A stretch of 64,000 bases of DNA from an uncultured Pelagibacteraceae bacterium (GTDB taxonomy: Bacteria; Pseudomonadota; Alphaproteobacteria; Pelagibacterales; AG-422-B15), in contig CACCCN010000001.1 in the NCBI GenBank assembly GCA_902544525.1, positions 229,289 to 293,288 on the forward strand. Reading direction: 5' to 3'. The notes below the pieces were generated by a model. The model made no database searches. It worked only from the letters and a program-made list of their open reading frames with translations, and had not been told where the DNA came from. The translations under genes were made by a program, and so were the position numbers. Position 1 is the first letter of the stretch. Each line of letters starts with the position of its first letter. This document shows, one piece after another, positions 1-64,000 of this stretch.

Positions 1-913
1 TAGTAATTTCTACTTCAGGTAATTGCTCTAATGCATGAATTGAGTCAATGAGACCAGAACCAATGTGTTTTGGAAGGTCAATTTGAGATGGGTCACCATT
101 AACAACCATTCTTGAATTTTTTCCACACCTAGTTAAAAACATTTTAATTTGTGTACTTGTTGCATTTTGCGCCTCATCTAAAATTACGAAAGCATTACTA
201 AGAGTTCTTCCTCGCATAAAGGCTAATGGAGCAATTTCTATCATTGATGATTGAATTTTTCTCATTGCTTCATCCATTGGAAGTAGTTCATAAATTGCGT
301 CATAAAAAGGTCGAAGGTATGGATCTACTTTTTCTTTTATGTCGCCAGGCAAAAATCCAAGTTTTTCACCAGCCTCAACTGCAGGCCTTGACAAAATTAT
401 TCTATCATATTTTCCTTCTAATAATTGTGCTACCGCTGCAGCGACTGCGAGGTATGTTTTACCTGTACCTGCTGGTCCAATTCCAAAAACAATTTGTTTA
501 TTGTAAAGTGCTTCTAAGTATTCATTTTGTTTTATTGTTTTTGCAGTTACAGAAGATTTAGTTGTTTTAGCAATAGTAAAACTTTTTATATTTTTATTAT
601 CTAAATCATTATTTATCTGCATGTTTAATATCTCCTTAAATGTATTTTGATTTTTTTTTATTGGGTCTTTTAATTCTCTTGATAATTGAATTATAGAATT
701 TCTTACTATGTATCTTTCTTTTTTATTGCCAGTTATGATAACTATATTTCCTTTTTGTAGGACTTTAACTTTCAGTTTTTTTTCACAAAAATCTAAATTC
801 TCATTGTTAACGCCAAGTATTTCTACAATAAGGGAGTTTTCAAGGTTTACAACTGTTGAGCTGTTGTCTCCTATGAGAGCTTTTTCACTTTTTTTCTCTA
901 GAAAGTGGTTCAA
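1..913 (-). CDS. phoH: PhoH-family ATPase (C-terminus cut by window edge)
   Basis: PhoH-like P-loop NTPase, a family linked to RNA metabolism and stress. The reverse strand reads an N-terminal KH-like domain (about residues 15-75, ILGVNNENL then VKVLQKGNIVIITGN), then a Walker A motif GPAGTGKTYLAVA near residue 143 and the downstream signature MVVNGDPSQIDLP. The frame is still open at base 1, so the last tens of residues are missing. No ATG opens the full frame. A TTG at 911-913, just after an in-frame TAA, is the best full-length start and lies 14 bases after the miaB stop. An internal ATG at 620-622 has a strong AAGGAG 9 bases upstream and could give a shorter form. It follows miaB as in the common miaB-phoH-ybeY cluster. 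Family call sure; start uncertain. Confidence 0.9.
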   Translation of the reverse strand, partial: MNHFLEKKSEKALIGDNSSTVVNLENSLIVEILGVNNENLDFCEKKLKVKVLQKGNIVIITGNKKERYIVRNSIIQLSRELKDPIKKNQNTFKEILNMQINNDLDNKNIKSFTIAKTTKSSVTAKTIKQNEYLEALYNKQIVFGIGPAGTGKTYLAVAAAVAQLLEGKYDRIILSRPAVEAGEKLGFLPGDIKEKVDPYLRPFYDAIYELLPMDEAMRKIQSSMIEIAPLAFMRGRTLSNAFVILDEAQNATSTQIKMFLTRCGKNSRMVVNGDPSQIDLPKHIGSGLIDSIHALEQLPEVEIT

Positions 914-927
914 TTCTTAATATTCAT

Positions 928-2250
928 TTAATGAAATATAGTACCATATAAGCTCTTGTGGTTGCAAGTTTCAATTGAAATTGGAATGACATCTCCTATA
1001 GATACCCTCTTTGCCCTAACATATACTGGCTGTGAGTATATGCTTCTTCCAAAAAAATATTCTGGATTACTTTGGCTTTGATTTTCAATTAGCACATTTG
1101 TTATATTTTTATTACAAAATGATTTATTAAATTCAAGCTGAATATCTTCTAGTTTTTTTTGTAAAACATTTAAGCGTAATTTTTTTTCATCTTTTGGTGT
1201 ATGATCAGATATTTTTGCTGCCTTTGTTCCTGGTCGCTCACTATAAATAAACGAATATGATTGTTTAAATTTAACGTATTCAACTAAATCTAAAGTGGAC
1301 TCAAAGTCGTTATTTGTTTCTCCTGGAAAACCTACTATAAAATCTGATGAAATCTCAATATTAGGTTTATAGAATTTTAATTGATCAGTAATTTTCTTAT
1401 ATTCATCTACATTATACTTTCTATTCATTTTTTTTAGTATTTCATTCGATCCAGATTGAACAGGTAAATGTAAGAAAGGCATTAATTTTTCATTTGAACC
1501 ATGCAACTTGATTAACTCTAAATCCATATTATTCGGATGTGAAGTTGTATATCTTATTCTTTTAATATTATCTAGCTTACTCACCTCATCAATAAGTTTG
1601 GAAATATTATAAACTATATTTTTCTCATCTTTATAATTGTACGCATTTACATTTTGACCAAGTAATACTATTTCCTTGCTACCTCGATCTATTAAAGACT
1701 TTGACTCATCAATAATACTTTTAATTGATCTTGAATATTCTGGTCCTCTTGTAAATGGTACAACGCAAAAAGCGCAGAACTTATCGCATCCTTCTTGAAT
1801 TGTAACATATGAAGAAACTCCTTTTGGGCTTTTATCTTCATGAACAAAATCAAATTTTTCATTAATAATAAATTCTGTATTAATTTTTTTTTCTTTGTTT
1901 TTTTTATAAACATCAATCATCTTGGGTAATAAGTGATAGCTTTGTGGTCCTAATACAATATCTACATTTTTATTTTTTCTAAAAATTTCATCATTTTCAG
2001 CTTGGGCAACACATCCAACTAAGGCTATTGTTTTACTATCGTCCTTTTTGGTTACTCGCCCAATATCAGAATATACTTTTTGAGCTGCTTTTTCTCTTAT
2101 GTTACATGTATTAAAAACTATCAGATCAGCATTGCTAACATCACCAGTGTTCATATAGCCATCTTTTTGAAGGATTGATGCAATTTTTTCACTATCATAC
2201 TCATTCATTTGACAGCCATATGATTTTATAAAGAAAGATTTGTTTTCCAT
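928..2250 (-). CDS. miaB: tRNA-2-methylthio-N6-dimethylallyladenosine synthase MiaB
   Basis: Radical-SAM methylthiotransferase that adds the 2-methylthio group to i6A37 of tRNAs. The 440-residue protein has the N-terminal UPF0004 domain with cysteines for the auxiliary cluster (SYGCQMNEYDSE near residue 11, NTCNIREKA near 47, LVGCVAQ near 81), the radical-SAM motif CDKFCAFC near residue 156, and a C-terminal TRAM-like domain. I chose the ATG at 2250 (MENKSFF), 5 bases after the plsC stop; a longer frame to 2304 would overlap plsC and adds an unconserved leader. It is co-directional with plsC upstream and phoH downstream and probably in one operon with fur and tsaB. Confidence 0.95.
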   Translation of the reverse strand: MENKSFFIKSYGCQMNEYDSEKIASILQKDGYMNTGDVSNADLIVFNTCNIREKAAQKVYSDIGRVTKKDDSKTIALVGCVAQAENDEIFRKNKNVDIVLGPQSYHLLPKMIDVYKKNKEKKINTEFIINEKFDFVHEDKSPKGVSSYVTIQEGCDKFCAFCVVPFTRGPEYSRSIKSIIDESKSLIDRGSKEIVLLGQNVNAYNYKDEKNIVYNISKLIDEVSKLDNIKRIRYTTSHPNNMDLELIKLHGSNEKLMPFLHLPVQSGSNEILKKMNRKYNVDEYKKITDQLKFYKPNIEISSDFIVGFPGETNNDFESTLDLVEYVKFKQSYSFIYSERPGTKAAKISDHTPKDEKKLRLNVLQKKLEDIQLEFNKSFCNKNITNVLIENQSQSNPEYFFGRSIYSQPVYVRAKRVSIGDVIPISIETCNHKSLYGTIFH

Positions 2251-2255
2251 TTTGC

Positions 2256-3065
2256 CTAAGGATGAATTGTATTGGTTAAATTTACAAGAATTGTATTTTC
2301 GCAATGAGAACTTAATTTTTTTCTGTCTCCAAAATCTTTAAATGTCACAGCATTGCTTATATTAATATAAATACTAACGTTTCCAGATATTAAAAAATCA
2401 TACATCAATCTTAACATTGGATAGTCACCTATCCAAGCAACTTCTCTTCGAACGTTTATTCCCATAGGTAGACCATTTTTTTTTAGATAACACAACGTAA
2501 TGGGATAGACATTAATGAATTTTTCTTCTCTAGAATTTGGACATAAATATTTTGAATTAGCTGACTCAAAAAAGGATGATTTAAATTTTCTAATTGCACC
2601 TCCATCAGAAGTAGTTCCTTCTGGAAATAATATTAAATTCTCACCATTTAAAAGTTTTTTTGAAATATTATTTGAGTAATCTAATGACTTTGTTGCCTTT
2701 GAGTTATCTATAAAAAAAGTATTATTTAAAGATGCTAAAAAGCCAAATATACCCATTGCTTTAACTTCTTTTTTGGCAATAAATCTAGACTTAATCAAAG
2801 AACCAATTGCTACAATATCCATCCAAGATACATGGTTTGAAACATAGAGGCTTCCAACTTCACTTTTATTACTCAAATGCGCTTTGCTTTGTTGGTCTAA
2901 TTCAATCTTAATACCCAAAAAAAAATTTACTAATTTAAAAAATAAATATGGAACTAAGTATCTAAATTTTAAATTAAAAATATTTGAAACGATCTGAAAA
3001 GGCAAAATTAAAACAATTAATGCTAAAATGATTATTAGTTTAAATATTAAATTAATGGTTTTCAT
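2256..3065 (-). CDS. plsC: 1-acyl-sn-glycerol-3-phosphate acyltransferase family protein
   Basis: Membrane acyltransferase of the PlsC family, 269 residues. It has an N-terminal hydrophobic segment (about residues 5-28), the HX4D catalytic motif in NHVSWMD (near 78) and the FPEGTTSDG substrate motif (near 148). The family makes phosphatidic acid from lysophosphatidate. Some alphaproteobacterial members at this locus are annotated as lyso-ornithine lipid acyltransferase, so the exact acceptor is open. It sits between a Fur-family gene and miaB with short gaps, the usual alphaproteobacterial order. Confidence 0.85.
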   Translation of the reverse strand: MKTINLIFKLIIILALIVLILPFQIVSNIFNLKFRYLVPYLFFKLVNFFLGIKIELDQQSKAHLSNKSEVGSLYVSNHVSWMDIVAIGSLIKSRFIAKKEVKAMGIFGFLASLNNTFFIDNSKATKSLDYSNNISKKLLNGENLILFPEGTTSDGGAIRKFKSSFFESANSKYLCPNSREEKFINVYPITLCYLKKNGLPMGINVRREVAWIGDYPMLRLMYDFLISGNVSIYINISNAVTFKDFGDRKKLSSHCENTILVNLTNTIHP

Positions 3066-3087
3066 TTTTTAAATAAAAATTAATATA

Positions 3088-3510
3088 TTATTTATTAATT
3101 TTTTTCCCATATAATTCGAGTCTATGGTCCACTAATTCAAATCCCAGCTCCTCAGCAATTCTTTTTTGAATTGTTTCAATTTCAGAATTTGAAAACTCAT
3201 AAACATCACCACTTTCAATGTCAATAAGGTGATCATGATGGTTTGACTCTTGAATAGGTTCATATCTGGATCTTCCATCTTTAAAATCATGTTTTTCAAT
3301 TACACCATATTCCTCAAATAATTTTACTGTTCTGTAGACGGTGGCAATGCTTATGTTGCTATCTTTTTCAGATGCCTTCATATATATTAAATTTACATCT
3401 GGATGCCCAGCTGGGTGACCGCCTAATTCAGTTATTATGTCAGCGATTATACTTCGCTGGCCTGTCATTCGAAGACCTTTTTCTTGGCATATTTTTTTTA
3501 AATCAATCAT
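3088..3510 (-). CDS. fur: Fur-family metal-responsive transcriptional regulator
   Basis: A 140-residue Fur/Mur-type repressor. The winged helix covers about residues 1-80 (LRMTGQR, ISIATVYRTVKLFEEYGVI), and the dimerisation/metal half has HHDHLIDIESG near residue 91. The C-terminal CXXC zinc motif of E. coli Fur is absent, as is common in alphaproteobacterial Fur/Mur. In this class the protein may respond to manganese or iron; sequence alone does not decide. It starts 2 bases after the tsaB stop, so the two are surely co-transcribed. In relatives rimI often lies between them; it is missing here. Confidence 0.88.
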   Translation of the reverse strand: MIDLKKICQEKGLRMTGQRSIIADIITELGGHPAGHPDVNLIYMKASEKDSNISIATVYRTVKLFEEYGVIEKHDFKDGRSRYEPIQESNHHDHLIDIESGDVYEFSNSEIETIQKRIAEELGFELVDHRLELYGKKINK

Positions 3511-3512
3511 AA

Positions 3513-4133
3513 CTAAAAAGTTTTAACATAAATTGGCGCGGGAATACATTTCTTTTCTGATAAATTAATCAAATCCCTATAAGTTTTATTAAATAAATCG
3601 TTAATAGTAATTATTTCTTCTTTTTCATTCACTTTTCTAGATATATTTTTTTCCGAAATGTTATCTAAAAAGACTAGATCAGCATTTTTACTTTTATATT
3701 TTGGATTAGCGCCGTATGACCTTAAAATTATCTTAGATACTTTGCCAGATTTACTAACATTTTGTGCAAAATAATTGTTTTTATTTAATTTAATAAAAAA
3801 TTTAAGATTTTTTTTAGGTTTAGTTTTTAGATAGTTCATTCGTAATAATTCAAATAATGATATCCCACAAACTGGAAGTTCTAATGATAAACCCAAAACT
3901 TTTGCCGCGGTGATTCCGGTTCTAATGCCCGTAAAGCTTCCCGGCCCATTAATTACAATTATTTTTGATAAATTTTGATAATCTTTTTTAATACTGTCTA
4001 AAAGTATTTTTATTTCTACCGTTAATCTCTCTGATACTCTTTTAAGTCTTGGTTTGCTTTTATTGGCAACTATATGTTGTTTGTTACCAATAATAATTCT
4101 TAATCCTTTTGAACAGTCTATTAGTAATATCAT
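3513..4133 (-). CDS. tsaB: tRNA threonylcarbamoyladenosine biosynthesis protein TsaB
   Basis: TsaB (YeaZ) is the partner that supports TsaD in making t6A37 of tRNA. The 206-residue protein shows the ASKHA-type start (ILLIDCSKGL) and the diagnostic stretch INGPGSFTGIRTGIT near residues 61-75, followed by AAKVLGLSLELPVCGISLFELL. The C-terminal half is lysine- and asparagine-rich and poorly conserved, as usual in TsaB. It is the first gene of the minus cluster tsaB-fur-plsC-miaB-phoH and is divergent from the deacetylase gene at 4198, with 64 bases for both promoters. Confidence 0.88.
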   Translation of the reverse strand: MILLIDCSKGLRIIIGNKQHIVANKSKPRLKRVSERLTVEIKILLDSIKKDYQNLSKIIVINGPGSFTGIRTGITAAKVLGLSLELPVCGISLFELLRMNYLKTKPKKNLKFFIKLNKNNYFAQNVSKSGKVSKIILRSYGANPKYKSKNADLVFLDNISEKNISRKVNEKEEIITINDLFNKTYRDLINLSEKKCIPAPIYVKTF

Positions 4134-4197
4134 GTGTTTGATTATCTTTATATAAAGGGTTAATCTTAATTAATTTTCAAATTCATTATTTAAATAT

Positions 4198-5235
4198 ATG
4201 CAATTATATAAATTTAAAATTATCTTGCTATATATCTTTTTAATCAATTCACTCCTTTCTAGTGCTTTGGTTGCTCAATCGATAGATCATAATGGTGCCA
4301 ATGTCTTTATGTATCACCGCTTCGATGAACCAAAGTACCCATCTACCAATATTAATACCGAAGTATTAAAACAACATTTAGAATATTTAATTCAAAATGA
4401 ATTTAATATTGTAAGTATTAATGAAATCTTAAATAAAAAAAATTTAAAAGATCCATTCCTAACAAAAACAACTGCCTTTACTGTCGATGATGCATTTCTC
4501 TCTTTTTTTGAAAATGGTTGGCCAATATTTAAAAAGTATAATATTCCGGTTACCCTTTTTGTATCTACCGATGTCGTTGAAGAAAATCATTGGAACTATA
4601 TGAGTTGGGACCAACTTAGACAATTTATTAAAGAAGGTGGTTCAGTGGGTTTACATAGTGCGTCTCACGGACATTTACCACAATATGACATTAATGAAAT
4701 AGAAATAGATCTGATTCAGTCTATTAAATTAATAGAAAAAGAACTAGGACTTAATCCAAAAGTATTTGCTTATCCTTATGGAGAAGCTAGCAATGAAATA
4801 ATTGAATTGCTCAAAAAGCTCAATATTAATTATGCTTTTGGACAACATTCAGGAATAATTCATCATCAAACCAATTCATATTACATGCCAAGATTTGCTT
4901 TAAACGAAAACTATGGTAAGTTAGATAGATTTATTTTTTCAGCAAAAGCAAAGCCTTTAATTATAAATAATTTTTATCCTAGTGAAATTTTTTTGAGAAA
5001 AAATAAGCAGCCTAAAATCCAATTTGACGTGTTATCAGACATTGGAGAAAATCAAATAAATTGCTATGATAATAGTGGCGGAAGCTGGAAGGATACCAAG
5101 ATTACCGCAGATAATGAAATGAGAATAACTTTAGAACTAAATGATCCTTTTTTGAGCGGTAGAGGAAGAGTTAACTGTACTGCAAAAAATAATAGTGAAT
5201 GGCTTTGGTTTGGTTATCAATTTACTGTTGAGTAA
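4198..5235 (+). CDS. Secreted polysaccharide deacetylase (NodB-fold)
   Basis: Probable carbohydrate esterase family 4 enzyme, 345 residues, with an N-terminal signal peptide (hydrophobic about residues 8-25). Catalytic motif 1 reads FTVDDAF near residue 97, a variant of TFDDG that keeps both aspartates. Motif 2 is HSASHGH near residue 155, with the two metal-binding histidines. FAYPYGEA near residue 197 is the third motif. After about residue 265 there is a C-terminal beta-rich extension with two cysteines. Substrate unknown; peptidoglycan or exopolysaccharide is likely. It is convergent with the Bax-like gene and overlaps its end by 14 bases. Both act on cell-wall-type glycans, so the pairing may be functional. 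Confidence 0.82.
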   Translation: MQLYKFKIILLYIFLINSLLSSALVAQSIDHNGANVFMYHRFDEPKYPSTNINTEVLKQHLEYLIQNEFNIVSINEILNKKNLKDPFLTKTTAFTVDDAFLSFFENGWPIFKKYNIPVTLFVSTDVVEENHWNYMSWDQLRQFIKEGGSVGLHSASHGHLPQYDINEIEIDLIQSIKLIEKELGLNPKVFAYPYGEASNEIIELLKKLNINYAFGQHSGIIHHQTNSYYMPRFALNENYGKLDRFIFSAKAKPLIINNFYPSEIFLRKNKQPKIQFDVLSDIGENQINCYDNSGGSWKDTKITADNEMRITLELNDPFLSGRGRVNCTAKNNSEWLWFGYQFTVE

Positions 5236-6265
5236 AATTCAAAGTTGCAACTTCATATGGAGCTATATAAATTTTAACTTCATCAAAATCTTTTAATTTA
5301 TTTTTAACTATAATTTTCTCTAAAATATTTGAATAATTTTCATTCTCTGCATACTTAACTAAAAATTTTAGAAGCCTTAAGGAATCAAGTGCATCATCAT
5401 TAGATTTAAACTCGTTTCGGAATTTTCTAAAATCTAAATAATTATTATTTGTGTTCAAATTTTTCATGTATGATGCTACTGAGTCACTTAGACTGTCAAA
5501 AGCTTTAATTTCATAAGTTTCCTCTATATCTCTTTCAATTGGAACAATACCACTTCCTTTATTCCAACTCCACTGACCAAAAAGAGCATTACCTTCAGTT
5601 ACAAATCTAGAAGTTCCCCAGCCACTTTCAATTGCAGCCTGAGCCAGGGCGATAGACACAGGAACTGTATCTACCCTTAGCAATAAATCAGTAGTGTTAT
5701 GGTTTTTAACTTTATAATTAACATATTGTTTTTTTAACCAAAGAGCTTCACTTCTTTTGATATAATTAACTGAGCTACTTTGTATTTTGAGAATTCTATT
5801 ACGAGTGTCTAAAATTTTATTATTTTCTCTTATTATTAGAGGTAATAGAGATTTAATAAATAAAGATTTTTTTACTTTAGTTGAATTAATTTCGTTAAAG
5901 TCATTTGGAAACTTATCGATGGTAATATCTGGCACTTGTTTCATTTTTCTAACTGAGTCAATTAAGTAAGCATGTTTTTGAAAAATGTTACTTAAATCTT
6001 TTGTGCTAAGATTATTTTTTCCGGTATTAATCTTTAATTGTTGAATTGAGTTAAAGCTTGGTTCTTTCAACTCAATAAATGAGTCTTCTTTATTTTGAGA
6101 ATCAATCGAAATATTTGAAAAGTCTTTATTTGAAACAAAATATTTAAAATTAATAGAAAGTAACATGACACATAAAATTAAAAATACTGATATGCCGTAA
6201 AAAATATATCCAGATTTATATATATACTGATTACTTATACTAAATTTGTTAATTAAGTTATTCAT
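5222..6265 (-). CDS. Bax-like glucosaminidase (peptidoglycan hydrolase)
   Basis: 347-residue inner-membrane-anchored protein with one N-terminal transmembrane segment (about residues 20-42) and a C-terminal glucosaminidase domain (about 195-340). The motif ALAQAAIESGWGTSRF near residue 208 carries the catalytic glutamate, followed by GNALFGQWSW. It resembles E. coli Bax and would cleave beta-N-acetylglucosaminyl bonds in peptidoglycan. The middle region is lysine/asparagine-rich. Its start is 3 bases after the nfu stop, so it likely shares that promoter. The 3' end overlaps the convergent deacetylase gene by 14 bases. Confidence 0.82.
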   Translation of the reverse strand: MNNLINKFSISNQYIYKSGYIFYGISVFLILCVMLLSINFKYFVSNKDFSNISIDSQNKEDSFIELKEPSFNSIQQLKINTGKNNLSTKDLSNIFQKHAYLIDSVRKMKQVPDITIDKFPNDFNEINSTKVKKSLFIKSLLPLIIRENNKILDTRNRILKIQSSSVNYIKRSEALWLKKQYVNYKVKNHNTTDLLLRVDTVPVSIALAQAAIESGWGTSRFVTEGNALFGQWSWNKGSGIVPIERDIEETYEIKAFDSLSDSVASYMKNLNTNNNYLDFRKFRNEFKSNDDALDSLRLLKFLVKYAENENYSNILEKIIVKNKLKDFDEVKIYIAPYEVATLNFTQQ

Positions 6266-6268
6266 AAT

Positions 6269-6829
6269 CTAGACCTGCTGTTGAACAGATTTAACTTCTC
6301 TCACATAGTGCTTCAGTAAGTTTTCAATTCCAGATTTTAATGTCATTGTTGAGCTTGGACATCCAACACAGCTTCCTTGCAGAGTTAAATACACAACGCC
6401 ATCTTGAAATTTATTAAACTCAACATCGCCGCCATCTTGTGCAACAGCTGGCTTGATTTTCGTATCCAGAAGCTGTTGAATCTGAGAAACAACTTCTTGA
6501 TCTTCTGGATCAAACTCAGTTTGATTTACTAAATTAGTTTTATCATCAGTTTTAAGTACCGGTTTACCTGAACTGAGATAATCTGCAATTTTTGTTAATA
6601 TAGGCGCTTTAAGTTGGTCCCATTCAAATTTATCTTTGTTGACACTTATAAAATTTAGTCCGAAAAAAATGGACTCAACGCCATCAATATTTAGAAGCTG
6701 AGCAGCTAGTTCTGAATTTTCGCAGTCGTCTATTGAGTTAAATTCAAAAGTTCGCTCTGCAGCTATTTCCTGTTCCAATATAAACTTTAATGAATTTGGA
6801 TTTGGTGTAGATTCGGTTTGTATGAACAT
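6269..6829 (-). CDS. nfuA: Nfu-type iron-sulfur cluster scaffold protein
   Basis: 186-residue Nfu protein. The N-terminal Nfu domain starts with the classic MFIQTESTPNPNSLKF. The C-terminal NifU-like domain (about residues 110-180) carries the cluster-binding CVGCPSS motif near residue 154. It receives and delivers Fe-S clusters, for example to aconitase or lipoyl synthase. The domain order fits alphaproteobacterial and mitochondrial Nfu1. It is followed by the Bax-like gene after 3 bases; upstream is a 98-base gap that probably holds its promoter. Confidence 0.92.
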   Translation of the reverse strand: MFIQTESTPNPNSLKFILEQEIAAERTFEFNSIDDCENSELAAQLLNIDGVESIFFGLNFISVNKDKFEWDQLKAPILTKIADYLSSGKPVLKTDDKTNLVNQTEFDPEDQEVVSQIQQLLDTKIKPAVAQDGGDVEFNKFQDGVVYLTLQGSCVGCPSSTMTLKSGIENLLKHYVREVKSVQQQV

Positions 6830-6927
6830 AATAAATTTGCTTGTTTTGGGATATATATTTTAGAAATAGGTTGATTTGAATAAATAGAACAAAAAAAAAT
6901 TTAAACTATTGATATTATTAATTATTT

Positions 6928-7404
6928 TTATTGCGCTCTTGAGGCTAAATCATCAATTTCTTCACTCGTTAGCCCCCCGGGAATCACTACCGTTGGTATA
7001 GGCAATTTGCCAGATCTTTGCCCTGCAAGGAGAGAAACTAATGGTCCAGGATTATCTTCGCCTGAGGCTGCTAAAACTAGAAATCTAATTTTTTTGTCCT
7101 CGTTAATGTAATTAATTATTTCTTCGCTAACAACGCCTTCCTTAATAACTATTTCAGGAGTTTGACCAGATATATTAAATGCAATTTCAGACCATTCTTG
7201 TAATTTTTTTTCTGCTTCCGCTCTAGCTTCCTGATGAATAATGTCTTCAACAGATTTCCATTGCTGTGTATCAGCATATTCAATAACACTAAGAAGCACT
7301 AACCCGCCTTTAGTATTTGATGCACGTTGAGCTGCAAATTGAACTGCTGTCTTTAACTCATCAGTATCATCAACTATCACTAAAAATTTTGATCTGTGCA
7401 TCAT
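6928..7404 (-). CDS. Universal stress protein (UspA family)
   Basis: 158-residue single UspA domain: a start like FLVIVDDTDELKTAVQFA and a glycine-rich nucleotide-binding tail region. The C-terminal half reads FLVLAASGEDNPGP then PTVVIPGGL. The start overlaps the trpS stop by 4 bases, so it is translationally coupled to trpS. This trpS-uspA-nfu order is common in Alphaproteobacteria. The precise role is unknown; the family is a cytoplasmic stress factor. Confidence 0.88.
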   Translation of the reverse strand: MMHRSKFLVIVDDTDELKTAVQFAAQRASNTKGGLVLLSVIEYADTQQWKSVEDIIHQEARAEAEKKLQEWSEIAFNISGQTPEIVIKEGVVSEEIINYINEDKKIRFLVLAASGEDNPGPLVSLLAGQRSGKLPIPTVVIPGGLTSEEIDDLASRAQ

Positions 7405-8408
7405 TGTTTTACAAATCCAATTATATCATAAACATCTTTTAATACTATTGCGGACTTTTCTCTTGCTTTCATAGCACCTTCGTACATTATTTGATTTAAA
7501 TATTTCTTATCCTGCATTAGCTTTGTAACTTCATTTCCTATTGGGCAAACCTTTTCTATTAAGGCATCCGATAAATCACTTTTAAAATTTGAAAAATTTT
7601 GTCCAGCATATTTTGATAATAATTCAGATTTAGTCAATCCAGTTACTCCAACAAAAATATTAAATAAGTTGCTCACTTCCGGTATTTTATTTATTTGATC
7701 ATCAGAAATTGGAATTGTTGTATCAGCTGTTTTTGATTTCTTTATTTTTTTTACAATAGTGTCTTGATCATCTTTTAAATTTATTCTTGAGTAATCAGAA
7801 GGGTCAGATTTACTCATTTTCGAATTTCCATCCCTTAAAGACATAACTCTAGATATATCTTTTTCTATGTAAGGTTCGGGTAAAGGAAAAAAATTTTCTG
7901 ATTTATAATCATTGTTAAATTTTTGCGCAATATCCCTAGTTAATTCTAAATGCTGCTTTTGATCACTTCCAACAGGTACATGGGTTGCCTTATAAAGTAG
8001 TATATCTGCAGCCATCAGGGTTGGATAAGTGAATAAACCTGAGCTCATATTTTCAGAATTTTTACCAGATTTTTCTTTGAATTGTGTCATTCTATTGAGC
8101 CATCCCACTCTACATATACAATTTAAAATCCAAGCTAACTCAGCATGTCCAGGGACTTGGCTTTGGTTAAATATAATACTTTTTTTTGGATCAATACCAC
8201 ACGCTAAATATGCGGCTGTTGTTTCGTATGTGTTGTTTCTAAGTTCAAGCGGATCTTGGAAAATAGTAATTGCATGAAGATCTACGACACAGAATAGACA
8301 ATCGTTTTCATTTTGCATTTTTGCAAAGTTTTTTATAGCACCAAGGTAGTTTCCTAAGTGTAAATCTCCAGTAGGCTGAACGCCTGATAAGACGGTTTTT
8401 TTATTCAT
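7401..8408 (-). CDS. trpS: Tryptophanyl-tRNA synthetase
   Basis: Class I aminoacyl-tRNA synthetase charging tRNA-Trp, 335 residues, the usual length. The HIGH-type motif is TGDLHLGNYLGA near residue 13, and KMSKSDPSD near residue 198 is the KMSKS loop. GSDQKQHLELTRDIA near 147 is typical of TrpS. The 5' end overlaps the murJ stop by 8 bases and the 3' end overlaps uspA by 4, consistent with one transcript. Confidence 0.97.
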   Translation of the reverse strand: MNKKTVLSGVQPTGDLHLGNYLGAIKNFAKMQNENDCLFCVVDLHAITIFQDPLELRNNTYETTAAYLACGIDPKKSIIFNQSQVPGHAELAWILNCICRVGWLNRMTQFKEKSGKNSENMSSGLFTYPTLMAADILLYKATHVPVGSDQKQHLELTRDIAQKFNNDYKSENFFPLPEPYIEKDISRVMSLRDGNSKMSKSDPSDYSRINLKDDQDTIVKKIKKSKTADTTIPISDDQINKIPEVSNLFNIFVGVTGLTKSELLSKYAGQNFSNFKSDLSDALIEKVCPIGNEVTKLMQDKKYLNQIMYEGAMKAREKSAIVLKDVYDIIGFVKQ

Positions 8409-9945
8409 TTTTTAAAAACTCTAATTTTAAAGTATCATAAGAAAAAGGTTTATAAAAAGAAATTAATAAAAAGTATACTAATAAAGAGACAAGTATAACC
8501 AGTATCAAAAATATGGCTTGTATAATAATATTGGAAATAATTATCTTTTCATATATTAGTGCAGAGAAAATAAGTAGAAGTCCAATAAATGATGAAGATA
8601 TTGTTATCACGAATATTGGTAAAAATATTTTTTTACTATGAATAAACATTCCTGAAAAATATAGATGCAAATACATAGCTACAACATTGAACCAACTTGA
8701 AATGGTAGTGGCAATTGCAATTCCAACGTAACCATAATTTTTAAATAAAAGTACACTAAGTAATATATTTATTAGCACAGTTAAGACCCCTAAGACTAAA
8801 GGAGGCTTAGGTCTTTCATTTGCAAAATAAATTGGTGTCAGTATTTTTGTTAAAATGAATGCAACTAAACCTAGTGAAAAATACTTAAGTGCCTTAGCTG
8901 TTGAGATTGTAGATATTTCATCAAAACTTCCTCGTTCAAACAGGATCTCCATTATGATATCTGGTATTACAAATAAAGCGACAGATGCTGGCACAGCCAA
9001 TAAAAGTGCATAAATTATTGTTTTTTCAATTAAGCTAAATACTTCTTTTTTTATGCCAACTTTTATCTTCTTTGAAAGTGCGGGCAATAAAGCTATGCCA
9101 AGCGCAATGCCAATAAGAGCTAAGGGCAGTTGATAAATTCGATCTGCGTAATACAAATAAGAAACTGCGCTCGCTTGATAGGAAGCAATGATTGTACCAA
9201 CGAGAATATTTATCTGTAATAAGCCTGAAGAAAATAAGCTTGGAATAAACAATTTAAAAAACTTTTGAAGACCGGTTTTATAAAAAGTTTTGAAAAATGA
9301 CACTTCTATTTTATTTTGTTTGAGAGAAAATATTAAAATAGTAATTTGTAAAATTCCTGCGAATATTACCCCTACTGACAAGATGGTTAATATATTATTT
9401 TCAAAATAAGAAGTGGCTAATACCGATAGTATTAAAATAATATTCAATATAATTGGCATAGCCGCTGAAAGAGCAAACTTTCCATGAGCATTTAATATAG
9501 CTGAATAAATTGAACACATTGTTATTAATACTAAAAATGGAAAAATAATTCTGGATGTTATTACAAGAGACTTAAATTTATCAGAATTTTCTAAAAAACC
9601 TGGGGCTAAAATTGATAAAAAACTTGGCATAAATAGCTCAGCTAAAATAACTATTATTCCACTTGTAATAAGTAATAGTAAGGACACATTACCTGCAAAG
9701 ATGTTAGCGTCCTTATTATCTTGCTGATCTATTAGCTTTGCATACACTGGTATAAAAGAAGAATTTAGGGCTCCTTCAGAAAATATTCTTCTAAAGGTAT
9801 TTGGAAATCTAAAGGCAACATAAAAAACATCTGCAAGAAATCCTGTACCCAAGAAATTGGCAAAGATAATATCTCTGATAAATCCAAAAATTCTACTAAT
9901 GAGGGTAAAAAAAGAATATATGCCTGATGATTTGAGAATATTCAT
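8401..9945 (-). CDS. murJ: Lipid II flippase MurJ
   Basis: Inner-membrane MOP-superfamily flippase moving lipid II to the periplasm for peptidoglycan synthesis. The 514-residue protein is hydrophobic throughout, with about 14 predicted transmembrane helices. It opens with the family signature around SRIFGFIRDIIFANFLG, followed by FRRIFSEGALNSSFIPVY near residue 51. First gene of murJ-trpS-uspA, divergent from maeB. A 96-base gap between them holds a 12-base inverted repeat (9977-10018). Confidence 0.95.
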   Translation of the reverse strand: MNILKSSGIYSFFTLISRIFGFIRDIIFANFLGTGFLADVFYVAFRFPNTFRRIFSEGALNSSFIPVYAKLIDQQDNKDANIFAGNVSLLLLITSGIIVILAELFMPSFLSILAPGFLENSDKFKSLVITSRIIFPFLVLITMCSIYSAILNAHGKFALSAAMPIILNIILILSVLATSYFENNILTILSVGVIFAGILQITILIFSLKQNKIEVSFFKTFYKTGLQKFFKLFIPSLFSSGLLQINILVGTIIASYQASAVSYLYYADRIYQLPLALIGIALGIALLPALSKKIKVGIKKEVFSLIEKTIIYALLLAVPASVALFVIPDIIMEILFERGSFDEISTISTAKALKYFSLGLVAFILTKILTPIYFANERPKPPLVLGVLTVLINILLSVLLFKNYGYVGIAIATTISSWFNVVAMYLHLYFSGMFIHSKKIFLPIFVITISSSFIGLLLIFSALIYEKIIISNIIIQAIFLILVILVSLLVYFLLISFYKPFSYDTLKLEFLKNE

Positions 9946-9976
9946 CTTATTATTAGGCGGTTTATCATTTCAGTAT

Positions 9977-10018
9977 TATATAGGTTTTGAATTTGAATAG
10001 CATAAAAAAACCTATATA
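9977..10018. repeat. Inverted repeat between murJ and maeB
   Basis: TATATAGGTTTT at 9977-9988 and its exact complement AAAACCTATATA at 10007-10018, with an 18-base spacer. The symmetry extends outward imperfectly to CAGT/ACTG with a two-base offset. It lies in the divergent murJ/maeB promoter region, upstream of both genes, so an operator or a transcript hairpin are both possible. No T run placed to serve either gene as a terminator follows it. Confidence 0.7.
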
Positions 10019-10041
10019 ACTGAGTTAACAGTACAAACAAT

Positions 10042-12309
10042 ATGGACAATAAAAAAAATTCACAACATTTCAGTGATTTAGAAGCGCTACAATTTCATTC
10101 AAAGGGTAAAGCTGGGAAAATTGAAATTAAACCAACTAAAGCATTGGCTACTCAAAGAGATTTATCATTAGCATATTCTCCAGGGGTTGCAGCTCCAGTT
10201 AGAGAAATTGCGGAGAATCCTGATACTGTATTTGACTATACTATAAAAGGAAACTTGGTTGCAGTAATTACAAATGGAACTGCAATACTTGGTCTTGGTA
10301 ATTTAGGCGCATCAGCTGCAAAACCTGTTATGGAGGGAAAAGCCGTTTTGTTTAAAAGATTTTCAGATATTGACTCTATAGATTTAGAAATTGACACTGA
10401 GAATACTGAAGAATTTGTAAACTCTGTAAAGTATCTTGGTCCATCTTTTGGTGGAATTAATTTAGAAGATATAAAGGCGCCGGAGTGTTTTATAATTGAA
10501 GATGCTCTCAAAGAACAAATGGATATTCCTGTTTTTCATGATGATCAGCATGGAACTGCAATAATTTCTACAGCTGGAATTATTAATGCGCTAGATCTTA
10601 CTGGAAAAAAACTAAAAGATGTAAAAGTAGTTGTTAATGGTGCGGGCGCAGCAGGTATTGCTTGCTTAGAACTTTTAAAGGCAATGGGTCTTCCCAATAA
10701 TAATGCGATCTTATGTGATACTAAGGGAGTAATTCACTCTGATAGAAAAGAAAATATTAATCAATGGAAGTCTGCACATGCAATAAAAACCAAAATTAGA
10801 ACTCTTGAAGAAGCTTTGGTTGATGCAGATATTTTCCTAGGACTTTCTGTCGCAAATATTATTAGTCAAAAAATGGTTAAATCAATGAGTGATAAACCTA
10901 TTATCTTTGCAATGGCAAATCCAGAACCTGAAATCTTACCTGAGCTTGTTAAAGAAGTTAGACCTGATGCAATTGTTGCAACAGGTAGATCAGATTACCC
11001 TAACCAGGTAAATAATGTATTAGGCTTTCCATATATTTTTAGAGGAGCACTTGATGTAAGAGCTACTACAATAAATATAGAAATGAAAATTGCAGCCGCA
11101 GAAGCTATCGCACTTCTTGCAAAAGAAGATGTACCTGATGAAGTTGCTAATGCATATCCTGGAAAAAGGCCTCAATATGGATCTGATTATATTATTCCAT
11201 CTCCTTTTGATCCGAGGCTTATCTCAAAAGTTCCAATGGCTGTAGCTAAAGCTGCAATGGAAACGGGTGTTGCTAGAAAAGCTATTGTTGATACAGAAAC
11301 CTATGGCGCACAATTGGCAGCAAGGCTTAATCCGTCGGCTGGTTTACTTCAGGGAATTTTTCAAAGTGTTAAAGAAGACCCTAAAAGAGTTGTTTTTGCA
11401 GAGGGTGAAGAAGAAGATATGATCCGAGCTGCAGTTATTTTCTATAATAATAAAATGGGAACTCCTATTCTTATTGGTAGAGAAGAGATTATTAAAGGAA
11501 AAATGAAGGAAATTGGATTGGAATTTTTTGATCAGATGGAAATTCATAATACTAGAGATAAAGCTGCCCACGGTAGATATGCAGATCATATTTACAAGAG
11601 ACTTCAAAGAAAAGGTTTTCTTAGAGAAGATTGTCTAGACCTTCTTATAAAAGAAAGAAATGTATTTGGTGCATGCATGGTCTCTCTAAAAGAAGCAGAT
11701 GCTATGATATGTGGACTTAATAGAAGTTATGCAGTCACTTTAGAAAGTGTTGAGTACGTACTTGATCCTATTCCAAATAAAAGAGTTTTAGGTTTAACGG
11801 TTATGATTTGTAATGGAAGAACAATATTTGTCGCCGACACCAATGTACATGATATGCCAAACGGTTCAGAACTTGCAGATATAACTGAGCAAAGTGCCCG
11901 CGTTGTTAGAGAAATATTTGATATTGAACCTAAGGCAGCGCTGTTATCTTATTCGAACTTTGGTAAGCCCTTTACAGAGAGGTCGGCTTATATTCGTGAT
12001 GCATTGAAAATTTTAGATAATAGAGATGTAGACTTTGAGTATGATGGTGAAATGGCTGCAAACGTTGCTCTAAATGAAAACCTATTATCACTTTACCCTT
12101 TTTGCAAACTTTCAGGTCCCGCTAATTTATTAATTATGCCTGCAATTCATAGCGCAAGTATATCTACTAAACTATTACAAGAACTTGGTGGTGGCGACTT
12201 GGTAGGCCCATATTTACTTGGATTTAATGAATCTGTTCAAATTGCTCCTCTGAGCGCTAGTGTGGCGGATATGGTGAATCTAGCTGCATTGGCTTGTTTT
12301 AAAAATTAA
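10042..12309 (+). CDS. maeB: NADP-dependent malic enzyme with phosphotransacetylase-like domain
   Basis: 755-residue MaeB converting malate to pyruvate and CO2 with NADP. About residues 1-430 are the malic enzyme part: AYSPGVAAPV near 46, a metal/substrate region with FHDDQHGTA near 166, and an NAD(P) Rossmann motif VVNGAGAAGIA near 198. About residues 435-755 are a phosphate acetyl/butyryltransferase-like domain; in this family it is thought to be regulatory, sensing acetyl-CoA, rather than catalytic. Its stop codon and that of the convergent gshB share one TTAA tetranucleotide at 12306-12309. Confidence 0.95.
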   Translation: MDNKKNSQHFSDLEALQFHSKGKAGKIEIKPTKALATQRDLSLAYSPGVAAPVREIAENPDTVFDYTIKGNLVAVITNGTAILGLGNLGASAAKPVMEGKAVLFKRFSDIDSIDLEIDTENTEEFVNSVKYLGPSFGGINLEDIKAPECFIIEDALKEQMDIPVFHDDQHGTAIISTAGIINALDLTGKKLKDVKVVVNGAGAAGIACLELLKAMGLPNNNAILCDTKGVIHSDRKENINQWKSAHAIKTKIRTLEEALVDADIFLGLSVANIISQKMVKSMSDKPIIFAMANPEPEILPELVKEVRPDAIVATGRSDYPNQVNNVLGFPYIFRGALDVRATTINIEMKIAAAEAIALLAKEDVPDEVANAYPGKRPQYGSDYIIPSPFDPRLISKVPMAVAKAAMETGVARKAIVDTETYGAQLAARLNPSAGLLQGIFQSVKEDPKRVVFAEGEEEDMIRAAVIFYNNKMGTPILIGREEIIKGKMKEIGLEFFDQMEIHNTRDKAAHGRYADHIYKRLQRKGFLREDCLDLLIKERNVFGACMVSLKEADAMICGLNRSYAVTLESVEYVLDPIPNKRVLGLTVMICNGRTIFVADTNVHDMPNGSELADITEQSARVVREIFDIEPKAALLSYSNFGKPFTERSAYIRDALKILDNRDVDFEYDGEMAANVALNENLLSLYPFCKLSGPANLLIMPAIHSASISTKLLQELGGGDLVGPYLLGFNESVQIAPLSASVADMVNLAALACFKN

Positions 12310-13232
12310 GCAAGTTCATTCCAAATAATTTTTGCAATATCAACTTTAGAAAATTTTTTAATTTCTTTTAAACAAGTTGGAGAAGTAACGTTAATTTCGG
12401 TTAAATACTCTCCAATAATATCAATGCCAACAAAAAATAGTTTCCTTTTTTTTAGCTCTGGTCCTATCGCATCACAGATAGCACGGTCGGATTTTGAAAT
12501 CGAAACTTTTTTTGCTAATCCACCTACGTGGATATTTGACCGAATTTCATTTTGTTTAGGCACCCTTGCAATTGCACCTGCAGGTTTTCCATTAATTAAT
12601 ATAATTCTTTTATCTCCTCTAGTAATTTCAGGAAGATATTTTTGTACCATAAAAGGTTCTTTGCTAAGTGATAAAAAACTTTCTAAGATTTGATTTAAAT
12701 TTAAATCTTTTTTAGATAATAAAAATACTCCGTCACCACCATTCCCATATATCGGTTTTATAACTGCTTTTTTGTATTTTTTTAAAAATTCCATTACTTC
12801 ATGAGTTGAACGAGTAATTATTGTTGGTGGGATTAACTTTGGAAAATCAAAAATAAGAATTTTTTCAGGAGAATTTCTTATTCCCTTAGGATCATTAATT
12901 ACTCTTGTTTTTTTAGTATCTAGTAATTCTAAAATATGTAATGAAGTAATATAACTCATATCAAATGGTGGGTCTTGCCTGATAAAAATAAATTTCATAT
13001 TTGATAACTTTGTAACTTTCGTATTAGTTAATTTGTAGTTTTGAGGATCTTTTATGTCTAAAGTAACTAAGCAAGTATCGGCATATACCTCATTATTTTT
13101 TATAAATAGATTATCAGGTAAATAAATATAGTTTTTATTACCTCTTAATTGCGATTCTACTATTAATGATATTGTGCTATCTGTTGCAAAATTAATTTTG
13201 GATAAATCATCCATTTGAAAAGCTACATTCAT
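12306..13232 (-). CDS. gshB: Glutathione synthetase
   Basis: ATP-grasp ligase joining gamma-glutamylcysteine and glycine, 308 residues. It shows the N-terminal GshB domain (AFQMDDLSKINFATDST), FIRQDPPFDMSYI near 99, KPIYGNGGDGVFLL near 157, and the metal-binding end INVTSPTCLKEI near 285. It follows the BON lipoprotein gene after 5 bases. The stop is shared with maeB as a TTAA palindrome. Gene order rsmI-(BON)-gshB resembles the rsmI-yraN-gshB order of relatives, with yraN missing. Confidence 0.95.
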   Translation of the reverse strand: MNVAFQMDDLSKINFATDSTISLIVESQLRGNKNYIYLPDNLFIKNNEVYADTCLVTLDIKDPQNYKLTNTKVTKLSNMKFIFIRQDPPFDMSYITSLHILELLDTKKTRVINDPKGIRNSPEKILIFDFPKLIPPTIITRSTHEVMEFLKKYKKAVIKPIYGNGGDGVFLLSKKDLNLNQILESFLSLSKEPFMVQKYLPEITRGDKRIILINGKPAGAIARVPKQNEIRSNIHVGGLAKKVSISKSDRAICDAIGPELKKRKLFFVGIDIIGEYLTEINVTSPTCLKEIKKFSKVDIAKIIWNELA

Positions 13233-13237
13233 AATTT

Positions 13238-13816
13238 TCAGATTTCTTTTTCTTTTAATCTAACATAGCTAATAACATTTTTTGTACCGTAAGTATTTTC
13301 ACTAATATTCATTACTCGGTCTAGTTCTTCTTTATTCTGTGCAATCCCAATTAGATAAACAACTCCGTTAACGACTTCCACAGAGTAATTTAAATTAAAT
13401 ATGTCTGAATTTAAAAGAAGTTTTGCTTTAATTTTGGTTTTTATAACCAAGTCATCAGCGTAGTCTAAAATGGAATCATCATTATTTATTTGTATTTCAT
13501 TTATTACTTCATTCACACCTTCAATTCCCCACGCTAGTTTAGTAGCTTCTATTCTTTCATCTATTTGCTCAACACTTCCTGTAAGTAAAACCTTTCCCTC
13601 TAAAACCTCAACATTTACATTAAAGAATATTTTCTCATTATTGCTAAAGTAAGTATTTTTAAGCTGAGCAAGAATGATTGTATCCTCAACAAAATTAGAA
13701 AAAGACCTCTCTTCTTTTTCAATTAATACTGCTTTTGAAGCTCCTGTAACAAAGGCAGTTGTACATCCTGAAATTAATAATATTGAAAAAGCTACAGCAA
13801 AAAACTTATGAATCAT
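13238..13816 (-). CDS. BON-domain lipoprotein (DolP/YraP-like)
   Basis: Probable outer-membrane lipoprotein of 192 residues. An N-terminal signal ends in the lipobox LISGC near residue 17, and two BON domains follow (about 40-108 and 116-185), each with the VEVLEGKVLLTGSV / VEVVNGVVYLIGIA pattern. E. coli DolP has the same architecture and supports outer-membrane integrity. I prefer the ATG at 13816 (MIHKFF), which gives a compact signal peptide; the frame could start at 13843. It lies between rsmI and gshB. Confidence 0.85.
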   Translation of the reverse strand: MIHKFFAVAFSILLISGCTTAFVTGASKAVLIEKEERSFSNFVEDTIILAQLKNTYFSNNEKIFFNVNVEVLEGKVLLTGSVEQIDERIEATKLAWGIEGVNEVINEIQINNDDSILDYADDLVIKTKIKAKLLLNSDIFNLNYSVEVVNGVVYLIGIAQNKEELDRVMNISENTYGTKNVISYVRLKEKEI

Positions 13817-13866
13817 ATGATTTTTTATCAGGTTTGTTTGCATTAAAATACTAAATTAAATACTTT

Positions 13867-14751
13867 TCATTTATTATCAATGATTAGTTGATACACTTTT
13901 CTTTTCGATACATTGAATTTACTTGAAACTTTTAAAACTATTTCTTTATCAGTCATCGTTTTTTTATATAGATTAATTATTGATAATATTTCATTATTAT
14001 TAAATTGATTTTTTTTTACTTTTTCACTGCCATCAATAATTAAAGTTAGTTCTCCTTTGACATTAACTCTTTTTAAAAAATCATCATTAATAGTCTTTAC
14101 TGTGCCCCTAACAACTTCTTCATTTTTCTTAGTCAATTCTCTAATTATAGCAATTTTTCGATTAGGGATATGCTTATTAAAATAATTTAGTGAAGATTTT
14201 ATGCGTTTAGGAGACTCATAAATAATAAGAGTTTCTTGGGAAAAAATTATTCTCTCTAAAAACTTTTCTTTTAATTTTTTAATTTGAGGCATAAATCCTA
14301 AAAAAGTAAATTTACTTGTATTCATACCTGATAGCACTATTCCACCAAGCACTGAGGATGCTCCTGGCACTGAAAAAATAGGAATTTTTTCGTTGATACA
14401 TTTTTGCACTATAGACTCCCCTGGGTCTGAAATTAGTGGAGTGCCGGCATCGGATATAATAGAAACAATAAAACCCTCTTTAAGCTTATTTAATATATTT
14501 GGAATTTCTTTTGTTGAATTAAATTTATGAAAAGCTTTTAATGTACCCTTAATGCCATATTTCATTATTAATTTTTTACTATTCCTTGTATCTTCACATA
14601 ATATTAAATTAGACATCGATAGTAAGGATAATGCGCGAATAGAGATATCAGCAAGATTCCCAATTGGCGTTGAAACAATATACAGTCCTGGTAAAAAATT
14701 TTTTTTGTTTAGTTGATCAATGACGTTACTAGTATTTATATTTAGATCCAT
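13867..14751 (-). CDS. rsmI: 16S rRNA (cytidine1402-2'-O)-methyltransferase RsmI
   Basis: SAM-dependent tetrapyrrole-methylase-fold enzyme that modifies C1402 in the ribosomal decoding centre, about 294 residues. STPIGNLADISIRAL near residue 27, ILCEDTRNS and SDAGTPLISDPG near 102 are the family hallmarks. The start chosen is the ATG at 14751 (MDLNINTS); a frame to 14790 would run into the divergent lipoprotein gene. Only 22 bases separate the two divergent starts. Confidence 0.94.
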   Translation of the reverse strand: MDLNINTSNVIDQLNKKNFLPGLYIVSTPIGNLADISIRALSLLSMSNLILCEDTRNSKKLIMKYGIKGTLKAFHKFNSTKEIPNILNKLKEGFIVSIISDAGTPLISDPGESIVQKCINEKIPIFSVPGASSVLGGIVLSGMNTSKFTFLGFMPQIKKLKEKFLERIIFSQETLIIYESPKRIKSSLNYFNKHIPNRKIAIIRELTKKNEEVVRGTVKTINDDFLKRVNVKGELTLIIDGSEKVKKNQFNNNEILSIINLYKKTMTDKEIVLKVSSKFNVSKRKVYQLIIDNK

Positions 14752-14773
14752 AATGTTGTTTTTTAGCAATGAT

Positions 14774-16036
14774 ATGAAGTATAACACCATTCTTTTACTA
14801 GTAATCCCATTTTTAATTTATGGATGTGAAACAGTTACTTATGAAAATAATTCTTCTTTAAAAAATAAAGTAGAACCCGATATTCTAAATAGTGAAATTA
14901 AATTACAACCAGATAATACTAGAGTTAAAATTGGAATATTGCTTCCGTTAAGTGGTGAAAATTCTCAGATTGGAGGGTCTTTACTAAAAGCTGCAAAATT
15001 ATCTCTAAATAAAACTCAAAATAGAAATATACAATTATTCATTAAAGATACTGAAAATAGTAATACAAATATTATAAGCTCATATTACGATTTAATTAAT
15101 GAAGAGGTTGATATAATACTTGGACCATTATTTACAAAAAATATAAAAATTATTAGTCCAGTGTCTGAAGACGAAAAAACTTTAATGATTACATTTTCTA
15201 ATAACTCAGAAATAAAAAATGAAAATACTTTTATATCTGGTCTTACACCCGAAGATGAAATAAGAGAGGTGATTGACTACGCAATGTCAAAAGGTAGCAA
15301 AAAATTTGGGTTAATATTTCCTAATAATGAATATGGATTAAGGTCAAAAAAACTAATTCAAAATTTAATGTTAGAAAAAAATGGAGAGATATCTGAATTC
15401 GTTTTTTATAACCCCAAAAAACCTGATTTTTATGGGGTATCAAAAAAAATAGCTAACTATGAGCAAAGGAAACTTAAATTAGAAAAAAAATTAGAAGAAC
15501 TAAAAAATACAAATACAGTTGATGCAGAAACGAAATATAAAAAATTAAAAAATCAAGATACTTTGGGAGAATTAGAGTTTGACTCTCTATTCATCGGGGC
15601 TGAGAATGTCAAACATATATCTATGCTAGCATCTATTTTGCCTTATTATGATGTTGACCCAAAAAAAGTTGTATATCTTGGAAATTCTTTATGGGCAAAC
15701 AATGTTGCTCTCAAAGAACCTGCTCTTGAAAAGAGTATTTTTACAGGTTTTTCAGAAAAAAAATTCGGCAATTTTAAGTTAGAATACTCTGAAGCATTTA
15801 ATGAGCAACCTCATCAAATTGCTTATCTTGCTTTTGATTTGGTGGGCTTAATTTCCAATTTACAGAAGAAAAACAAAAAAATAAATATTTCTAACATAAC
15901 TGCTAGTAATGGCTTTATTGGAACAAATGGTCTTTTCAGATTTAGATCCGATGGAAGTATTCAAAGATCATTATCTGTTTTCCAAATAAAAAATCAAAAT
16001 CCAATTGAAGTAAAAAAAGCAAATTTAAATTTTTAA
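14774..16036 (+). CDS. Penicillin-binding protein activator, LpoA/LppC-like lipoprotein
   Basis: About 420 residues. A signal peptide ends in lipobox LIYGC near residue 17, followed by a periplasmic-binding-protein type I fold (VKIGILLPLSGENSQIGGSL near residue 59; FGLIFPNNEYGLRSKKL near 180). This is the C-terminal domain of E. coli LpoA, without its N-terminal TPR part. LpoA activates PBP1A from the outer membrane; the partner here is not shown. The ATG at 14774 is preferred over 14720 because it gives a normal lipoprotein signal. Divergent from rsmI as in E. coli; convergent with rdgB, overlapping by 12 bases. Confidence 0.83.
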   Translation: MKYNTILLLVIPFLIYGCETVTYENNSSLKNKVEPDILNSEIKLQPDNTRVKIGILLPLSGENSQIGGSLLKAAKLSLNKTQNRNIQLFIKDTENSNTNIISSYYDLINEEVDIILGPLFTKNIKIISPVSEDEKTLMITFSNNSEIKNENTFISGLTPEDEIREVIDYAMSKGSKKFGLIFPNNEYGLRSKKLIQNLMLEKNGEISEFVFYNPKKPDFYGVSKKIANYEQRKLKLEKKLEELKNTNTVDAETKYKKLKNQDTLGELEFDSLFIGAENVKHISMLASILPYYDVDPKKVVYLGNSLWANNVALKEPALEKSIFTGFSEKKFGNFKLEYSEAFNEQPHQIAYLAFDLVGLISNLQKKNKKINISNITASNGFIGTNGLFRFRSDGSIQRSLSVFQIKNQNPIEVKKANLNF

Positions 16037-16624
16037 CAAATATTTTTTTAGTTTTTTAAACGCTTTTTGCCTGTGACTAATCCGTTCTTTATATGAATAA
16101 TTCATTTCCCCAAATGTTTTTTTATATCCATTTGGTACAAAAATTGGATCATAGCCAAAACCATTTAAACCTTTAGCGGGAAATTGTAATTGGCCATATA
16201 CTTTGCCTTGAAAAGAAATAGTTCGACCATTTGGAAAACTTAGTGCTAAAGCACAGCAAAAGTGTGATCGATATTTGAAATTTGAATGAGGATCAATTTT
16301 AATTAATTTTTTTTCTATTTTTTTAATTGCAAGTTTAAAATCTTTATCTTTTCCAGCCCAACGAGCTGAGTATATTCCCGGTTCGCCATTTAATAAATTA
16401 ACACAAAGGCCACTATCATCAGCTAAAGCTATGCAGCCTGATTTTTTAGATACGAACTTCGCCTTAAGAATTGCATTTTCTACAAAATTTTTCCCAGTTT
16501 CTCTTGGTTCTTTTATTTTTAAATCAGAGGCTGATTGAATGGAAAAGCTGTATGGTTTTAATAGACTTTTTATTTCTCTTACCTTGCCTGAATTATGACT
16601 GGCAACTATAACTTTTTTTTTCAT
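16025..16624 (-). CDS. rdgB: XTP/dITP diphosphatase (Ham1/RdgB)
   Basis: House-cleaning pyrophosphatase removing dITP, dXTP and ITP, 199 residues. VASHNSGKVREIKSLL near the start, ALADDSGLCVNLLNGEPGIYSARWAG near residue 66 and GFGYDPIFVPNG near 154 define the Ham1 fold and active site. Downstream of rph by 12 bases, so rph-rdgB is one operon, as in many Alphaproteobacteria. The 3' end overlaps the convergent lipoprotein gene. Confidence 0.95.
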   Translation of the reverse strand: MKKKVIVASHNSGKVREIKSLLKPYSFSIQSASDLKIKEPRETGKNFVENAILKAKFVSKKSGCIALADDSGLCVNLLNGEPGIYSARWAGKDKDFKLAIKKIEKKLIKIDPHSNFKYRSHFCCALALSFPNGRTISFQGKVYGQLQFPAKGLNGFGYDPIFVPNGYKKTFGEMNYSYKERISHRQKAFKKLKKYLLKI

Positions 16625-16636
16625 ACCGAATATGAA

Positions 16637-17344
16637 TTACATAACCTTTTTTTGCTCATTAATAATCTTAGCTACACCACATTTAGCTATTTTTAACAAT
16701 TCATTGAACTGATCTTCTTCACAAATTTTTCCCTCTGAGGTTAGTTGTACTTCAACCAATTTTCCACTCTCAGTTATGACAAAATTAGAATCAACATCAG
16801 CTGATTGGTCTTCGTGATAATCAAGATCTAAATAACAACTTTGTGAGATGACTCCACAACTGATTGCTGCTAAGTTTTCTATTATAGGATTTTTTTTGAT
16901 TATTTTGCTTTCAATCATTGATTTAAAACAGTGATGCAGCGCAACAAATGCACCTGATATAGCTGCCGTTCTAGTTCCACCGTCAGCTTGAATAACGTCA
17001 CAATCAATTAAGATTTGCATTTCTCTAAATAATGACGGATCAACTATAGCTCTTAACGATCTACCAATTAGTCTTTGAATTTCTTGTGTTCTCCCACTTT
17101 GCTGTCCTTTTTTTGCTTCTCTTGAAACCCGATCATGAGTTGCGCGAGGCAGCATACCATATTCAGCAGTAACCCATCCTTTATCTTGTCCCTTTAGCCA
17201 TCTTGGAACAGATTGATCTAAAGAAGCGGTACAAAGAACATGTGTATTACCAAATTTTACAAGGCAGGAACCTTCGGCATATTGTGAAAAATTACCAATG
17301 AATTCAATATTTCTTAACTGATTTAAATTTCGATCTTTCCTCAT
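16637..17344 (-). CDS. rph: Ribonuclease PH
   Basis: Phosphorolytic 3'-5' exoribonuclease that trims tRNA 3' ends, about 235 residues. It starts MRKDRNLNQLR and shows EGSCLVKFGNTHVLCTAS, AEYGMLPRATHDR near 65 with the catalytic arginines, and GRTQEIQRLIGRSLRA near 85. The ATG at 17344 fits the family start better than the one at 17350. It is divergent from grpE; in many relatives hrcA sits at this junction, but here grpE follows directly. Confidence 0.95.
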   Translation of the reverse strand: MRKDRNLNQLRNIEFIGNFSQYAEGSCLVKFGNTHVLCTASLDQSVPRWLKGQDKGWVTAEYGMLPRATHDRVSREAKKGQQSGRTQEIQRLIGRSLRAIVDPSLFREMQILIDCDVIQADGGTRTAAISGAFVALHHCFKSMIESKIIKKNPIIENLAAISCGVISQSCYLDLDYHEDQSADVDSNFVITESGKLVEVQLTSEGKICEEDQFNELLKIAKCGVAKIINEQKKVM

Positions 17345-17435
17345 AAACACCTTTTTATATTTATATTACTCAGATATTGACGAAAAGAACATAGATCATT
17401 ACATAAATATCTACTTTTAGAAAAATATATTAAAA

Positions 17436-17999
17436 ATGGTAAAAAAGAAAAAAAATACAGAAAAAGAAACTGTTGATATTGAAATACCAGAAAAAATGGA
17501 CACACCTCAAGCTGAGGAACAATCACAAATTAATTCTGACGAACTTGATGATTTAAAAAATCAATTATTAAGAGCTTTAGCTGATAGTGAAAATAATCGC
17601 CGTAGGTTTGAAAAAGAGAAAGAAGATTTGAGTGCATATGTAATTTCTAATTTTGCAAAAGAAATGCTAGCAGTATTAGATAATTTAAACCGAGCGCTTG
17701 AAGTAAGTGATAAAATTAATATCGAAGATAAAAATGTAGATAATAATACAAAAAATTTTATTGAGGGTGTAAAGCTTACTGAGAAACAATTAAACTCAAT
17801 TTTTGAAAAATTTAAGATTATTAAAATTGATACATTAGATCAAAAATTTGATCCTAATATACATCAAGCTATGTTTGAAATTGAAAATGACGAAGTTGAA
17901 GAGGGAACAATACTTCAAGTAGTTCAAGAAGGATTTAAAATAGAAGACAGACTATTGAGACCTGCTTTAGTTGGTGTATCAAAAAAAACTTCAAAATAG
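17436..17999 (+). CDS. grpE: Nucleotide exchange factor GrpE
   Basis: DnaK co-chaperone, 187 residues. It has an acidic, charged N-terminus, a long coiled coil (about residues 35-100; LKNQLLRALADSENNRRRFEK) and a C-terminal beta domain with FDPNIHQAMFEI near 140 and the LRPALVGVSK tail. It promotes ADP release from DnaK. It precedes dnaK by 118 bases, and dnaK probably has its own promoter. No CIRCE inverted repeat is visible upstream. Confidence 0.95.
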   Translation: MVKKKKNTEKETVDIEIPEKMDTPQAEEQSQINSDELDDLKNQLLRALADSENNRRRFEKEKEDLSAYVISNFAKEMLAVLDNLNRALEVSDKINIEDKNVDNNTKNFIEGVKLTEKQLNSIFEKFKIIKIDTLDQKFDPNIHQAMFEIENDEVEEGTILQVVQEGFKIEDRLLRPALVGVSKKTSK

Positions 18000-18058
18000 T
18001 CCATATATTTAGCCAAATATTTACTTTTTTTAAAAAATTAAAAAGTTATCTCCAGGGC

Positions 18059-18088
18059 CTTGTAGATCAATAGTGGACTAACTATATA
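18059..18088 (+). promoter_or_regulatory. Candidate heat-shock (sigma-32) promoter of dnaK
   Basis: CTTG at 18059-18062, then 18 bases, then ACTATAT at 18081-18087. This matches the alphaproteobacterial sigma-32 pattern as I recall it (CTTG-N17/18-CYTATNT) with one mismatch. It can also be read as a housekeeping promoter, TTGTAG (18060)-N17-TATATA (18083). It ends 30 bases before the dnaK ATG, whose ribosome site is AAGAGAG. Confidence 0.5.
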
Positions 18089-18117
18089 TAAATCAAATAT
18101 TAAAAGAGAGAAATAAA

Positions 18118-20031
18118 ATGTCAAAAGTAATAGGTATAGATTTAGGAACAACTAACTGCTGTGTTTCAATAATGGATGGTAAAAATTCCAAAGTCATTGA
18201 AAACTCAGAAGGCTCAAGAACAACCCCTTCTATTGTTGGTTTTAGTAAAGATGGTGAAAAAGTTGTAGGTCAACCTGCAAAAAGACAAGCAGTTACTAAT
18301 CCTGAGAATACACTATTTGCTATTAAAAGATTAATTGGAAGATCATTTGATGATCCTACAGTTCAAAAAGATGTAGAAATGGTTCCATACAAAATAGTAA
18401 AGGCTGATAGTGGTGATGCATGGGTTGAAGCTTCTGGAGAAAAATATTCTCCTTCTCAGATTTCTGCTTTCATTTTAACAAAGCTGAAGGAAGACGCTGA
18501 AAGATATTTAGGTGAAAAAGTTGAAAAGGCTGTTATCACAGTTCCAGCGTATTTTAATGACTCACAAAGACAAGCAACTAAAGATGCTGGAAAAATAGCT
18601 GGACTAGAAGTTGAAAGAATTGTTAATGAACCAACTGCCGCAGCACTAGCATACGGACTTGATAAGAAAGATGGCAAAACTATTGCTGTTTATGATTTGG
18701 GTGGTGGAACATTTGATGTTTCTATTCTTGAAATTGGTGATGGCGTATTTGAAGTAAAATCAACTAATGGTGATACATTTTTAGGTGGTGAAGATTTTGA
18801 TACAAGGCTATTGAACTATCTTGCTGATGAGTTTAAAAAAGAAAATGGAATTGATTTAAAACAAGATAAACTTGCACTTCAAAGACTTAAAGAGGCGGCA
18901 GAAAAAGCAAAAATTGAACTTTCATCTACAGCTCAAACTGAAGTCAACCTTCCATTTATTACGGCAGATCAGTCTGGTCCGAAACATTTAACTCTAACAA
19001 TTACTAGAGCTAAACTAGAGTCATTGGTTGAAGATTTAATTCAAAAAACAATTACTCCTTGTGAAGCGGCTCTTAAAGATGCTGGTTTATCTGCTGGAGA
19101 AATTGATGAAATTGTTCTTGTTGGTGGAATGACAAGGATGCCTAAAGTCATTGAAACTGTAAAAACTTTTTTTGGGAAAGAACCTAATAAAGGCGTAAAC
19201 CCTGATGAAGTAGTTGCTATGGGTGCAGCAATTCAAGCTGGTATTCTACAAGGTGATGTAAAAGATGTGCTTCTTTTGGATGTTACACCATTATCACTTG
19301 GAATCGAAACTTTAGGAGGTGTTGCTACCAAATTAATTGATAAAAACACTACTATTCCAACAAAAAAAAGTCAGACCTTTTCTACCGCGGAGGATAATCA
19401 ATCTGCAGTTACGATTAGAGTTGTTCAAGGTGAAAGAGAAATGGCTTCAGATAATAAACAGCTAGGTGATTTTAATTTAGATGGTATTCCGCCGGCACCA
19501 AGAGGAACACCACAAATTGAGGTTACTTTTGATATTGATGCAAATGGAATTGTGAATGTTTCTGCAAAAGATAAAGGTACAGGAAAAGAGCAACAAATTA
19601 CAATTCAAGCCTCGGGTGGTCTCAGCGATGAAGACATAGAAAAAATGGTTAAAGATGCTGAGGCTAACGCTGAGTCTGACAAGAAAAAGAGAGAGTTAGT
19701 GGATACAAGAAATCAAGCTGACACAATGATACACTCCTCAGAAAAAAATCTTTCTGAATATGGCGATAAAGTTACTGCTGATGAAAAAGCTGCAATTGAA
19801 AAAGATGTTCAAGCTCTGAAAGACTTACTTGAAAGTGAAGATTTAGAAAAAATTAAATCTGCTTTAGAAGCATTGACTCAGTCTTCAATGAAACTTGGTG
19901 AAGCTATGTATAAAGAACAGCAAGCGGCTGCAGGCGCAGCTGAACCCAACCAGGGAGATGGACAACCAAAGGATGAAAATGTTGTTGATGCAGACTTTGA
20001 AGAAGTAAAAGAAGATAGTAAGCAAGCCTAA
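18118..20031 (+). CDS. dnaK: Molecular chaperone DnaK (Hsp70)
   Basis: 637-residue Hsp70. The N-terminal ATPase domain has [12 protein letters not shown], the [21 protein letters not shown] stretch split near residue 140, and [17 protein letters not shown] near 193. The substrate-binding domain begins after [19 protein letters not shown] near 385. The tail ends in the acidic [14 protein letters not shown] typical of proteobacterial DnaK. It acts with GrpE upstream and DnaJ 21 bases downstream, and folds or refolds cytoplasmic proteins. Codon use is more biased than in its neighbours, in line with high expression. Confidence 0.98.
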
Positions 20032-20052
20032 ATATTTTTTAATGAGGGCTTT

Positions 20053-21168
20053 ATGTCTAAAAGAGATTACTATGAGGTATTAGGGGTTAATCAATCTGCT
20101 AGTGACGCAGAATTGAAAAAGGCTTACTATAAGCTTGCAAAACAAAATCACCCAGATCAAAATCCTGATAATCCCGAAGCTGAGAAAAAGTTTAAAGAAG
20201 CTAGCGAGGCTTACGCCGTACTCTCTGATAAAGAGAAAAAAAGTGCTTATGATCAATTTGGTCATGCTGGTGTTGAAGGTAACATGGGTGGAGGTTTTGA
20301 TTCTAACTTTTCATTTGATGATATTTTTTCAAATTTTTTTGGCGACTCTTCTCCATTTGGTGGCGGTGGAAGACGCAGCAGTAATAGAGGTTCAGATTTA
20401 CAATATGAAGTTACAGTTAGCCTAGAAGAAGCATTTAATGGAAAAAAATTAAAAATAGACATTCCCACACAAGTAAAGTGCAATGATTGTAATTGTACAG
20501 GTGCCAATAAGGGCAGCTCTCCAGTAACATGCCCAATGTGTAATGGACGTGGCCAAATCAGATCTCAACAGGGATTTTTTTCAGTACAGCAAACTTGTCC
20601 ACAATGTAACGGCAAAGGAGAAATAATTTCTGATCCATGCAAAACTTGTCGTGGCACAGGAAGAGTTCAGAAAAATAAATCATTAATGGTTAATATACCA
20701 AAAGGTGTTGACGATGGTTCAAGAATAAGACTATCAGGAGAGGGTGAAGCTGGACTTAATGGTGGACAACAAGGCGATTTATATATTTTTGTTACATTAA
20801 AAAGACACACTTTATTTATTAGGGAAGATGAAAACTTATTTTCTGAAGTTCCAATATCTATTATAGATGCAGCTATTGGTGGCACCATTGATGTTCCAAC
20901 AATTGATGGTGGTAAAGCTAGACTTAAAGTACCTGCTGGAACCCAGTCTGGTGACCAATTCAGACTTAAATCTAAAGGCATGCCAAATGTTAGAGGCGGC
21001 AGAGTTGGTGACTTGTATATTCAAGCAAAACTTGAGACACCTGTAAAATTAAACAAAAAACAAATAGAATTACTTGAATCATTTCAAGAAATGTCTTCAG
21101 AAACAGAAACTCCATTGAAAAGTGAATATTTTAAAAAAGCAAGAGAGTTTTGGAAAACTAGAAAGTAA
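20053..21168 (+). CDS. dnaJ: Chaperone protein DnaJ (Hsp40)
   Basis: 371-residue type I J-protein. The J domain (residues 1-70) has HPD in [16 protein letters not shown]-rich linker follows (about 75-115). The zinc-finger region holds four CXXCXGXG-type repeats ([32 protein letters not shown], about 142-205), and then the C-terminal substrate domain. The first repeat reads CNDCNCTG, with C in place of the usual G at its fifth position. It stimulates DnaK ATPase. The gene is preceded by GAGGG and lies 21 bases after dnaK. Confidence 0.98.
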
Positions 21169-21173
21169 TAATT

Positions 21174-21623
21174 ATGTCCAATTTTACAGATCAAGAACTA
21201 ATTAATCTTTATAATAAAAATGAAAATTTTCAGTCATTGTATAAGATGAAGTGCATTGATTTAAATACCAATGATGGGACAATTGAGTTTGAGTTTGATA
21301 TCGAAAAAAAGTTTTGTAATCCTACAGGTGATGTTCAAGGTGGTTTACTGTCAGGTATGATTGATGATACAATGGCGCTTGCATTTATATTTAAGACGCA
21401 ATTTACTAAACGCCCACCAACTATAGAGATCAAAACCAATTTTTTATATCCAACAAGAGTAGGAAAAGCTTATGGATATGGTCGTATTGTAAAATCAGGA
21501 AAAAACCTGGTTTTTTTAGAGGGTCACTTAAAGCAAGATGATCGAATTGTAGTGACCGCAACATCTACTGCAGTTATAGTTGATATGCCTACTTCAAGAG
21601 CGTCAATATTAAGTAAGAAATAA
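21174..21623 (+). CDS. PaaI-type hotdog thioesterase
   Basis: 149-residue single hotdog domain. The active-site region reads GDVQGGLLSGMIDDTMALAF near residues 52-71, matching the HGG-type motif of the PaaI/YbdB group, followed by IEIKTNFLYPTRVG. Such enzymes hydrolyse acyl-CoA or phenylacetyl-CoA-type thioesters; the substrate here is unknown. It begins 5 bases after dnaJ and ends 12 bases before the reductase gene, so probable read-through from the chaperone operon. Confidence 0.82.
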   Translation: MSNFTDQELINLYNKNENFQSLYKMKCIDLNTNDGTIEFEFDIEKKFCNPTGDVQGGLLSGMIDDTMALAFIFKTQFTKRPPTIEIKTNFLYPTRVGKAYGYGRIVKSGKNLVFLEGHLKQDDRIVVTATSTAVIVDMPTSRASILSKK

Positions 21624-21635
21624 GGGCTAAATATA

Positions 21636-22643
21636 ATGCAAAATAAACAATGGATCTTGAACTCATTTCCAGTTGGTGAGATTCAAGATAACGATTTAAT
21701 TCTTAGAGACTCTGAATTAAACGCAATTAATGATGGGGAAGTTTTAATAAAAAATATTTATCTTTCGCTAGATCCCGCTAATAGAGGATGGATGAGCGGA
21801 AGGGCATCTTATGTTGATGCTATGAAAATTGGTGACATTATGAGAGGTGGCACGATTGGAATAATAAAAGAGTCTAAAAATGAAAAATATAAAGAAGGGC
21901 AAATTGTTCAATATCAAGGTGGTTGGCAGGAGTACTGTATCAATGAAGGTAAGGGCCTTAGACTTGTTCCACAGAACTCGGGTTTAGACCTCCCTTCGTT
22001 TCTAAGTGTCATGGGCATGCCGGGTATTACAGCTTATTTTGGGTTACTTGATGTTTTAAAACCTATGGAAGGTGAAACTCTAGTTGTTTCAGGAGCAGCT
22101 GGCGCCGTTGGATCTATAGTATCACAAATTGCAAAAATTAAAGGCTGTAATGTGATTGGTATAGCTGGAACAGAGGAAAAATGTAATTGGCTTCTTAGAG
22201 ATTTAAAAGTTGATGGAGCAATTAACTATAAAACTGAAAATTTAAAAGATCGGCTTAAAGATCTTTGTCCTAATGGTGTAGATATGTATTTTGATAATGT
22301 TGGAGGAGAAATTACTGAAGCAGTAATAAATAGATTTAATATTGGTGGCAGAATGAGTATTTGTGGACAAATTTCAGGTTACAACAGTGAAACTGTTCAA
22401 CCAGGACCTCGCAACTGGATTAATATACTTGTTAAGAGACTTAAGGTGCAAGGTTTCATAGTTTTTGATTATCAGAGTAGAGCTAAGGAAGCATTTATAG
22501 ATATGTCTAAATGGATTGCAGAAGGAAAGCTGCATCACAAAAACCATATCGTTGATGGACTTGAAAATGCAGTCTCAAGCCTAAAAATGTTATTTTCTGG
22601 TGAGAATAAGGGCAAAATGATCGTTCGTATTGCTAACGATTAG
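21636..22643 (+). CDS. NADP-dependent oxidoreductase, CurA/prostaglandin-reductase type
   Basis: 335-residue medium-chain dehydrogenase/reductase without the zinc ligands. YLSLDPANRGWMSGRASY near residue 47 is characteristic of the leukotriene B4 dehydrogenase/CurA group. The NADP-binding motif is VSGAAGAVGSIVSQIAK near 150, then GIAGTEEKCNWL. It likely reduces alpha,beta-unsaturated ketones or aldehydes, a detoxification role. Co-directional with the thioesterase; its 3' end overlaps the convergent galE by 11 bases. Confidence 0.88.
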   Translation: MQNKQWILNSFPVGEIQDNDLILRDSELNAINDGEVLIKNIYLSLDPANRGWMSGRASYVDAMKIGDIMRGGTIGIIKESKNEKYKEGQIVQYQGGWQEYCINEGKGLRLVPQNSGLDLPSFLSVMGMPGITAYFGLLDVLKPMEGETLVVSGAAGAVGSIVSQIAKIKGCNVIGIAGTEEKCNWLLRDLKVDGAINYKTENLKDRLKDLCPNGVDMYFDNVGGEITEAVINRFNIGGRMSICGQISGYNSETVQPGPRNWINILVKRLKVQGFIVFDYQSRAKEAFIDMSKWIAEGKLHHKNHIVDGLENAVSSLKMLFSGENKGKMIVRIAND

Positions 22644-23622
22644 AATGTTGAAGATGTTTTTTAGAGTGCCAGTTCCATGCCGTTTTTATAATTTCTTTAA
22701 TATTAGTATATTCCGGCTCCCAATTTAAAATTGATTTAATCTTCTGATTATCAGCAATAAGGATTGGAGGGTCACCATCTCTTTTGTCTGCATACTTTAA
22801 TTCAATTTTTTTTTGTGTCACTGCATCACAAGCTTGAATTATTTCTAAAACACTAAAACCTAATCCTAACCCTATATTAAATTCATCTTTGAATGTTTGG
22901 TTATTAAATTTACTCATCGCTAAATAATGAGCTTTTACAATATCATTTACATGAACATAATCTCTTACACAGGTTCCATCTTTAGTAGGATAATTTGAAC
23001 CAAAGATTGTAAACTGATTTTTTTTATCTATTAAAGATATGAGGGCATTTGGTATTAGGTGAGTTTCATTGATTCTATCTTCACCATAATCACCGCTTGG
23101 ATCCGCACCACAGGCATTAAAATATCTGAGATTTATTGTGTTTAAATTATATCTATTTGAGAATTCATTAATTAATTTTTCTGCCTTTAATTTACTCTCA
23201 CCATATGGATTAGTTGGGATCTTTTGATGTTCTTCACTTATCAACTTTTCGTTTGTATTTCCATAGACTGCAGCGCTTGACGAGAATATCAGATTATTTA
23301 AATCATTTTTAATTATTAGTTCTAAAAGATTATTTGTACCAATTATGTTATTTTTATAATAGCTGTCAGGATCAATCACAGATTCACTAACAATTGACTT
23401 GCCAGCAAAATGAAAGACTCCATCAAACTTATGTTTGTGCAGTTTATTTAAAAGTTTATCTTTATCCCTGAGATCTAAATTAATGAACTCACAATCTTTT
23501 GTATTATATAGATGTCCTGTTGATAGATTGTCTATAATTGTAATTTCAGCATTAGTTTTTTTTAAGAAATTGACCATATGTGATCCTATATAGCCAGCTC
23601 CACCTGTAATAAGATATTTCAT
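22633..23622 (-). CDS. galE: UDP-glucose 4-epimerase
   Basis: Extended SDR epimerase, 329 residues. It has GGAGYIGSHMVNFLK at the N-terminus, FHFAGKSIVSESV near 91, the YXXXK pair in NPYGESKLKAE near 146, and RYFNACGADPSGDYGE near 170, all GalE hallmarks. It interconverts UDP-glucose and UDP-galactose for surface polysaccharides. Last gene of a minus-strand run dapB-SDR-PfkB-glycosyltransferase-galE; it starts 6 bases after the glycosyltransferase-like gene. Confidence 0.93.
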   Translation of the reverse strand: MKYLITGGAGYIGSHMVNFLKKTNAEITIIDNLSTGHLYNTKDCEFINLDLRDKDKLLNKLHKHKFDGVFHFAGKSIVSESVIDPDSYYKNNIIGTNNLLELIIKNDLNNLIFSSSAAVYGNTNEKLISEEHQKIPTNPYGESKLKAEKLINEFSNRYNLNTINLRYFNACGADPSGDYGEDRINETHLIPNALISLIDKKNQFTIFGSNYPTKDGTCVRDYVHVNDIVKAHYLAMSKFNNQTFKDEFNIGLGLGFSVLEIIQACDAVTQKKIELKYADKRDGDPPILIADNQKIKSILNWEPEYTNIKEIIKTAWNWHSKKHLQHSNR

Positions 23623-23628
23623 AAAAAT

Positions 23629-24528
23629 TTATGATTTATTATATCTAAGAGACATTTTTATAATATTATCATCCTCATCAAACATATCTATGGTGTAATT
23701 CTTATCTAGCCTCATTTTATCCTGACTAACCATATGCATTATACTAACAGCGTCGTAGGGAGCATAATAGTCTGTAAACAAATTTTGTTTTTTTGACCAT
23801 CTATAGGGACCCATATAATTGCAAATATCTGGTAATGCCTCAAATGAAAGTTTTTCATAATAACTAATGATACCAAGGGCTAATTGTGTGGTTGTAAATA
23901 TTCTAACTCGAGGATTCTTTAATAATTTTGCTTGCCAAAATCTTAATCTTTCCCAATGAGGAGAGCTTCTGCCAATTCCAAAAACTCCTGCATTTAAAGT
24001 TGGGCGCGCAATCATGTTTTTAACTATATCTTTTTTTAAGCCTGCTTTAATCGCATTTTTATAAAGAATATTTTTAAGAAGAAAAAAGGGGCCAAATATA
24101 TTTTTTAAACTCATATGTCGTTCTTGTAACCTGGAAGCCTGTGAAACTATAGCTAGCTTTTTTTTCAGCATAACTGTTTTAATAATTTGTATTGCTTTCT
24201 CGTCTTGGACCCAAGCATCAGCATCTATCCAGATTAAATTTTCAGAGTCAGGAAATAATTTATCAAGCCATACTTTGGCTAACTCAACTTTCAAATGGTT
24301 TTTTTTACCGGCTTTGATTTTTGATAATTTATTAGGCCACCCAGGATCAACGATGTCAACACCAAGAGATTTAAAATAAATTATTTCGTCTTCTTTTAAA
24401 CCACCGTCTAAGAAACATATGTTAAATTCTTGTCTTGTCGCTAAGTTTAATAATGAATTTAAAAGATCTTTTAAAAGCTCAAAATAATTAGAGTCACCAC
24501 CAGATACGATGGTTAATTCTTGTTTCAT
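23629..24528 (-). CDS. Unrecognised glycosyltransferase-like protein (GT-A type fold suspected)
   Basis: 299 residues, no signal peptide. The start is LTIVSGGDSNYFELLKDLL; FNICFLDGGLKEDE near residue 40 and LIWIDADAWVQDE near 102 look like the beta strand and DXD metal motif of a GT-A nucleotide-diphospho-sugar transferase. I do not recognise the exact family, and donor and acceptor are unknown. The ATG at 24528 overlaps the PfkB-kinase stop (24530-24532) closely and the gene is followed by galE after 6 bases. A role in a galactose- or glucose-containing glycan is plausible from context only. Confidence 0.65.
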   Translation of the reverse strand: MKQELTIVSGGDSNYFELLKDLLNSLLNLATRQEFNICFLDGGLKEDEIIYFKSLGVDIVDPGWPNKLSKIKAGKKNHLKVELAKVWLDKLFPDSENLIWIDADAWVQDEKAIQIIKTVMLKKKLAIVSQASRLQERHMSLKNIFGPFFLLKNILYKNAIKAGLKKDIVKNMIARPTLNAGVFGIGRSSPHWERLRFWQAKLLKNPRVRIFTTTQLALGIISYYEKLSFEALPDICNYMGPYRWSKKQNLFTDYYAPYDAVSIMHMVSQDKMRLDKNYTIDMFDEDDNIIKMSLRYNKS

Positions 24529-24529
24529 T

Positions 24530-25492
24530 TTATAACCTAGCTCCAAATTTTTGAATTATGATTGAAGCCATTTTTACTCCCTCATGGCCACATACTTCTA
24601 AATTATTTGAGGTTAAAAACTTTGACAAAAAACCTGCAGCAAAAAGATCTCCTGCACCAGTAGTATCAACAAGATTTTGTATTTTTTCAGGATTTATATC
24701 AATGATTTCATTATTTTTAATTATTTTTGCCCCATTTTCTCCAAGAGTTACAGCGAATATCTTTCCAGTATTCTGACATTCTTTTACTGCATTTTCTAAT
24801 TCATTTGTCTCGAAAAGACTTTTAATCTCTGACTCGTTTGCAAACACTATATCTGCATAATTAATAATGATTTCTAAAAACTCATCTCTAAAGCGATCAA
24901 CACAAAATTGATCTGATATGCTAAACGCAATAGCCGTACCCGATTTACTGGCAGTTTCAATTGACTTTTTTATTGCTTTCTTTGCATTATCTAGATCCCA
25001 AAGATAGCCTTCTAGATATAACATCGAAGACTCTTCTATTATTCTCGAATCAATATCTTGCTCAGTTAATTCTTGAGATATTCCGAGATAAGTATTCATA
25101 GTTCTTTCGGCATCAGGAGAAACTAAAATTATACAGCGACCTGTATTCTTATCGGATGATGATTGGTTTATTTTAAAATATACATTTTGTTTTTCTAAAC
25201 CTTTAGCAAATTTAACACCCATTGTATCATTTTTCACTTTTCCAATAAATGCTGTTTTCAAATTCTGTTGTGCAATGCATACTATTGAGTTCGCAACAGA
25301 ACCTCCTGAAATAGTATTCACAACTTTAACTTCGCTACCTATTTTACTTACGATACTGTATTCTACTAAAGACATTGCTCCTTTATTAATTTTATTTTTT
25401 TCTAAATATGAATCATCTACCTCAGCAATTACATCTACAATCGCATTACCAATACCAACGATATCGAAATTTCTTTTTTTTACTTTTACCAT
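24530..25492 (-). CDS. PfkB-family sugar/nucleoside kinase (adenosine kinase-like)
   Basis: About 320 residues. It starts FDIVGIGNAIVDVIAEVDD, has SGGSVANSIVCIAQQ near 60-75 for the substrate side, and the catalytic/anion-hole motif VDTTGAGDLFAAGFLSKF near residue 285. In Alphaproteobacteria this subgroup is usually annotated adenosine kinase; the real substrate is not proven. The ATG at 25492 (MVKVKK) overlaps the SDR stop by 7 bases; 25504 is the alternative. Embedded between an SDR and a glycosyltransferase-like gene. Confidence 0.85.
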   Translation of the reverse strand: MVKVKKRNFDIVGIGNAIVDVIAEVDDSYLEKNKINKGAMSLVEYSIVSKIGSEVKVVNTISGGSVANSIVCIAQQNLKTAFIGKVKNDTMGVKFAKGLEKQNVYFKINQSSSDKNTGRCIILVSPDAERTMNTYLGISQELTEQDIDSRIIEESSMLYLEGYLWDLDNAKKAIKKSIETASKSGTAIAFSISDQFCVDRFRDEFLEIIINYADIVFANESEIKSLFETNELENAVKECQNTGKIFAVTLGENGAKIIKNNEIIDINPEKIQNLVDTTGAGDLFAAGFLSKFLTSNNLEVCGHEGVKMASIIIQKFGARL

Positions 25493-26214
25493 TTTTCGAC
25501 CCACGGTCTTAAGTCTATTTCGTGTGTCCAGGCATTGCGTGGTTGTTTATAAAGCCATAGATAATTACCAGCTATGTCATTTGGATTCATTAATCCATCA
25601 ATGGCTTTTTTTTCATTATAATAATCTTGAAATAGTTCCTTTATCCATGGAGTGTCTATAGCACCGTCAATTACAACATGTGCAACATGAATACCTTTAG
25701 GACCCAACTCTCTAGCCATGCTTTGAGCTAGAGATCTTTTAGCATGTTTCGCGCCAGAAAATGCTGCGAAGCCATCTGCTCCACGAACACTTGCAGTTGC
25801 GCCTGTAAATATTATTGTTCCCGATTCTCTGTTGATCATATAATTGGCAACTTCTCTACCAATTAAAAAAGCTCCAAAAGCAGCCATTTCCCATGTTTTA
25901 TAATATTTTTGAGAGGTGGTTTCTGTGATACCAAATTTTATATTTCCTCCAATGTTGTATATAGCTGCATCAATGGGTCCAATATTTTTTTCAATATTTT
26001 TTATAAATTCAATAACGTCATTTTCTTTTCTAGCATCTAGAGAGTATCCATAAAAAACTCCACCTGAAGTTTCAATTTCTTTTTGCAGGGTAACTAATTT
26101 ATCACCATTTCGTCTGGCAGCGACTACTATGAACCCTTCATTAGAAAAACATTTACAAATCGCACTACCTAAATTATCTCCAGCTCCGACTACTAATGCG
26201 ATTTTATTTTTCAT
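25486..26214 (-). CDS. SDR-family protein with Phe at the catalytic Tyr position
   Basis: 242-residue short-chain dehydrogenase/reductase fold. The cofactor motif is VVGAGDNLGSAICK at the N-terminus, NIGGN near 91, and TGATASVRGADGFAAF near 138. The usual YXXXK reads FSGAK (about residues 153-157), so the catalytic tyrosine is phenylalanine while the lysine remains. I recall a proteobacterial SDR subfamily with this form, so it may be normal for its group, but the chemistry is unclear. Starts 4 bases after the dapB stop and overlaps the kinase gene. Confidence 0.85.
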   Translation of the reverse strand: MKNKIALVVGAGDNLGSAICKCFSNEGFIVVAARRNGDKLVTLQKEIETSGGVFYGYSLDARKENDVIEFIKNIEKNIGPIDAAIYNIGGNIKFGITETTSQKYYKTWEMAAFGAFLIGREVANYMINRESGTIIFTGATASVRGADGFAAFSGAKHAKRSLAQSMARELGPKGIHVAHVVIDGAIDTPWIKELFQDYYNEKKAIDGLMNPNDIAGNYLWLYKQPRNAWTHEIDLRPWVEKW

Positions 26215-26218
26215 GGTT

Positions 26219-27025
26219 TTATTTTCCTAAAACATCAATCATAGAAAATAATCCAGCCTTTTTATTAATACCCCACAAGGCAGCTTGTATCGCTCCAGTT
26301 GCAAAGATGCCTCTATCTAAGGCTTCATGACTCAATTCTATAACTTCGTCTTTTGATGAGAAGATTATTTTATGATCTCCAACAACATTTCCTTTTCTAA
26401 ATGAATTAAATGTAATTTTACCTTTTTTTGTTTTCTTTCTATTGCCTACTTTACTTATGACTTTTAACTTATCTAATTTTTGATTTCTTCCATTTGCAAT
26501 GGAATCACCTAACATTAATGCTGTTCCAGAAGGAGCATCTATTTTATTTTTATGATGAGTCTCTAAAATTTCAATATTAAATGAATCATTAAATAACGAG
26601 GCGGTTTTATTAATCACTTGTTGAAGTATATTTATCCCCATACTCATATTTCCAGATTTAATAATAGTTGCTTTTTTTGCGGCTAAACCAATTTTCTTTT
26701 CATCACTTGGGCTAAACCCAGTAGTTCCAATAACATGTACTATTTTATATTTTGCGGCCATCTCAGCATAATTTAATGTAGCAAGTGGTATGGTAAAATC
26801 GATAACGGCATCTGCTTTAGCGAAAAGTGGTTCGATTTTGTCAGTTATTATTATTCCAGTTTTTTTTGACTTAATTAACGCACTAATATCACTTCCAAGG
26901 AACTTGTTTTTGGAACCTTCTGTTGCACCTATAAGTTTCAGCGACTTATTTATTAAAATTTTTTTTATAATTGTTTGGCCCATTCTTCCAGATGCTCCCG
27001 TAACAATAATTTTAATTGGTTTCAT
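26219..27025 (-). CDS. dapB: 4-hydroxy-tetrahydrodipicolinate reductase
   Basis: Lysine/meso-diaminopimelate pathway enzyme, 268 residues. IIVTGASGRMGQTII binds NAD(P)H; VIDFTIPLATL near 74 and ETHHKNKIDAPSGTALML near 155 carry the catalytic histidine-lysine region. It supplies DAP for peptidoglycan and lysine for protein. Probably the first gene of a five-gene minus run. Upstream, 43 bases separate it from the hinT stop, so it may have its own promoter there or be read from the his operon. Confidence 0.95.
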   Translation of the reverse strand: MKPIKIIVTGASGRMGQTIIKKILINKSLKLIGATEGSKNKFLGSDISALIKSKKTGIIITDKIEPLFAKADAVIDFTIPLATLNYAEMAAKYKIVHVIGTTGFSPSDEKKIGLAAKKATIIKSGNMSMGINILQQVINKTASLFNDSFNIEILETHHKNKIDAPSGTALMLGDSIANGRNQKLDKLKVISKVGNRKKTKKGKITFNSFRKGNVVGDHKIIFSSKDEVIELSHEALDRGIFATGAIQAALWGINKKAGLFSMIDVLGK

Positions 27026-27068
27026 AATGTGTCAGAATAAATGAATTATATGAAAATGGTATGAAATA

Positions 27069-27449
27069 TTATTTTATTGAAACTAACATTGGTCCAAGAT
27101 TACGTCCTGCCAAAAGATGAATATGAAAGTGTGCAACAGTTTGATGTGCCTCAGATCCTGCATTAGAAATTAATCTATATCCTTTTCCTCCAGATGTTTC
27201 ACTAATACCAAGTTGATGCGCTACTGCTGGAATGGCTTTATTAAATCCAATTATTTCTTCATTGGAAGCATTTTCTATAAAATCGTTAATATCAGTATAT
27301 GCCCCTTTTGGAATAATAAGTATATGCGATGGGGCTTGAGGATTTACGTCTTTAAATGATAAGACATATTCATCTTCATAGATTTTTTCACATGGTATAT
27401 CCCCACGTAAAATTTTAGCAAATATATTTTGGTTATCATAATTACTCAT
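27069..27449 (-). CDS. hinT: HIT-family nucleotide hydrolase (HinT-like)
   Basis: 126-residue histidine-triad protein: IFAKILRGDIPCEKIYEDE at the start and the triad HFHIHLLAG near residue 108. The family hydrolyses AMP-lysine and related phosphoramidates. The ATG overlaps the hisE stop by 8 bases, placing it at the end of the his operon. A hisE-hinT order is common in Alphaproteobacteria. Confidence 0.93.
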   Translation of the reverse strand: MSNYDNQNIFAKILRGDIPCEKIYEDEYVLSFKDVNPQAPSHILIIPKGAYTDINDFIENASNEEIIGFNKAIPAVAHQLGISETSGGKGYRLISNAGSEAHQTVAHFHIHLLAGRNLGPMLVSIK

Positions 27450-27753
27450 TTTTTATCCCTGTTTTACCCTCACGGCTTTCAAGTTCAGAGTAAATATCAT
27501 CTGGTTTTAAATCAAATTTTTTCCATAATACCAGGAGATGATAAATTAAATCGGCTGACTCATAAACTATTTGACTTATATTTTCCTGTTCAGCGGCCTC
27601 AACTGTTTCCAATGCTTCTTCTCTAACTTTAGCAATACACTTTTCTTTTCCTTCAGATAAAAGTTGAGCGGTGTATGATTTTGTTGGATCATCATTTGAT
27701 CTTTTTTCGATTGTTTCAAATAAACGTATTAAAGTATTAATTTTACTACTCAC
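27442..27753 (-). CDS. hisE: Phosphoribosyl-ATP pyrophosphatase
   Basis: 103-residue MazG-fold enzyme for the second step of histidine synthesis. LFETIEKRSNDDPTKSYTAQL is the family start, KVREEALETVEAAEQ near 39 has the metal-binding glutamates, and ESADLIYHLLVLW near 65 the second acidic motif. Separate hisE and hisI is the usual alphaproteobacterial state. Its start touches the stop of the DUF1330 gene at 27753. Confidence 0.94.
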   Translation of the reverse strand: MSSKINTLIRLFETIEKRSNDDPTKSYTAQLLSEGKEKCIAKVREEALETVEAAEQENISQIVYESADLIYHLLVLWKKFDLKPDDIYSELESREGKTGIKNE

Positions 27754-28040
27754 TAATCTGCTCCTTCAACTATTGTCAAAATTCTATCTTTTTCATTACC
27801 TAAAACAGACTTGGCAAGATTGTACTCTTCACTTTCGTATGCTTCGTGCGCCAATTGATATGAATCAAACTCAATTACTACATTTCTCTCATACTTTATA
27901 CCTTCTTTAGTCAAACTTTTACCTCCTCTTACAAGATACTTACCTCCATATCTTTCTACAGCAGCTGTTGCTAGAGGAGCATACTTATTTTGTTTTTCTT
28001 GATTTAGTGTATTTGCTTTAACAATCCAGTACCCCTTCAT
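27753..28040 (-). CDS. DUF1330-family protein inside the his operon
   Basis: 95 residues, small alpha/beta-barrel-type DUF1330 protein: MKGYWIVKANTLNQE, AAVERYGGKYLVRGGK near 27-42, and VVIEFDSYQLAHEAYES near 54. Function unknown; no catalytic motif is evident. It lies between hisF (2 bases upstream) and hisE (touching), so it is co-translated with histidine enzymes, but nothing in the sequence links it to that pathway chemically. Confidence 0.8.
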   Translation of the reverse strand: MKGYWIVKANTLNQEKQNKYAPLATAAVERYGGKYLVRGGKSLTKEGIKYERNVVIEFDSYQLAHEAYESEEYNLAKSVLGNEKDRILTIVEGAD

Positions 28041-28042
28041 AC

Positions 28043-28801
28043 CTAAATCCTAACTGGTATATTTTTATCAGCAAGATATCTTTTAACATCTTGAATTTTT
28101 AGCTGGCCAAAGTGAAATACTGAGGCCGCGAGAACACTATTAGCACCTCCTTGCAATATTCCCTGTGAAAAATGTTCAAGAGTACCCACACCACCAGACG
28201 CAATTACTGGTATATAAATTTTAGATGTTATTCGCTTTAGTAAGTCGACATCAAAACCTAACTTTGTTCCGTCTCTATCCATTGAAGTTAAAAGAATTTC
28301 TCCTGCTCCCAAACTTGCAACTTCTTGACAATACTCAATAGCATCAATACCTGTAGCCTCTCTTCCACCATGAGTGAATACTTCCCATTTATTATCTAAG
28401 ATATTTTTTGCATCAACAGCAATAACTATTGTTGAGCTTCCATATTTTTCTGCAGCTTGTTTTACAAATTCCCTATTTAGAACTGCAGAAGTGTTGATAG
28501 AAACTTTATCTGCTCCTGCGTGTAATAGTTTTTTTACATCTTCTAAATTTCGTACCCCACCGCCTACAGTTAGCGGTATAAAACAATTTTCTGCGGTTTT
28601 TTTGACAGTATTTAATAGCGTTTGTCTATTATCACTTGATGCAGTGATGTCTAAAAAGCATAGTTCGTCAGCACCCTCAGAGTTATAGAGCTTAGCCTGT
28701 TCAACTGGATCTCCAGCATCAATTAAATCTATAAAATTTACTCCTTTAACAACACGACCATTATCAACGTCTAAACATGGAATAATTCTTTTTTTTAACA
28801 T
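28043..28801 (-). CDS. hisF: Imidazole glycerol phosphate synthase, cyclase subunit
   Basis: 252-residue TIM barrel that closes the imidazole ring using ammonia from His[20 protein letters not shown] near the start holds the catalytic aspartate; [14 protein letters not shown] near 76 and [13 protein letters not shown] near 216 are the phosphate-binding loops; [14 protein letters not shown] near 171 includes the second aspartate. Starts 2 bases after the hisA stop. Confidence 0.97.
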
Positions 28802-28803
28802 TT

Positions 28804-29526
28804 TTATTTTAGAACTTTAAGTGCTTCAGTTAATGAAATTTCATTGTCATATATAGCTTTACCAGAAATAACCCCTTTTAGTTTTGCATAATTTTTATTT
28901 TTTAATTCAATAAGGTTTTCGATTTTTGCAATACCGCCTGAGGCCACGCATGGAGCTTTTGATAAATTCATAATCTTTTCTAACATGTCAATGTTTACAC
29001 CTTGCTTCATTCCATCACGTAAAATATCAGTACATATTACAGAATTTAGTGGTAGCTCATTTAACTCCTCAAAAAGTTCATCAAGATCTAGTTCAAGCTG
29101 TTCGACCCAACCCTTAGTAGATACTAATCCATTTTTTATATCCAATGCTAAAGAAATATTATTTGGATATTTTACAACCAAGTCTCTAAAAAAACTTTTG
29201 TCTTCATAAGCTCTTGTTCCAACAATTATATTAGAAACTCCAATTTCAATTAATTGTTGAACTTTTTTTTCATCTCTCACACCACCACCAAATTGGACTT
29301 TCAAATCTGTACGCTCTAAAATTTGAGATACAAATCTTAAATTTTTACTATCACCTTCAAATGCTCCGTCTAGATCAATGCAGTGTATCCACGTAATACC
29401 ATGTCCCTCAAATATTTTAGCTTGATCAAGAGGATTTTCATTATAAGTGGTCATACGAGATTTGTCTCCTTGAGCTAATCTTACGCATTTACCATCTTTT
29501 AGATCAATCGCAGGAAAAAAAATCAT
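28804..29526 (-). CDS. hisA: ProFAR isomerase (phosphoribosylformimino-AICAR-P isomerase)
   Basis: About 240-residue TIM barrel, fourth step of histidine synthesis. [19 protein letters not shown] near the start includes the catalytic aspartate, with [13 protein letters not shown] near 76 and [15 protein letters not shown] near 163. The ATG at 29526 overlaps the hisH stop as TAATG; a start at 29538 is less likely. Confidence 0.96.
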
Positions 29527-30161
29527 TACGGTTTCCAATTTAAAAAGTTTTCAATAATTTTTTTTCCATTTTCATGGCTTTTTTCTGGATGAAACTGAGT
29601 ACCAAAAATATTTTCATTAATAACAGCGGCTGTAATTGTTTCAGAATAATTCGTTGTAGCAAGAACATTTTCTTTTTTTGCAGCTTTAAAATGAAAACTA
29701 TGTACAAAATAAAAATCTGTACCTTGTTTACAATTCGTAAATAGAGGATGTTTCTCAAAACATACTTCATTCCAACCCATATGAGGTACTTGAAAAGTCT
29801 CTTTAGTGTTTAACTTAACAACTTCTCCTTCAATCCATCCAAATCCGTTATGATTTCCAAATTCATAAGCTTTATTTGCTAAAAGTTGCATACCGACACA
29901 TATGCCCATAAATGGAATTTTTTTCTGTATAACTTTGTCCTCAAGTGTTTCATATAAGTTGTTAATATCTAACAATGAATTTTTACACTGATTAAAGGCA
30001 CCCACTCCTGGCAACACAATTTTATCAGATTCATTTATCTCTAATGGGTTGCTTGTGACCGTTATATTGTACGGACTCCCAATAATACTGTTAACTTTTT
30101 CAAATGCCTTATGAACTGAATGTAGGTTGCCTGAACCGTAATTAATTATTGTTAGCTTCAT
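29526..30161 (-). CDS. hisH: Imidazole glycerol phosphate synthase, glutaminase subunit
   Basis: 211-residue class I glutamine amidotransferase that feeds ammonia to HisF. IINYGSGNLHSVHKAF at the start, GVGAFNQC near 54, nucleophile cysteine in FMGICVGMQLLA near 86, and the H/E pair in GTQFHPEKSHENG near 190. Stop overlaps the hisA start; starts 3 bases after the bcp stop. Confidence 0.96.
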   Translation of the reverse strand: MKLTIINYGSGNLHSVHKAFEKVNSIIGSPYNITVTSNPLEINESDKIVLPGVGAFNQCKNSLLDINNLYETLEDKVIQKKIPFMGICVGMQLLANKAYEFGNHNGFGWIEGEVVKLNTKETFQVPHMGWNEVCFEKHPLFTNCKQGTDFYFVHSFHFKAAKKENVLATTNYSETITAAVINENIFGTQFHPEKSHENGKKIIENFLNWKP

Positions 30162-30164
30162 CTT

Positions 30165-30620
30165 TTAAAAAGATTTTATAAACGACATTACTTCATCGAC
30201 ATGATTATTTACTTTTACTTTTCTCCAAGCTTTTAAAATCTTTTTATTTTTTCCAATCACAAACGTAGATCTTTCTATTCCATAATACTTTTTTCCATAC
30301 ATGCTCTTTTCAACCCAAACTCCAAATTTTTCACAAATGTCAGTGCTTTCATCGGATAATAAATTAAATTTAAGATTAAATTTTTGAGCAAATTTTTTTT
30401 GCTTGGCTACTGAGTCCTTTGAAATTCCTACTATTTGAGTTTTGAGGTTGTTAAATTTTTTAAGATTAGTCTGAAATTCACATGATTCTTTAGTGCATCC
30501 AGGGGTATCAGCTTTTGGGTAAAAATAGATTATTAATAAATCATTCGATGGGACTTTTACTATTTCTTCGTCTTGATTCAATAATTTAAAATTAGATAAT
30601 CTGTCACCCTCTTGTAACAT
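30165..30620 (-). CDS. bcp: Thioredoxin-dependent peroxiredoxin (BCP/PrxQ)
   Basis: 151 residues. IIYFYPKADTPGCTKESCEFQ near 31-51 contains the peroxidatic cysteine and the nearby second cysteine (CX4C) of the PrxQ group, and IERSTFVIGKNKKI near 120 is typical. It reduces hydroperoxides using thioredoxin. Placed 2 bases after the hisB stop and 3 bases before hisH, so it is expressed with histidine enzymes; no direct pathway link is known to me. Confidence 0.92.
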   Translation of the reverse strand: MLQEGDRLSNFKLLNQDEEIVKVPSNDLLIIYFYPKADTPGCTKESCEFQTNLKKFNNLKTQIVGISKDSVAKQKKFAQKFNLKFNLLSDESTDICEKFGVWVEKSMYGKKYYGIERSTFVIGKNKKILKAWRKVKVNNHVDEVMSFIKSF

Positions 30621-30622
30621 TA

Positions 30623-31222
30623 TTATAGTTGACCCTTGGTGGATGGAATATCATCCGATCCTTTTTCATTTATAGAAATAGCTATTCTTAAACTCCTCGC
30701 CAGTGCTTTGAAACAGGATTCTATTATATGGTGATTATTTTCCCCATATAAGTTTTCAACATGTAAAGTTGTTCCACTAGCTTGTGAAAATGCCTGAAAC
30801 CATTCCCTAAAAAGTTCAGTATCGAAATCACCTTGGGAAGAAGTTATTTTGGGAATAGTAAAATTTACATTCCAAATTAAATAAGGTCGATTTGATAAAT
30901 CAAGTGCAACTCTAGAAAGTGTCTCATCCATTGGAATGTATGCATGTGCATATCTTACTATACCCTTTTTATCGTCTAATGCTTTTTTAAGACACTCCCC
31001 TAAAGCAATTCCACTGTCTTCGGTAGTGTGGTGATAGTCAATATGTAAATCTCCTTTAGCCTCTAAATTAATATCAATCTGTGAGTGTTTTGAAAGTTGT
31101 TCAAGCATGTGATCTAAAAAACCAATTCCCGTAGATATATTTGATTGACCCGTGCCATCGATATTCATATCTACTTTGATTGATGTTTCTTTTGTAGTTC
31201 TCTCAATAAAAGCTTTACGCAT
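30623..31222 (-). CDS. hisB: Imidazoleglycerol-phosphate dehydratase
   Basis: 199-residue monofunctional HisB, without the phosphatase half fused in E. coli. The manganese-binding histidine motifs are [15 protein letters not shown] near 32, [14 protein letters not shown] near 62 and [18 protein letters not shown] near 162. First gene of the run hisB-bcp-hisH-hisA-hisF-DUF1330-hisE-hinT. It is divergent from hslV across 123 bases that hold both promoters. Confidence 0.96.
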
Positions 31223-31307
31223 AACAAAAAATATTTATTTTCACAGATTTTCTATCAATTATTGAAGTTTTTTACTAGCTGTAATTCAATGTTTTTTGGT
31301 TTAAGCA

Positions 31308-31337
31308 CTTGAATATACCAAATTAGTTACCACATAA
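31308..31337 (+). promoter_or_regulatory. Candidate sigma-32 promoter of hslVU
   Basis: CTTGAA at 31308-31313, 16 bases, then CCACATAA at 31330-31337, close to the enterobacterial heat-shock consensus CTTGAA / CCCCATNT. HslVU is a heat-shock protease in many bacteria. Transcription would begin within a few bases of the ATG at 31346, implying a nearly leaderless mRNA. Found by eye only. Confidence 0.4.
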
Positions 31338-31345
31338 ATGTCATT

Positions 31346-31897
31346 ATGAATGAACAAAACAACCCATCATGGCACGGAACCACAATTATTTCTGTTAGGA
31401 AAGACAATCAAGTTGTTATTGCAGGCGACGGCCAGGTTAGCCTAGGAAATACTGTTATTAAAGGTAGTGCTCAAAAGGTCAGAAGAATTGGCGATGGTAG
31501 TGTAATAGCTGGCTTTGCAGGGGCTACAGCAGACGCCTTTACTTTATTCGAAAGGCTTGAGTCTAAGCTTGAAAAACATCCAAATCAATTAACGAGAGCG
31601 GCTGTCGAATTGGCAAAAGAATGGCGCACAGATAAATACTTGCGAAGACTTGAGGCGCTTTTAACAGTTTCTGACGCAAATGTAAGTCTTCTTATAACTG
31701 GACAGGGTGATGTTCTAGAGCCAGAGAATAATATAACAGGCATTGGATCTGGTGGAAATTACGCATTGTCAGCTGCTAGAGCTTTAATTGATACAGATTT
31801 ATCAGCAGAAGAAATTGCAAAAAAATCTATTCAGATAGCTGCTGAAATATGTGTATTTACTAATAATAATATTACAATAGAAAAAATAGAGTCTTAA
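31346..31897 (+). CDS. hslV: ATP-dependent protease peptidase subunit HslV
   Basis: 183-residue proteasome-beta-like peptidase. A short leader ([11 protein letters not shown]) precedes the catalytic threonine of [19 protein letters not shown]; the mature enzyme starts at that Thr. [19 protein letters not shown] near 53 and [16 protein letters not shown] near 132 are conserved. It works as a 12-mer with the HslU ring. The stop is directly followed by the GTG of hslU (TAAGTG). Confidence 0.96.
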
Positions 31898-33199
31898 GTG
31901 CAGGCATTCTCACCACGTGAAACTGTTTCAGAGCTTGATAGATTTATTATCGGTCAAGATGATGCCAAAAAAGCTGTAGCAATTGCTCTTAGAAACAGAT
32001 GGCGCCGTCAACAACTTGAGGGTGAAATAAAAGAAGAGATACTTCCTAAGAATATCCTTATGGTTGGTCCTACTGGAGTTGGTAAAACTGAGATTTCAAG
32101 GAGACTGTCAAAACTTGCACAAGCTCCTTTTATTAAAGTTGAAGCAACCAAGTTTACAGAAGTTGGTTACGTAGGAAGAGACGTAGAACAGATCATACGA
32201 GATTTGATTGAAATTGCTATTACTATGGTTAAGCAAAGCAAAAGAAAAGAGGTTAAAGCTAAGGCACAACTGGCTGCTGAAGAGAGAGTTTTAGATTGTT
32301 TGGTTGGTCCTGGAGCAGGGTCAGCTACAAGAGAAAGTTTTAGAAAAAAATTAAGAAATCAAGAAATTGACGATAAAGAAATCGAGATTGAGATTCAAGA
32401 TACAGGCTCTGGAACTATTGATCTTCAAGGAAGTGGTGGAGCAGGCATTGGTATGATTAATATTAATGACATGCTTGGTAAAGCAATGGGTGGAAAAACC
32501 AAAAAGAAAAAAGTTAAAGTCGGCGATTCATATGAAATTTTAGTTAATGAAGAATCAGATAAACTCATTGATCATGACCAAATAGTTTCTGAAGCAAAAC
32601 AGGCTGTAGAAGATAATGGAATTGTATTCATTGATGAGATTGATAAAGTTTGTGCAAGATCTGAAAGGCTAGGTGGTGATGTTTCTAGAGAAGGGGTTCA
32701 ACGAGATTTATTACCCTTAATTGAAGGCACCGTTGTCACCACTAAACATGGAACAATAAAGACAGATCATATTTTGTTTATTGCTTCAGGAGCATTCCAA
32801 TTAGCAAAGCCCTCTGACTTATTGCCTGAATTACAAGGAAGACTCCCAATCAGGGTAGCGTTAAATGCATTATCACAAGATGATTTCAAAAGAATATTAA
32901 AAGAACCAAAATTCAGCCTAATCAAACAATATGAAGCTTTGATGCAAACTGAAGAAGTTAAAATTACTTTCACGGAAGATGGTATCGATGCACTGGCAAC
33001 ACTTGCTGTGAATATAAACACCTCCATTGAAAATATTGGGGCAAGAAGATTACACACTATATTAGAGAGAGTGTTAGAGGATATAAGTTTTTCTGCCTCA
33101 GATCGAAAAGGGCAAACTGTTGTAGTAGATGCTGAATATGTTAGTTCAAATGCAACAGAATTATCAAAAGATACCGATCTATCAAAATTTATATTATAA
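31898..33199 (+). CDS. hslU: HslUV ATPase subunit HslU
   Basis: 433-residue AAA+ unfoldase. Walker [15 protein letters not shown] near 55, the variable I-domain about 110-235, Walker [12 protein letters not shown] near 245, and the C-terminal tail [10 protein letters not shown]-like end ([11 protein letters not shown]) that docks into HslV. It starts with GTG at 31898 directly after the hslV stop, so the pair is translationally coupled. The start region holds a half parS-like CACGTGAAAC that I do not count as a site. Confidence 0.97.
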
Positions 33200-33205
33200 A
33201 GTAAT

Positions 33206-33634
33206 ATGTCACTAAGAAACAAAAAAAATTTTAGCTATAGTTTTCGTATACGTTATTCTGAAGTTGATGCCCAGAAAATTGTTTATAATTCTCACTACTT
33301 AACGTTCTTAGATGTGGCTATATTTGAATTTTTTGATGCTATTGGATTTGATCAAGAAAGGTACATAAAAGAAACTAATAACGAATTTCACACAGTAAAG
33401 GCAACTGTTGAATACAAATCACCAGCAACTCTTGGTGATAGAATTGAAGTTTTGACAAGAATAAAAAACATTGGCAATTCCAGTATGACTTTCGAACAAG
33501 AGATATATCTATTGAATACTGACAATTTAGTTGCAACTGGCGAGATTATTTGGGTAAATACAAACCAGGATGAAATGAAACCTGTAAGTGTCCCGGACAG
33601 CTTGAGAGAGTTGTTAGAAGATTATCAGGATTAG
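33206..33634 (+). CDS. YbgC/4-hydroxybenzoyl-CoA-type thioesterase
   Basis: 142-residue hotdog protein. IRYSEVDAQKIVYNSHYLTFLDVA near 11-34 is the YbgC active-site stretch and keeps the catalytic aspartate and tyrosine (usual form YXDTDXXGVVYHXXY). It hydrolyses short acyl-CoA esters or acts in lipid turnover; substrate unknown. It starts 6 bases after hslU and so likely extends that operon. It abuts the convergent Tim44-like gene with no gap. Confidence 0.85.
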   Translation: MSLRNKKNFSYSFRIRYSEVDAQKIVYNSHYLTFLDVAIFEFFDAIGFDQERYIKETNNEFHTVKATVEYKSPATLGDRIEVLTRIKNIGNSSMTFEQEIYLLNTDNLVATGEIIWVNTNQDEMKPVSVPDSLRELLEDYQD

Positions 33635-34252
33635 CTATTCTGCAGACGTTGCTAACAACAGCCAATTAGCATTTTTCTTATTTTTAAATTTAGCAAATGT
33701 CCAGACATCTGTAACTTTTTGAATTTGATTTAAGCTTCCAGAAATAACCTCATCTTTGCTATTTTTTATGCAAGTTATCATTTCTGAGATAAACCTGACT
33801 GTGACTTCCATTGGAGAACTATTTAAATCTTTGTAAATTATTTCAGCTGACTCAATTCCAATAAAACTAAATTCAACATGTTCACCATTCTTTTTTCGCT
33901 TTTCAATAACCTCTGTAAAGCTTTTTAAAACATCTTCTTCTAATAATGGTTTTAATTCTTTTACATTATCATTTTCAAAATTCGTAACGATTGTCTCATA
34001 AGCCCCTTTTGCTCCAGCGATAAAATTATCATTGTCAAACCAGTCCGTTTTTGAATTATTGATATTAGCTTGCATTTGCACGGGATTAGGTGTGTCAGTA
34101 GATTGGTTAACTGGCTTATCATAAGAGTAAAGATTTGGGTCTTTTTTTTCAGATCCAGTTCTTTTTCCTAGAACACTTCTGAGCCTTAATAATACTACAC
34201 CAGCCACTAAAGCTAGAAAAATTATATCCATATATTGAAATGCATTATCCAT
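33635..34252 (-). CDS. Tim44/TimA-like membrane-anchored protein
   Basis: 205 residues. One N-terminal transmembrane segment (about 8-25) precedes a charged linker and a C-terminal Tim44-like domain (about 75-205; FIAGAKGAYETIVTNFENDN, then EVTVRFISEMITCI). Alphaproteobacterial homologues of mitochondrial Tim44 sit next to fxsA and secB, as here. The role in bacteria is not settled; a membrane-quality or transport function is suspected. Divergent from fxsA with 77 bases between. Confidence 0.85.
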   Translation of the reverse strand: MDNAFQYMDIIFLALVAGVVLLRLRSVLGKRTGSEKKDPNLYSYDKPVNQSTDTPNPVQMQANINNSKTDWFDNDNFIAGAKGAYETIVTNFENDNVKELKPLLEEDVLKSFTEVIEKRKKNGEHVEFSFIGIESAEIIYKDLNSSPMEVTVRFISEMITCIKNSKDEVISGSLNQIQKVTDVWTFAKFKNKKNANWLLLATSAE

Positions 34253-34329
34253 ACTATGTAATTTACTTTATTTTCTTATAGAGTAACCTATGTAATCACT
34301 TAAAGTAAAGATTCAACCGTATTCATAAT

Positions 34330-34767
34330 TTGTTTTATATATTTTTAACAATATTTGTCATTCTACCAGTAATTGAAATTGCTACTTTTATTCAATTTGG
34401 CAGCGTTCTAGGCACCTTCAATACTATCCTGCTAATCTTTGTGACCGCAATAATCGGCGTATATTTGGTAAGATTGCAAGGATTATCAACTATATTAAAC
34501 ATTAATAACGATATTCAATCTGGTAAGGCACCTATTGAACATATTATAGGAGGACTAATAATAGCAATATCAGGTTTGCTACTTTTAGTGCCGGGCTTCG
34601 TGACAGATTTATTAGGATTCATTGGACTGATACCGCATATAAGAAAATTAATATCTCAATTCATGATAAAAAAATATATCAATCCTATGTATACTTCCAA
34701 GCACCAACAAGATAATAGTGTAATCGACGTTGATTATGTTGAAATAAAAGATGAGGATGAAAAATAA
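34330..34767 (+). CDS. fxsA: FxsA-family membrane protein
   Basis: 145 residues with three to four hydrophobic helices (about 1-20, 25-47, 65-95). PVIEIATFIQFGSVLG near 14 and LLVPGFVTDLLGFIGLIPHIR near 80-100 are FxsA signatures. In phage-infected E. coli overproduction of FxsA affects F exclusion; the cellular role is unknown. The start appears to be TTG at 34330, since no ATG or GTG fits the hydrophobic N-terminus. The stop overlaps the secB start (TAATG). Confidence 0.87.
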   Translation: MFYIFLTIFVILPVIEIATFIQFGSVLGTFNTILLIFVTAIIGVYLVRLQGLSTILNINNDIQSGKAPIEHIIGGLIIAISGLLLLVPGFVTDLLGFIGLIPHIRKLISQFMIKKYINPMYTSKHQQDNSVIDVDYVEIKDEDEK

Positions 34768-35198
34768 TGGATGTTAAAACAAAAATAATTTCACAATTTA
34801 TAAAGGATTTATCTTTTGAGAATCCAAAAGGACCGTTTCCATTTGCAAAAAAAGATGATCGGCCATCAATAAGTGTGACGGTTGATGTTAAAGCAAATGC
34901 TACTAGTTCTGAGAATCTTTATGAAAGTATTTTAAGCATTCATGTATCTGCCACCCATCAAGATAATAGTGTTTTTTTAATAGATCTTGTTTATCAGGGT
35001 GTATTTGAAATTGAGAATTTAACTGATGATATTAAAGAGCCATATTTATTAGTTGAATGCCCAAGAATTTTATTTCCTTTTGCTAGAAGAATTATTTATG
35101 ATTTGCATGCTGATGGTGGATTACCGCCCTTACTTCTAGATACAGTTAATTTTGCTGAACTCTATAAAAAAAGAAAAGATAAAAATGAAATTAATTAG
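34767..35198 (+). CDS. secB: Protein-export chaperone SecB
   Basis: 143 residues. It shows the SecB pattern: an N-terminal strand with FIKDLSFENPKGP, LVYQGVFEIENL near 73, LLVECPRILFPFARRII near 92 and the end DGGLPPLLLDTVNFAELY near 113-130. It keeps presecretory proteins unfolded for SecA. Coupled to fxsA by TAATG; the end overlaps the convergent NUDIX gene by 8 bases. Confidence 0.95.
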   Translation: MDVKTKIISQFIKDLSFENPKGPFPFAKKDDRPSISVTVDVKANATSSENLYESILSIHVSATHQDNSVFLIDLVYQGVFEIENLTDDIKEPYLLVECPRILFPFARRIIYDLHADGGLPPLLLDTVNFAELYKKRKDKNEIN

Positions 35199-35901
35199 AG
35201 TTTCCTAAAAATTCATTTTTAAAATTTTTTTCCATTAAGTCCGTACTACAGTTAAAATTCTTTAACTCTTCAAGACTTTTTATTGTGGGAAGAATTATAG
35301 GAAACTTTCCTTCACTATATAAACGAAGTGCTTCTTTTGGAGCAATCCATACGCTTTCAACCCCCTCATATCCATCGTGGAGGGCTAATTGATTTTTGGG
35401 AAACTGTGCTAAAAAAAATTTTGTGCTATACCTTTTCTTTTCAGTTTTTGGTGTAACCCAATGTGAAAAAAAGTTTAATTTATTAAATGCCGGCTTTAAA
35501 TTAAGTTCGTCTAAAAAATTAAGGAAATTTAACTTGCGATCATTTATTTTTTTCTGATATTTTTTTAATAAATCGAGGTCCCCTTGAGTATTTGGTGAAT
35601 AAATTATTCCCGAATTATTTTGAGCAATTAAGACACCCGATTCCTCAAAACACTCCCTTATTGCAGCTAGTAAATAGCTATTTTCTTTACTGTGATGAAT
35701 ATCTTCAACGTCAACCTTGCCTCCAGGAAATACCCAGGCATTACCAAAATTTGTTGTTGCTGCTCTTTTAATCATAAAAACTTCAATTGATTCCTGAGAA
35801 TCCCTTATCAATAAAATAGTTGAAGCTGGTTTTGGTTTTAATGATAAATCATTTGGGTCAGCTGATGTAATGTTTATTTCATCAATGTAGTGCTCACTCA
35901 T
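35191..35901 (-). CDS. NUDIX hydrolase
   Basis: 236 residues. The N-terminal part reads ASTILLIRDSQESIEVFMIKRA, then WVFPGGKVDVED and the Nudix helix REC(F)EESGVLIAQ about residues 88-100, with the catalytic glutamates kept. The insertion before the Nudix helix and the long C-terminal part resemble the NUDT19/acyl-CoA-type diphosphatase group; the substrate is not determined. The start overlaps the dnaQ stop by 8 bases. Confidence 0.88.
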   Translation of the reverse strand: MSEHYIDEINITSADPNDLSLKPKPASTILLIRDSQESIEVFMIKRAATTNFGNAWVFPGGKVDVEDIHHSKENSYLLAAIRECFEESGVLIAQNNSGIIYSPNTQGDLDLLKKYQKKINDRKLNFLNFLDELNLKPAFNKLNFFSHWVTPKTEKKRYSTKFFLAQFPKNQLALHDGYEGVESVWIAPKEALRLYSEGKFPIILPTIKSLEELKNFNCSTDLMEKNFKNEFLGNSN

Positions 35902-36583
35902 TTCTTATTTTTTTCCAAACAGCATCTTTACCCAAAGTTTCTACAAACTCATCGTGTAATTGTTTCTCTTCTTTTGTAACTCTACTTCCTAAGTTTCTTT
36001 CTTGCAGAAGAGAAATATTAAAATCAGTGTCAATCATATTATCTTCAATGTCTACAGCCAGGTTTAATGATGGTTCTCTTGCATCATTTAATTCAATATA
36101 TACTCTTGCTAATAATTCAGCATCAATAGTTGCTGAATGTTTTTCCCTTTGAGTATTATCAATACTGAATCTTTTACAGAGTGCGTCTAGAGATACACTC
36201 TGACCAGGAAATTTCTCTCGTGCTAAAATTACAGTATCGATCGATAAATTTAATAAAATATCTCTGCTACACTTTTGTAATTCAAAATTCAGAAACCCAA
36301 TATCGAAAGGAGCGTTATGCGCTATAATATTATCTGATCCAACAAATTCTAAAAACTCATCAGCAATCTCCTTGAAAAGTGGTTTGTCTTCTAAAAATTT
36401 TTCAGTTATTCCGTGAATATTCACTGATGTCTCTGGTACATCTCTTTGTGGATTAATATATTTATGAAATTTTTTTCCTGTTGGCAGAAAATCAATAATT
36501 TCAAGAGCTGCAATTTCAATTATTCTATGGTTTTCAGAAAATTTTAATCCTGTTGTTTCTGTGTCCAAGACAATTTCTCTCAT
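35894..36583 (-). CDS. dnaQ: DNA polymerase III epsilon subunit (proofreading exonuclease)
   Basis: About 229 residues, DEDDh 3'-5' exonuclease. EIVLDTETTGL at the N-terminus (Exo I), NIHGITEKFLEDKP near 55, IIAHNAPFDIGFLN near 80 (Exo II) and HSATIDAELLARVY near 144 (Exo III). The ATG at 36583 is chosen because it places the ExoI motif at the expected position; a frame to 36637 would overlap coaE. The coaE stop lies 1 base upstream of this start. Confidence 0.95.
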   Translation of the reverse strand: MREIVLDTETTGLKFSENHRIIEIAALEIIDFLPTGKKFHKYINPQRDVPETSVNIHGITEKFLEDKPLFKEIADEFLEFVGSDNIIAHNAPFDIGFLNFELQKCSRDILLNLSIDTVILAREKFPGQSVSLDALCKRFSIDNTQREKHSATIDAELLARVYIELNDAREPSLNLAVDIEDNMIDTDFNISLLQERNLGSRVTKEEKQLHDEFVETLGKDAVWKKIRNE

Positions 36584-36584
36584 G

Positions 36585-37208
36585 CTAATTATTATAATAT
36601 TTATCCCAAGCTTGTGGTGATATTTTTGAAAATTCATTCACAAGGCGTTCAACATCTTTTTCTGTGGCAGATATACTGTGGTCTGTAGATATTATAAAGT
36701 TTGCTTTTTTCTTTTTTTCACTATCTGGCATTTGTTGTCCTTTAATTCTTTCAAATACAGCAATGGGCAGTTTTCTGTCTTCAAGTATTCTTTTTTTTTG
36801 GGTCTCTTCAGATGCCAAAACTAGTAGAGATATGTCCACATATTCTTCACCACGGGTTTCAAATAGAAGTGGTATATCCAGTATACACCCGGATAATTTG
36901 TTATTAATACAGTCTTTTATATAATTAATTTGATATAATCTTGTTGCAGGATGGATAATGTTTTCTAAGTCTTTAAATTTTTTTGGATCCTTAGTCAAGA
37001 TATGCCTAAGTACACCCCTATCAATCTTATTATCAACTTTTGATCCAGGAAACTTGTTATTTATTTGATCTATTATTTTTTGATCATTTTCATAAATATA
37101 ATGTACAGCATCATCAGCATTATACACACCATAACCATATGTTTTAAACATTGAGGCCGTGGTAGTCTTACCCATTCCTATTGATCCTGTCAAACCCACT
37201 AATAGCAT
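36585..37208 (-). CDS. coaE: Dephospho-CoA kinase
   Basis: Final step of coenzyme A synthesis. The 207-residue protein has Walker A GLTGSIGMGKTTTASMF at the start, YNADDAVHYIY near 33, and LDIPLLFETRGEEYVD near 105. Part of the conserved order dnaQ-coaE-aroE-maf; the aroE stop lies 2 bases upstream. Confidence 0.96.
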   Translation of the reverse strand: MLLVGLTGSIGMGKTTTASMFKTYGYGVYNADDAVHYIYENDQKIIDQINNKFPGSKVDNKIDRGVLRHILTKDPKKFKDLENIIHPATRLYQINYIKDCINNKLSGCILDIPLLFETRGEEYVDISLLVLASEETQKKRILEDRKLPIAVFERIKGQQMPDSEKKKKANFIISTDHSISATEKDVERLVNEFSKISPQAWDKYYNN

Positions 37209-37210
37209 TT

Positions 37211-38038
37211 TTAGTTCTTTAATATTTCAAATAATTCATTTGTAATTTCTGGATACACTCCATGCCAAATTCTAAATGACTCTGCAGCTTGATATACCAA
37301 CATGGCCAACCCATTTTGAAAATTTAAGTTATTGGTTTCCGCTTCTTTCAAGAGATTTGTTTGTGAGGGCTTATAAACCAGGTCATAAATATAAAGATTT
37401 TTTTTTGCTTCTTTCAGATTCAAATTTAAATTTTCATTTCCAGACATTCCAAGTGAACTTGTATTAATAATCATATCTAGGTTTGGAACAAGATCTTGCA
37501 TTTCATTAAATTTATGAGTTTTTAAGTTTACCTTTAAATCATGGGATAATATCTTAGCTTTATCGGGTGTCCTGTTTGCAATTATTATTTTTGCGTGCAT
37601 TGTATTTAGCGCATAAACAATAGACCTTGCTGATCCACCCGCACCAACAACAAGAACATTTTTTTTTATAATGTTTGTGTTTTTTGTTTTATTGTTGATT
37701 GAATTTATGAACCCTTTTGGGTCGGTGTTATTTCCAATGACCTTGCCGTTCTTGAAAGTCAGGGTGTTTACAGCTTTTAGTTTTTTAGAGGTTTCACTTA
37801 ATTCTTCACAAATATTAAATGCAAGTTCTTTTAATGGTATCGTTACATTTAAACCTATAAAGTTATCATTTATTAGGTTGTGAATTTTTTTGTTAAGTTC
37901 TAATGCATCAATTTTTATTTTTTGATATACATCTGTCTTTATTTTATTTTTTTTTATCCAGTAGTTATGAATGCCGGGTGAAAGGCTGTGATTGATTGGG
38001 CTTCCAATAACTGCTGTTTTTGTTAATGTTTCAGCCAT
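37211..38038 (-). CDS. aroE: Shikimate dehydrogenase
   Basis: 275-residue NADP-dependent enzyme of the aromatic amino acid pathway. GSPINHSLSPGIHNYW near 12 binds shikimate; LNVTIPLKELAF near 63 has the catalytic lysine; VVGAGGSARSIVYAL near 130 and IANRTPDKA near 152 bind NADPH. The start overlaps the maf stop by 8 bases. Confidence 0.96.
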   Translation of the reverse strand: MAETLTKTAVIGSPINHSLSPGIHNYWIKKNKIKTDVYQKIKIDALELNKKIHNLINDNFIGLNVTIPLKELAFNICEELSETSKKLKAVNTLTFKNGKVIGNNTDPKGFINSINNKTKNTNIIKKNVLVVGAGGSARSIVYALNTMHAKIIIANRTPDKAKILSHDLKVNLKTHKFNEMQDLVPNLDMIINTSSLGMSGNENLNLNLKEAKKNLYIYDLVYKPSQTNLLKEAETNNLNFQNGLAMLVYQAAESFRIWHGVYPEITNELFEILKN

Positions 38039-38621
38039 AATATAATATATTATTCTGCCATAAAAATTGTGTTAATGGAAGAAGTGGTAAACCAAGTATT
38101 GAAAAGTAATCACCATCAATTTTATTAAGCAATTTTATGCCCTCTTGTTCAATTGCATAAACACCCACACAATCCAGGGTTTCCTTGTCCATATTGTTTA
38201 AATATTCGTCTATTTGTTTTTCGCTTAATTCTCTCATAGTTATTTTTGCAACATTATGGTGCTTCCAAACAACAACACCGTTCTTTGCGATGGTTATTGC
38301 TGTAATGAGTTTGTGAGTTTTGCCGTTGAGCTTTAAAAGTTGTTTTTTTGCTTCTTGAAGGTGTGTAGCTTTATTAATTAAGGAGCCATTTAAATCTAAT
38401 ACTTGATCCGCACCAATTACAAAGTCTTCAGAATACTTCATTGAGGGTTTAATGGCTTTGATTTCAGAAAGCTGGATAGATGTATCTTTTGGACACAGCT
38501 CATTAAGAGAAATCTTTAACTCTTCTTCGTCCACACCATGATCCACAACTTTAAAGTCTATTTTTGCTTTCTTAAGTATTTCCGCTCTTGTTTTGCTTCC
38601 AGATGCAAGTAGTAATGTCAT
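38031..38621 (-). CDS. maf: Maf-family nucleotide pyrophosphatase
   Basis: 196-residue Maf/YceF-type dTTP/UTP or m7GTP pyrophosphatase. LLASGSKTRAEILKKA at the N-terminus and VIGADQVLDLNG near 67 are diagnostic. It is the first gene leftward of the probable replication origin and is transcribed away from it. Its promoter must lie in the 38622-38902 gap. Confidence 0.92.
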   Translation of the reverse strand: MTLLLASGSKTRAEILKKAKIDFKVVDHGVDEEELKISLNELCPKDTSIQLSEIKAIKPSMKYSEDFVIGADQVLDLNGSLINKATHLQEAKKQLLKLNGKTHKLITAITIAKNGVVVWKHHNVAKITMRELSEKQIDEYLNNMDKETLDCVGVYAIEQEGIKLLNKIDGDYFSILGLPLLPLTQFLWQNNILYYG

Positions 38622-38902
38622 TGTATATCCTGTTAGTAACTGCGTTTGTTATGTTTATTATAGATTTATATTGTTAATGGTTTTTCTTGTCTTCACTTAT
38701 CGCAAATTTAATTAGATAATAACTATCGTTTTGTCCACCTGTTGATTATATAGTAAAACATAATCAGTGTTGTGTATAAGTTAAAGAATTAAAATAAAAA
38801 TAGGAATAGTTGTTGTTTTTGGGTGTTTATTAATTTGATGTTTAGAAGTTACAAACAAACCAACAGGCCCAACAACTACTACTATACTATATATAAATAT
38901 AT
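38622..38902. other. Probable chromosomal replication origin (oriC) region, maf-hemE gap
   Basis: Longest gene-free gap in the window (281 bases), AT-rich. A perfect DnaA box TTATACACA lies on the minus strand at 38771-38779. A weaker TTGTCCACC is at 38731-38739, and two degenerate TAATAAACA boxes are on minus at 38652-38660 and 38824-38832. AT-rich runs at about 38781-38805 and 38881-38905 could be unwinding elements. Coding strand flips here: NUDIX-dnaQ-coaE-aroE-maf point left, hemE-hemH-hemG-rho point right. In Caulobacter and other Alphaproteobacteria oriC lies next to hemE, and parAB with parS is about 10 kb away, as here. Promoters for maf and hemE must also be inside. Replication initiation is inferred, not shown. 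Confidence 0.8.
38807..38878. repeat. Nine-base inverted repeat across the base-composition flip in the origin gap
   Basis: TAGTTGTTG at 38807-38815 and its complement CAACAACTA at 38870-38878, with a 54-base spacer. Further G/C pairing (GGG at 38821-38823 with CC at 38868-38869) is possible. The left arm lies in a G/T-rich stretch without C (38811-38850) and the right arm in an A/C-rich stretch (38851-38880). Confidence 0.5.
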
Positions 38903-39883
38903 ATGAGTATATTCATAGACAGTTTAAATTTTAAAAAAACCAAAAAACCCCCTATTTGGTTTATGAGACAAGCGGGACGACATCTTCCAGAATATAGGGA
39001 GGTAAGATCAAGTTACAGGAATTTAATGGAAATGTTTATGGACTCTAACGTGTGTTCTAAGGTTACACTTCAGCCAGTAGATAAGTATGATTTAGATGCC
39101 GCTATAATTTTCACCGATATCTTAATGATACACATGATAAAAGGTGCTAGCGTTAGCTTTGATAAGCCGGGTGGTCCTATAGTAGAATTTAAAGCAAAAG
39201 AAAAAACAGACTTTAACAACATAAACTTTTTATACGAGGCAATAAAGATAACAAAAAACAAAACCAACAAACCACTTATAGGGTTTGCTGGGGGTCCCTG
39301 GACTACACTGACATATTCAATGTTTAACCCAAAAGAGAGAAAAGAACTTCAAAATCATATAAAGCACAGAGAAAAAGAAATAGAAAAAAAAATAAACGAG
39401 ATAACAGAACTGACCATTGAACATGTTATCAGGCAAACAGACTCGGGGATAGATGCGTTTCAATTATTTGAGTCAGCGGCAGGCATACTAAACGACGATC
39501 AATTAAACAGGTGGTGTATAGAACCTTGTAAACTAATCTTAAAAGAAATTAAAAAATACCAAAATATACCAACAATAGTTTTTCCTAGAGGCGTAACTCT
39601 AAAAAACTATGTTTCATATTCAAATATTTCCAACTTAAATTGTCTTTCCATTGATCAATTTTTTAATTTAAAAAATATAAGCAAACTAAACACAAATAAG
39701 ACAATACAAGGAAACCTTGACCCAAAAACACTCAGATTGGGTGGTAATGAATTAAAAAAAGAAATACGCAAAATATTGCTTGCCTTTAGAGAAACGCCAC
39801 ATATTTTTAACCTAGGACACGGAGTCATTAAAGATACGCCAACCGCAAACGTAGCGGAAGCAGTAAACATAATACGGAGCTAA
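38903..39883 (+). CDS. hemE: Uroporphyrinogen decarboxylase
   Basis: 326-residue heme-pathway enzyme making coproporphyrinogen III. PPIWFMRQAGRHLPEYREVR near residue 16 is the catalytic signature, FTDILMIHMIKGASVSF near 69 and FAGGPWTTLTYSMF near 129 are conserved, and FNLGHGVIKDTP near 304 closes the site. The gene borders the probable origin and reads away from it, as in Caulobacter. It is followed by hemH after 1 base. Confidence 0.96.
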   Translation: MSIFIDSLNFKKTKKPPIWFMRQAGRHLPEYREVRSSYRNLMEMFMDSNVCSKVTLQPVDKYDLDAAIIFTDILMIHMIKGASVSFDKPGGPIVEFKAKEKTDFNNINFLYEAIKITKNKTNKPLIGFAGGPWTTLTYSMFNPKERKELQNHIKHREKEIEKKINEITELTIEHVIRQTDSGIDAFQLFESAAGILNDDQLNRWCIEPCKLILKEIKKYQNIPTIVFPRGVTLKNYVSYSNISNLNCLSIDQFFNLKNISKLNTNKTIQGNLDPKTLRLGGNELKKEIRKILLAFRETPHIFNLGHGVIKDTPTANVAEAVNIIRS

Positions 39884-39884
39884 A

Positions 39885-40898
39885 ATGAAGTTTGTAGGCG
39901 AAGAAGGGTTTAAACATGAAAACGCAAAAAAAATAGGCGTTTTAATTTGTAATCTTGGCACGCCAGATAGCTATAAGGCTTGGGACGTAGGCAGATTTCT
40001 AAAAGAGTTTTTGTCTGATGCTAGGGTCGTAGAGGTCCCTAAAATTATATGGTGGGTCATATTAAATCTAATAATACTACCCCTCCGCTCACCCAAGTCT
40101 GCTAAGCTTTACAGGTCAATTTGGACAGAACATGGATCTCCACTTAAGGTTTTGTCTGAGAAACTAATCAACAAACTTAGAGAAAGGTCGGGTGGAGCCT
40201 ATGAGGTAGAGCTTGCCATGAGATATGGAAAACCAAGCATTGAAAGCAAGCTTTTGAAACTCAAAAACAATAACTGCAGAGAACTCATAGTAGTGCCAAT
40301 GTTTCCTCAATATTCTGGGACAACAACCGGAAGTGTTTTTGATGAAGTGACGAGAGTTCTCTCCAAATGGAGATGGGTTCCAAGCCTGAGTTTTGTAAAC
40401 GGCTATCATGATGATAAAAACTATATTCAAGCCTTAAAAGAATCTATGGAGGCGGCGGTTAAAAAAGAAAGACCAGAAAAGATAATTTTTACTTATCATG
40501 GAATTCCAAAAAGAAACTTCGACCTTGGAGACCCCTATCATTGTTATTGTCAAAAGACCACCAGATTGGTTTCTGAACAATTGGGTTTAGATGAAGAAAA
40601 ATATATGACAACATTTCAATCACGTTTTGGACCAGCGGAATGGTTAAAACCCTATACCAGCGACACAATGAAAGATCTTGCTGACAAAGGTATAAAAAAT
40701 ATCTTAACAATAGCTCCAGCATTTAGCGTTGATTGCCTTGAGACAATTGAGGAAATTGATCAAGAAAATAAAGATATATTCCTAGAGGCGGGGGGTGAAA
40801 AATTCACATACATACCTTGTCTAAATGATACTGATAGCCATGTTAATTTTTTAGAAAAATTAATAGATAAACATTACTTGTTGTTCACAAATAAATAA
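39885..40898 (+). CDS. hemH: Ferrochelatase
   Basis: 337 residues, inserts iron into protoporphyrin IX. GVLICNLGTPDSYKAWDVGRFLKEFLSD near 18 (split), MRYGKPSIESKL near 107, VVPMFPQYSGTTTGSVFDE near 125, FTYHGIPKRN with the catalytic histidine near 200, and SRFGPAEWLKPYT near 247. The stop overlaps the hemG start by one base (TAATG). The heme genes hemE-hemH-hemG form a tight operon. Confidence 0.96.
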   Translation: MKFVGEEGFKHENAKKIGVLICNLGTPDSYKAWDVGRFLKEFLSDARVVEVPKIIWWVILNLIILPLRSPKSAKLYRSIWTEHGSPLKVLSEKLINKLRERSGGAYEVELAMRYGKPSIESKLLKLKNNNCRELIVVPMFPQYSGTTTGSVFDEVTRVLSKWRWVPSLSFVNGYHDDKNYIQALKESMEAAVKKERPEKIIFTYHGIPKRNFDLGDPYHCYCQKTTRLVSEQLGLDEEKYMTTFQSRFGPAEWLKPYTSDTMKDLADKGIKNILTIAPAFSVDCLETIEEIDQENKDIFLEAGGEKFTYIPCLNDTDSHVNFLEKLIDKHYLLFTNK

Positions 40899-41413
40899 TG
40901 ACTAAATATTTGTTTCTTTATTCTACAACAGATGGTCACACAAAAAGAATATGTGAGTATATTGGAAATATATTAAAACAACAAAACCATGAAATAAAAA
41001 TATACCCAATTAGTTTAGAGCTTAAAAAACTCAGTGAATATGATTCAATCATTTTGGGTGCCAGTATAAGATATGGTAAGCATCAAAAATCTGTTTTCAA
41101 TTTTATTAACAAATATAAAGATTTATTGGAAACCAAGAAAAGCGCGTTCTTTTCTGTAAACGTGGTTGCAAGGAAGAGCGAAAAAAATTCGCCAAACACC
41201 AACCCGTACATGAAGAAATTTCTAAAAACTACAAGTTGGCAGCCAAATAAACTCGGTGTATTTGCTGGCAAGGTAGATTATCCAAGTTACAAATTTTTCG
41301 ATAAATATATTATTAGATTGATTATGTGGATTACAAAAGGCCCTACAGATATTTCACAAAGTTATGAGTTTACAGACTGGAAAGTTGTCGAAAACTTTGC
41401 AAAAACCCTTTGA
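40898..41413 (+). CDS. hemG: Flavodoxin-type protoporphyrinogen IX dehydrogenase HemG
   Basis: 171-residue flavodoxin fold that oxidises protoporphyrinogen IX, coupled to the quinone pool. FLYSTTDGHTKRICEYIG at the start binds FMN phosphate; ILGASIRYGKHQKSV near 51; the HemG-specific long loop NVVARKSEKNSPNTNPY near 88-104, then GKVDYPSYKFFDKYIIRLIMWIT near 125 and a TDWKVVENFAK end. It closely follows E. coli HemG. In many Alphaproteobacteria this slot between hemH and rho holds hemJ, so this may be a non-orthologous replacement. Confidence 0.93.
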   Translation: MTKYLFLYSTTDGHTKRICEYIGNILKQQNHEIKIYPISLELKKLSEYDSIILGASIRYGKHQKSVFNFINKYKDLLETKKSAFFSVNVVARKSEKNSPNTNPYMKKFLKTTSWQPNKLGVFAGKVDYPSYKFFDKYIIRLIMWITKGPTDISQSYEFTDWKVVENFAKTL

Positions 41414-41480
41414 TCTTTGAAAATCTATAATAAAAATAATGATGTATTTCAGATACTTAAAGTCGTTTTTTGTAAAACCA

Positions 41481-41509
41481 TTGTCTTTTGATTTAAAATT
41501 TAGTATTTA
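41481..41509 (+). promoter_or_regulatory. Candidate housekeeping promoter of rho
   Basis: TTGTCT at 41481-41486, 17 bases, then TATTTA at 41504-41509, in the 185-base hemG-rho gap. It would give a leader of roughly 80 bases that contains the C-rich tract before rho. Matched by eye; the region is AT-rich, so chance matches are easy. Confidence 0.35.
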
Positions 41510-41540
41510 ATCATCATTATTTATTAATTTAATAAATATT

Positions 41541-41590
41541 CCCAAACACTTCCGAACTTACAGTTACACCTAAAAATAACCCAAAAATAA
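41541..41590 (+). promoter_or_regulatory. C-rich, G-poor (rut-like) tract in the rho leader
   Basis: Within 41541-41582 the plus strand has 15 C and only 2 G in an otherwise very AT-rich gap, ending about 16 bases before the rho ATG at 41599. Rho binds such unstructured C-rich, G-poor RNA. E. coli rho is autoregulated through its leader, so this tract is a good candidate for feedback by Rho-dependent attenuation. Confidence 0.45.
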
Positions 41591-41598
41591 AAATTGAT

Positions 41599-42861
41599 AT
41601 GAATTTAAAACTTAAAGAATTAAAGAAAAAAACACCACAAGAACTTCTTAGTTATGCTGAAGAACTAAAAGTAGAGAACGCAAGCTCGTTACGAACACAA
41701 GATATGATGTTTGCAATTTTAAAAAATCTTGCTGCAGACAATAAAGAAATTGATGGTGCAGGTGTGCTTGAAGTCTTGCAGGATGGTTTCGGTTTTTTAA
41801 GATCGATGGAAGCTAATTATTTACCTGGACCCGATGACATTTATGTAAGCCCGAGTCAAATAAAAAGATTTTCACTAAGAACAGGGGATACTGTTGAAGG
41901 ACCTATAAGAGCACCTAAAGAAGGTGAGAGATATTTCGCATTACTGAAGGTGGATACAATTAACTATGAAGGTACCGATAAAAAAGACAAAAATAAAATC
42001 AACTTTGACAATTTAACGCCACTTTATCCTGAGGAACAAATTAGATTAGAAACTGAAGAACCAAAAAAAGATTTAAGTTCGAGAGTGATCGACCTCGTAT
42101 CCCCAATTGGTAAAGGCCAAAGAGCAATAATTGTTGCACCACCAAGAACTGGAAAAACAGTTTTACTTCAAAATATTGCACATTCAATTACAGCTAATCA
42201 CCCAGAAATTTTTCTGATGGTATTACTTATTGATGAAAGACCTGAAGAAGTTACGGATATGCAAAGATCGGTTAAGGGAGAAGTTGTAAGCTCAACTTTT
42301 GATGAGCCTGCTTCAAGGCACGTTCAAGTTGCAGAAATGGTAATTCAAAAAGCCAAGCGTTTAGTTGAACACGGTAAAGATGTAGTGATACTTCTTGATT
42401 CAATCACTAGATTAGGAAGAGCGTACAATACTGTAGTTCCAAGCTCAGGCAAAGTTCTTACTGGTGGTGTAGATGCAAATGCACTACAAAGACCAAAGCG
42501 TTTTTTCGGTGCCGCTAGAAACATAGAATTTGGCGGATCATTAACAATTATTTCAACCGCTCTAATTGATACTGGAAGTAGAATGGATGAAGTAATTTTC
42601 GAGGAATTTAAGGGCACAGGAAACTCAGAAATAATATTAGATAGAAAAGTTGCTGATAAGCGAACATATCCAGCAATAGATATAACAAAGTCAGGAACAA
42701 GAAAAGAAGAAGTGCTATTGGCTCCAGACGAGCTTCAAAAAATGTATGTTTTGCGAAGAATTCTTAATCCAATGGGTACTATGGATGGAATAGAATTTTT
42801 ACTGACCAAGCTTAAAGAAACTAAAAGTAATGCTGAGTTTTTTCAATCGATGAATAAATAA
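41599..42861 (+). CDS. rho: Transcription termination factor Rho
   Basis: 420-residue RNA helicase hexamer. The N-terminal Rho domain and cold-shock RNA-binding fold (about 1-115) include [34 protein letters not shown] (split) near 54-87. The ATPase has [27 protein letters not shown] near 170, [12 protein letters not shown] near 213 and [13 protein letters not shown] near 262. The tail is [17 protein letters not shown]. It ends transcripts and is likely important here, since intrinsic terminators are scarce. It has no clear Shine-Dalgarno. Confidence 0.98.
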
Positions 42862-42871
42862 TAGTCTCTAA

Positions 42872-43411
42872 TTATCCAAGGCAGTTTAAAAAACTACTAG
42901 ATTTAAACCTTGTTTGAAGTTTTTTCATACCATTCAAATTATATAGATTTATTATGAAGTGAAATTGAATTTCTTGAGGATTAAACTTTCTCATTAAGTT
43001 AGCTGCCGCAACTGCAGTACCACCTGTTGCAATTAAATCATCAATAATTAAAATTTTATCTTTCTTATTTGCAGCATTTTTGTGAACTTCTATTTCATCT
43101 ATACCATATTCCAGTTTGTATTTTTGTTTGTATATTTTTCCAGGAAGCTTACCTTTTTTTCTAATGGGTATAAATGGTAAGTTTGATTGTATTGCAGCAG
43201 CTGAACCAAAAATAAACCCTCTTGCTTCAATTCCCGCAATTTTAGTTATATCATTTTTAATAGAATATTCTTTTAGTTTCGTAATCACTTTTTTAAAGAG
43301 CTTTTGATCATCAGTAATCGAAGTTATGTCTTGAAATAAGATTCCTTTTTTTGGAAAATTTGGAATTACTCTAATTTTTTTTTCTAACTGTTTTTTTAAT
43401 TTGTCATTCAT
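42872..43411 (-). CDS. apt: Adenine phosphoribosyltransferase
   Basis: About 179-residue purine salvage enzyme making AMP from adenine and [24 protein letters not shown] near 14, [14 protein letters not shown] near 62, and the PRPP-binding motif [20 protein letters not shown] near 122. The ATG at 43411 overlaps the YyaL stop as ATGA; a longer frame to 43456 would start inside YyaL. Together with YyaL it is oriented against replication leaving the nearby origin. Confidence 0.94.
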
Positions 43412-45408
43412 AAATAATTTTTTAATAAGTTGATATTGTTGAATGGTAATGAGCAAGTATTATCTCTACATACATATATATAACTCTCTTCTTCAATATT
43501 AATATTTTCATAAAATTTAAAATCACTGTTTAACTTGGATTTAGTATCAATTATAATAATCGTACTCTCATCAGTATATTGTTCATATATTTTCTCTTGT
43601 ATTGCTTCATTATTTTTTTTGTTTTTTCCAGTTATTAAAATTAATTTGCTATTATTAATTACGTTGTAGTTTTTTAAAAAACTCGATGCTCCAAAATATT
43701 GATTTGAAATGTTTGAACCTATAGAATTTAGCAAGCTATTCCTTGCCATAGCATACTTCTCTTCATGAGTGATTAAGTAAATTTTATTCAGTATAAATAA
43801 TAAAACTGCGTTTGAATTTGGTGTTACATTATCAAAATATTGAACACTTCTTAAAATAATATCTTTATGGTTAATAGAATTATTTGAAAAACCAGAGTTT
43901 TTTTGGGCAAAATCAGCTAAAACAGTTTCAGTTAATTTTATAGATATACTTAGATAATTATCATCATTAATAACCTCATACAGCATAAGGCCAGCTTTAA
44001 TTAAATAAACATAGTCATCCAGCATGCCTAAATGTTTGTTAACCCCTTTACAGCTTGAGTGATATAATTTGTTATCAAGAAGCATATTTTTAGTTATGAA
44101 TTTGAATGAAGACTCAGCTGATTTTAAATATTCGTCATCTTTTAAAATTTTTCCAGCGTAGGCCATAGCCTCAATTGTCAGGCCATTCCAATCTGTCAAA
44201 ATTTTATCATCTAACTGTGGTCTTATTCTTTTTTGACGTTGCTTACTTATTTTAGCTAGTAATTTTTGTAATTTAATCTCATCTTTAGTTTTAATGTGTA
44301 AATTTTTATACCTTGATAGTATAATGCTGCCTTCCCAATTTCCTTGTTTTTCAATATAAAAAAAGTTTGAAAAAAATTTTATATCGTCTTTTAAAATATG
44401 CTCTAATTCATCGTAAGACCAAATATAGTACTTTCCTTCCACACCCTCTGAGTCAGCATCCAACGCAGAATAATATCCACCACTTTCATCTTGCATTTCA
44501 TTTATAATCCAATCAGCAATTTTTTTTGCAATCTCTCTATAGATATTTTTGCCAGTCAGAATACTAAATTTACTCAGTAATAATAATAGTTGTGCATTGT
44601 CGTATAACATTTTTTCAAAATGAGGTACTAACCACATATCATCAACTGAGTAGCGAGATATTCCACCTGCAACATGGTCATAGATTCCCCCACTACAGAT
44701 ATTATCTAACGTTTGAGTAATTACTTTTAATTTAAATTGATCATTATCTTTTAAATAAATATTTAATAAGAAATCATAGATAAAGATTTGTGGAAATTTT
44801 GGTGCTCCTTTTATGCCACCATATTGCAAATCAAAATTATCTAAAATTGTTTCAAGTGAGTCTGATTTAAACTTTTCAATATTTAATTCTGTTGAGTTTG
44901 AGGTATTAATTTTATTTAAAGCTTCAAATATAAGTTCTTGGTTTTTAATAATTGAATTACGATCTTGAGTGAAGCTATTATAAATTGAATTTAAAACCTC
45001 CTTAAACGCCGGCCTCCCATACTTTGAATCTTTAGGAAAATAAGTTCCACCCCAAAACGGTTTTTTATCATCAGCCAAAAACATCGTTAACGGCCAGCCT
45101 CCCTGTTGGCCAAGTAAAGCAAGAGCATTTTGATAAATATTGTCTAAATCAGGCCTTTCCTCTCGGTCTAACTTAATATTTATGAATTTATCATTCATAA
45201 TTCTAGCAGTTTCTTCATCCTCAAAACTTTCATATGCCATAACATGACACCAATGACATGCTGAGTAGCCTATAGACAGAAGGATTGGCTTGTTTTCATT
45301 TTTGGCTTTCTCAAAAGCCCCCTCTGACCACGGCAACCAATGAACAGGATTATCTTTGTGCTGAAGCAAATAAGGGCTTGTTTCTTTGTCTAAGTAATTT
45401 TTACTCAT
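43408..45408 (-). CDS. Thioredoxin-domain protein, YyaL/DUF255 (SPATA20-like) family
   Basis: 666 residues. An N-terminal thioredoxin-like DUF255 domain (about 1-165) has [16 protein letters not shown] and a redox-like [14 protein letters not shown] near residue 51. An alpha/alpha-barrel (glycosidase-like) region about 190-560 has [29 protein letters not shown] (split) near 235. The function of this family is unresolved in bacteria. It is coupled to apt by ATGA and is divergent from mnmE with 71 bases between. Confidence 0.88.
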
Positions 45409-45479
45409 TTAAATATGAATTCGACATAAGTAATCTTATATGAAAGAATTAAAAATAATAAAATAATATTTTAATTCCA

Positions 45480-46784
45480 ATGACTATTTATGCTTTATCT
45501 ACTTCTCCAGGGGCAGCAGGGCTAGCGGTTATAAGACTTTCAGGACCAAGAGCATTAGAAGCTCTCGTAACTTTATCTAATAGAAAAAACTTTATCCCAA
45601 ATAAACTTACTAAATGTAACTTTACGCACCCTGATACTAATAATTTACTTGATAGTGGATTAGCAGTTTTTTTTGAAGGTCCAAAAAGCTTTACCGGCGA
45701 GGATGTTGTTGAGCTGCACATTCATGGAGGCCATATAAATACATCAATAATTTTATCAGCTCTTTCAAAGATAAAATACTTAAGAACTGCAGATCAAGGT
45801 GAATTTACTAAAAGAGCGTTTATTAATAATAAAGTTGATTTAACTGAGATAGAAGCATTAGGTGATTTAATTAATTCACAAACAGAAAAACAACATGAGC
45901 AAGCCTTGTTCCATATGAGTGGTTCATTAAGTAAACTTTACTTTAGCTGGAGAAAAAAATTGATTGAAATAACTGCATTAATTGAAGCAGAGCTTGATTT
46001 TGCTGATGAGGATTTACCTAGTGATATTTCTAAAAATGTTAATAGTAAAATCAATTTTCTTATATCAGACATGCAGTCTCACATTGATGAAAGCAATCAA
46101 GGAGAGATTTTAAGAGAAGGTTTTAAGATCGCTATCATAGGCGAACCTAATGTAGGTAAATCTAGTTTAATAAACCATCTAGCAAAAAGGGATGTGGCTA
46201 TAGTATCTGATATAGCTGGCACAACAAGAGATGCAATTGAAGTTAATCTAAATATTGCTGGTTTTCCTGTAATTATTACTGATACCGCTGGGCTTCGAGA
46301 TTCAACTGATAAAATTGAAAAGCTCGGAATTGATATAGCATTAACTAAGATTAAAGAAAGTAATCTTGTTATTGAAATTTTTACAAACCCAAAAAAAATC
46401 AAATTAAAAGATAATTATATTTCTGTACTGAATAAAGTTGATTTACTAAACAAAGAAATTAAGCAAGATGATTTAAATGTTATACCAATATCAGTCACTG
46501 AAAATGTTGGTATAGATCAATTAATTAATGTAATTGAAGAACAAGTTAAGAATTATTTTCCTAAAATATCACAAACTATTCCAACACATGCTCGTTATAA
46601 AATAAGCGTAAGTAAAATTATTGAAAGCCTAAATAGGGCCATAAAAATTGATTTATTGAACAACACGGAGCTGGTTGTTGAGGAATTAAGGTCTGGAATT
46701 TATGAAATAGGCAGGTTGACTGGAACAGTTGATGTTGAAGAATATTTAGAAGTAATTTTTAAAGAATTTTGTATTGGTAAATAA
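45480..46784 (+). CDS. mnmE: tRNA modification GTPase MnmE
   Basis: 434 residues. The N-terminal tetrahydrofolate-binding domain starts TIYALSTSPGAAGLAVIRLSG; the helical domain contains an inserted G domain with G1 GEPNVGKSSL near 221, DIAGTTRD near 244 and DTAGLRDS near 265. The C-terminal CIGK catalytic motif is at the end. With MnmG it installs cmnm5 at U34 of tRNAs. First gene of mnmE-mnmG-rsmG-parA-parB, a typical near-origin cluster. Confidence 0.97.
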   Translation: MTIYALSTSPGAAGLAVIRLSGPRALEALVTLSNRKNFIPNKLTKCNFTHPDTNNLLDSGLAVFFEGPKSFTGEDVVELHIHGGHINTSIILSALSKIKYLRTADQGEFTKRAFINNKVDLTEIEALGDLINSQTEKQHEQALFHMSGSLSKLYFSWRKKLIEITALIEAELDFADEDLPSDISKNVNSKINFLISDMQSHIDESNQGEILREGFKIAIIGEPNVGKSSLINHLAKRDVAIVSDIAGTTRDAIEVNLNIAGFPVIITDTAGLRDSTDKIEKLGIDIALTKIKESNLVIEIFTNPKKIKLKDNYISVLNKVDLLNKEIKQDDLNVIPISVTENVGIDQLINVIEEQVKNYFPKISQTIPTHARYKISVSKIIESLNRAIKIDLLNNTELVVEELRSGIYEIGRLTGTVDVEEYLEVIFKEFCIGK

Positions 46785-46825
46785 TATTTATTGCAATTAA
46801 TTGTCATTGATTTAATAGATTTAGA

Positions 46826-48703
46826 ATGTCTATTATAGATTATGATGTTGTAGTAGTAGGTGGTGGCCATGCAGGGTGTGAAGCCGCAACCACTTCAGCT
46901 AGATCAGGTGCCAAAACTCTTCTGATAAGCCATAAATTAGACACTATTGGTGAAATGTCATGCAATCCCGCCATAGGTGGGCTTGGTAAGGGACATTTAG
47001 TTAGAGAGATTGATGCTTTAGATGGAATTATGGGCAGGATTTCTGATCTCTCAAGCATTCAGTATAGATTATTAAATCGCAAAAAAGGTCCAGCCGTTAG
47101 GGGTCCAAGAGCTCAAGCAGATAGAAATCTGTATAAAAAATTTATGCAACAAGAAATCTTAAATTACCCGAATTTAGATTGTCTTTACGATCCAGTTGAA
47201 GATTTGCTTTTAGAAAATAAAAATCAGGTTTCAGGTGTTGTTTGTGGATCGGGAAAAATTGTAAGGACTACAAAAATAATAATTACAACCGGCACTTTTC
47301 TAAATGGCATAATTCATATTGGTGATAAACAGATTTCTGCTGGCAGACATGGAGACAAGCCATCAATAGGACTTGCAAAATCTCTATACAGTGCTGGGTT
47401 TAAATTGGGTAGGTTGAAAACTGGTACTCCGGCTAGATTAGATAAAAAATCAGTAAATTACTCGATTTTAGAAGAGCAGGGTGCTGATAATGAACACTCT
47501 TATTTTTCATTTTTAACATGTAAAACTTATAATGAGCAAATCCCATGTCATATTACTTATACTAATGAAGAAGTTCATAAAATTATCCAAAAAAATATAA
47601 CAAAATCAGCTATTTATTCAGGCCAGATTAAAAGTACAGGACCTCGTTATTGTCCTTCAGTTGAGGACAAAATAAGCAGGTTTGCAGATAAATCTCGCCA
47701 TCAAATTTTCCTAGAACCTGAAGGTTTAGAAAGTCAGACAATATATCCTAATGGTATATCCACCTCACTGCCAGAAAGTATTCAGCTTAAATTTATAAGT
47801 AAAATCAATGGTTTAGAGAAAGTAAAAATAATTCGCCCTGGATATGCAATCGAATATGATTACATTGATCCTCGTGAACTTTATCAAACTTTAGAAACAA
47901 AAAAAATTTCAGGTTTATATTTAGCTGGCCAAATTAATGGCACCACAGGTTATGAAGAGGCCGCAGCTCAAGGATTGGTAGCAGGATTGAACGCGGCCTT
48001 ATCTCTAAAAGGAAAGGATTATTTGTTTAAAAGAAGTAACTCTTATATAGGTGTCATGATAGACGACCTAACACTGAAGGGGGTTTCTGAGCCCTATAGA
48101 ATGTTTACATCTAGAGCTGAATATAGACTAACATTAAGATCTGATAATGCAGATTTGAGACTGACACCAATTGCTAGAGAACTTGGATTGTCGTCTAAAT
48201 TGAGACTTGAAAAATTTGAGGACAAAACAAAAAAGCTTGAAAATGCAAGAAAAATATTAAAAAATATTGAATTTACACCAAATTTTATCAATAAGTTTGA
48301 GATAAAAATCAACAAGGACGGAAAAAAAAGATCGGTATTGGATTTACTTTCATACCCAGGTGTTAGCTACAAAAGGATTGAACCCATATGGGATCAAGTT
48401 AAGAGCCTTGAGCTATCAGATGATATAATTGAACAAATAGAAATTGATGCACATTATAAGGGTTATCTTAAAAAACAAGATAGTGATATTTTAAGCCTTA
48501 AAAGAGATGAAAATGTTACAATTCCAATTGATTTTGATTTTTCTCAACTATCAAGTCTTTCAAATGAACTTAAAGAAAAACTAATATTGACTAAACCTAG
48601 AAATATAGGACAGGCATTAAGAATTGAAGGTATGAGCCCAGCTGCTGTAAACTTGATACTTTCAATGATTAAAAGTAAGGCCAAAAGTAAAAAAATAGCT
48701 TAA
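46826..48703 (+). CDS. mnmG: tRNA uridine-5-carboxymethylaminomethyl modification enzyme MnmG
   Basis: 625-residue FAD protein (GidA). [20 protein letters not shown] near 9 binds [27 protein letters not shown] near 44 (split), [16 protein letters not shown] near 172 and [13 protein letters not shown] near 200 are family motifs; [20 protein letters not shown] near 365. C-terminal helical domain after about 550. Partner of MnmE, encoded 41 bases upstream. Confidence 0.98.
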
Positions 48704-48712
48704 TACTCTATT

Positions 48713-49345
48713 ATGAGTGATGAAGTTGAAAATTTTTCAATAAATAACCCCAATGTTTCACGTGAAACAATCAAAAAACTCTCTATTTTTCGAGAATTTT
48801 TACTCAAAGAAAATCAAAAAACTAATCTTATTGCTAAAAGTCAAAAAGATAAGATCTGGATGAGACATATACATGACTCACTTAGAATTTTAGCATTACT
48901 TAAGGGAAAAGAGCCAGTCAATGTTCTTGACATTGGTTCTGGTGGTGGATTTCCTGGTATACCATTAGCAATTGCAACAAAAAACTTAGATATTCAATAC
49001 ACATTAATTGAAAGTATCAAAAAAAAGTCTGCATTTTTAGAATCGGCGCGCAAATTACTAGATCTTTCTAATGTTAAAGTTATTAATAAAAGGGTTGAAA
49101 ATCTTAAAAATGTTGAATTTGATATTATCACTTGCAGGGCATTAGCAAAAATAACTCAAATTTTTAACTATGCCCATCATTTAACTAAACAAAATACTGT
49201 ATTTTTACTTCATAAAGGTATAAATGTTGTAGATGAAATAAATGAAGCTACTAAATGTTGGTTTTTTGAGCATGAATTGATTAAGAATAAATTAGAGGAA
49301 AATTCTTTTATTGTAAAAATAAATGGACTTAAAAAAATCAATTAA
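48713..49345 (+). CDS. rsmG: 16S rRNA (guanine527-N7)-methyltransferase RsmG
   Basis: 210-residue GidB. NPNVSRETIKKLSIF near residue 13 is the usual N-terminal motif; KTNLIAKSQKDKIWMRHIHDSLR near 36; SAM-binding VLDIGSGGGFPGIPLAIA near 73. It methylates G527 in helix 18. The NVSRET codons contain a perfect parS palindrome (48754-48769), so the DNA doubles as a ParB loading site. Confidence 0.96.
   Translation: MSDEVENFSINNPNVSRETIKKLSIFREFLLKENQKTNLIAKSQKDKIWMRHIHDSLRILALLKGKEPVNVLDIGSGGGFPGIPLAIATKNLDIQYTLIESIKKKSAFLESARKLLDLSNVKVINKRVENLKNVEFDIITCRALAKITQIFNYAHHLTKQNTVFLLHKGINVVDEINEATKCWFFEHELIKNKLEENSFIVKINGLKKIN
48754..48769. other. parS centromere site (ParB-binding palindrome)
   Basis: TGTTTCACGTGAAACA, a perfect 16-base palindrome identical to the conserved bacterial parS consensus. 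It lies inside rsmG, encoding part of its VSRET motif, about 600 bases before parA and 10 kb from the probable origin. It would nucleate ParB and drive origin segregation with ParA. I saw no second full match in the window. Confidence 0.95.
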
Positions 49346-49377
49346 ATCAACAGCTTAGCTGTATAAAGTTAAATAGT

Positions 49378-50166
49378 ATGTCCAGTAATGTAATTGCCAT
49401 ATGTAATCAAAAAGGTGGAGTTGGTAAAACAACTACAGCTATTAACTTGGCAGCAGCACTTGCTGGAATTGGAAAAAAAATACTAATTTTGGATTTGGAT
49501 CCACAAGGCAATGCAAGCACAGGTCTTGGAATTGAATATTCAGAAAGACGTAATTCAATCTATGAAGTTTTGTCAAACACAATATCATTTGATGAAGGTG
49601 TAAAAAAAACAAATTTAGAAAATCTATTTATTATACCATCAAATGTGGAACTTTCTGGAATAGAGCCAGAGCTTGCAAATGAAAATGATAAAGCATTTGT
49701 ATTAAAATCATTAATGAATAATTCAGACAGTATTAATAAATACGACTACGTCTTTATTGATTGTCCACCTGCTTTGAGTTTATTGACAGTTATGGCGATG
49801 ACTGCGGCAAGCTCTGTTTTAGTACCCTTACAGTGTGAATTTTTTGCACTTGAAGGTTTGAGTCAACTTATAAAAACAGTAGACCGCGTTCACAAAAACT
49901 TAAACCCTTCATTATCAATTGATGGAATAATTTTAACAATGTTTGATAAAAGAAATAAACTTTCTACACAAGTTGCCATGGATGTGAAAAAACACTTACA
50001 AGAAAAAGTATTTGATACAATGATACCAAGAAATGTAAGAGTTTCAGAAGCGCCGTCTTTTGGTATGCCAGCTATAATTTACGATCGAAGATCAAAAGGC
50101 AGTCAAGCTTATTTGCAACTTGCAGATGAAATTTTAAGAAGAACTAATAGCAAAGAGGCCGCATAA
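49378..50166 (+). CDS. parA: Chromosome partitioning ATPase ParA (Soj)
   Basis: 262-residue deviant Walker ATPase: AICNQKGGVGKTTTAINLAAAL near 8-29 with the signature lysine, ILDLDPQGNASTGLGI near 38, and YVFIDCPPALSLLTVMAM near 123. It forms gradients on the nucleoid that move ParB-parS complexes. It follows rsmG and is 4 bases before parB. The short N-terminus means no autoregulatory HTH domain, as in chromosomal ParA. Confidence 0.97.
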   Translation: MSSNVIAICNQKGGVGKTTTAINLAAALAGIGKKILILDLDPQGNASTGLGIEYSERRNSIYEVLSNTISFDEGVKKTNLENLFIIPSNVELSGIEPELANENDKAFVLKSLMNNSDSINKYDYVFIDCPPALSLLTVMAMTAASSVLVPLQCEFFALEGLSQLIKTVDRVHKNLNPSLSIDGIILTMFDKRNKLSTQVAMDVKKHLQEKVFDTMIPRNVRVSEAPSFGMPAIIYDRRSKGSQAYLQLADEILRRTNSKEAA

Positions 50167-50170
50167 TAAT

Positions 50171-51025
50171 ATGAACACATCAAAAAAGGGATTGGGGAGA
50201 GGCCTATCTTCCCTTATGGGTGAGGATACTAACAATGAAACAATTTTACAAACTAGCTATAGCGATACCAAAATAGCTTTATCAAAATTAAAACCAAGTT
50301 CAATACAACCTCGCAGAATATTCGATAAAAACAGTATTAATGAGTTAGCAGAGTCAATTAAATCTAAGGGTTTAGTTCAACCTATATTAGTCAGACCATC
50401 AAGCAGTAACCCCGATGAATTTGAAATTATTGCAGGTGAAAGAAGATGGCGAGCTGCACAAATTGCTCAATTGCACGAATTGCCAGCAGTAGTCAAAAAC
50501 CTAGATGATTCAGAAGCTCTTGAAATGGCAATTATTGAAAACGTGCAAAGAGCAGACTTGTCGCCAATTGAAGAAGCATCTGGATATAAAAAGTTGATGG
50601 AACAATATAATCACACACAAGAAGCCCTTGCGTCAATTTTAGGCAAAAGCAGAAGCCACATTTCTAATATAATACGTCTCTTAAACCTACCAGCTTCCAT
50701 TCAAGATATGATAACTGAAGGCATAATAAGTTCTGGCCACGCAAGAGCAATTATGAATAGCGCATTTCCGGAGCAACTTGCCAAAAAAATTGTGGATGAA
50801 AATCTATCTGTTAGACAGGCAGAACAACTTGCTAAACGAAATAAAAATAAAATTACAAAAATAAAGCTTAAGCCTACAGACACTATAGATTTAGAACAGA
50901 GTCTAACGGAGATACTTGGTTTAGATGTGGTCATATCAGACAGCGGTAAACGTGGGGGGAATATAAAAGTCAAGTATAAGACACTTGATCAATTAGAGCT
51001 AGTTATCAACAAATTAAAACGATAA
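50171..51025 (+). CDS. parB: Chromosome partitioning protein ParB (Spo0J)
   Basis: 284 residues. It starts with KKGLGRGLSSLMGED. The ParB/Srx CTPase domain has LKPSSIQPRRIFD near 39, LVQPILVRPSS near 74, GERRWRAAQIA near 95 and ENVQRADLSPIEEA near 125. The HTH region is about 140-200 (ILGKSRSHISNIIRLLNLP), and the C-terminus dimerises. It binds parS at 48754-48769. It abuts the convergent holA stop. Confidence 0.97.
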   Translation: MNTSKKGLGRGLSSLMGEDTNNETILQTSYSDTKIALSKLKPSSIQPRRIFDKNSINELAESIKSKGLVQPILVRPSSSNPDEFEIIAGERRWRAAQIAQLHELPAVVKNLDDSEALEMAIIENVQRADLSPIEEASGYKKLMEQYNHTQEALASILGKSRSHISNIIRLLNLPASIQDMITEGIISSGHARAIMNSAFPEQLAKKIVDENLSVRQAEQLAKRNKNKITKIKLKPTDTIDLEQSLTEILGLDVVISDSGKRGGNIKVKYKTLDQLELVINKLKR

Positions 51026-52048
51026 TTAATTAAAATATTTTCTACCTCTAGCAGCTATTTTTGTAAGTGCCTTTTCACAATGAATATTTGTTAGATAATA
51101 ATCTTTTTTACAAGACAATTCAGTATTAACCAATAAATTAAAGTTTAAAATGGTTTCATTAATTGGCCACTTTGTACAATGAAGTTTAAATAAGTCTTTT
51201 TCTTTCCAGAATACTGGAGGTCTTAGTCCTTTAATAGCGATATCAAAGTTTTTATTTTTTTTTAGGGCTATTTGAGTAATTTCAATACGTTGAACATAAT
51301 TAATTAAAGTACGAATAATTGTTACTGGACCAATACCTGCATCAAAAACTTTATTTAAATACACTGAAACTTTTTTTGGGTTTCCAGAAAAAACAATTTG
51401 AGTAATTTTATTTAATTCTAAATCAGCGTTATCATTAAAGATAGATTTAATTTCATCTAATCTAGGCTCTTTATTACTTCCATAATATAACAAAATTATT
51501 TTATCAATCTCATTTTTTGAAATCATCCTATCATTACTTAAATTATGGTTCAGATAATTTTTTATATCTTTACCAAAAACTTTTTGAATATCTTTTTCTA
51601 AGTCATTTATTTGCTGGCTATTTACTTTTAAATCATCATCATAATTAGCACACGATAAATATTGCGAAGAGTTTTCAAAAAGCTTTCTGATTTTAGAAGA
51701 TTTAGTTAAGTTACTTGCAATTACTACGATTAATATTTTATCTGGCAAATTCAAAAAAATACTTTCAAATAAAGCAACGTTGTTATCTACAGGATGTTCT
51801 ATAAAAATAAGCTTTTTATCGTGAAACATTGAAATAGTTTGTATTTCGTCATTAAATATTTCCGGCTGTTCATTGATGTATTTACCAGTAAATGAAATTA
51901 CTTCTAAACTATCGGTTTTAAAAATTCCTTTGATTTTATTGATATTTTCTCTTATAAGGCCTTCATTTGGACCATATAAAAGAATTGGTTGATAATTATT
52001 TTGCATTCTATCAAATTGAGAAAATAACTGATTTTCTTTAATTATCAT
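51026..52048 (-). CDS. holA: DNA polymerase III delta subunit
   Basis: 340-residue clamp-loader subunit. The N-terminal AAA-like part has ILLYGPNEGLIRENINKI near 22, ISMFHDKKLIFIE near 75; the middle has KNYLNHNLSNDR and EIDKIILLYYGSN near 160-195; the C-terminal collar domain has PVTIIRTLINYVQRI near 240. It opens the beta clamp. Downstream of lptE by 8 bases, in the conserved leuS-lptE-holA order. Confidence 0.9.
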   Translation of the reverse strand: MIIKENQLFSQFDRMQNNYQPILLYGPNEGLIRENINKIKGIFKTDSLEVISFTGKYINEQPEIFNDEIQTISMFHDKKLIFIEHPVDNNVALFESIFLNLPDKILIVVIASNLTKSSKIRKLFENSSQYLSCANYDDDLKVNSQQINDLEKDIQKVFGKDIKNYLNHNLSNDRMISKNEIDKIILLYYGSNKEPRLDEIKSIFNDNADLELNKITQIVFSGNPKKVSVYLNKVFDAGIGPVTIIRTLINYVQRIEITQIALKKNKNFDIAIKGLRPPVFWKEKDLFKLHCTKWPINETILNFNLLVNTELSCKKDYYLTNIHCEKALTKIAARGRKYFN

Positions 52049-52056
52049 TATTCTAT

Positions 52057-52530
52057 TTATTTACTAATTTGGCTCTGAGTCATAATTCTCATTAGTTGGG
52101 CAGCTTGATCAATAGCAACTTTAATCGCCTCTTGTTTCACTAACTCAGTACTATATTCAGAACTAGAAACATCATAGTTTGAAAAGCCTCTTGATTGTGA
52201 TTCGTGGATTATCTTTCCACTATCATTGTTAATTATTTCATACTCAATTAAGACTTCAATTTTATATTCTAACACTGAGCCATCTGTACCTATGTTTACT
52301 GCTGACTCAGATTCTGATACGTTGATATTTATAATATACTGTGCTTCATTCTGATCAGTATTTTTTAAAAAAGTTCTTAGAGTATCGCGGGCAATATATG
52401 AACTATCTTCTATATTGTAGTGAATTTTTGTTTTAGCAAGATTTAGCTCTTTAATTTTTAAGCTTGGGGTGAATCCACAGGAAGTAAAAATAAGACAAAT
52501 TAATATTATGCAAAATTCTTTTCTATACAT
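52057..52530 (-). CDS. lptE: LPS-assembly lipoprotein LptE
   Basis: 157 residues. Signal peptide with lipobox FTSCGFTPSLK near residue 18, then the LptE fold (YNIEDSSYIARDTLRTFLK near 38, IKVAIDQAAQLMRIM near 138). It plugs LptD to place LPS in the outer membrane. The call rests on length, lipobox, CGF start and its place directly upstream of holA, since the family varies strongly. It starts 1 base after the sulfotransferase stop. Confidence 0.85.
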   Translation of the reverse strand: MYRKEFCIILICLIFTSCGFTPSLKIKELNLAKTKIHYNIEDSSYIARDTLRTFLKNTDQNEAQYIININVSESESAVNIGTDGSVLEYKIEVLIEYEIINNDSGKIIHESQSRGFSNYDVSSSEYSTELVKQEAIKVAIDQAAQLMRIMTQSQISK

Positions 52531-52531
52531 A

Positions 52532-54229
52532 TCACTCCATTAAAGATTTTATAAGTGGCTCTAAAACTTTATCATACTTCTTCCATGCAGATACAGATTT
52601 TTTGTTTATAGGTTCCCTAACTTGTTCATTGCTAGCTGTTTGTACTTCTCTTTTAGTTTTGTAAAATTCAAGGCAAGCAGGTTCCCATTTAAGTTCACAG
52701 TAATCCAATATTTCTCTTGTATACCTCTCTTGATCATTAATTAATTTTTCATGATTTAAGACATAGATTTCATTTTTAAAAATATTTAACCAATATTCCA
52801 TAAGCCTTAGATGTAGATTGTAATATTTTCCAAGAACTTTTTGGTTATAGCAATAACCATGGCTCTTATCCACAAACTTATGAGTATAAAGTGAAAAGCA
52901 ATTATCAGTTTTATCTCTCTTACAGTAAATAATCTTCGCATTAGGAAATAAAATCTTAATAAAGCCAATTAGAACAAAGTTATGGGGGAGCTTATCTGTC
53001 ACATAAGAATTATTAGCGCCTATATTTTTTAGTTTTTTTATATATTTTTCTCTTTTTTCTTCTAACAATTCTTTTGTCATGTTGTCTAGTTTATTTCTAT
53101 AGTTAACAATATCTTCACTTTTAACATTTGTTGTTTGACCTATGTCACTAACATCCACAAAACTTTGAAGTTCTCCGCCACCAAATACAATTGAATGACT
53201 AGACAAAATTTGTTCACATAGAGTTGTCCCCGATCTTGGCATACCAAGAATAAATATAGGTTTAGGTGTGTTTGATTTATTTAACTCAGAAGTAAGTTTA
53301 TTTTTTTTAATGTAATTTATTGTAAACATTTCTTTAATTTCATTTAAGAACTTTTCCTCGTCATTGATATTTGTATTGATCCAATTATCCATAAACTTAT
53401 TTCCCAAAATAAGAAATTTACTGGCTTTTTCGTAATTTTTAAGTTTGTTGTAATTATTATACAGTGCAAAAGCTATGGCACCTTTGTCCGAATAAACTAA
53501 GTCCTTAGATTTAAGTTTCTTTTCAAAATCTATTAATATTTTTTCATTTGGCTCATTTAGTTTTGATGCGGATAGATTAAAAAAAGAACCTGTATCATTT
53601 GGGTCACATTCAAGTGCTTTAATAAAACATAAGTGTGATTCCTCTAAGTTACCTGCATTTCTGTGAGCGGTTGCTAAGTTTTTATAATTATTTGAATCTG
53701 GATTATTTTTTAATATTAATTTAAATATTTCTATAGCTTCACTTGCTTGATTTAGTTTACCACCTATAGACAATGCCTTAGCATAATTAATTTTAGCGGT
53801 AATATTATTTGGTTCAATTGATATAGCTAATTTAGAAAATTTCATGCACTCTTCATCACGCATTAATCGGTGATAGAATGAGGATATATTGTTTATGACA
53901 GGAACATATTTAGGGTTTGATTTGAATGCTTTTTTATAAAAATCTAAAGCCTCATCCATTTTAAATTGCAAAAATTTTATCGTGCCTAAGTTATTTAATA
54001 TTGAAAAATGGTTAGGATCAATTTTATATGCTTTTAGAAAATATCTTTCAGCAATTTCGAACATCTGGCGATCTTGGTATGAAATTCCTAAATGTCTTAA
54101 TGAGTCAAAGTGCAAAGGAGCTTTTTTTAAAATATTTTTATATAATGCTTGTGCTCGCTCAAGATTTCCATTTACGTGTTGTTCAAAGGCTTTTTGAAAC
54201 TCTGCTTCAAGTTTATTTTGTGTTTTCAT
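52532..54229 (-). CDS. TPR-repeat sulfotransferase family protein
   Basis: 565 residues, cytoplasmic. About 1-270 are tandem TPR units (HFDSLRHLGISYQDRQMFEIAERYF near 36-60 and repeats at about 34-residue spacing). The C-terminal half is a sulfotransferase: the PAPS loop FILGMPRSGTTLCEQILSSH near 325 and an RDKTDNCFSLYTHKF segment near 434. It would transfer sulfate from PAPS to an unknown acceptor, perhaps a glycan. It is inserted between leuS (34 bases away) and lptE in an operon that usually lacks it. Confidence 0.85.
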   Translation of the reverse strand: MKTQNKLEAEFQKAFEQHVNGNLERAQALYKNILKKAPLHFDSLRHLGISYQDRQMFEIAERYFLKAYKIDPNHFSILNNLGTIKFLQFKMDEALDFYKKAFKSNPKYVPVINNISSFYHRLMRDEECMKFSKLAISIEPNNITAKINYAKALSIGGKLNQASEAIEIFKLILKNNPDSNNYKNLATAHRNAGNLEESHLCFIKALECDPNDTGSFFNLSASKLNEPNEKILIDFEKKLKSKDLVYSDKGAIAFALYNNYNKLKNYEKASKFLILGNKFMDNWINTNINDEEKFLNEIKEMFTINYIKKNKLTSELNKSNTPKPIFILGMPRSGTTLCEQILSSHSIVFGGGELQSFVDVSDIGQTTNVKSEDIVNYRNKLDNMTKELLEEKREKYIKKLKNIGANNSYVTDKLPHNFVLIGFIKILFPNAKIIYCKRDKTDNCFSLYTHKFVDKSHGYCYNQKVLGKYYNLHLRLMEYWLNIFKNEIYVLNHEKLINDQERYTREILDYCELKWEPACLEFYKTKREVQTASNEQVREPINKKSVSAWKKYDKVLEPLIKSLME

Positions 54230-54262
54230 AATTGAAAAACTTAATAGTCTTTTAGTATAGGA

Positions 54263-56848
54263 TTAAATTACAATATTTAGTATTTTATTTGGAATAAAAA
54301 TTTTCTTTTTTATATTTCTTTGGTTATCAATATAATTTGTCACATTGGAAATCGTTATAGCCTCTTTAAAAACTGATTTTTCATCAATCCCAATAGGCAT
54401 TTTTATTTCAGCTCTTTTTTTGCCATTTACTTGAATAATAATTGTACACTGGTCATCTTCTAAAAGTTCCTCACATACTTCAGGCCATCTTTCTTCAATT
54501 ATTGATTTTGTATTTCCAATTAAAAACCAGCACTCTTCAGCTAAATGAGGCATTATTGGTTCAGACACTTTTACTAAAATACCAATAGACTCTCTCAAGC
54601 ACCAATTATCAATATCATTTTTTGGTTTAAAGCCTGATATTTCATTTGTCATTTCATGTATCTTTGCTACAGCAACATTCATATGAAAATTCTCTATACT
54701 CTCTGTTATAGAAATCAAATATCTATGTATTTTTTTTCTAAAAATTAGAGACTCTTCCTCAATAATACTAGGTTTTTTTGCTAAATTGATCGAAAAAACA
54801 TCAGAACAATCTGAAACTGTACGCCAAAATTTCTGTGTAAATTTCCACGCTCCATTTATTCCTGCGAGCGACCAATTAATGTCTCTTTCTGGTGGACTAT
54901 CCGACAACATAAAAAGTCTTGCAGTATCAGCGCCATATTCATTAATTATATCCTCTGGATCAATGACATTTTTTTTAGATTTTGACATTGATTCACTGGG
55001 ACCTTTAATAACCTGTTCGTGGTTTGATGAACAATAGTAACCATTATCTTTTTCATACACCTCGCTAGGAAACAACCACTCTCCATTTTCTAATCTGAAA
55101 GTTTCATGACAAACCATTCCTTGTGTAAATAAGCCCAGAAAAGGTTCTTGAAATTTTACTTCTTTATTTTTGTAAAGAGCTCGTGTAAAAAATCTTGAGT
55201 ATAATAAATGTAGAATTGCATGCTCAACGCCACCTACATACTGATCAACTGGCATCCAATAATCTAAGTCTTCTTCAGTAAAAGCCTGTATATTATTATT
55301 TGCGGAACAAAACCTTAAAAAATACCAAGCAGAATCGACAAAAGTATCTAAAGTGTCTGTTTCTCTAATTGCGTTCATCCCTGTTTCTGAGCACTTAGTA
55401 TATTTCCATGTAGGATGATTAGATAGAGGATTTCCAGATTGATTTAAATTTACGTCATCTGGCAACTCTATAGGTAGCTGATCATCCGGCACACTAAGAA
55501 TTTTACCATCTTCTCTATATATAATAGGTATAGGGCAACCCCAGTATCTTTGTCTAGAAACTCCCCAGTCACGTAATCGAAAGTTAATTTTTTTCTTTCC
55601 AACTTTTTCAGTTTCCAAATAATTAATGATTTTATCTTGTGCTTTTTTTATATCTAACCCATTTAAAAAATCAGAATTTATTAAAATTCCATTTCCTACA
55701 TAAGCTTCATCAAAAATTTCAAAGGAATCTTTATCAGAGTTTTCTGGAAGTATAACAGGGATTACATCGAGATCATATTTTTTAGCAAAATCTAAATCTC
55801 TTTGATCATGAGCTGGGCATCCGTAGATAGCACCTGATCCGTAATCCATTAAAATAAAATTAGCTACATAAACGGGCAAAAACTTATCTTTAATAAGTGG
55901 ATGTTTTACGAAATAATCTATATAAACACCTTCCTTTTCAGCTTTTGCTATAGCTTCTTCAGTAATATTTTTGCCTTCATATTTTTTTATAAATTTATCT
56001 AATACTGCGTTATTTTTTGATAACTCTAGAGATAATGGATGGTTAGGCGAAATCGCACAAAACGTTGCTCCAAAAATAGTATCTGGTCTAGTAGTATATA
56101 TTTCTAAACTTTTATTTATGGCTTTTTTATCAGCGTTATATAAATCTAGTTGTATTTCACATCCAACCGACTTGCCAATCCAATTTTCTTGCATCAATTT
56201 AACTTTCTCGGGCCATTTGTTTAAATCGTTTAAGCCATTTAAAAGCTCACTTGCGTAGTCCGTGATTCTGAAAAACCATTGAGACAAATTTTTCCGCTCT
56301 ATTTCTGCACCTGATCTCCAACCTTTACCATCAATCACTTGTTCATTAGCCAAGACAGTTTCTTCAATTGGATCCCAATTTACTTGCGATTCTTTTTTAT
56401 AAACTAAATTTTTCTCAAAAAATTTCTTAAAAAGTTGTTGTTGATGCTTAAAGTAAGACTTATCACAAGTTGAAATTTCTTTACTCCAATCTATTGATAA
56501 GCCAATTAGTTTTAATTGCCTTTTCATTTCTGAAATATTTTCAAGTGTCCATTGAGACGGCGAAGTTTTATTTTGCTTAGCAGCATTTTCTGCCGGAAGG
56601 CCAAATGCATCCCATCCCATTGGGTGGAGAACATTATAATTTTGCGATCGCTTAAATCTAGCAACCACATCACCAAGAGCATAGTTACGAACGTGACCCA
56701 TATGAATTTTTCCCGATGGATAGGGAAACATTTCTAAAATGTAATATTTTTTTTTATCGTGATTTATTTTTGATAAAAAGTAGTTTTCTTTTTCCCAATG
56801 CTCTTGCCACTTTTTATCAACTATCTTAGGATTGAATCTTTCGTTCAT
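54263..56848 (-). CDS. leuS: Leucyl-tRNA synthetase
   Basis: 861-residue class I synthetase. HIGH motif in [17 protein letters not shown] near 40-56; CP1 editing domain about 220-415 with [12 protein letters not shown] near 250 and [11 protein letters not shown] near 345; the KMSKS motif reads [13 protein letters not shown] near 620. C-terminal anticodon domain after about 680. Standard length. Downstream of the DUF3576 lipoprotein gene by 12 bases. Confidence 0.98.
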
Positions 56849-56860
56849 GAAATATTAATC

Positions 56861-57391
56861 TTAGGACAGTTCGGCTGTTGCTTGAAGTCTTTTCGCTTTT
56901 TCAAGTATAAGGTTTTTTATTTTATTTACAGTTTCATTATGTACTTTGGATTGCCTCCAGCTAGTTCCATCAAAAGTTTCTTTAAACATATTAATATTAA
57001 TAGACTCATCATTCATCATTTCGTCTTTAATAATAATATTGAATTTGACTCTTTCATCAGCACTTGAAGAGCTATACCAGTCTGTAATAATTATGCCTCC
57101 GGCTCTATCTACCGAAAGAAGTGGCATAATTGAAAATTGACTCAAAGCTACTTCAAAAGTAATACCATTCTTAAGCTCTAGATTTAAGTCGTCTCCAAGC
57201 ATTTTTGCCAATCTTTCAGTTATTGGTATTGAGTCCACTTGCAATGTATTCCCTTTGGCGTCCATGGATTCTCCATACCAATCTGTTTTATTTGGCACTA
57301 CATCTAAATTACTACAACTGACGAAAACCAAACTAATAAAAACTACAGCAAAAGTGGCTAAATTATTATTTTTACTTAATTTCTTTGGCAT
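56861..57391 (-). CDS. DUF3576-family lipoprotein
   Basis: 176 residues. Signal peptide with lipobox VFVSCSN near 26, then the DUF3576 pattern (LWQVDSIPI-like LQVDSIPITERLAKMLGDD near 49, GGIIITDWYS near 100, KVHNETVNKIKNLILEKAKRL near 149-169). Function unknown; probably outer-membrane or periplasmic. It precedes leuS in many Alphaproteobacteria, as here. It is divergent from the porin, across a 260-base regulatory gap. Confidence 0.87.
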   Translation of the reverse strand: MPKKLSKNNNLATFAVVFISLVFVSCSNLDVVPNKTDWYGESMDAKGNTLQVDSIPITERLAKMLGDDLNLELKNGITFEVALSQFSIMPLLSVDRAGGIIITDWYSSSSADERVKFNIIIKDEMMNDESININMFKETFDGTSWRQSKVHNETVNKIKNLILEKAKRLQATAELS

Positions 57392-57651
57392 AACATGAAA
57401 TTTTTACATTTTTAGGATTGTTTACAAGATATATCAAATATATGAGAATAAAATAGTTATTTATTGGCTTTTTATATGGATATTTTGGATGTTGTAAATA
57501 TGTCACATATTCACAAAAATTATGTAAATATGCAACATAATTCTTGTAATGCACTCAAATAACATAATAATGGCGGCGTTCGAGTATTTTTAATTCTAGA
57601 TTATGAAATGCTCGGTTTATAAATTGATCAATTCAAAAAAGGAAAAATCTT
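57392..57651. promoter_or_regulatory. Porin/DUF3576 divergent control region with two spaced operator-like sites
   Basis: 260-base gene-free gap. TGTAAATATG occurs at 57493-57502 and again at 57523-57532, exactly 30 bases apart. The second copy sits in a perfect inverted repeat, ATTATGT (57519-57525) and ACATAAT (57535-57541) around 9 bases; the first is a weaker version with CACAT on the right. They lie about 110-160 bases before the porin ATG, whose ribosome site is AAAGGAAAA. A dimeric regulator binding the same face of the helix is plausible; the regulator is unknown. Confidence 0.6.
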
Positions 57652-58500
57652 ATGAATAAATCAAAAATCATAGCTGCTTCAGGTTTAGCAACAGTAATGT
57701 CTGCTACAGCTGCAACAGCTGACAGTGTATCCTTAAATGGTTACATTGAGGGTTGGTTTACTACTGGTGATAACACTGTTGGTATGGCAAACTCTGTGTA
57801 CTCTCAATCAGTATATGTTTCATACTCTACTACTTTAGATAATGGTATGGGCTTAACTGCTGGGTTTACAATTACTAACTCACTACACGCTGCGGGTTTC
57901 GCTGTTGATACTGGTATGGGTACTATTAAAACTGGTACTGGATGGCAAATGGATACTGCTGCAGATAGTATGGATAGTTTACCTAATAATGCTGACGTTC
58001 AAAACAGCAATAAGACACTAGGTTCTTATAGTGATGGTGACTCTGCATCTGGACAAGGTCTTGAGTATACTTCACCTTCAATCAATGGTTGGACAATTGG
58101 TGCCTCTATTGGTGAAAACGGTGGTCTCTCTGACAGAGTAACTTCAGTTGCTGTTAAAGGTTCTATTGCTGGTGTTTCAGTAGCTGCAGGTGCAGTTGAT
58201 GCTGTAGGTGCAAATGATGATTCATTTGTAACTTTAGGTTACTCAGTCGCAGGTGTTGGCCTTGGTTATGGTGCTTATGATTCAGACGAAGATGAAGTAA
58301 CCATCGTAAGTGCTACAACTTCTGTTGCTGGTATGACTGTTGGAATGCGTTATGAAGACTTAGACGCATCTACTGACAATACTAGAACTCTCTACTCAGT
58401 CGGTAAAGACTTCGGTGGAATGTCTCTTACTCTAATGTTTGAAGAGCAAGATACAGCTGACAACGAAGAGTGGAATCTTGTTTATGCAATGGGCTTCTAA
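57652..58500 (+). CDS. Outer-membrane porin
   Basis: 282-residue beta-barrel protein. Signal peptide (about 1-23, ending ATAADS-like TAATADS), then glycine/aromatic-rich alternating strands beginning SVSLNGYIEGWF and ending in a C-terminal phenylalanine (YAMGF), the BAM recognition signal. It is shorter than classic 16-strand general porins. Codon use is strongly biased to GGT, GCT, ACT and TCT, unlike its neighbours, which suggests very high expression. Loops are acidic. It has a strong terminator and its own upstream control region. Solute specificity is not readable from sequence. Confidence 0.85.
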   Translation: MNKSKIIAASGLATVMSATAATADSVSLNGYIEGWFTTGDNTVGMANSVYSQSVYVSYSTTLDNGMGLTAGFTITNSLHAAGFAVDTGMGTIKTGTGWQMDTAADSMDSLPNNADVQNSNKTLGSYSDGDSASGQGLEYTSPSINGWTIGASIGENGGLSDRVTSVAVKGSIAGVSVAAGAVDAVGANDDSFVTLGYSVAGVGLGYGAYDSDEDEVTIVSATTSVAGMTVGMRYEDLDASTDNTRTLYSVGKDFGGMSLTLMFEEQDTADNEEWNLVYAMGF

Positions 58501-58530
58501 TAAATAGAAACTTATTTAGTAAACAAAAAA

Positions 58531-58568
58531 TAAAGCGCCCCACATTAAATTGTGGGGCGTTTTTTTTG
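58531..58568 (+). terminator. Intrinsic terminator after the porin gene
   Basis: Perfect 9-base stem CGCCCCACA (58536-58544) with TGTGGGGCG (58551-58559), a 6-base loop, and a run of eight T from 58560. The flanking A/T pairs extend the stem. It is the only strong intrinsic terminator I found, matching a highly expressed single-gene unit. Confidence 0.95.
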
Positions 58569-58600
58569 ATCTTGTAAATTAAATTGACTATATTTTCATA

Positions 58601-59251
58601 ATGTCTCGTTATCAAAACTTTGTAAAAAACTTTGAGAAAGCTGTACTTAAAAATAAAAGACACATTGAAGAAATTGAAGTCATAGCAGTTAGTAAACGAA
58701 AGGAAATTAACGATATTCAACTTGTTATAGATGAAGGGCATCTTTCTTTTGGTGAAAATCAACTGCAAGAAGTCACTAAAAAATGGCTGGAATTAAAGAA
58801 GAAAAACCCAGAGACCAAGCTACATTTTATTGGTGGGATTCAAAGTAAAAAACTAAGTGAAATTGTTAATTATTGCGATGTTATTCACACAATTGATCGG
58901 GAGAAGCTTTTACCGATCATAAAAAAAATAGATAATTCAATCCTAGAAAATAAAACATTTTTTATTCAAATTAATACTGGGGATGAAGTTCAAAAATCAG
59001 GTGTAAGTTTAAATAATGCCGAAAAGTTCTTAGAAGTCTGTAAAAGTAATAAAGTAAATATTGATGGATTAATGTGCTTACCCCCAATAAATGAACCCCC
59101 TGCAAAACATTTTCAGATAATGCAAAGTCTCGCTGAAAATAACCATATAAAATTTTTAAGTATGGGTATGAGTGATGACTACGAAATAGCCCTTAAGTAT
59201 GGCTCTACTCATATACGTGTGGGCACTTCAATTTTTGGTCAAAGAGATTAG
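58601..59251 (+). CDS. YggS-family PLP homeostasis protein
   Basis: 216-residue alanine-racemase-fold barrel without racemase activity; the family buffers pyridoxal phosphate. VIAVSKRKEINDIQLVIDEGHLSFGENQLQE (split) near 27-57 has the PLP lysine in the AVSK motif. LHFIGGIQSKK near 76, FIQINTGDEVQKSGV near 123 and the end STHIRVGTSIFGQR fit the family. The stop shares the TTAG at 59248-59251 with the convergent transpeptidase stop. Confidence 0.93.
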   Translation: MSRYQNFVKNFEKAVLKNKRHIEEIEVIAVSKRKEINDIQLVIDEGHLSFGENQLQEVTKKWLELKKKNPETKLHFIGGIQSKKLSEIVNYCDVIHTIDREKLLPIIKKIDNSILENKTFFIQINTGDEVQKSGVSLNNAEKFLEVCKSNKVNIDGLMCLPPINEPPAKHFQIMQSLAENNHIKFLSMGMSDDYEIALKYGSTHIRVGTSIFGQRD

Positions 59252-59739
59252 TTAATAATATTTATTTTAGTCTGTAAACTAACTTGAGTTAAAATAGTAA
59301 TTAGATCTTCTTTACAAAGTGCAATGCAACCCTCTGTTCCAGAGTAATCATCTCGCGCTACGTGAATAAATATAGCACTTCCCTTTCCTTTAATTACTGG
59401 ATTTGAATTATATTTAATAATACAAATAATATCATAAATATCGTCATTTCTAAAAAACCTCTCGGCACTGTGTTCGAATGGAAAGGTAATAGCTTTATTA
59501 TATTCGTAACTATTAATATCATCACACCAACCTGTATTTTTATCTATAACCATTTTTGGTAAATTCATCTTTGGTAAAACAACTTTGTCTTTACGAAAAT
59601 ATATAGTTCCCAATGAATATTTTCCCAATGGGGTACATCCATCACCTTCTTTTTTTCTACTAGTTAAGCCATTTTTCCCAATTGCACAGGTATAAGTAGT
59701 GTCGTTAAATGAGAGAACATTTTTTCTGACTATTATCAT
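59248..59739 (-). CDS. L,D-transpeptidase catalytic-domain (YkuD-like) protein
   Basis: About 163 residues. GLTSRKKEGDGCTPLGKYSLG near 25-45, IFIHVARDDYSGTEGCIALCKEDL near 130-153 with the conserved His and catalytic Cys (GCIAL). No signal peptide or TM segment is visible from the ATG at 59739. A frame to 59778 adds a hydrophobic stretch, but would overlap the divergent regulator start. Such proteins cross-link peptidoglycan or attach proteins to it. Divergent from the regulator at 59762 with only 22 bases between. Confidence 0.82.
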   Translation of the reverse strand: MIIVRKNVLSFNDTTYTCAIGKNGLTSRKKEGDGCTPLGKYSLGTIYFRKDKVVLPKMNLPKMVIDKNTGWCDDINSYEYNKAITFPFEHSAERFFRNDDIYDIICIIKYNSNPVIKGKGSAIFIHVARDDYSGTEGCIALCKEDLITILTQVSLQTKINIIN

Positions 59740-59761
59740 GACTTCTCTATAATATATAAAA

Positions 59762-60433
59762 ATGACTAAAAATAACAATATTGATATTTATTTATCCAAA
59801 GAAGACCTTTCAAATATTTTTTTAGAATTATTACCACAGCTTAAAAATAAAGAATTAAATTTTATATCACAATTAAATATTAATGATGATTTATCAAAAA
59901 AAAATTTAAATCAAGTAACAATCTTAGATGAGGATTCATTGAAAAATTTTATAAATAAAAAAAGTATTTTAAATAACTACATATTTATTCTCGGTAATAA
60001 AAATCAAGATATTGATGAATACTTAAATGAAAATTTTATAAACTATGAATACTTTGAACCACCAGTATCATTTTTAAAATTATTGGCTCGTTGTGATAAT
60101 CTTTTAACAGAAATACATAATTCGCAGTCAGAAATTATTAAATTAAAACATTTAAGCTATTCTTTTAACTTAAATACCATTTATACCAGTAACTCTTCTT
60201 TGTATTTAACTGATAAAGAAAATGAAATTTTTCAATTTCTAATAAAGAATGATGGAATCACAATTAGCAGAAAGCAATTGCTATCTAAAGTCTGGAGCTA
60301 TAGTGAAAATATTGATACCCATACGCTAGAAACTCATATTTATACTCTCAGAAAAAAAATCAAAAAAAAGCTCGGGCTTACAAATCTAATATTGCATGAG
60401 GATGATGGATATAGAGTTAATGTTCAGATTTGA
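59762..60433 (+). CDS. OmpR-type winged-helix regulator with degenerate receiver domain
   Basis: 223 residues. About 1-115 look like a decayed response-regulator receiver: strand-like NIDIYLSKED, VTILDEDSL, YIFILGNK, and FEPPVSFLKLLARCDNLL where KPF...LLAR is expected. The acidic triad is not recognisable and the conserved lysine is replaced (FEPP). About 145-223 is a clear Trans_reg_C domain: LTDKENEIFQFLIKNDG, ISRKQLLSKVWSY, DTHTLETHIYTLRKKIKKKLG, DDGYRVNV. DNA binding without phosphorylation is likely. Its target may be the divergent L,D-transpeptidase; that is inference from position. Confidence 0.82.
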   Translation: MTKNNNIDIYLSKEDLSNIFLELLPQLKNKELNFISQLNINDDLSKKNLNQVTILDEDSLKNFINKKSILNNYIFILGNKNQDIDEYLNENFINYEYFEPPVSFLKLLARCDNLLTEIHNSQSEIIKLKHLSYSFNLNTIYTSNSSLYLTDKENEIFQFLIKNDGITISRKQLLSKVWSYSENIDTHTLETHIYTLRKKIKKKLGLTNLILHEDDGYRVNVQI

Positions 60434-60438
60434 TTATT

Positions 60439-61803
60439 TTAAACATTTAAAAGTAGATGGTCTCTCTCCCATGCACTAATAACATCTTGATATGCGTCAT
60501 GTTCAGTCTGCTTTACTTCTGCAAATAGAGTTATAAATTCCTTACCCATTACCTCTGATAAACTATCGCTGACTTTTATCCTTTTAATCGCATCAGGTAA
60601 ATATTTAGGAATATTATGTCTTCTCTCAAAACCACTTCCAGCAATTGGTTTTTCTGGCTCTATTTCTTCTTTTATACCTAAATATCCACAAGCCAGAGAT
60701 GCTGCAATGGCCAAATAAGGATTGGTGTCTGCACCCGGTATACGATTCTCAACTCGTTTTGCATTTGGAGATGATAATGGAACTCTTAAGCCAACAGTTC
60801 TATTTTCAAATCCCCAATGTGTATTAATAGGAGCAGATGAATTCATTACAAACCTACGATAAGAGTTTACATAGGGTGCAAAGAATACCATTGCATCTGG
60901 TAAGTATTCTTGAAGTCCACCGATGTAATGATAGAAACTATTTGTTTCTTTGCCCTGTAAGTCTGTAAAAATATTTTTGTCATCTTTATATGAAACTAGG
61001 TTTTGGTGAATGTGCATTGAGCTACCAGGTTGACCCTGGTGCGGCTTAGCCATGAAAGTTGCATGAATGTTATGCTTTAAAGCAACTTGTCTTACGGCAC
61101 GCTTAAACATAAAAGTTTGATCAGCAAGTTTTAGAGGATCCCCATGATTAAGATTAATCTCTATCTGTGAAGGACCACTTTCGTGAACTAATGTATCAAC
61201 ACCAATATCCAACATTTCACAATAATCATAAATATCATCTAAAAAAATATCGAATTCATTGACTGAGTCTATTCCAAATACATCGCTACCATTTGCTCGT
61301 CTTCCTGACTTACCCACAGGAGTAAGTAATGGAATATTTGGATCAAGATTTTTTTCACATAAATAAAACTCAAGTTCAGGTGCAACAATAGCCTTTAATC
61401 CGTTATCTTTTAGTAGTTTAATAATTTTATTAAGTACCTGTCTTGGCGCAATCAGGGAAGGAGAGCCTGAATTGGAGTATAAATCACATATGACCTGAGC
61501 AGTTGGCTCTTTATTCCATGGTAATTTTTTCAGTGTACTAAGGTCAGGAATCATTAATACATCTTCCTCAACATAATCTATAATCTGACTCTCATCTATC
61601 CATTTGCCTGATACCGTTTGACCGAATACTGAGTCAGCGAGCTTCAAACTTTCCTCTTCAACAGATTTTGTAAATCGATTTACAGGCAATATCTTGCCCT
61701 TAGTAGAGCCTGCCATGTCTGGAAAGATACATTCAACTTCAGTAATTTTATTTAATTCGAGCCACTGCTTTAGCTCTTTCAAAGAACCTTTTTCTATTTT
61801 CAT
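60439..61803 (-). CDS. Glutamine synthetase family protein, PuuA-like
   Basis: 454 residues with the glutamine-synthetase fold. The N-terminal beta-grasp reads VECIFPDMAGSTKGKILP; the catalytic barrel has VAPELEFYL near 140, ESGPSQIEINLNH near 208, FMAKPHQGQPGSSMHIHQNL near 252, and NRIPGADTNPYLAIAASLACG near 358. PGSSMH and the RVENRIPGADTNPY form favour the gamma-glutamylpolyamine (PuuA) group over GlnA. Likely a gamma-glutamyl-amine ligase for polyamine or amine use; the substrate is unproven. No other puu genes are near. Confidence 0.85.
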   Translation of the reverse strand: MKIEKGSLKELKQWLELNKITEVECIFPDMAGSTKGKILPVNRFTKSVEEESLKLADSVFGQTVSGKWIDESQIIDYVEEDVLMIPDLSTLKKLPWNKEPTAQVICDLYSNSGSPSLIAPRQVLNKIIKLLKDNGLKAIVAPELEFYLCEKNLDPNIPLLTPVGKSGRRANGSDVFGIDSVNEFDIFLDDIYDYCEMLDIGVDTLVHESGPSQIEINLNHGDPLKLADQTFMFKRAVRQVALKHNIHATFMAKPHQGQPGSSMHIHQNLVSYKDDKNIFTDLQGKETNSFYHYIGGLQEYLPDAMVFFAPYVNSYRRFVMNSSAPINTHWGFENRTVGLRVPLSSPNAKRVENRIPGADTNPYLAIAASLACGYLGIKEEIEPEKPIAGSGFERRHNIPKYLPDAIKRIKVSDSLSEVMGKEFITLFAEVKQTEHDAYQDVISAWERDHLLLNV

Positions 61804-61822
61804 GATTTAGCTTAATAATATA

Positions 61823-62431
61823 TTAATATTCAATTTTTTCCTCAAAAATGAATAAATTTTGGTCTATTGATATATTCTTTCTGACGTTTGTAAACTCCAA
61901 ATATGTCGTTTGCCCAAGAGCATCAACAATTTCCCATTTTTTCAATAGATAATTTTTAGTATGAAAAGTCAAATCAATTTGGATTTCATTATTATCTTTA
62001 GGGGCTAATTTTATTTCAACTTCAGTTTGATTTTGACTCACAGACTTAATATGAAAAATATTATTTAAGTTTATATTTTTAGAAAATAATTTATATACAG
62101 GTTGATTTATAATTGGGTATCGATCTAACAATTTACTTTCTTTATCAACAAAATTTATAAAATATTTTGATGTAATTATGTTTTGTGTTTGATTAGAGTA
62201 AGTAAAATTTGATTTGTATGGTTTTTCAATAAAAAAATCACCAGAAATAATTTTATTACCATCAATTTTTTGATGAAACTTACCGTTTAATGTTTGAGTA
62301 TGGTTCCATTCTTTTTCAATAATTTTAATTATATGACTATCTTCAGATAGAGCATTAGTTAAAAACAAATTAATAAAAACAAAAATTAAGGTAGTAATTT
62401 TATTTAAACTATTAGTTTTTAAATTTGTCAT
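61823..62431 (-). CDS. lolA: Outer-membrane lipoprotein carrier protein LolA
   Basis: About 202 residues. Signal peptide (about 10-31, hydrophobic, ending NALSED). LolA-type start IIKIIEKEWNHTQTLNGKFHQ, then SGDFFIEKPYKSNFTYSN near 62 (the W/FRP-type strand), and TYLEFTNVRKN near 180. It carries lipoproteins across the periplasm. The ATG at 62431 overlaps the ftsK end by 20 bases; a start at 62512 would lie deep in ftsK. ftsK-lolA order is common in Alphaproteobacteria. Confidence 0.88.
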   Translation of the reverse strand: MTNLKTNSLNKITTLIFVFINLFLTNALSEDSHIIKIIEKEWNHTQTLNGKFHQKIDGNKIISGDFFIEKPYKSNFTYSNQTQNIITSKYFINFVDKESKLLDRYPIINQPVYKLFSKNINLNNIFHIKSVSQNQTEVEIKLAPKDNNEIQIDLTFHTKNYLLKKWEIVDALGQTTYLEFTNVRKNISIDQNLFIFEEKIEY

Positions 62432-64000
62432 AGAATACTTCTCTTTTACCAACATGGTTTGCAGGACTAATAAAGCCGCTCTCCTCGAGTTGATCCATAA
62501 TCCTTGCGGCACGATTATATCCTATTTGTAATTTCCTTTGTAATAGACTTGTTGATGCTTTACCCTCTTTTGAAATTATTTCTAAACATTGTTGAAACAA
62601 TTCGTCCTTACTAGCTTCTTCACTATCTAAGACTATATCATTTTCATCTTCTTCTTTTAATATATCTTCATTAAACTCTGGTAGGCCTTGTTGCTTAAGT
62701 GATGCTACAATTTTTTCTACTTCTTTATCTGAGACAAAAGGACCATGAATTCGCGTAGTACGCCCACCACCCATCATTAAAAGCATATCACCTTTACCTA
62801 ATAATCTTTCTGAGCCTTCGGTTCCTAAAATAGTTCTACTGTCAAACTTTGAGCTAACCTGAAAACTTATTCTAGTTGGAAAATTAGCTTTGATCGTGCC
62901 GGTAATAACATCAACACTTGGTCTTTGTGTAGCCATAATTAAGTGGATTCCTGCTGCCCTTGCCATTTGAGAAAGGCGCTGGATAGTATGTTCAATTTCT
63001 TTTCCAGCAACCATCATTAAATCCGCCATCTCGTCGACTACAACTACTATGAAAGGCATTTTATTTAATTCTATTTCAATAGTCTCATATTTTGGTTGAC
63101 CAGTATCTGGGTTGAGTCCTGCGGGAATTTTGCGAGTTATATTTTCTTTATTTTTTATTGCTTCTTTAATTCTTTGATTGTAGCTCTCAATATTTCTAAC
63201 CCCTAAAAGTGACATCTTTTGATATCTGCCTTCCATTTCTTTTACGACCCACTTTAATGCGGTAATTGCTTTTTTTGGGTTAGTAACTACTGGTGTAATT
63301 AAATGTGGAACCCCTTCATATACTGATAATTCCAACATTTTCGGGTCTATAAGTATAAACTTACATTCTTCAGGTGAGAGTCTGTATAATATTGATAAAA
63401 TCATAACATTGATACCTACTGATTTACCTGAGCCCGTAGTTCCAGCAATCAATAAGTGGGGCATTGTTGCTAGGTCGGCAAAAAAAGCGTTTCCAGCAAT
63501 ATCTTTTCCTAATGCCAATAATAAATTTGCATCAGATGATAGAAATTTCTCTTTTTTAAATAATTCACTTAAATAAACAGCTTCTTGTGTCTTATTTGGC
63601 ATTTCAATTCCTATAACATTTTTGCCAGGTATGACTGCCACACGCGCAGAAACTGCACTCATATTTCTTGCTATATCATCGGATAAGCCAACTATCTTTG
63701 AGGCTTTAGTACCTGGTGCTGGCTCAAGCTCATACATAGTTACCACAGGCCCTGGACTAACATTAATAATTTCTCCATCAATCTTAAAATCACTCAAAAT
63801 TTCTTGTAGTTTAGTCGCGTTATTATCCATTTCTTCTTTAGAAACTAGTGAGCCTGTGGTCGTTTTTGGTGTCGATAAAATATCAATTATTGGAGGAACA
63901 TAATTATCATCTTCCTCAAAAGACATTTTTTTTTGTGTAATCTCGGCTGTTATAACATCAGTATTTATGTAATTTGAAACAGATTCATTTTTAATTGAGT
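62412..64000 (-). CDS. ftsK: DNA translocase FtsK (N-terminus cut by window edge)
   Basis: Septal DNA pump. The visible 529 residues contain the motor domain with Walker A LIAGTTGSGKSVGINVMI, Walker B FIVVVVDEMADLMMVAGKE and the C-terminal gamma winged helix (FQQCLEIISKEGKASTSLLQ, NRAARIMDQLEESGFIS) that reads KOPS. The frame stays open upstream of the ATG at 63926 to base 64000 (SVSNYINTDVITAEITQKK), so the membrane domain and linker lie outside. It pumps chromosome termini through the septum and activates XerCD. Confidence 0.96.
   Translation of the reverse strand, partial: SIKNESVSNYINTDVITAEITQKKMSFEEDDNYVPPIIDILSTPKTTTGSLVSKEEMDNNATKLQEILSDFKIDGEIINVSPGPVVTMYELEPAPGTKASKIVGLSDDIARNMSAVSARVAVIPGKNVIGIEMPNKTQEAVYLSELFKKEKFLSSDANLLLALGKDIAGNAFFADLATMPHLLIAGTTGSGKSVGINVMILSILYRLSPEECKFILIDPKMLELSVYEGVPHLITPVVTNPKKAITALKWVVKEMEGRYQKMSLLGVRNIESYNQRIKEAIKNKENITRKIPAGLNPDTGQPKYETIEIELNKMPFIVVVVDEMADLMMVAGKEIEHTIQRLSQMARAAGIHLIMATQRPSVDVITGTIKANFPTRISFQVSSKFDSRTILGTEGSERLLGKGDMLLMMGGGRTTRIHGPFVSDKEVEKIVASLKQQGLPEFNEDILKEEDENDIVLDSEEASKDELFQQCLEIISKEGKASTSLLQRKLQIGYNRAARIMDQLEESGFISPANHVGKREVFYDKFKN

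Follow-up and report, generated by a model that had tools for sequence, protein, structure and literature searches.

The gap between maf and hemE as the probable replication origin of a Pelagibacterales bacterium

Gene organisation of the locus

The window, the whole stretch of 64,000 nucleotides analysed here, comprises bases 229289-293288 of a 299,664-base contig; the genome assembly has 1.26 Mb and is 87% complete. A gap of 281 nt (38622-38902, no strand) separates maf on the minus strand (38031-38621) from hemE on the plus strand (38903-39883). The gap has 25.3% GC compared with about 31-32% in the surroundings and can be aligned across 17 genomes of four genera. The preliminary description had placed a gap with AT-rich flanks here and called it the largest gene-free gap. 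The gap is real, and its rank is true within the window at an ORF threshold of 70 amino acids, with two overlapping-ORF artefacts excluded. A clean divergence of coding direction was also described: the coding direction does diverge at the gap, but genes of both directions occur within the 5 kb to its left.

The best match of hemE was to TIGR01464 (3.7e-85), slightly under the cut-off of that model. Past hemE follow hemH, then rho, mnmE, mnmG, rsmG and the partition genes parA and parB (49378-51025, plus strand). On the other side, aroE, coaE and dnaQ precede maf on the minus strand. The names coaE, dnaQ, mnmG and rsmG were given from translations only. At 38885-38905, AT-rich DNA meets the hemE start codon directly and a ribosome-binding site is not visible; hemE may therefore be preceded by only a very short leader, or be transcribed from a promoter within the origin. 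One of the closest named matches to the SAR11 family of the window, at 41%, was the hemE of a MAG titled Rickettsia typhi (CAMAXU010000012.1, L182). This title may be a mislabel.

A conserved element beside hemE

The 17-genome alignment of the gap revealed conserved islands set in drifting sequence. The CCACCTGT block occupies 38731-38748 and GTGTATAA occupies 38771-38779; a near-continuous block starts at about 38849 and extends up to the hemE start. About 85 hemE-proximal bases are conserved in the four genera. The element begins with DnaA-box remnants, followed by GGCCC, CAACAACTACTACTA and then TATATATA up to the start of hemE. The short G+C spacer GGCCC is located at 38866-38870 (plus strand), and its GG (38866-38867) is present in 16 of the 17 sequences. 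The DnaA-trio-like run occupies 38870-38884. Its top strand reads CAA CAA CTA CTA CTA, and the minus strand, 3'-GTT GTT GAT GAT GAT-5', is the strand predicted to be bound. C and A are invariant at 38876, 38878, 38881, 38882 and 38884 in all 17 sequences. A putative AT-rich unwinding stretch (38885-38902, no strand) reaches the hemE start codon; within it, TATATATA at 38888-38895 is invariant save one base. The trinucleotide run and TATATATA (38870-38895) are kept across the family and had escaped the first reading of the sequence.

A search of both strands of the 300-kb contig gave a single copy of ACTACTACTA, the top-strand form of the run. Runs of at least four C.A triplets were found in 8 of 12 representative family gaps versus a fraction of 0.00 of shuffles. 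Other alphaproteobacterial hemE loci had such runs in only 4 of 70 cases, so the strong C.A run is a trait of the family and not of the class.

A sequence-only model of the 87 hemE-proximal positions, with the window included, gave one strong match per genome in 31 family genomes. These matches scored 52-75 bits and abutted hemE, and the next-best match anywhere reached 18 bits. Since the window belongs to this model, a control profile without its genus was run. Built from three other genera and searched against the 300-kb contig, it had the hemE gap as its sole match (E 1.3e-6).

DnaA boxes in the gap

The perfect DnaA box TTATACACA on the minus strand at 38771-38779 is present as claimed. 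The genus keeps it as TGTGTATAA on the plus strand, and it is nearly kept elsewhere. Weaker boxes had been listed at 38731, 38652 and 38824. These exist, but each has two mismatches to TTATNCACA, and such sites are not above chance: nine sites with at most two mismatches were observed in the gap versus 7.4 expected (P = 0.32). The single perfect box has P = 0.055, and boxes with at most one mismatch are not enriched in the 281 nt. As the box density is no greater than chance, boxes alone would not single out the hemE gap. Box counting as the sole evidence for an origin gave no signal over chance and was dropped. Strict patterns for CtrA, IHF and GANTC gave no consensus site in the gap (no TTAAN7TTAA, no WATCAANNNNTTR).

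The inventory of the gap consists of one perfect box and eight sites with two mismatches, with box cores kept in relatives. A facing pair of degenerate boxes is formed by TTGTCCACC (38731-38739, plus strand) and TAATCAACA (38740-38748, minus strand), each with two mismatches in the window. Relatives have TTATCCACC / CTGTGGATAA at 38731-38748, and the CAC and GT cores are invariant in the 17 sequences. Closer to hemE, two overlapping box remnants are located on the plus strand, TTACAAACA at 38849-38857 and AAACCAACA at 38857-38865. Their counterparts in relatives are TTATAAACA / ATATACACA and TTCACAGG / TCCACAGG. ACA is invariant at 38855-38857 and at 38863-38865 in the 17-sequence alignment. 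Position 38862 is C in 15 of the 17 sequences and A in the window, which has CAACAGG versus CCACAGG or TCACAGG in these 15. The view of a minimal origin with one DnaA box was only partly correct: read from their sequence, the boxes are degenerate rather than absent.

GC skew, parS and the position of dnaA

The families are abbreviated f1 (G000-G036, including the window) and f2 (G037-G059, the sister family, which has closed genomes). GC skew was sampled in twenty 20-kb stretches from each of four closed f2 genomes. The mean leading-strand skew peaked when the origin was set at hemE (offset 0.00), in agreement with coding direction, and was equalled by 1 of 20000 independent random rotations; this skew reflects the coding strand in large part and has a resolution of about 5% of the genome. 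Taken singly, three of the four genomes peaked within 4% of hemE and one at +0.06 to +0.10.

A perfect parS site, TGTTTCACGTGAAACA, is located at 48754-48769 (no strand), 9.9 kb from the gap. It had been missed at first and is the sole copy in the assembly with one mismatch allowed. At the same tolerance, TGTTTCACGTGAAACA was found in 51 of 60 genomes, once per genome except for one genome with two copies. The reversed pattern served as control and had zero matches in all genomes but one. The distance of parS from the hemE start could be measured in 47 genomes. It is 7.1-13.5 kb downstream in 45 of them and 17-19 kb, on the other side, in two. The switch of side was seen in G041 and G052.

In many bacteria, the origin is located next to dnaA. 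Here, a dnaA-dnaN-recF cluster (C1:201645-205363), with dnaA itself at C1:203951-205363, lies 63 kb away and has a 342-nt gap of 19% GC in front of it. An origin at this place would make the hemE gap an ordinary promoter region. This reading is highly unlikely. The gap upstream of dnaA has no DnaA box with at most one mismatch and no match to the model of the conserved element. The cumulative skew of the own contig, which like the fourfold-site skew (also in G006) is dominated by gene direction and cannot decide the matter, continues to fall past dnaA, and the skew optimum of the closed relatives is at hemE and not at the dnaA position. The vicinity of parS to hemE or ppsR (7-19 kb) also argues against an origin on the dnaA side.

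The location of dnaA itself is a further argument. The gene is single. In 12 genomes (f1 and genus g7) it is found on the maf side at a distance of 61.7-70.8 kb, and in 14 genomes of genus g6 on the hemE side at 60.6-73.7 kb. These marker positions suggest inversions that were symmetric about the origin: near-equal distances on switched sides point to origin-centred inversions and are unexpected for an origin that travelled with dnaA.

The sister family separates the element from hemE

A gene for ppsR (DUF299/COG1806, Pfam Kinase-PPPase) is present in 23 of 23 f2 genomes and in 0 of 37 f1 genomes. By this loss in f1, maf came to border the origin. In f2, the gap lies between ppsR (minus strand, then maf) and hemE in 19 of the 21 loci read. 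The profile of f1 did not detect the f2 gaps by sequence, and a separate f2 model was therefore made. The f2 gaps contain TTATTCACA-like boxes, then CTAATACTA-like trios.

The exceptions to the gene order are two genomes of genus g5 (G037:C1, G040:C1), which have hemE elsewhere. Their hemE is divergent, with 30-32% identity to the HemE of the window, and has other genes around it, about 600 kb away from ppsR. In both genomes, the best genome-wide match of a model trained on the other f2 gaps, with the g5 genomes left out, lay 203 nt away from the 5' end of ppsR as mapped from its domain. The match scored 16.7 bits (E 0.008) in one genome and 18.5 bits (E 0.002) in the other; these E-values are modest, and the location had been predicted beforehand in both. 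The parS site of g5 lies close to ppsR (19 kb) and far from hemE (about 600 kb).

The g5 genomes bear on the reading of the conserved block as a promoter or 5' regulatory element of hemE, such as a regulated -10/-35 region or an RNA switch. The transcription of hemE must begin somewhere in or near the gap, the block abuts the hemE start codon, and the AT-rich TATACTATATATA could act as a -10 element. However, the element stays beside ppsR in g5 where hemE was relocated and is thus not simply a hemE promoter. A search of Rfam found no fitting family; one miRNA match had 18 bits versus a gathering score of 91. The block also has box-like motifs and a phased trinucleotide run. A purely regulatory role is extremely unlikely, and the conserved block may be both origin and hemE promoter.

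Another reading is a degenerate relic of the origin of ancestral Alphaproteobacteria, in which case replication of this species would today start at another place or without an origin. The worn boxes of the window relative to its genus (CCACAGG to CAACAGG) and box counts equal to chance would agree with a relic. This reading has next to no likelihood, however, given that trio run, TATATATA stretch, perfect box and parS have all remained intact and that the assembly (87% complete) contains no second strong model match.

Proposed function and significance

The maf-hemE gap is very probably (about 94%) the oriC of this bacterium of the SAR11 order (Pelagibacterales). This reading, already proposed in the preliminary description, is borne out by footprinting, the skew polarity in closed relatives, the proximity of parS, the side switch of dnaA and the retention of the element beside ppsR. 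Position, conservation, uniqueness and independence from hemE carry the assignment, and DnaA binding, melting and firing are predicted from it. The strong evidence for an origin is comparative and is not the box argument made earlier. As judged from the bases alone, the conserved core is a module of box, trinucleotides and putative AT-rich unwinding stretch, and not a single perfect box.

Initiation may proceed as follows. DnaA would bind to boxes dispersed over 38731-38865, most of them of low affinity. From the remnants at 38849-38865, it would be loaded past GGCCC onto the lower strand of the trinucleotide run. The DnaA filament would stretch the bound strand and open the TATATATA stretch just before hemE. 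Helicase could be loaded at the opened site, and forks would depart in both directions. ParB would load on parS and segregate the new origins.

SAR11 bacteria count among the most numerous cells of the ocean. Growth estimates from metagenomes that are based on replication require a known origin. No described SAR11 origin was found in the literature searched, and a footprinted origin is now given for a second family of the order. The relocation of hemE, the loss of ppsR and the side flip of dnaA are natural experiments in which the origin is uncoupled from the genes that usually mark it.

Comparison with known origins

In the basal unwinding system (BUS), one DnaA-box or several in tandem are followed by a short spacer, then by repeated 3'-GAT-5' trios and the site of unwinding (PMC6669920, PMC8287927). 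The element resembles the incC BUS of Bacillus subtilis and other origins in its box remnants, G+C spacer, at least three 3'-GAT-5' trios and AT-rich DNA, and order and strand agree. With 3'-GAT GAT GAT-5' at 38876-38884, the window has the at least three DnaA-trios (3'-NAN-5') of this system. The published rule for the box allows at most 2 mismatches and a location within 16 bp of the trios (PMC8287927). The window departs from it through decay of the trio-proximal boxes: TTACAAACA deviates from TTATCCACA at 3 positions, and 18 nt separate it from the CTA run. Relatives of the same genus pass, and the box rule holds in L003, L004, L031 and L007 of the same family. A scripted form of the rule was passed neither by the window nor by most genomes of genus g3; it is too lax or too strict for AT-rich DNA.

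A second difference concerns the trios. The published rule is a conserved middle adenine on the bound strand, and the columns at 38876-38884 deviate from it. In this family, each trio has invariant or nearly invariant outer bases (C.A in the top strand, 3'-G.T-5' in the lower one), and the middle position, which normally holds A on the bound strand, is T in about half of the 17 sequences at two of the three trios. Tentatively, the DnaA-trios of the family may have shifted to a 3'-G-N-T-5' code along with the wear of the boxes, and the bases by which DnaA recognises the single strand would then differ from those in Bacillus. This is a possibility of low probability. With its unusual trio conservation, this lineage allows the DnaA-trio code to be tested outside the model species.

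Among Alphaproteobacteria, the Cori of Caulobacter was mapped experimentally between hemE and COG1806, and Rickettsia has the same order (PMC1914354). The flank opposite to hemE varies; Wolbachia and Ehrlichia have COG1253 (PMC1914354). The gap of the window is like the Cori of Caulobacter crescentus and the oriC of Rickettsia prowazekii in its location beside hemE, its AT-richness and its DnaA-box motifs. The ppsR-gap-hemE order of the f2 genomes is identical to that of both. The window differs from Cori in its other flank, which is maf and not COG1806/DUF299 (ppsR), and in a gap that has degenerate boxes and is without CtrA or IHF consensus sites. The hemE gap is a known kind of origin, an alphaproteobacterial hemE-side oriC, and is expected for its class. 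What exceeds expectation is that the boxes are worn, that ppsR has been lost, that the element is uncoupled from hemE in g5 and that the middle base of the trios is not conserved.
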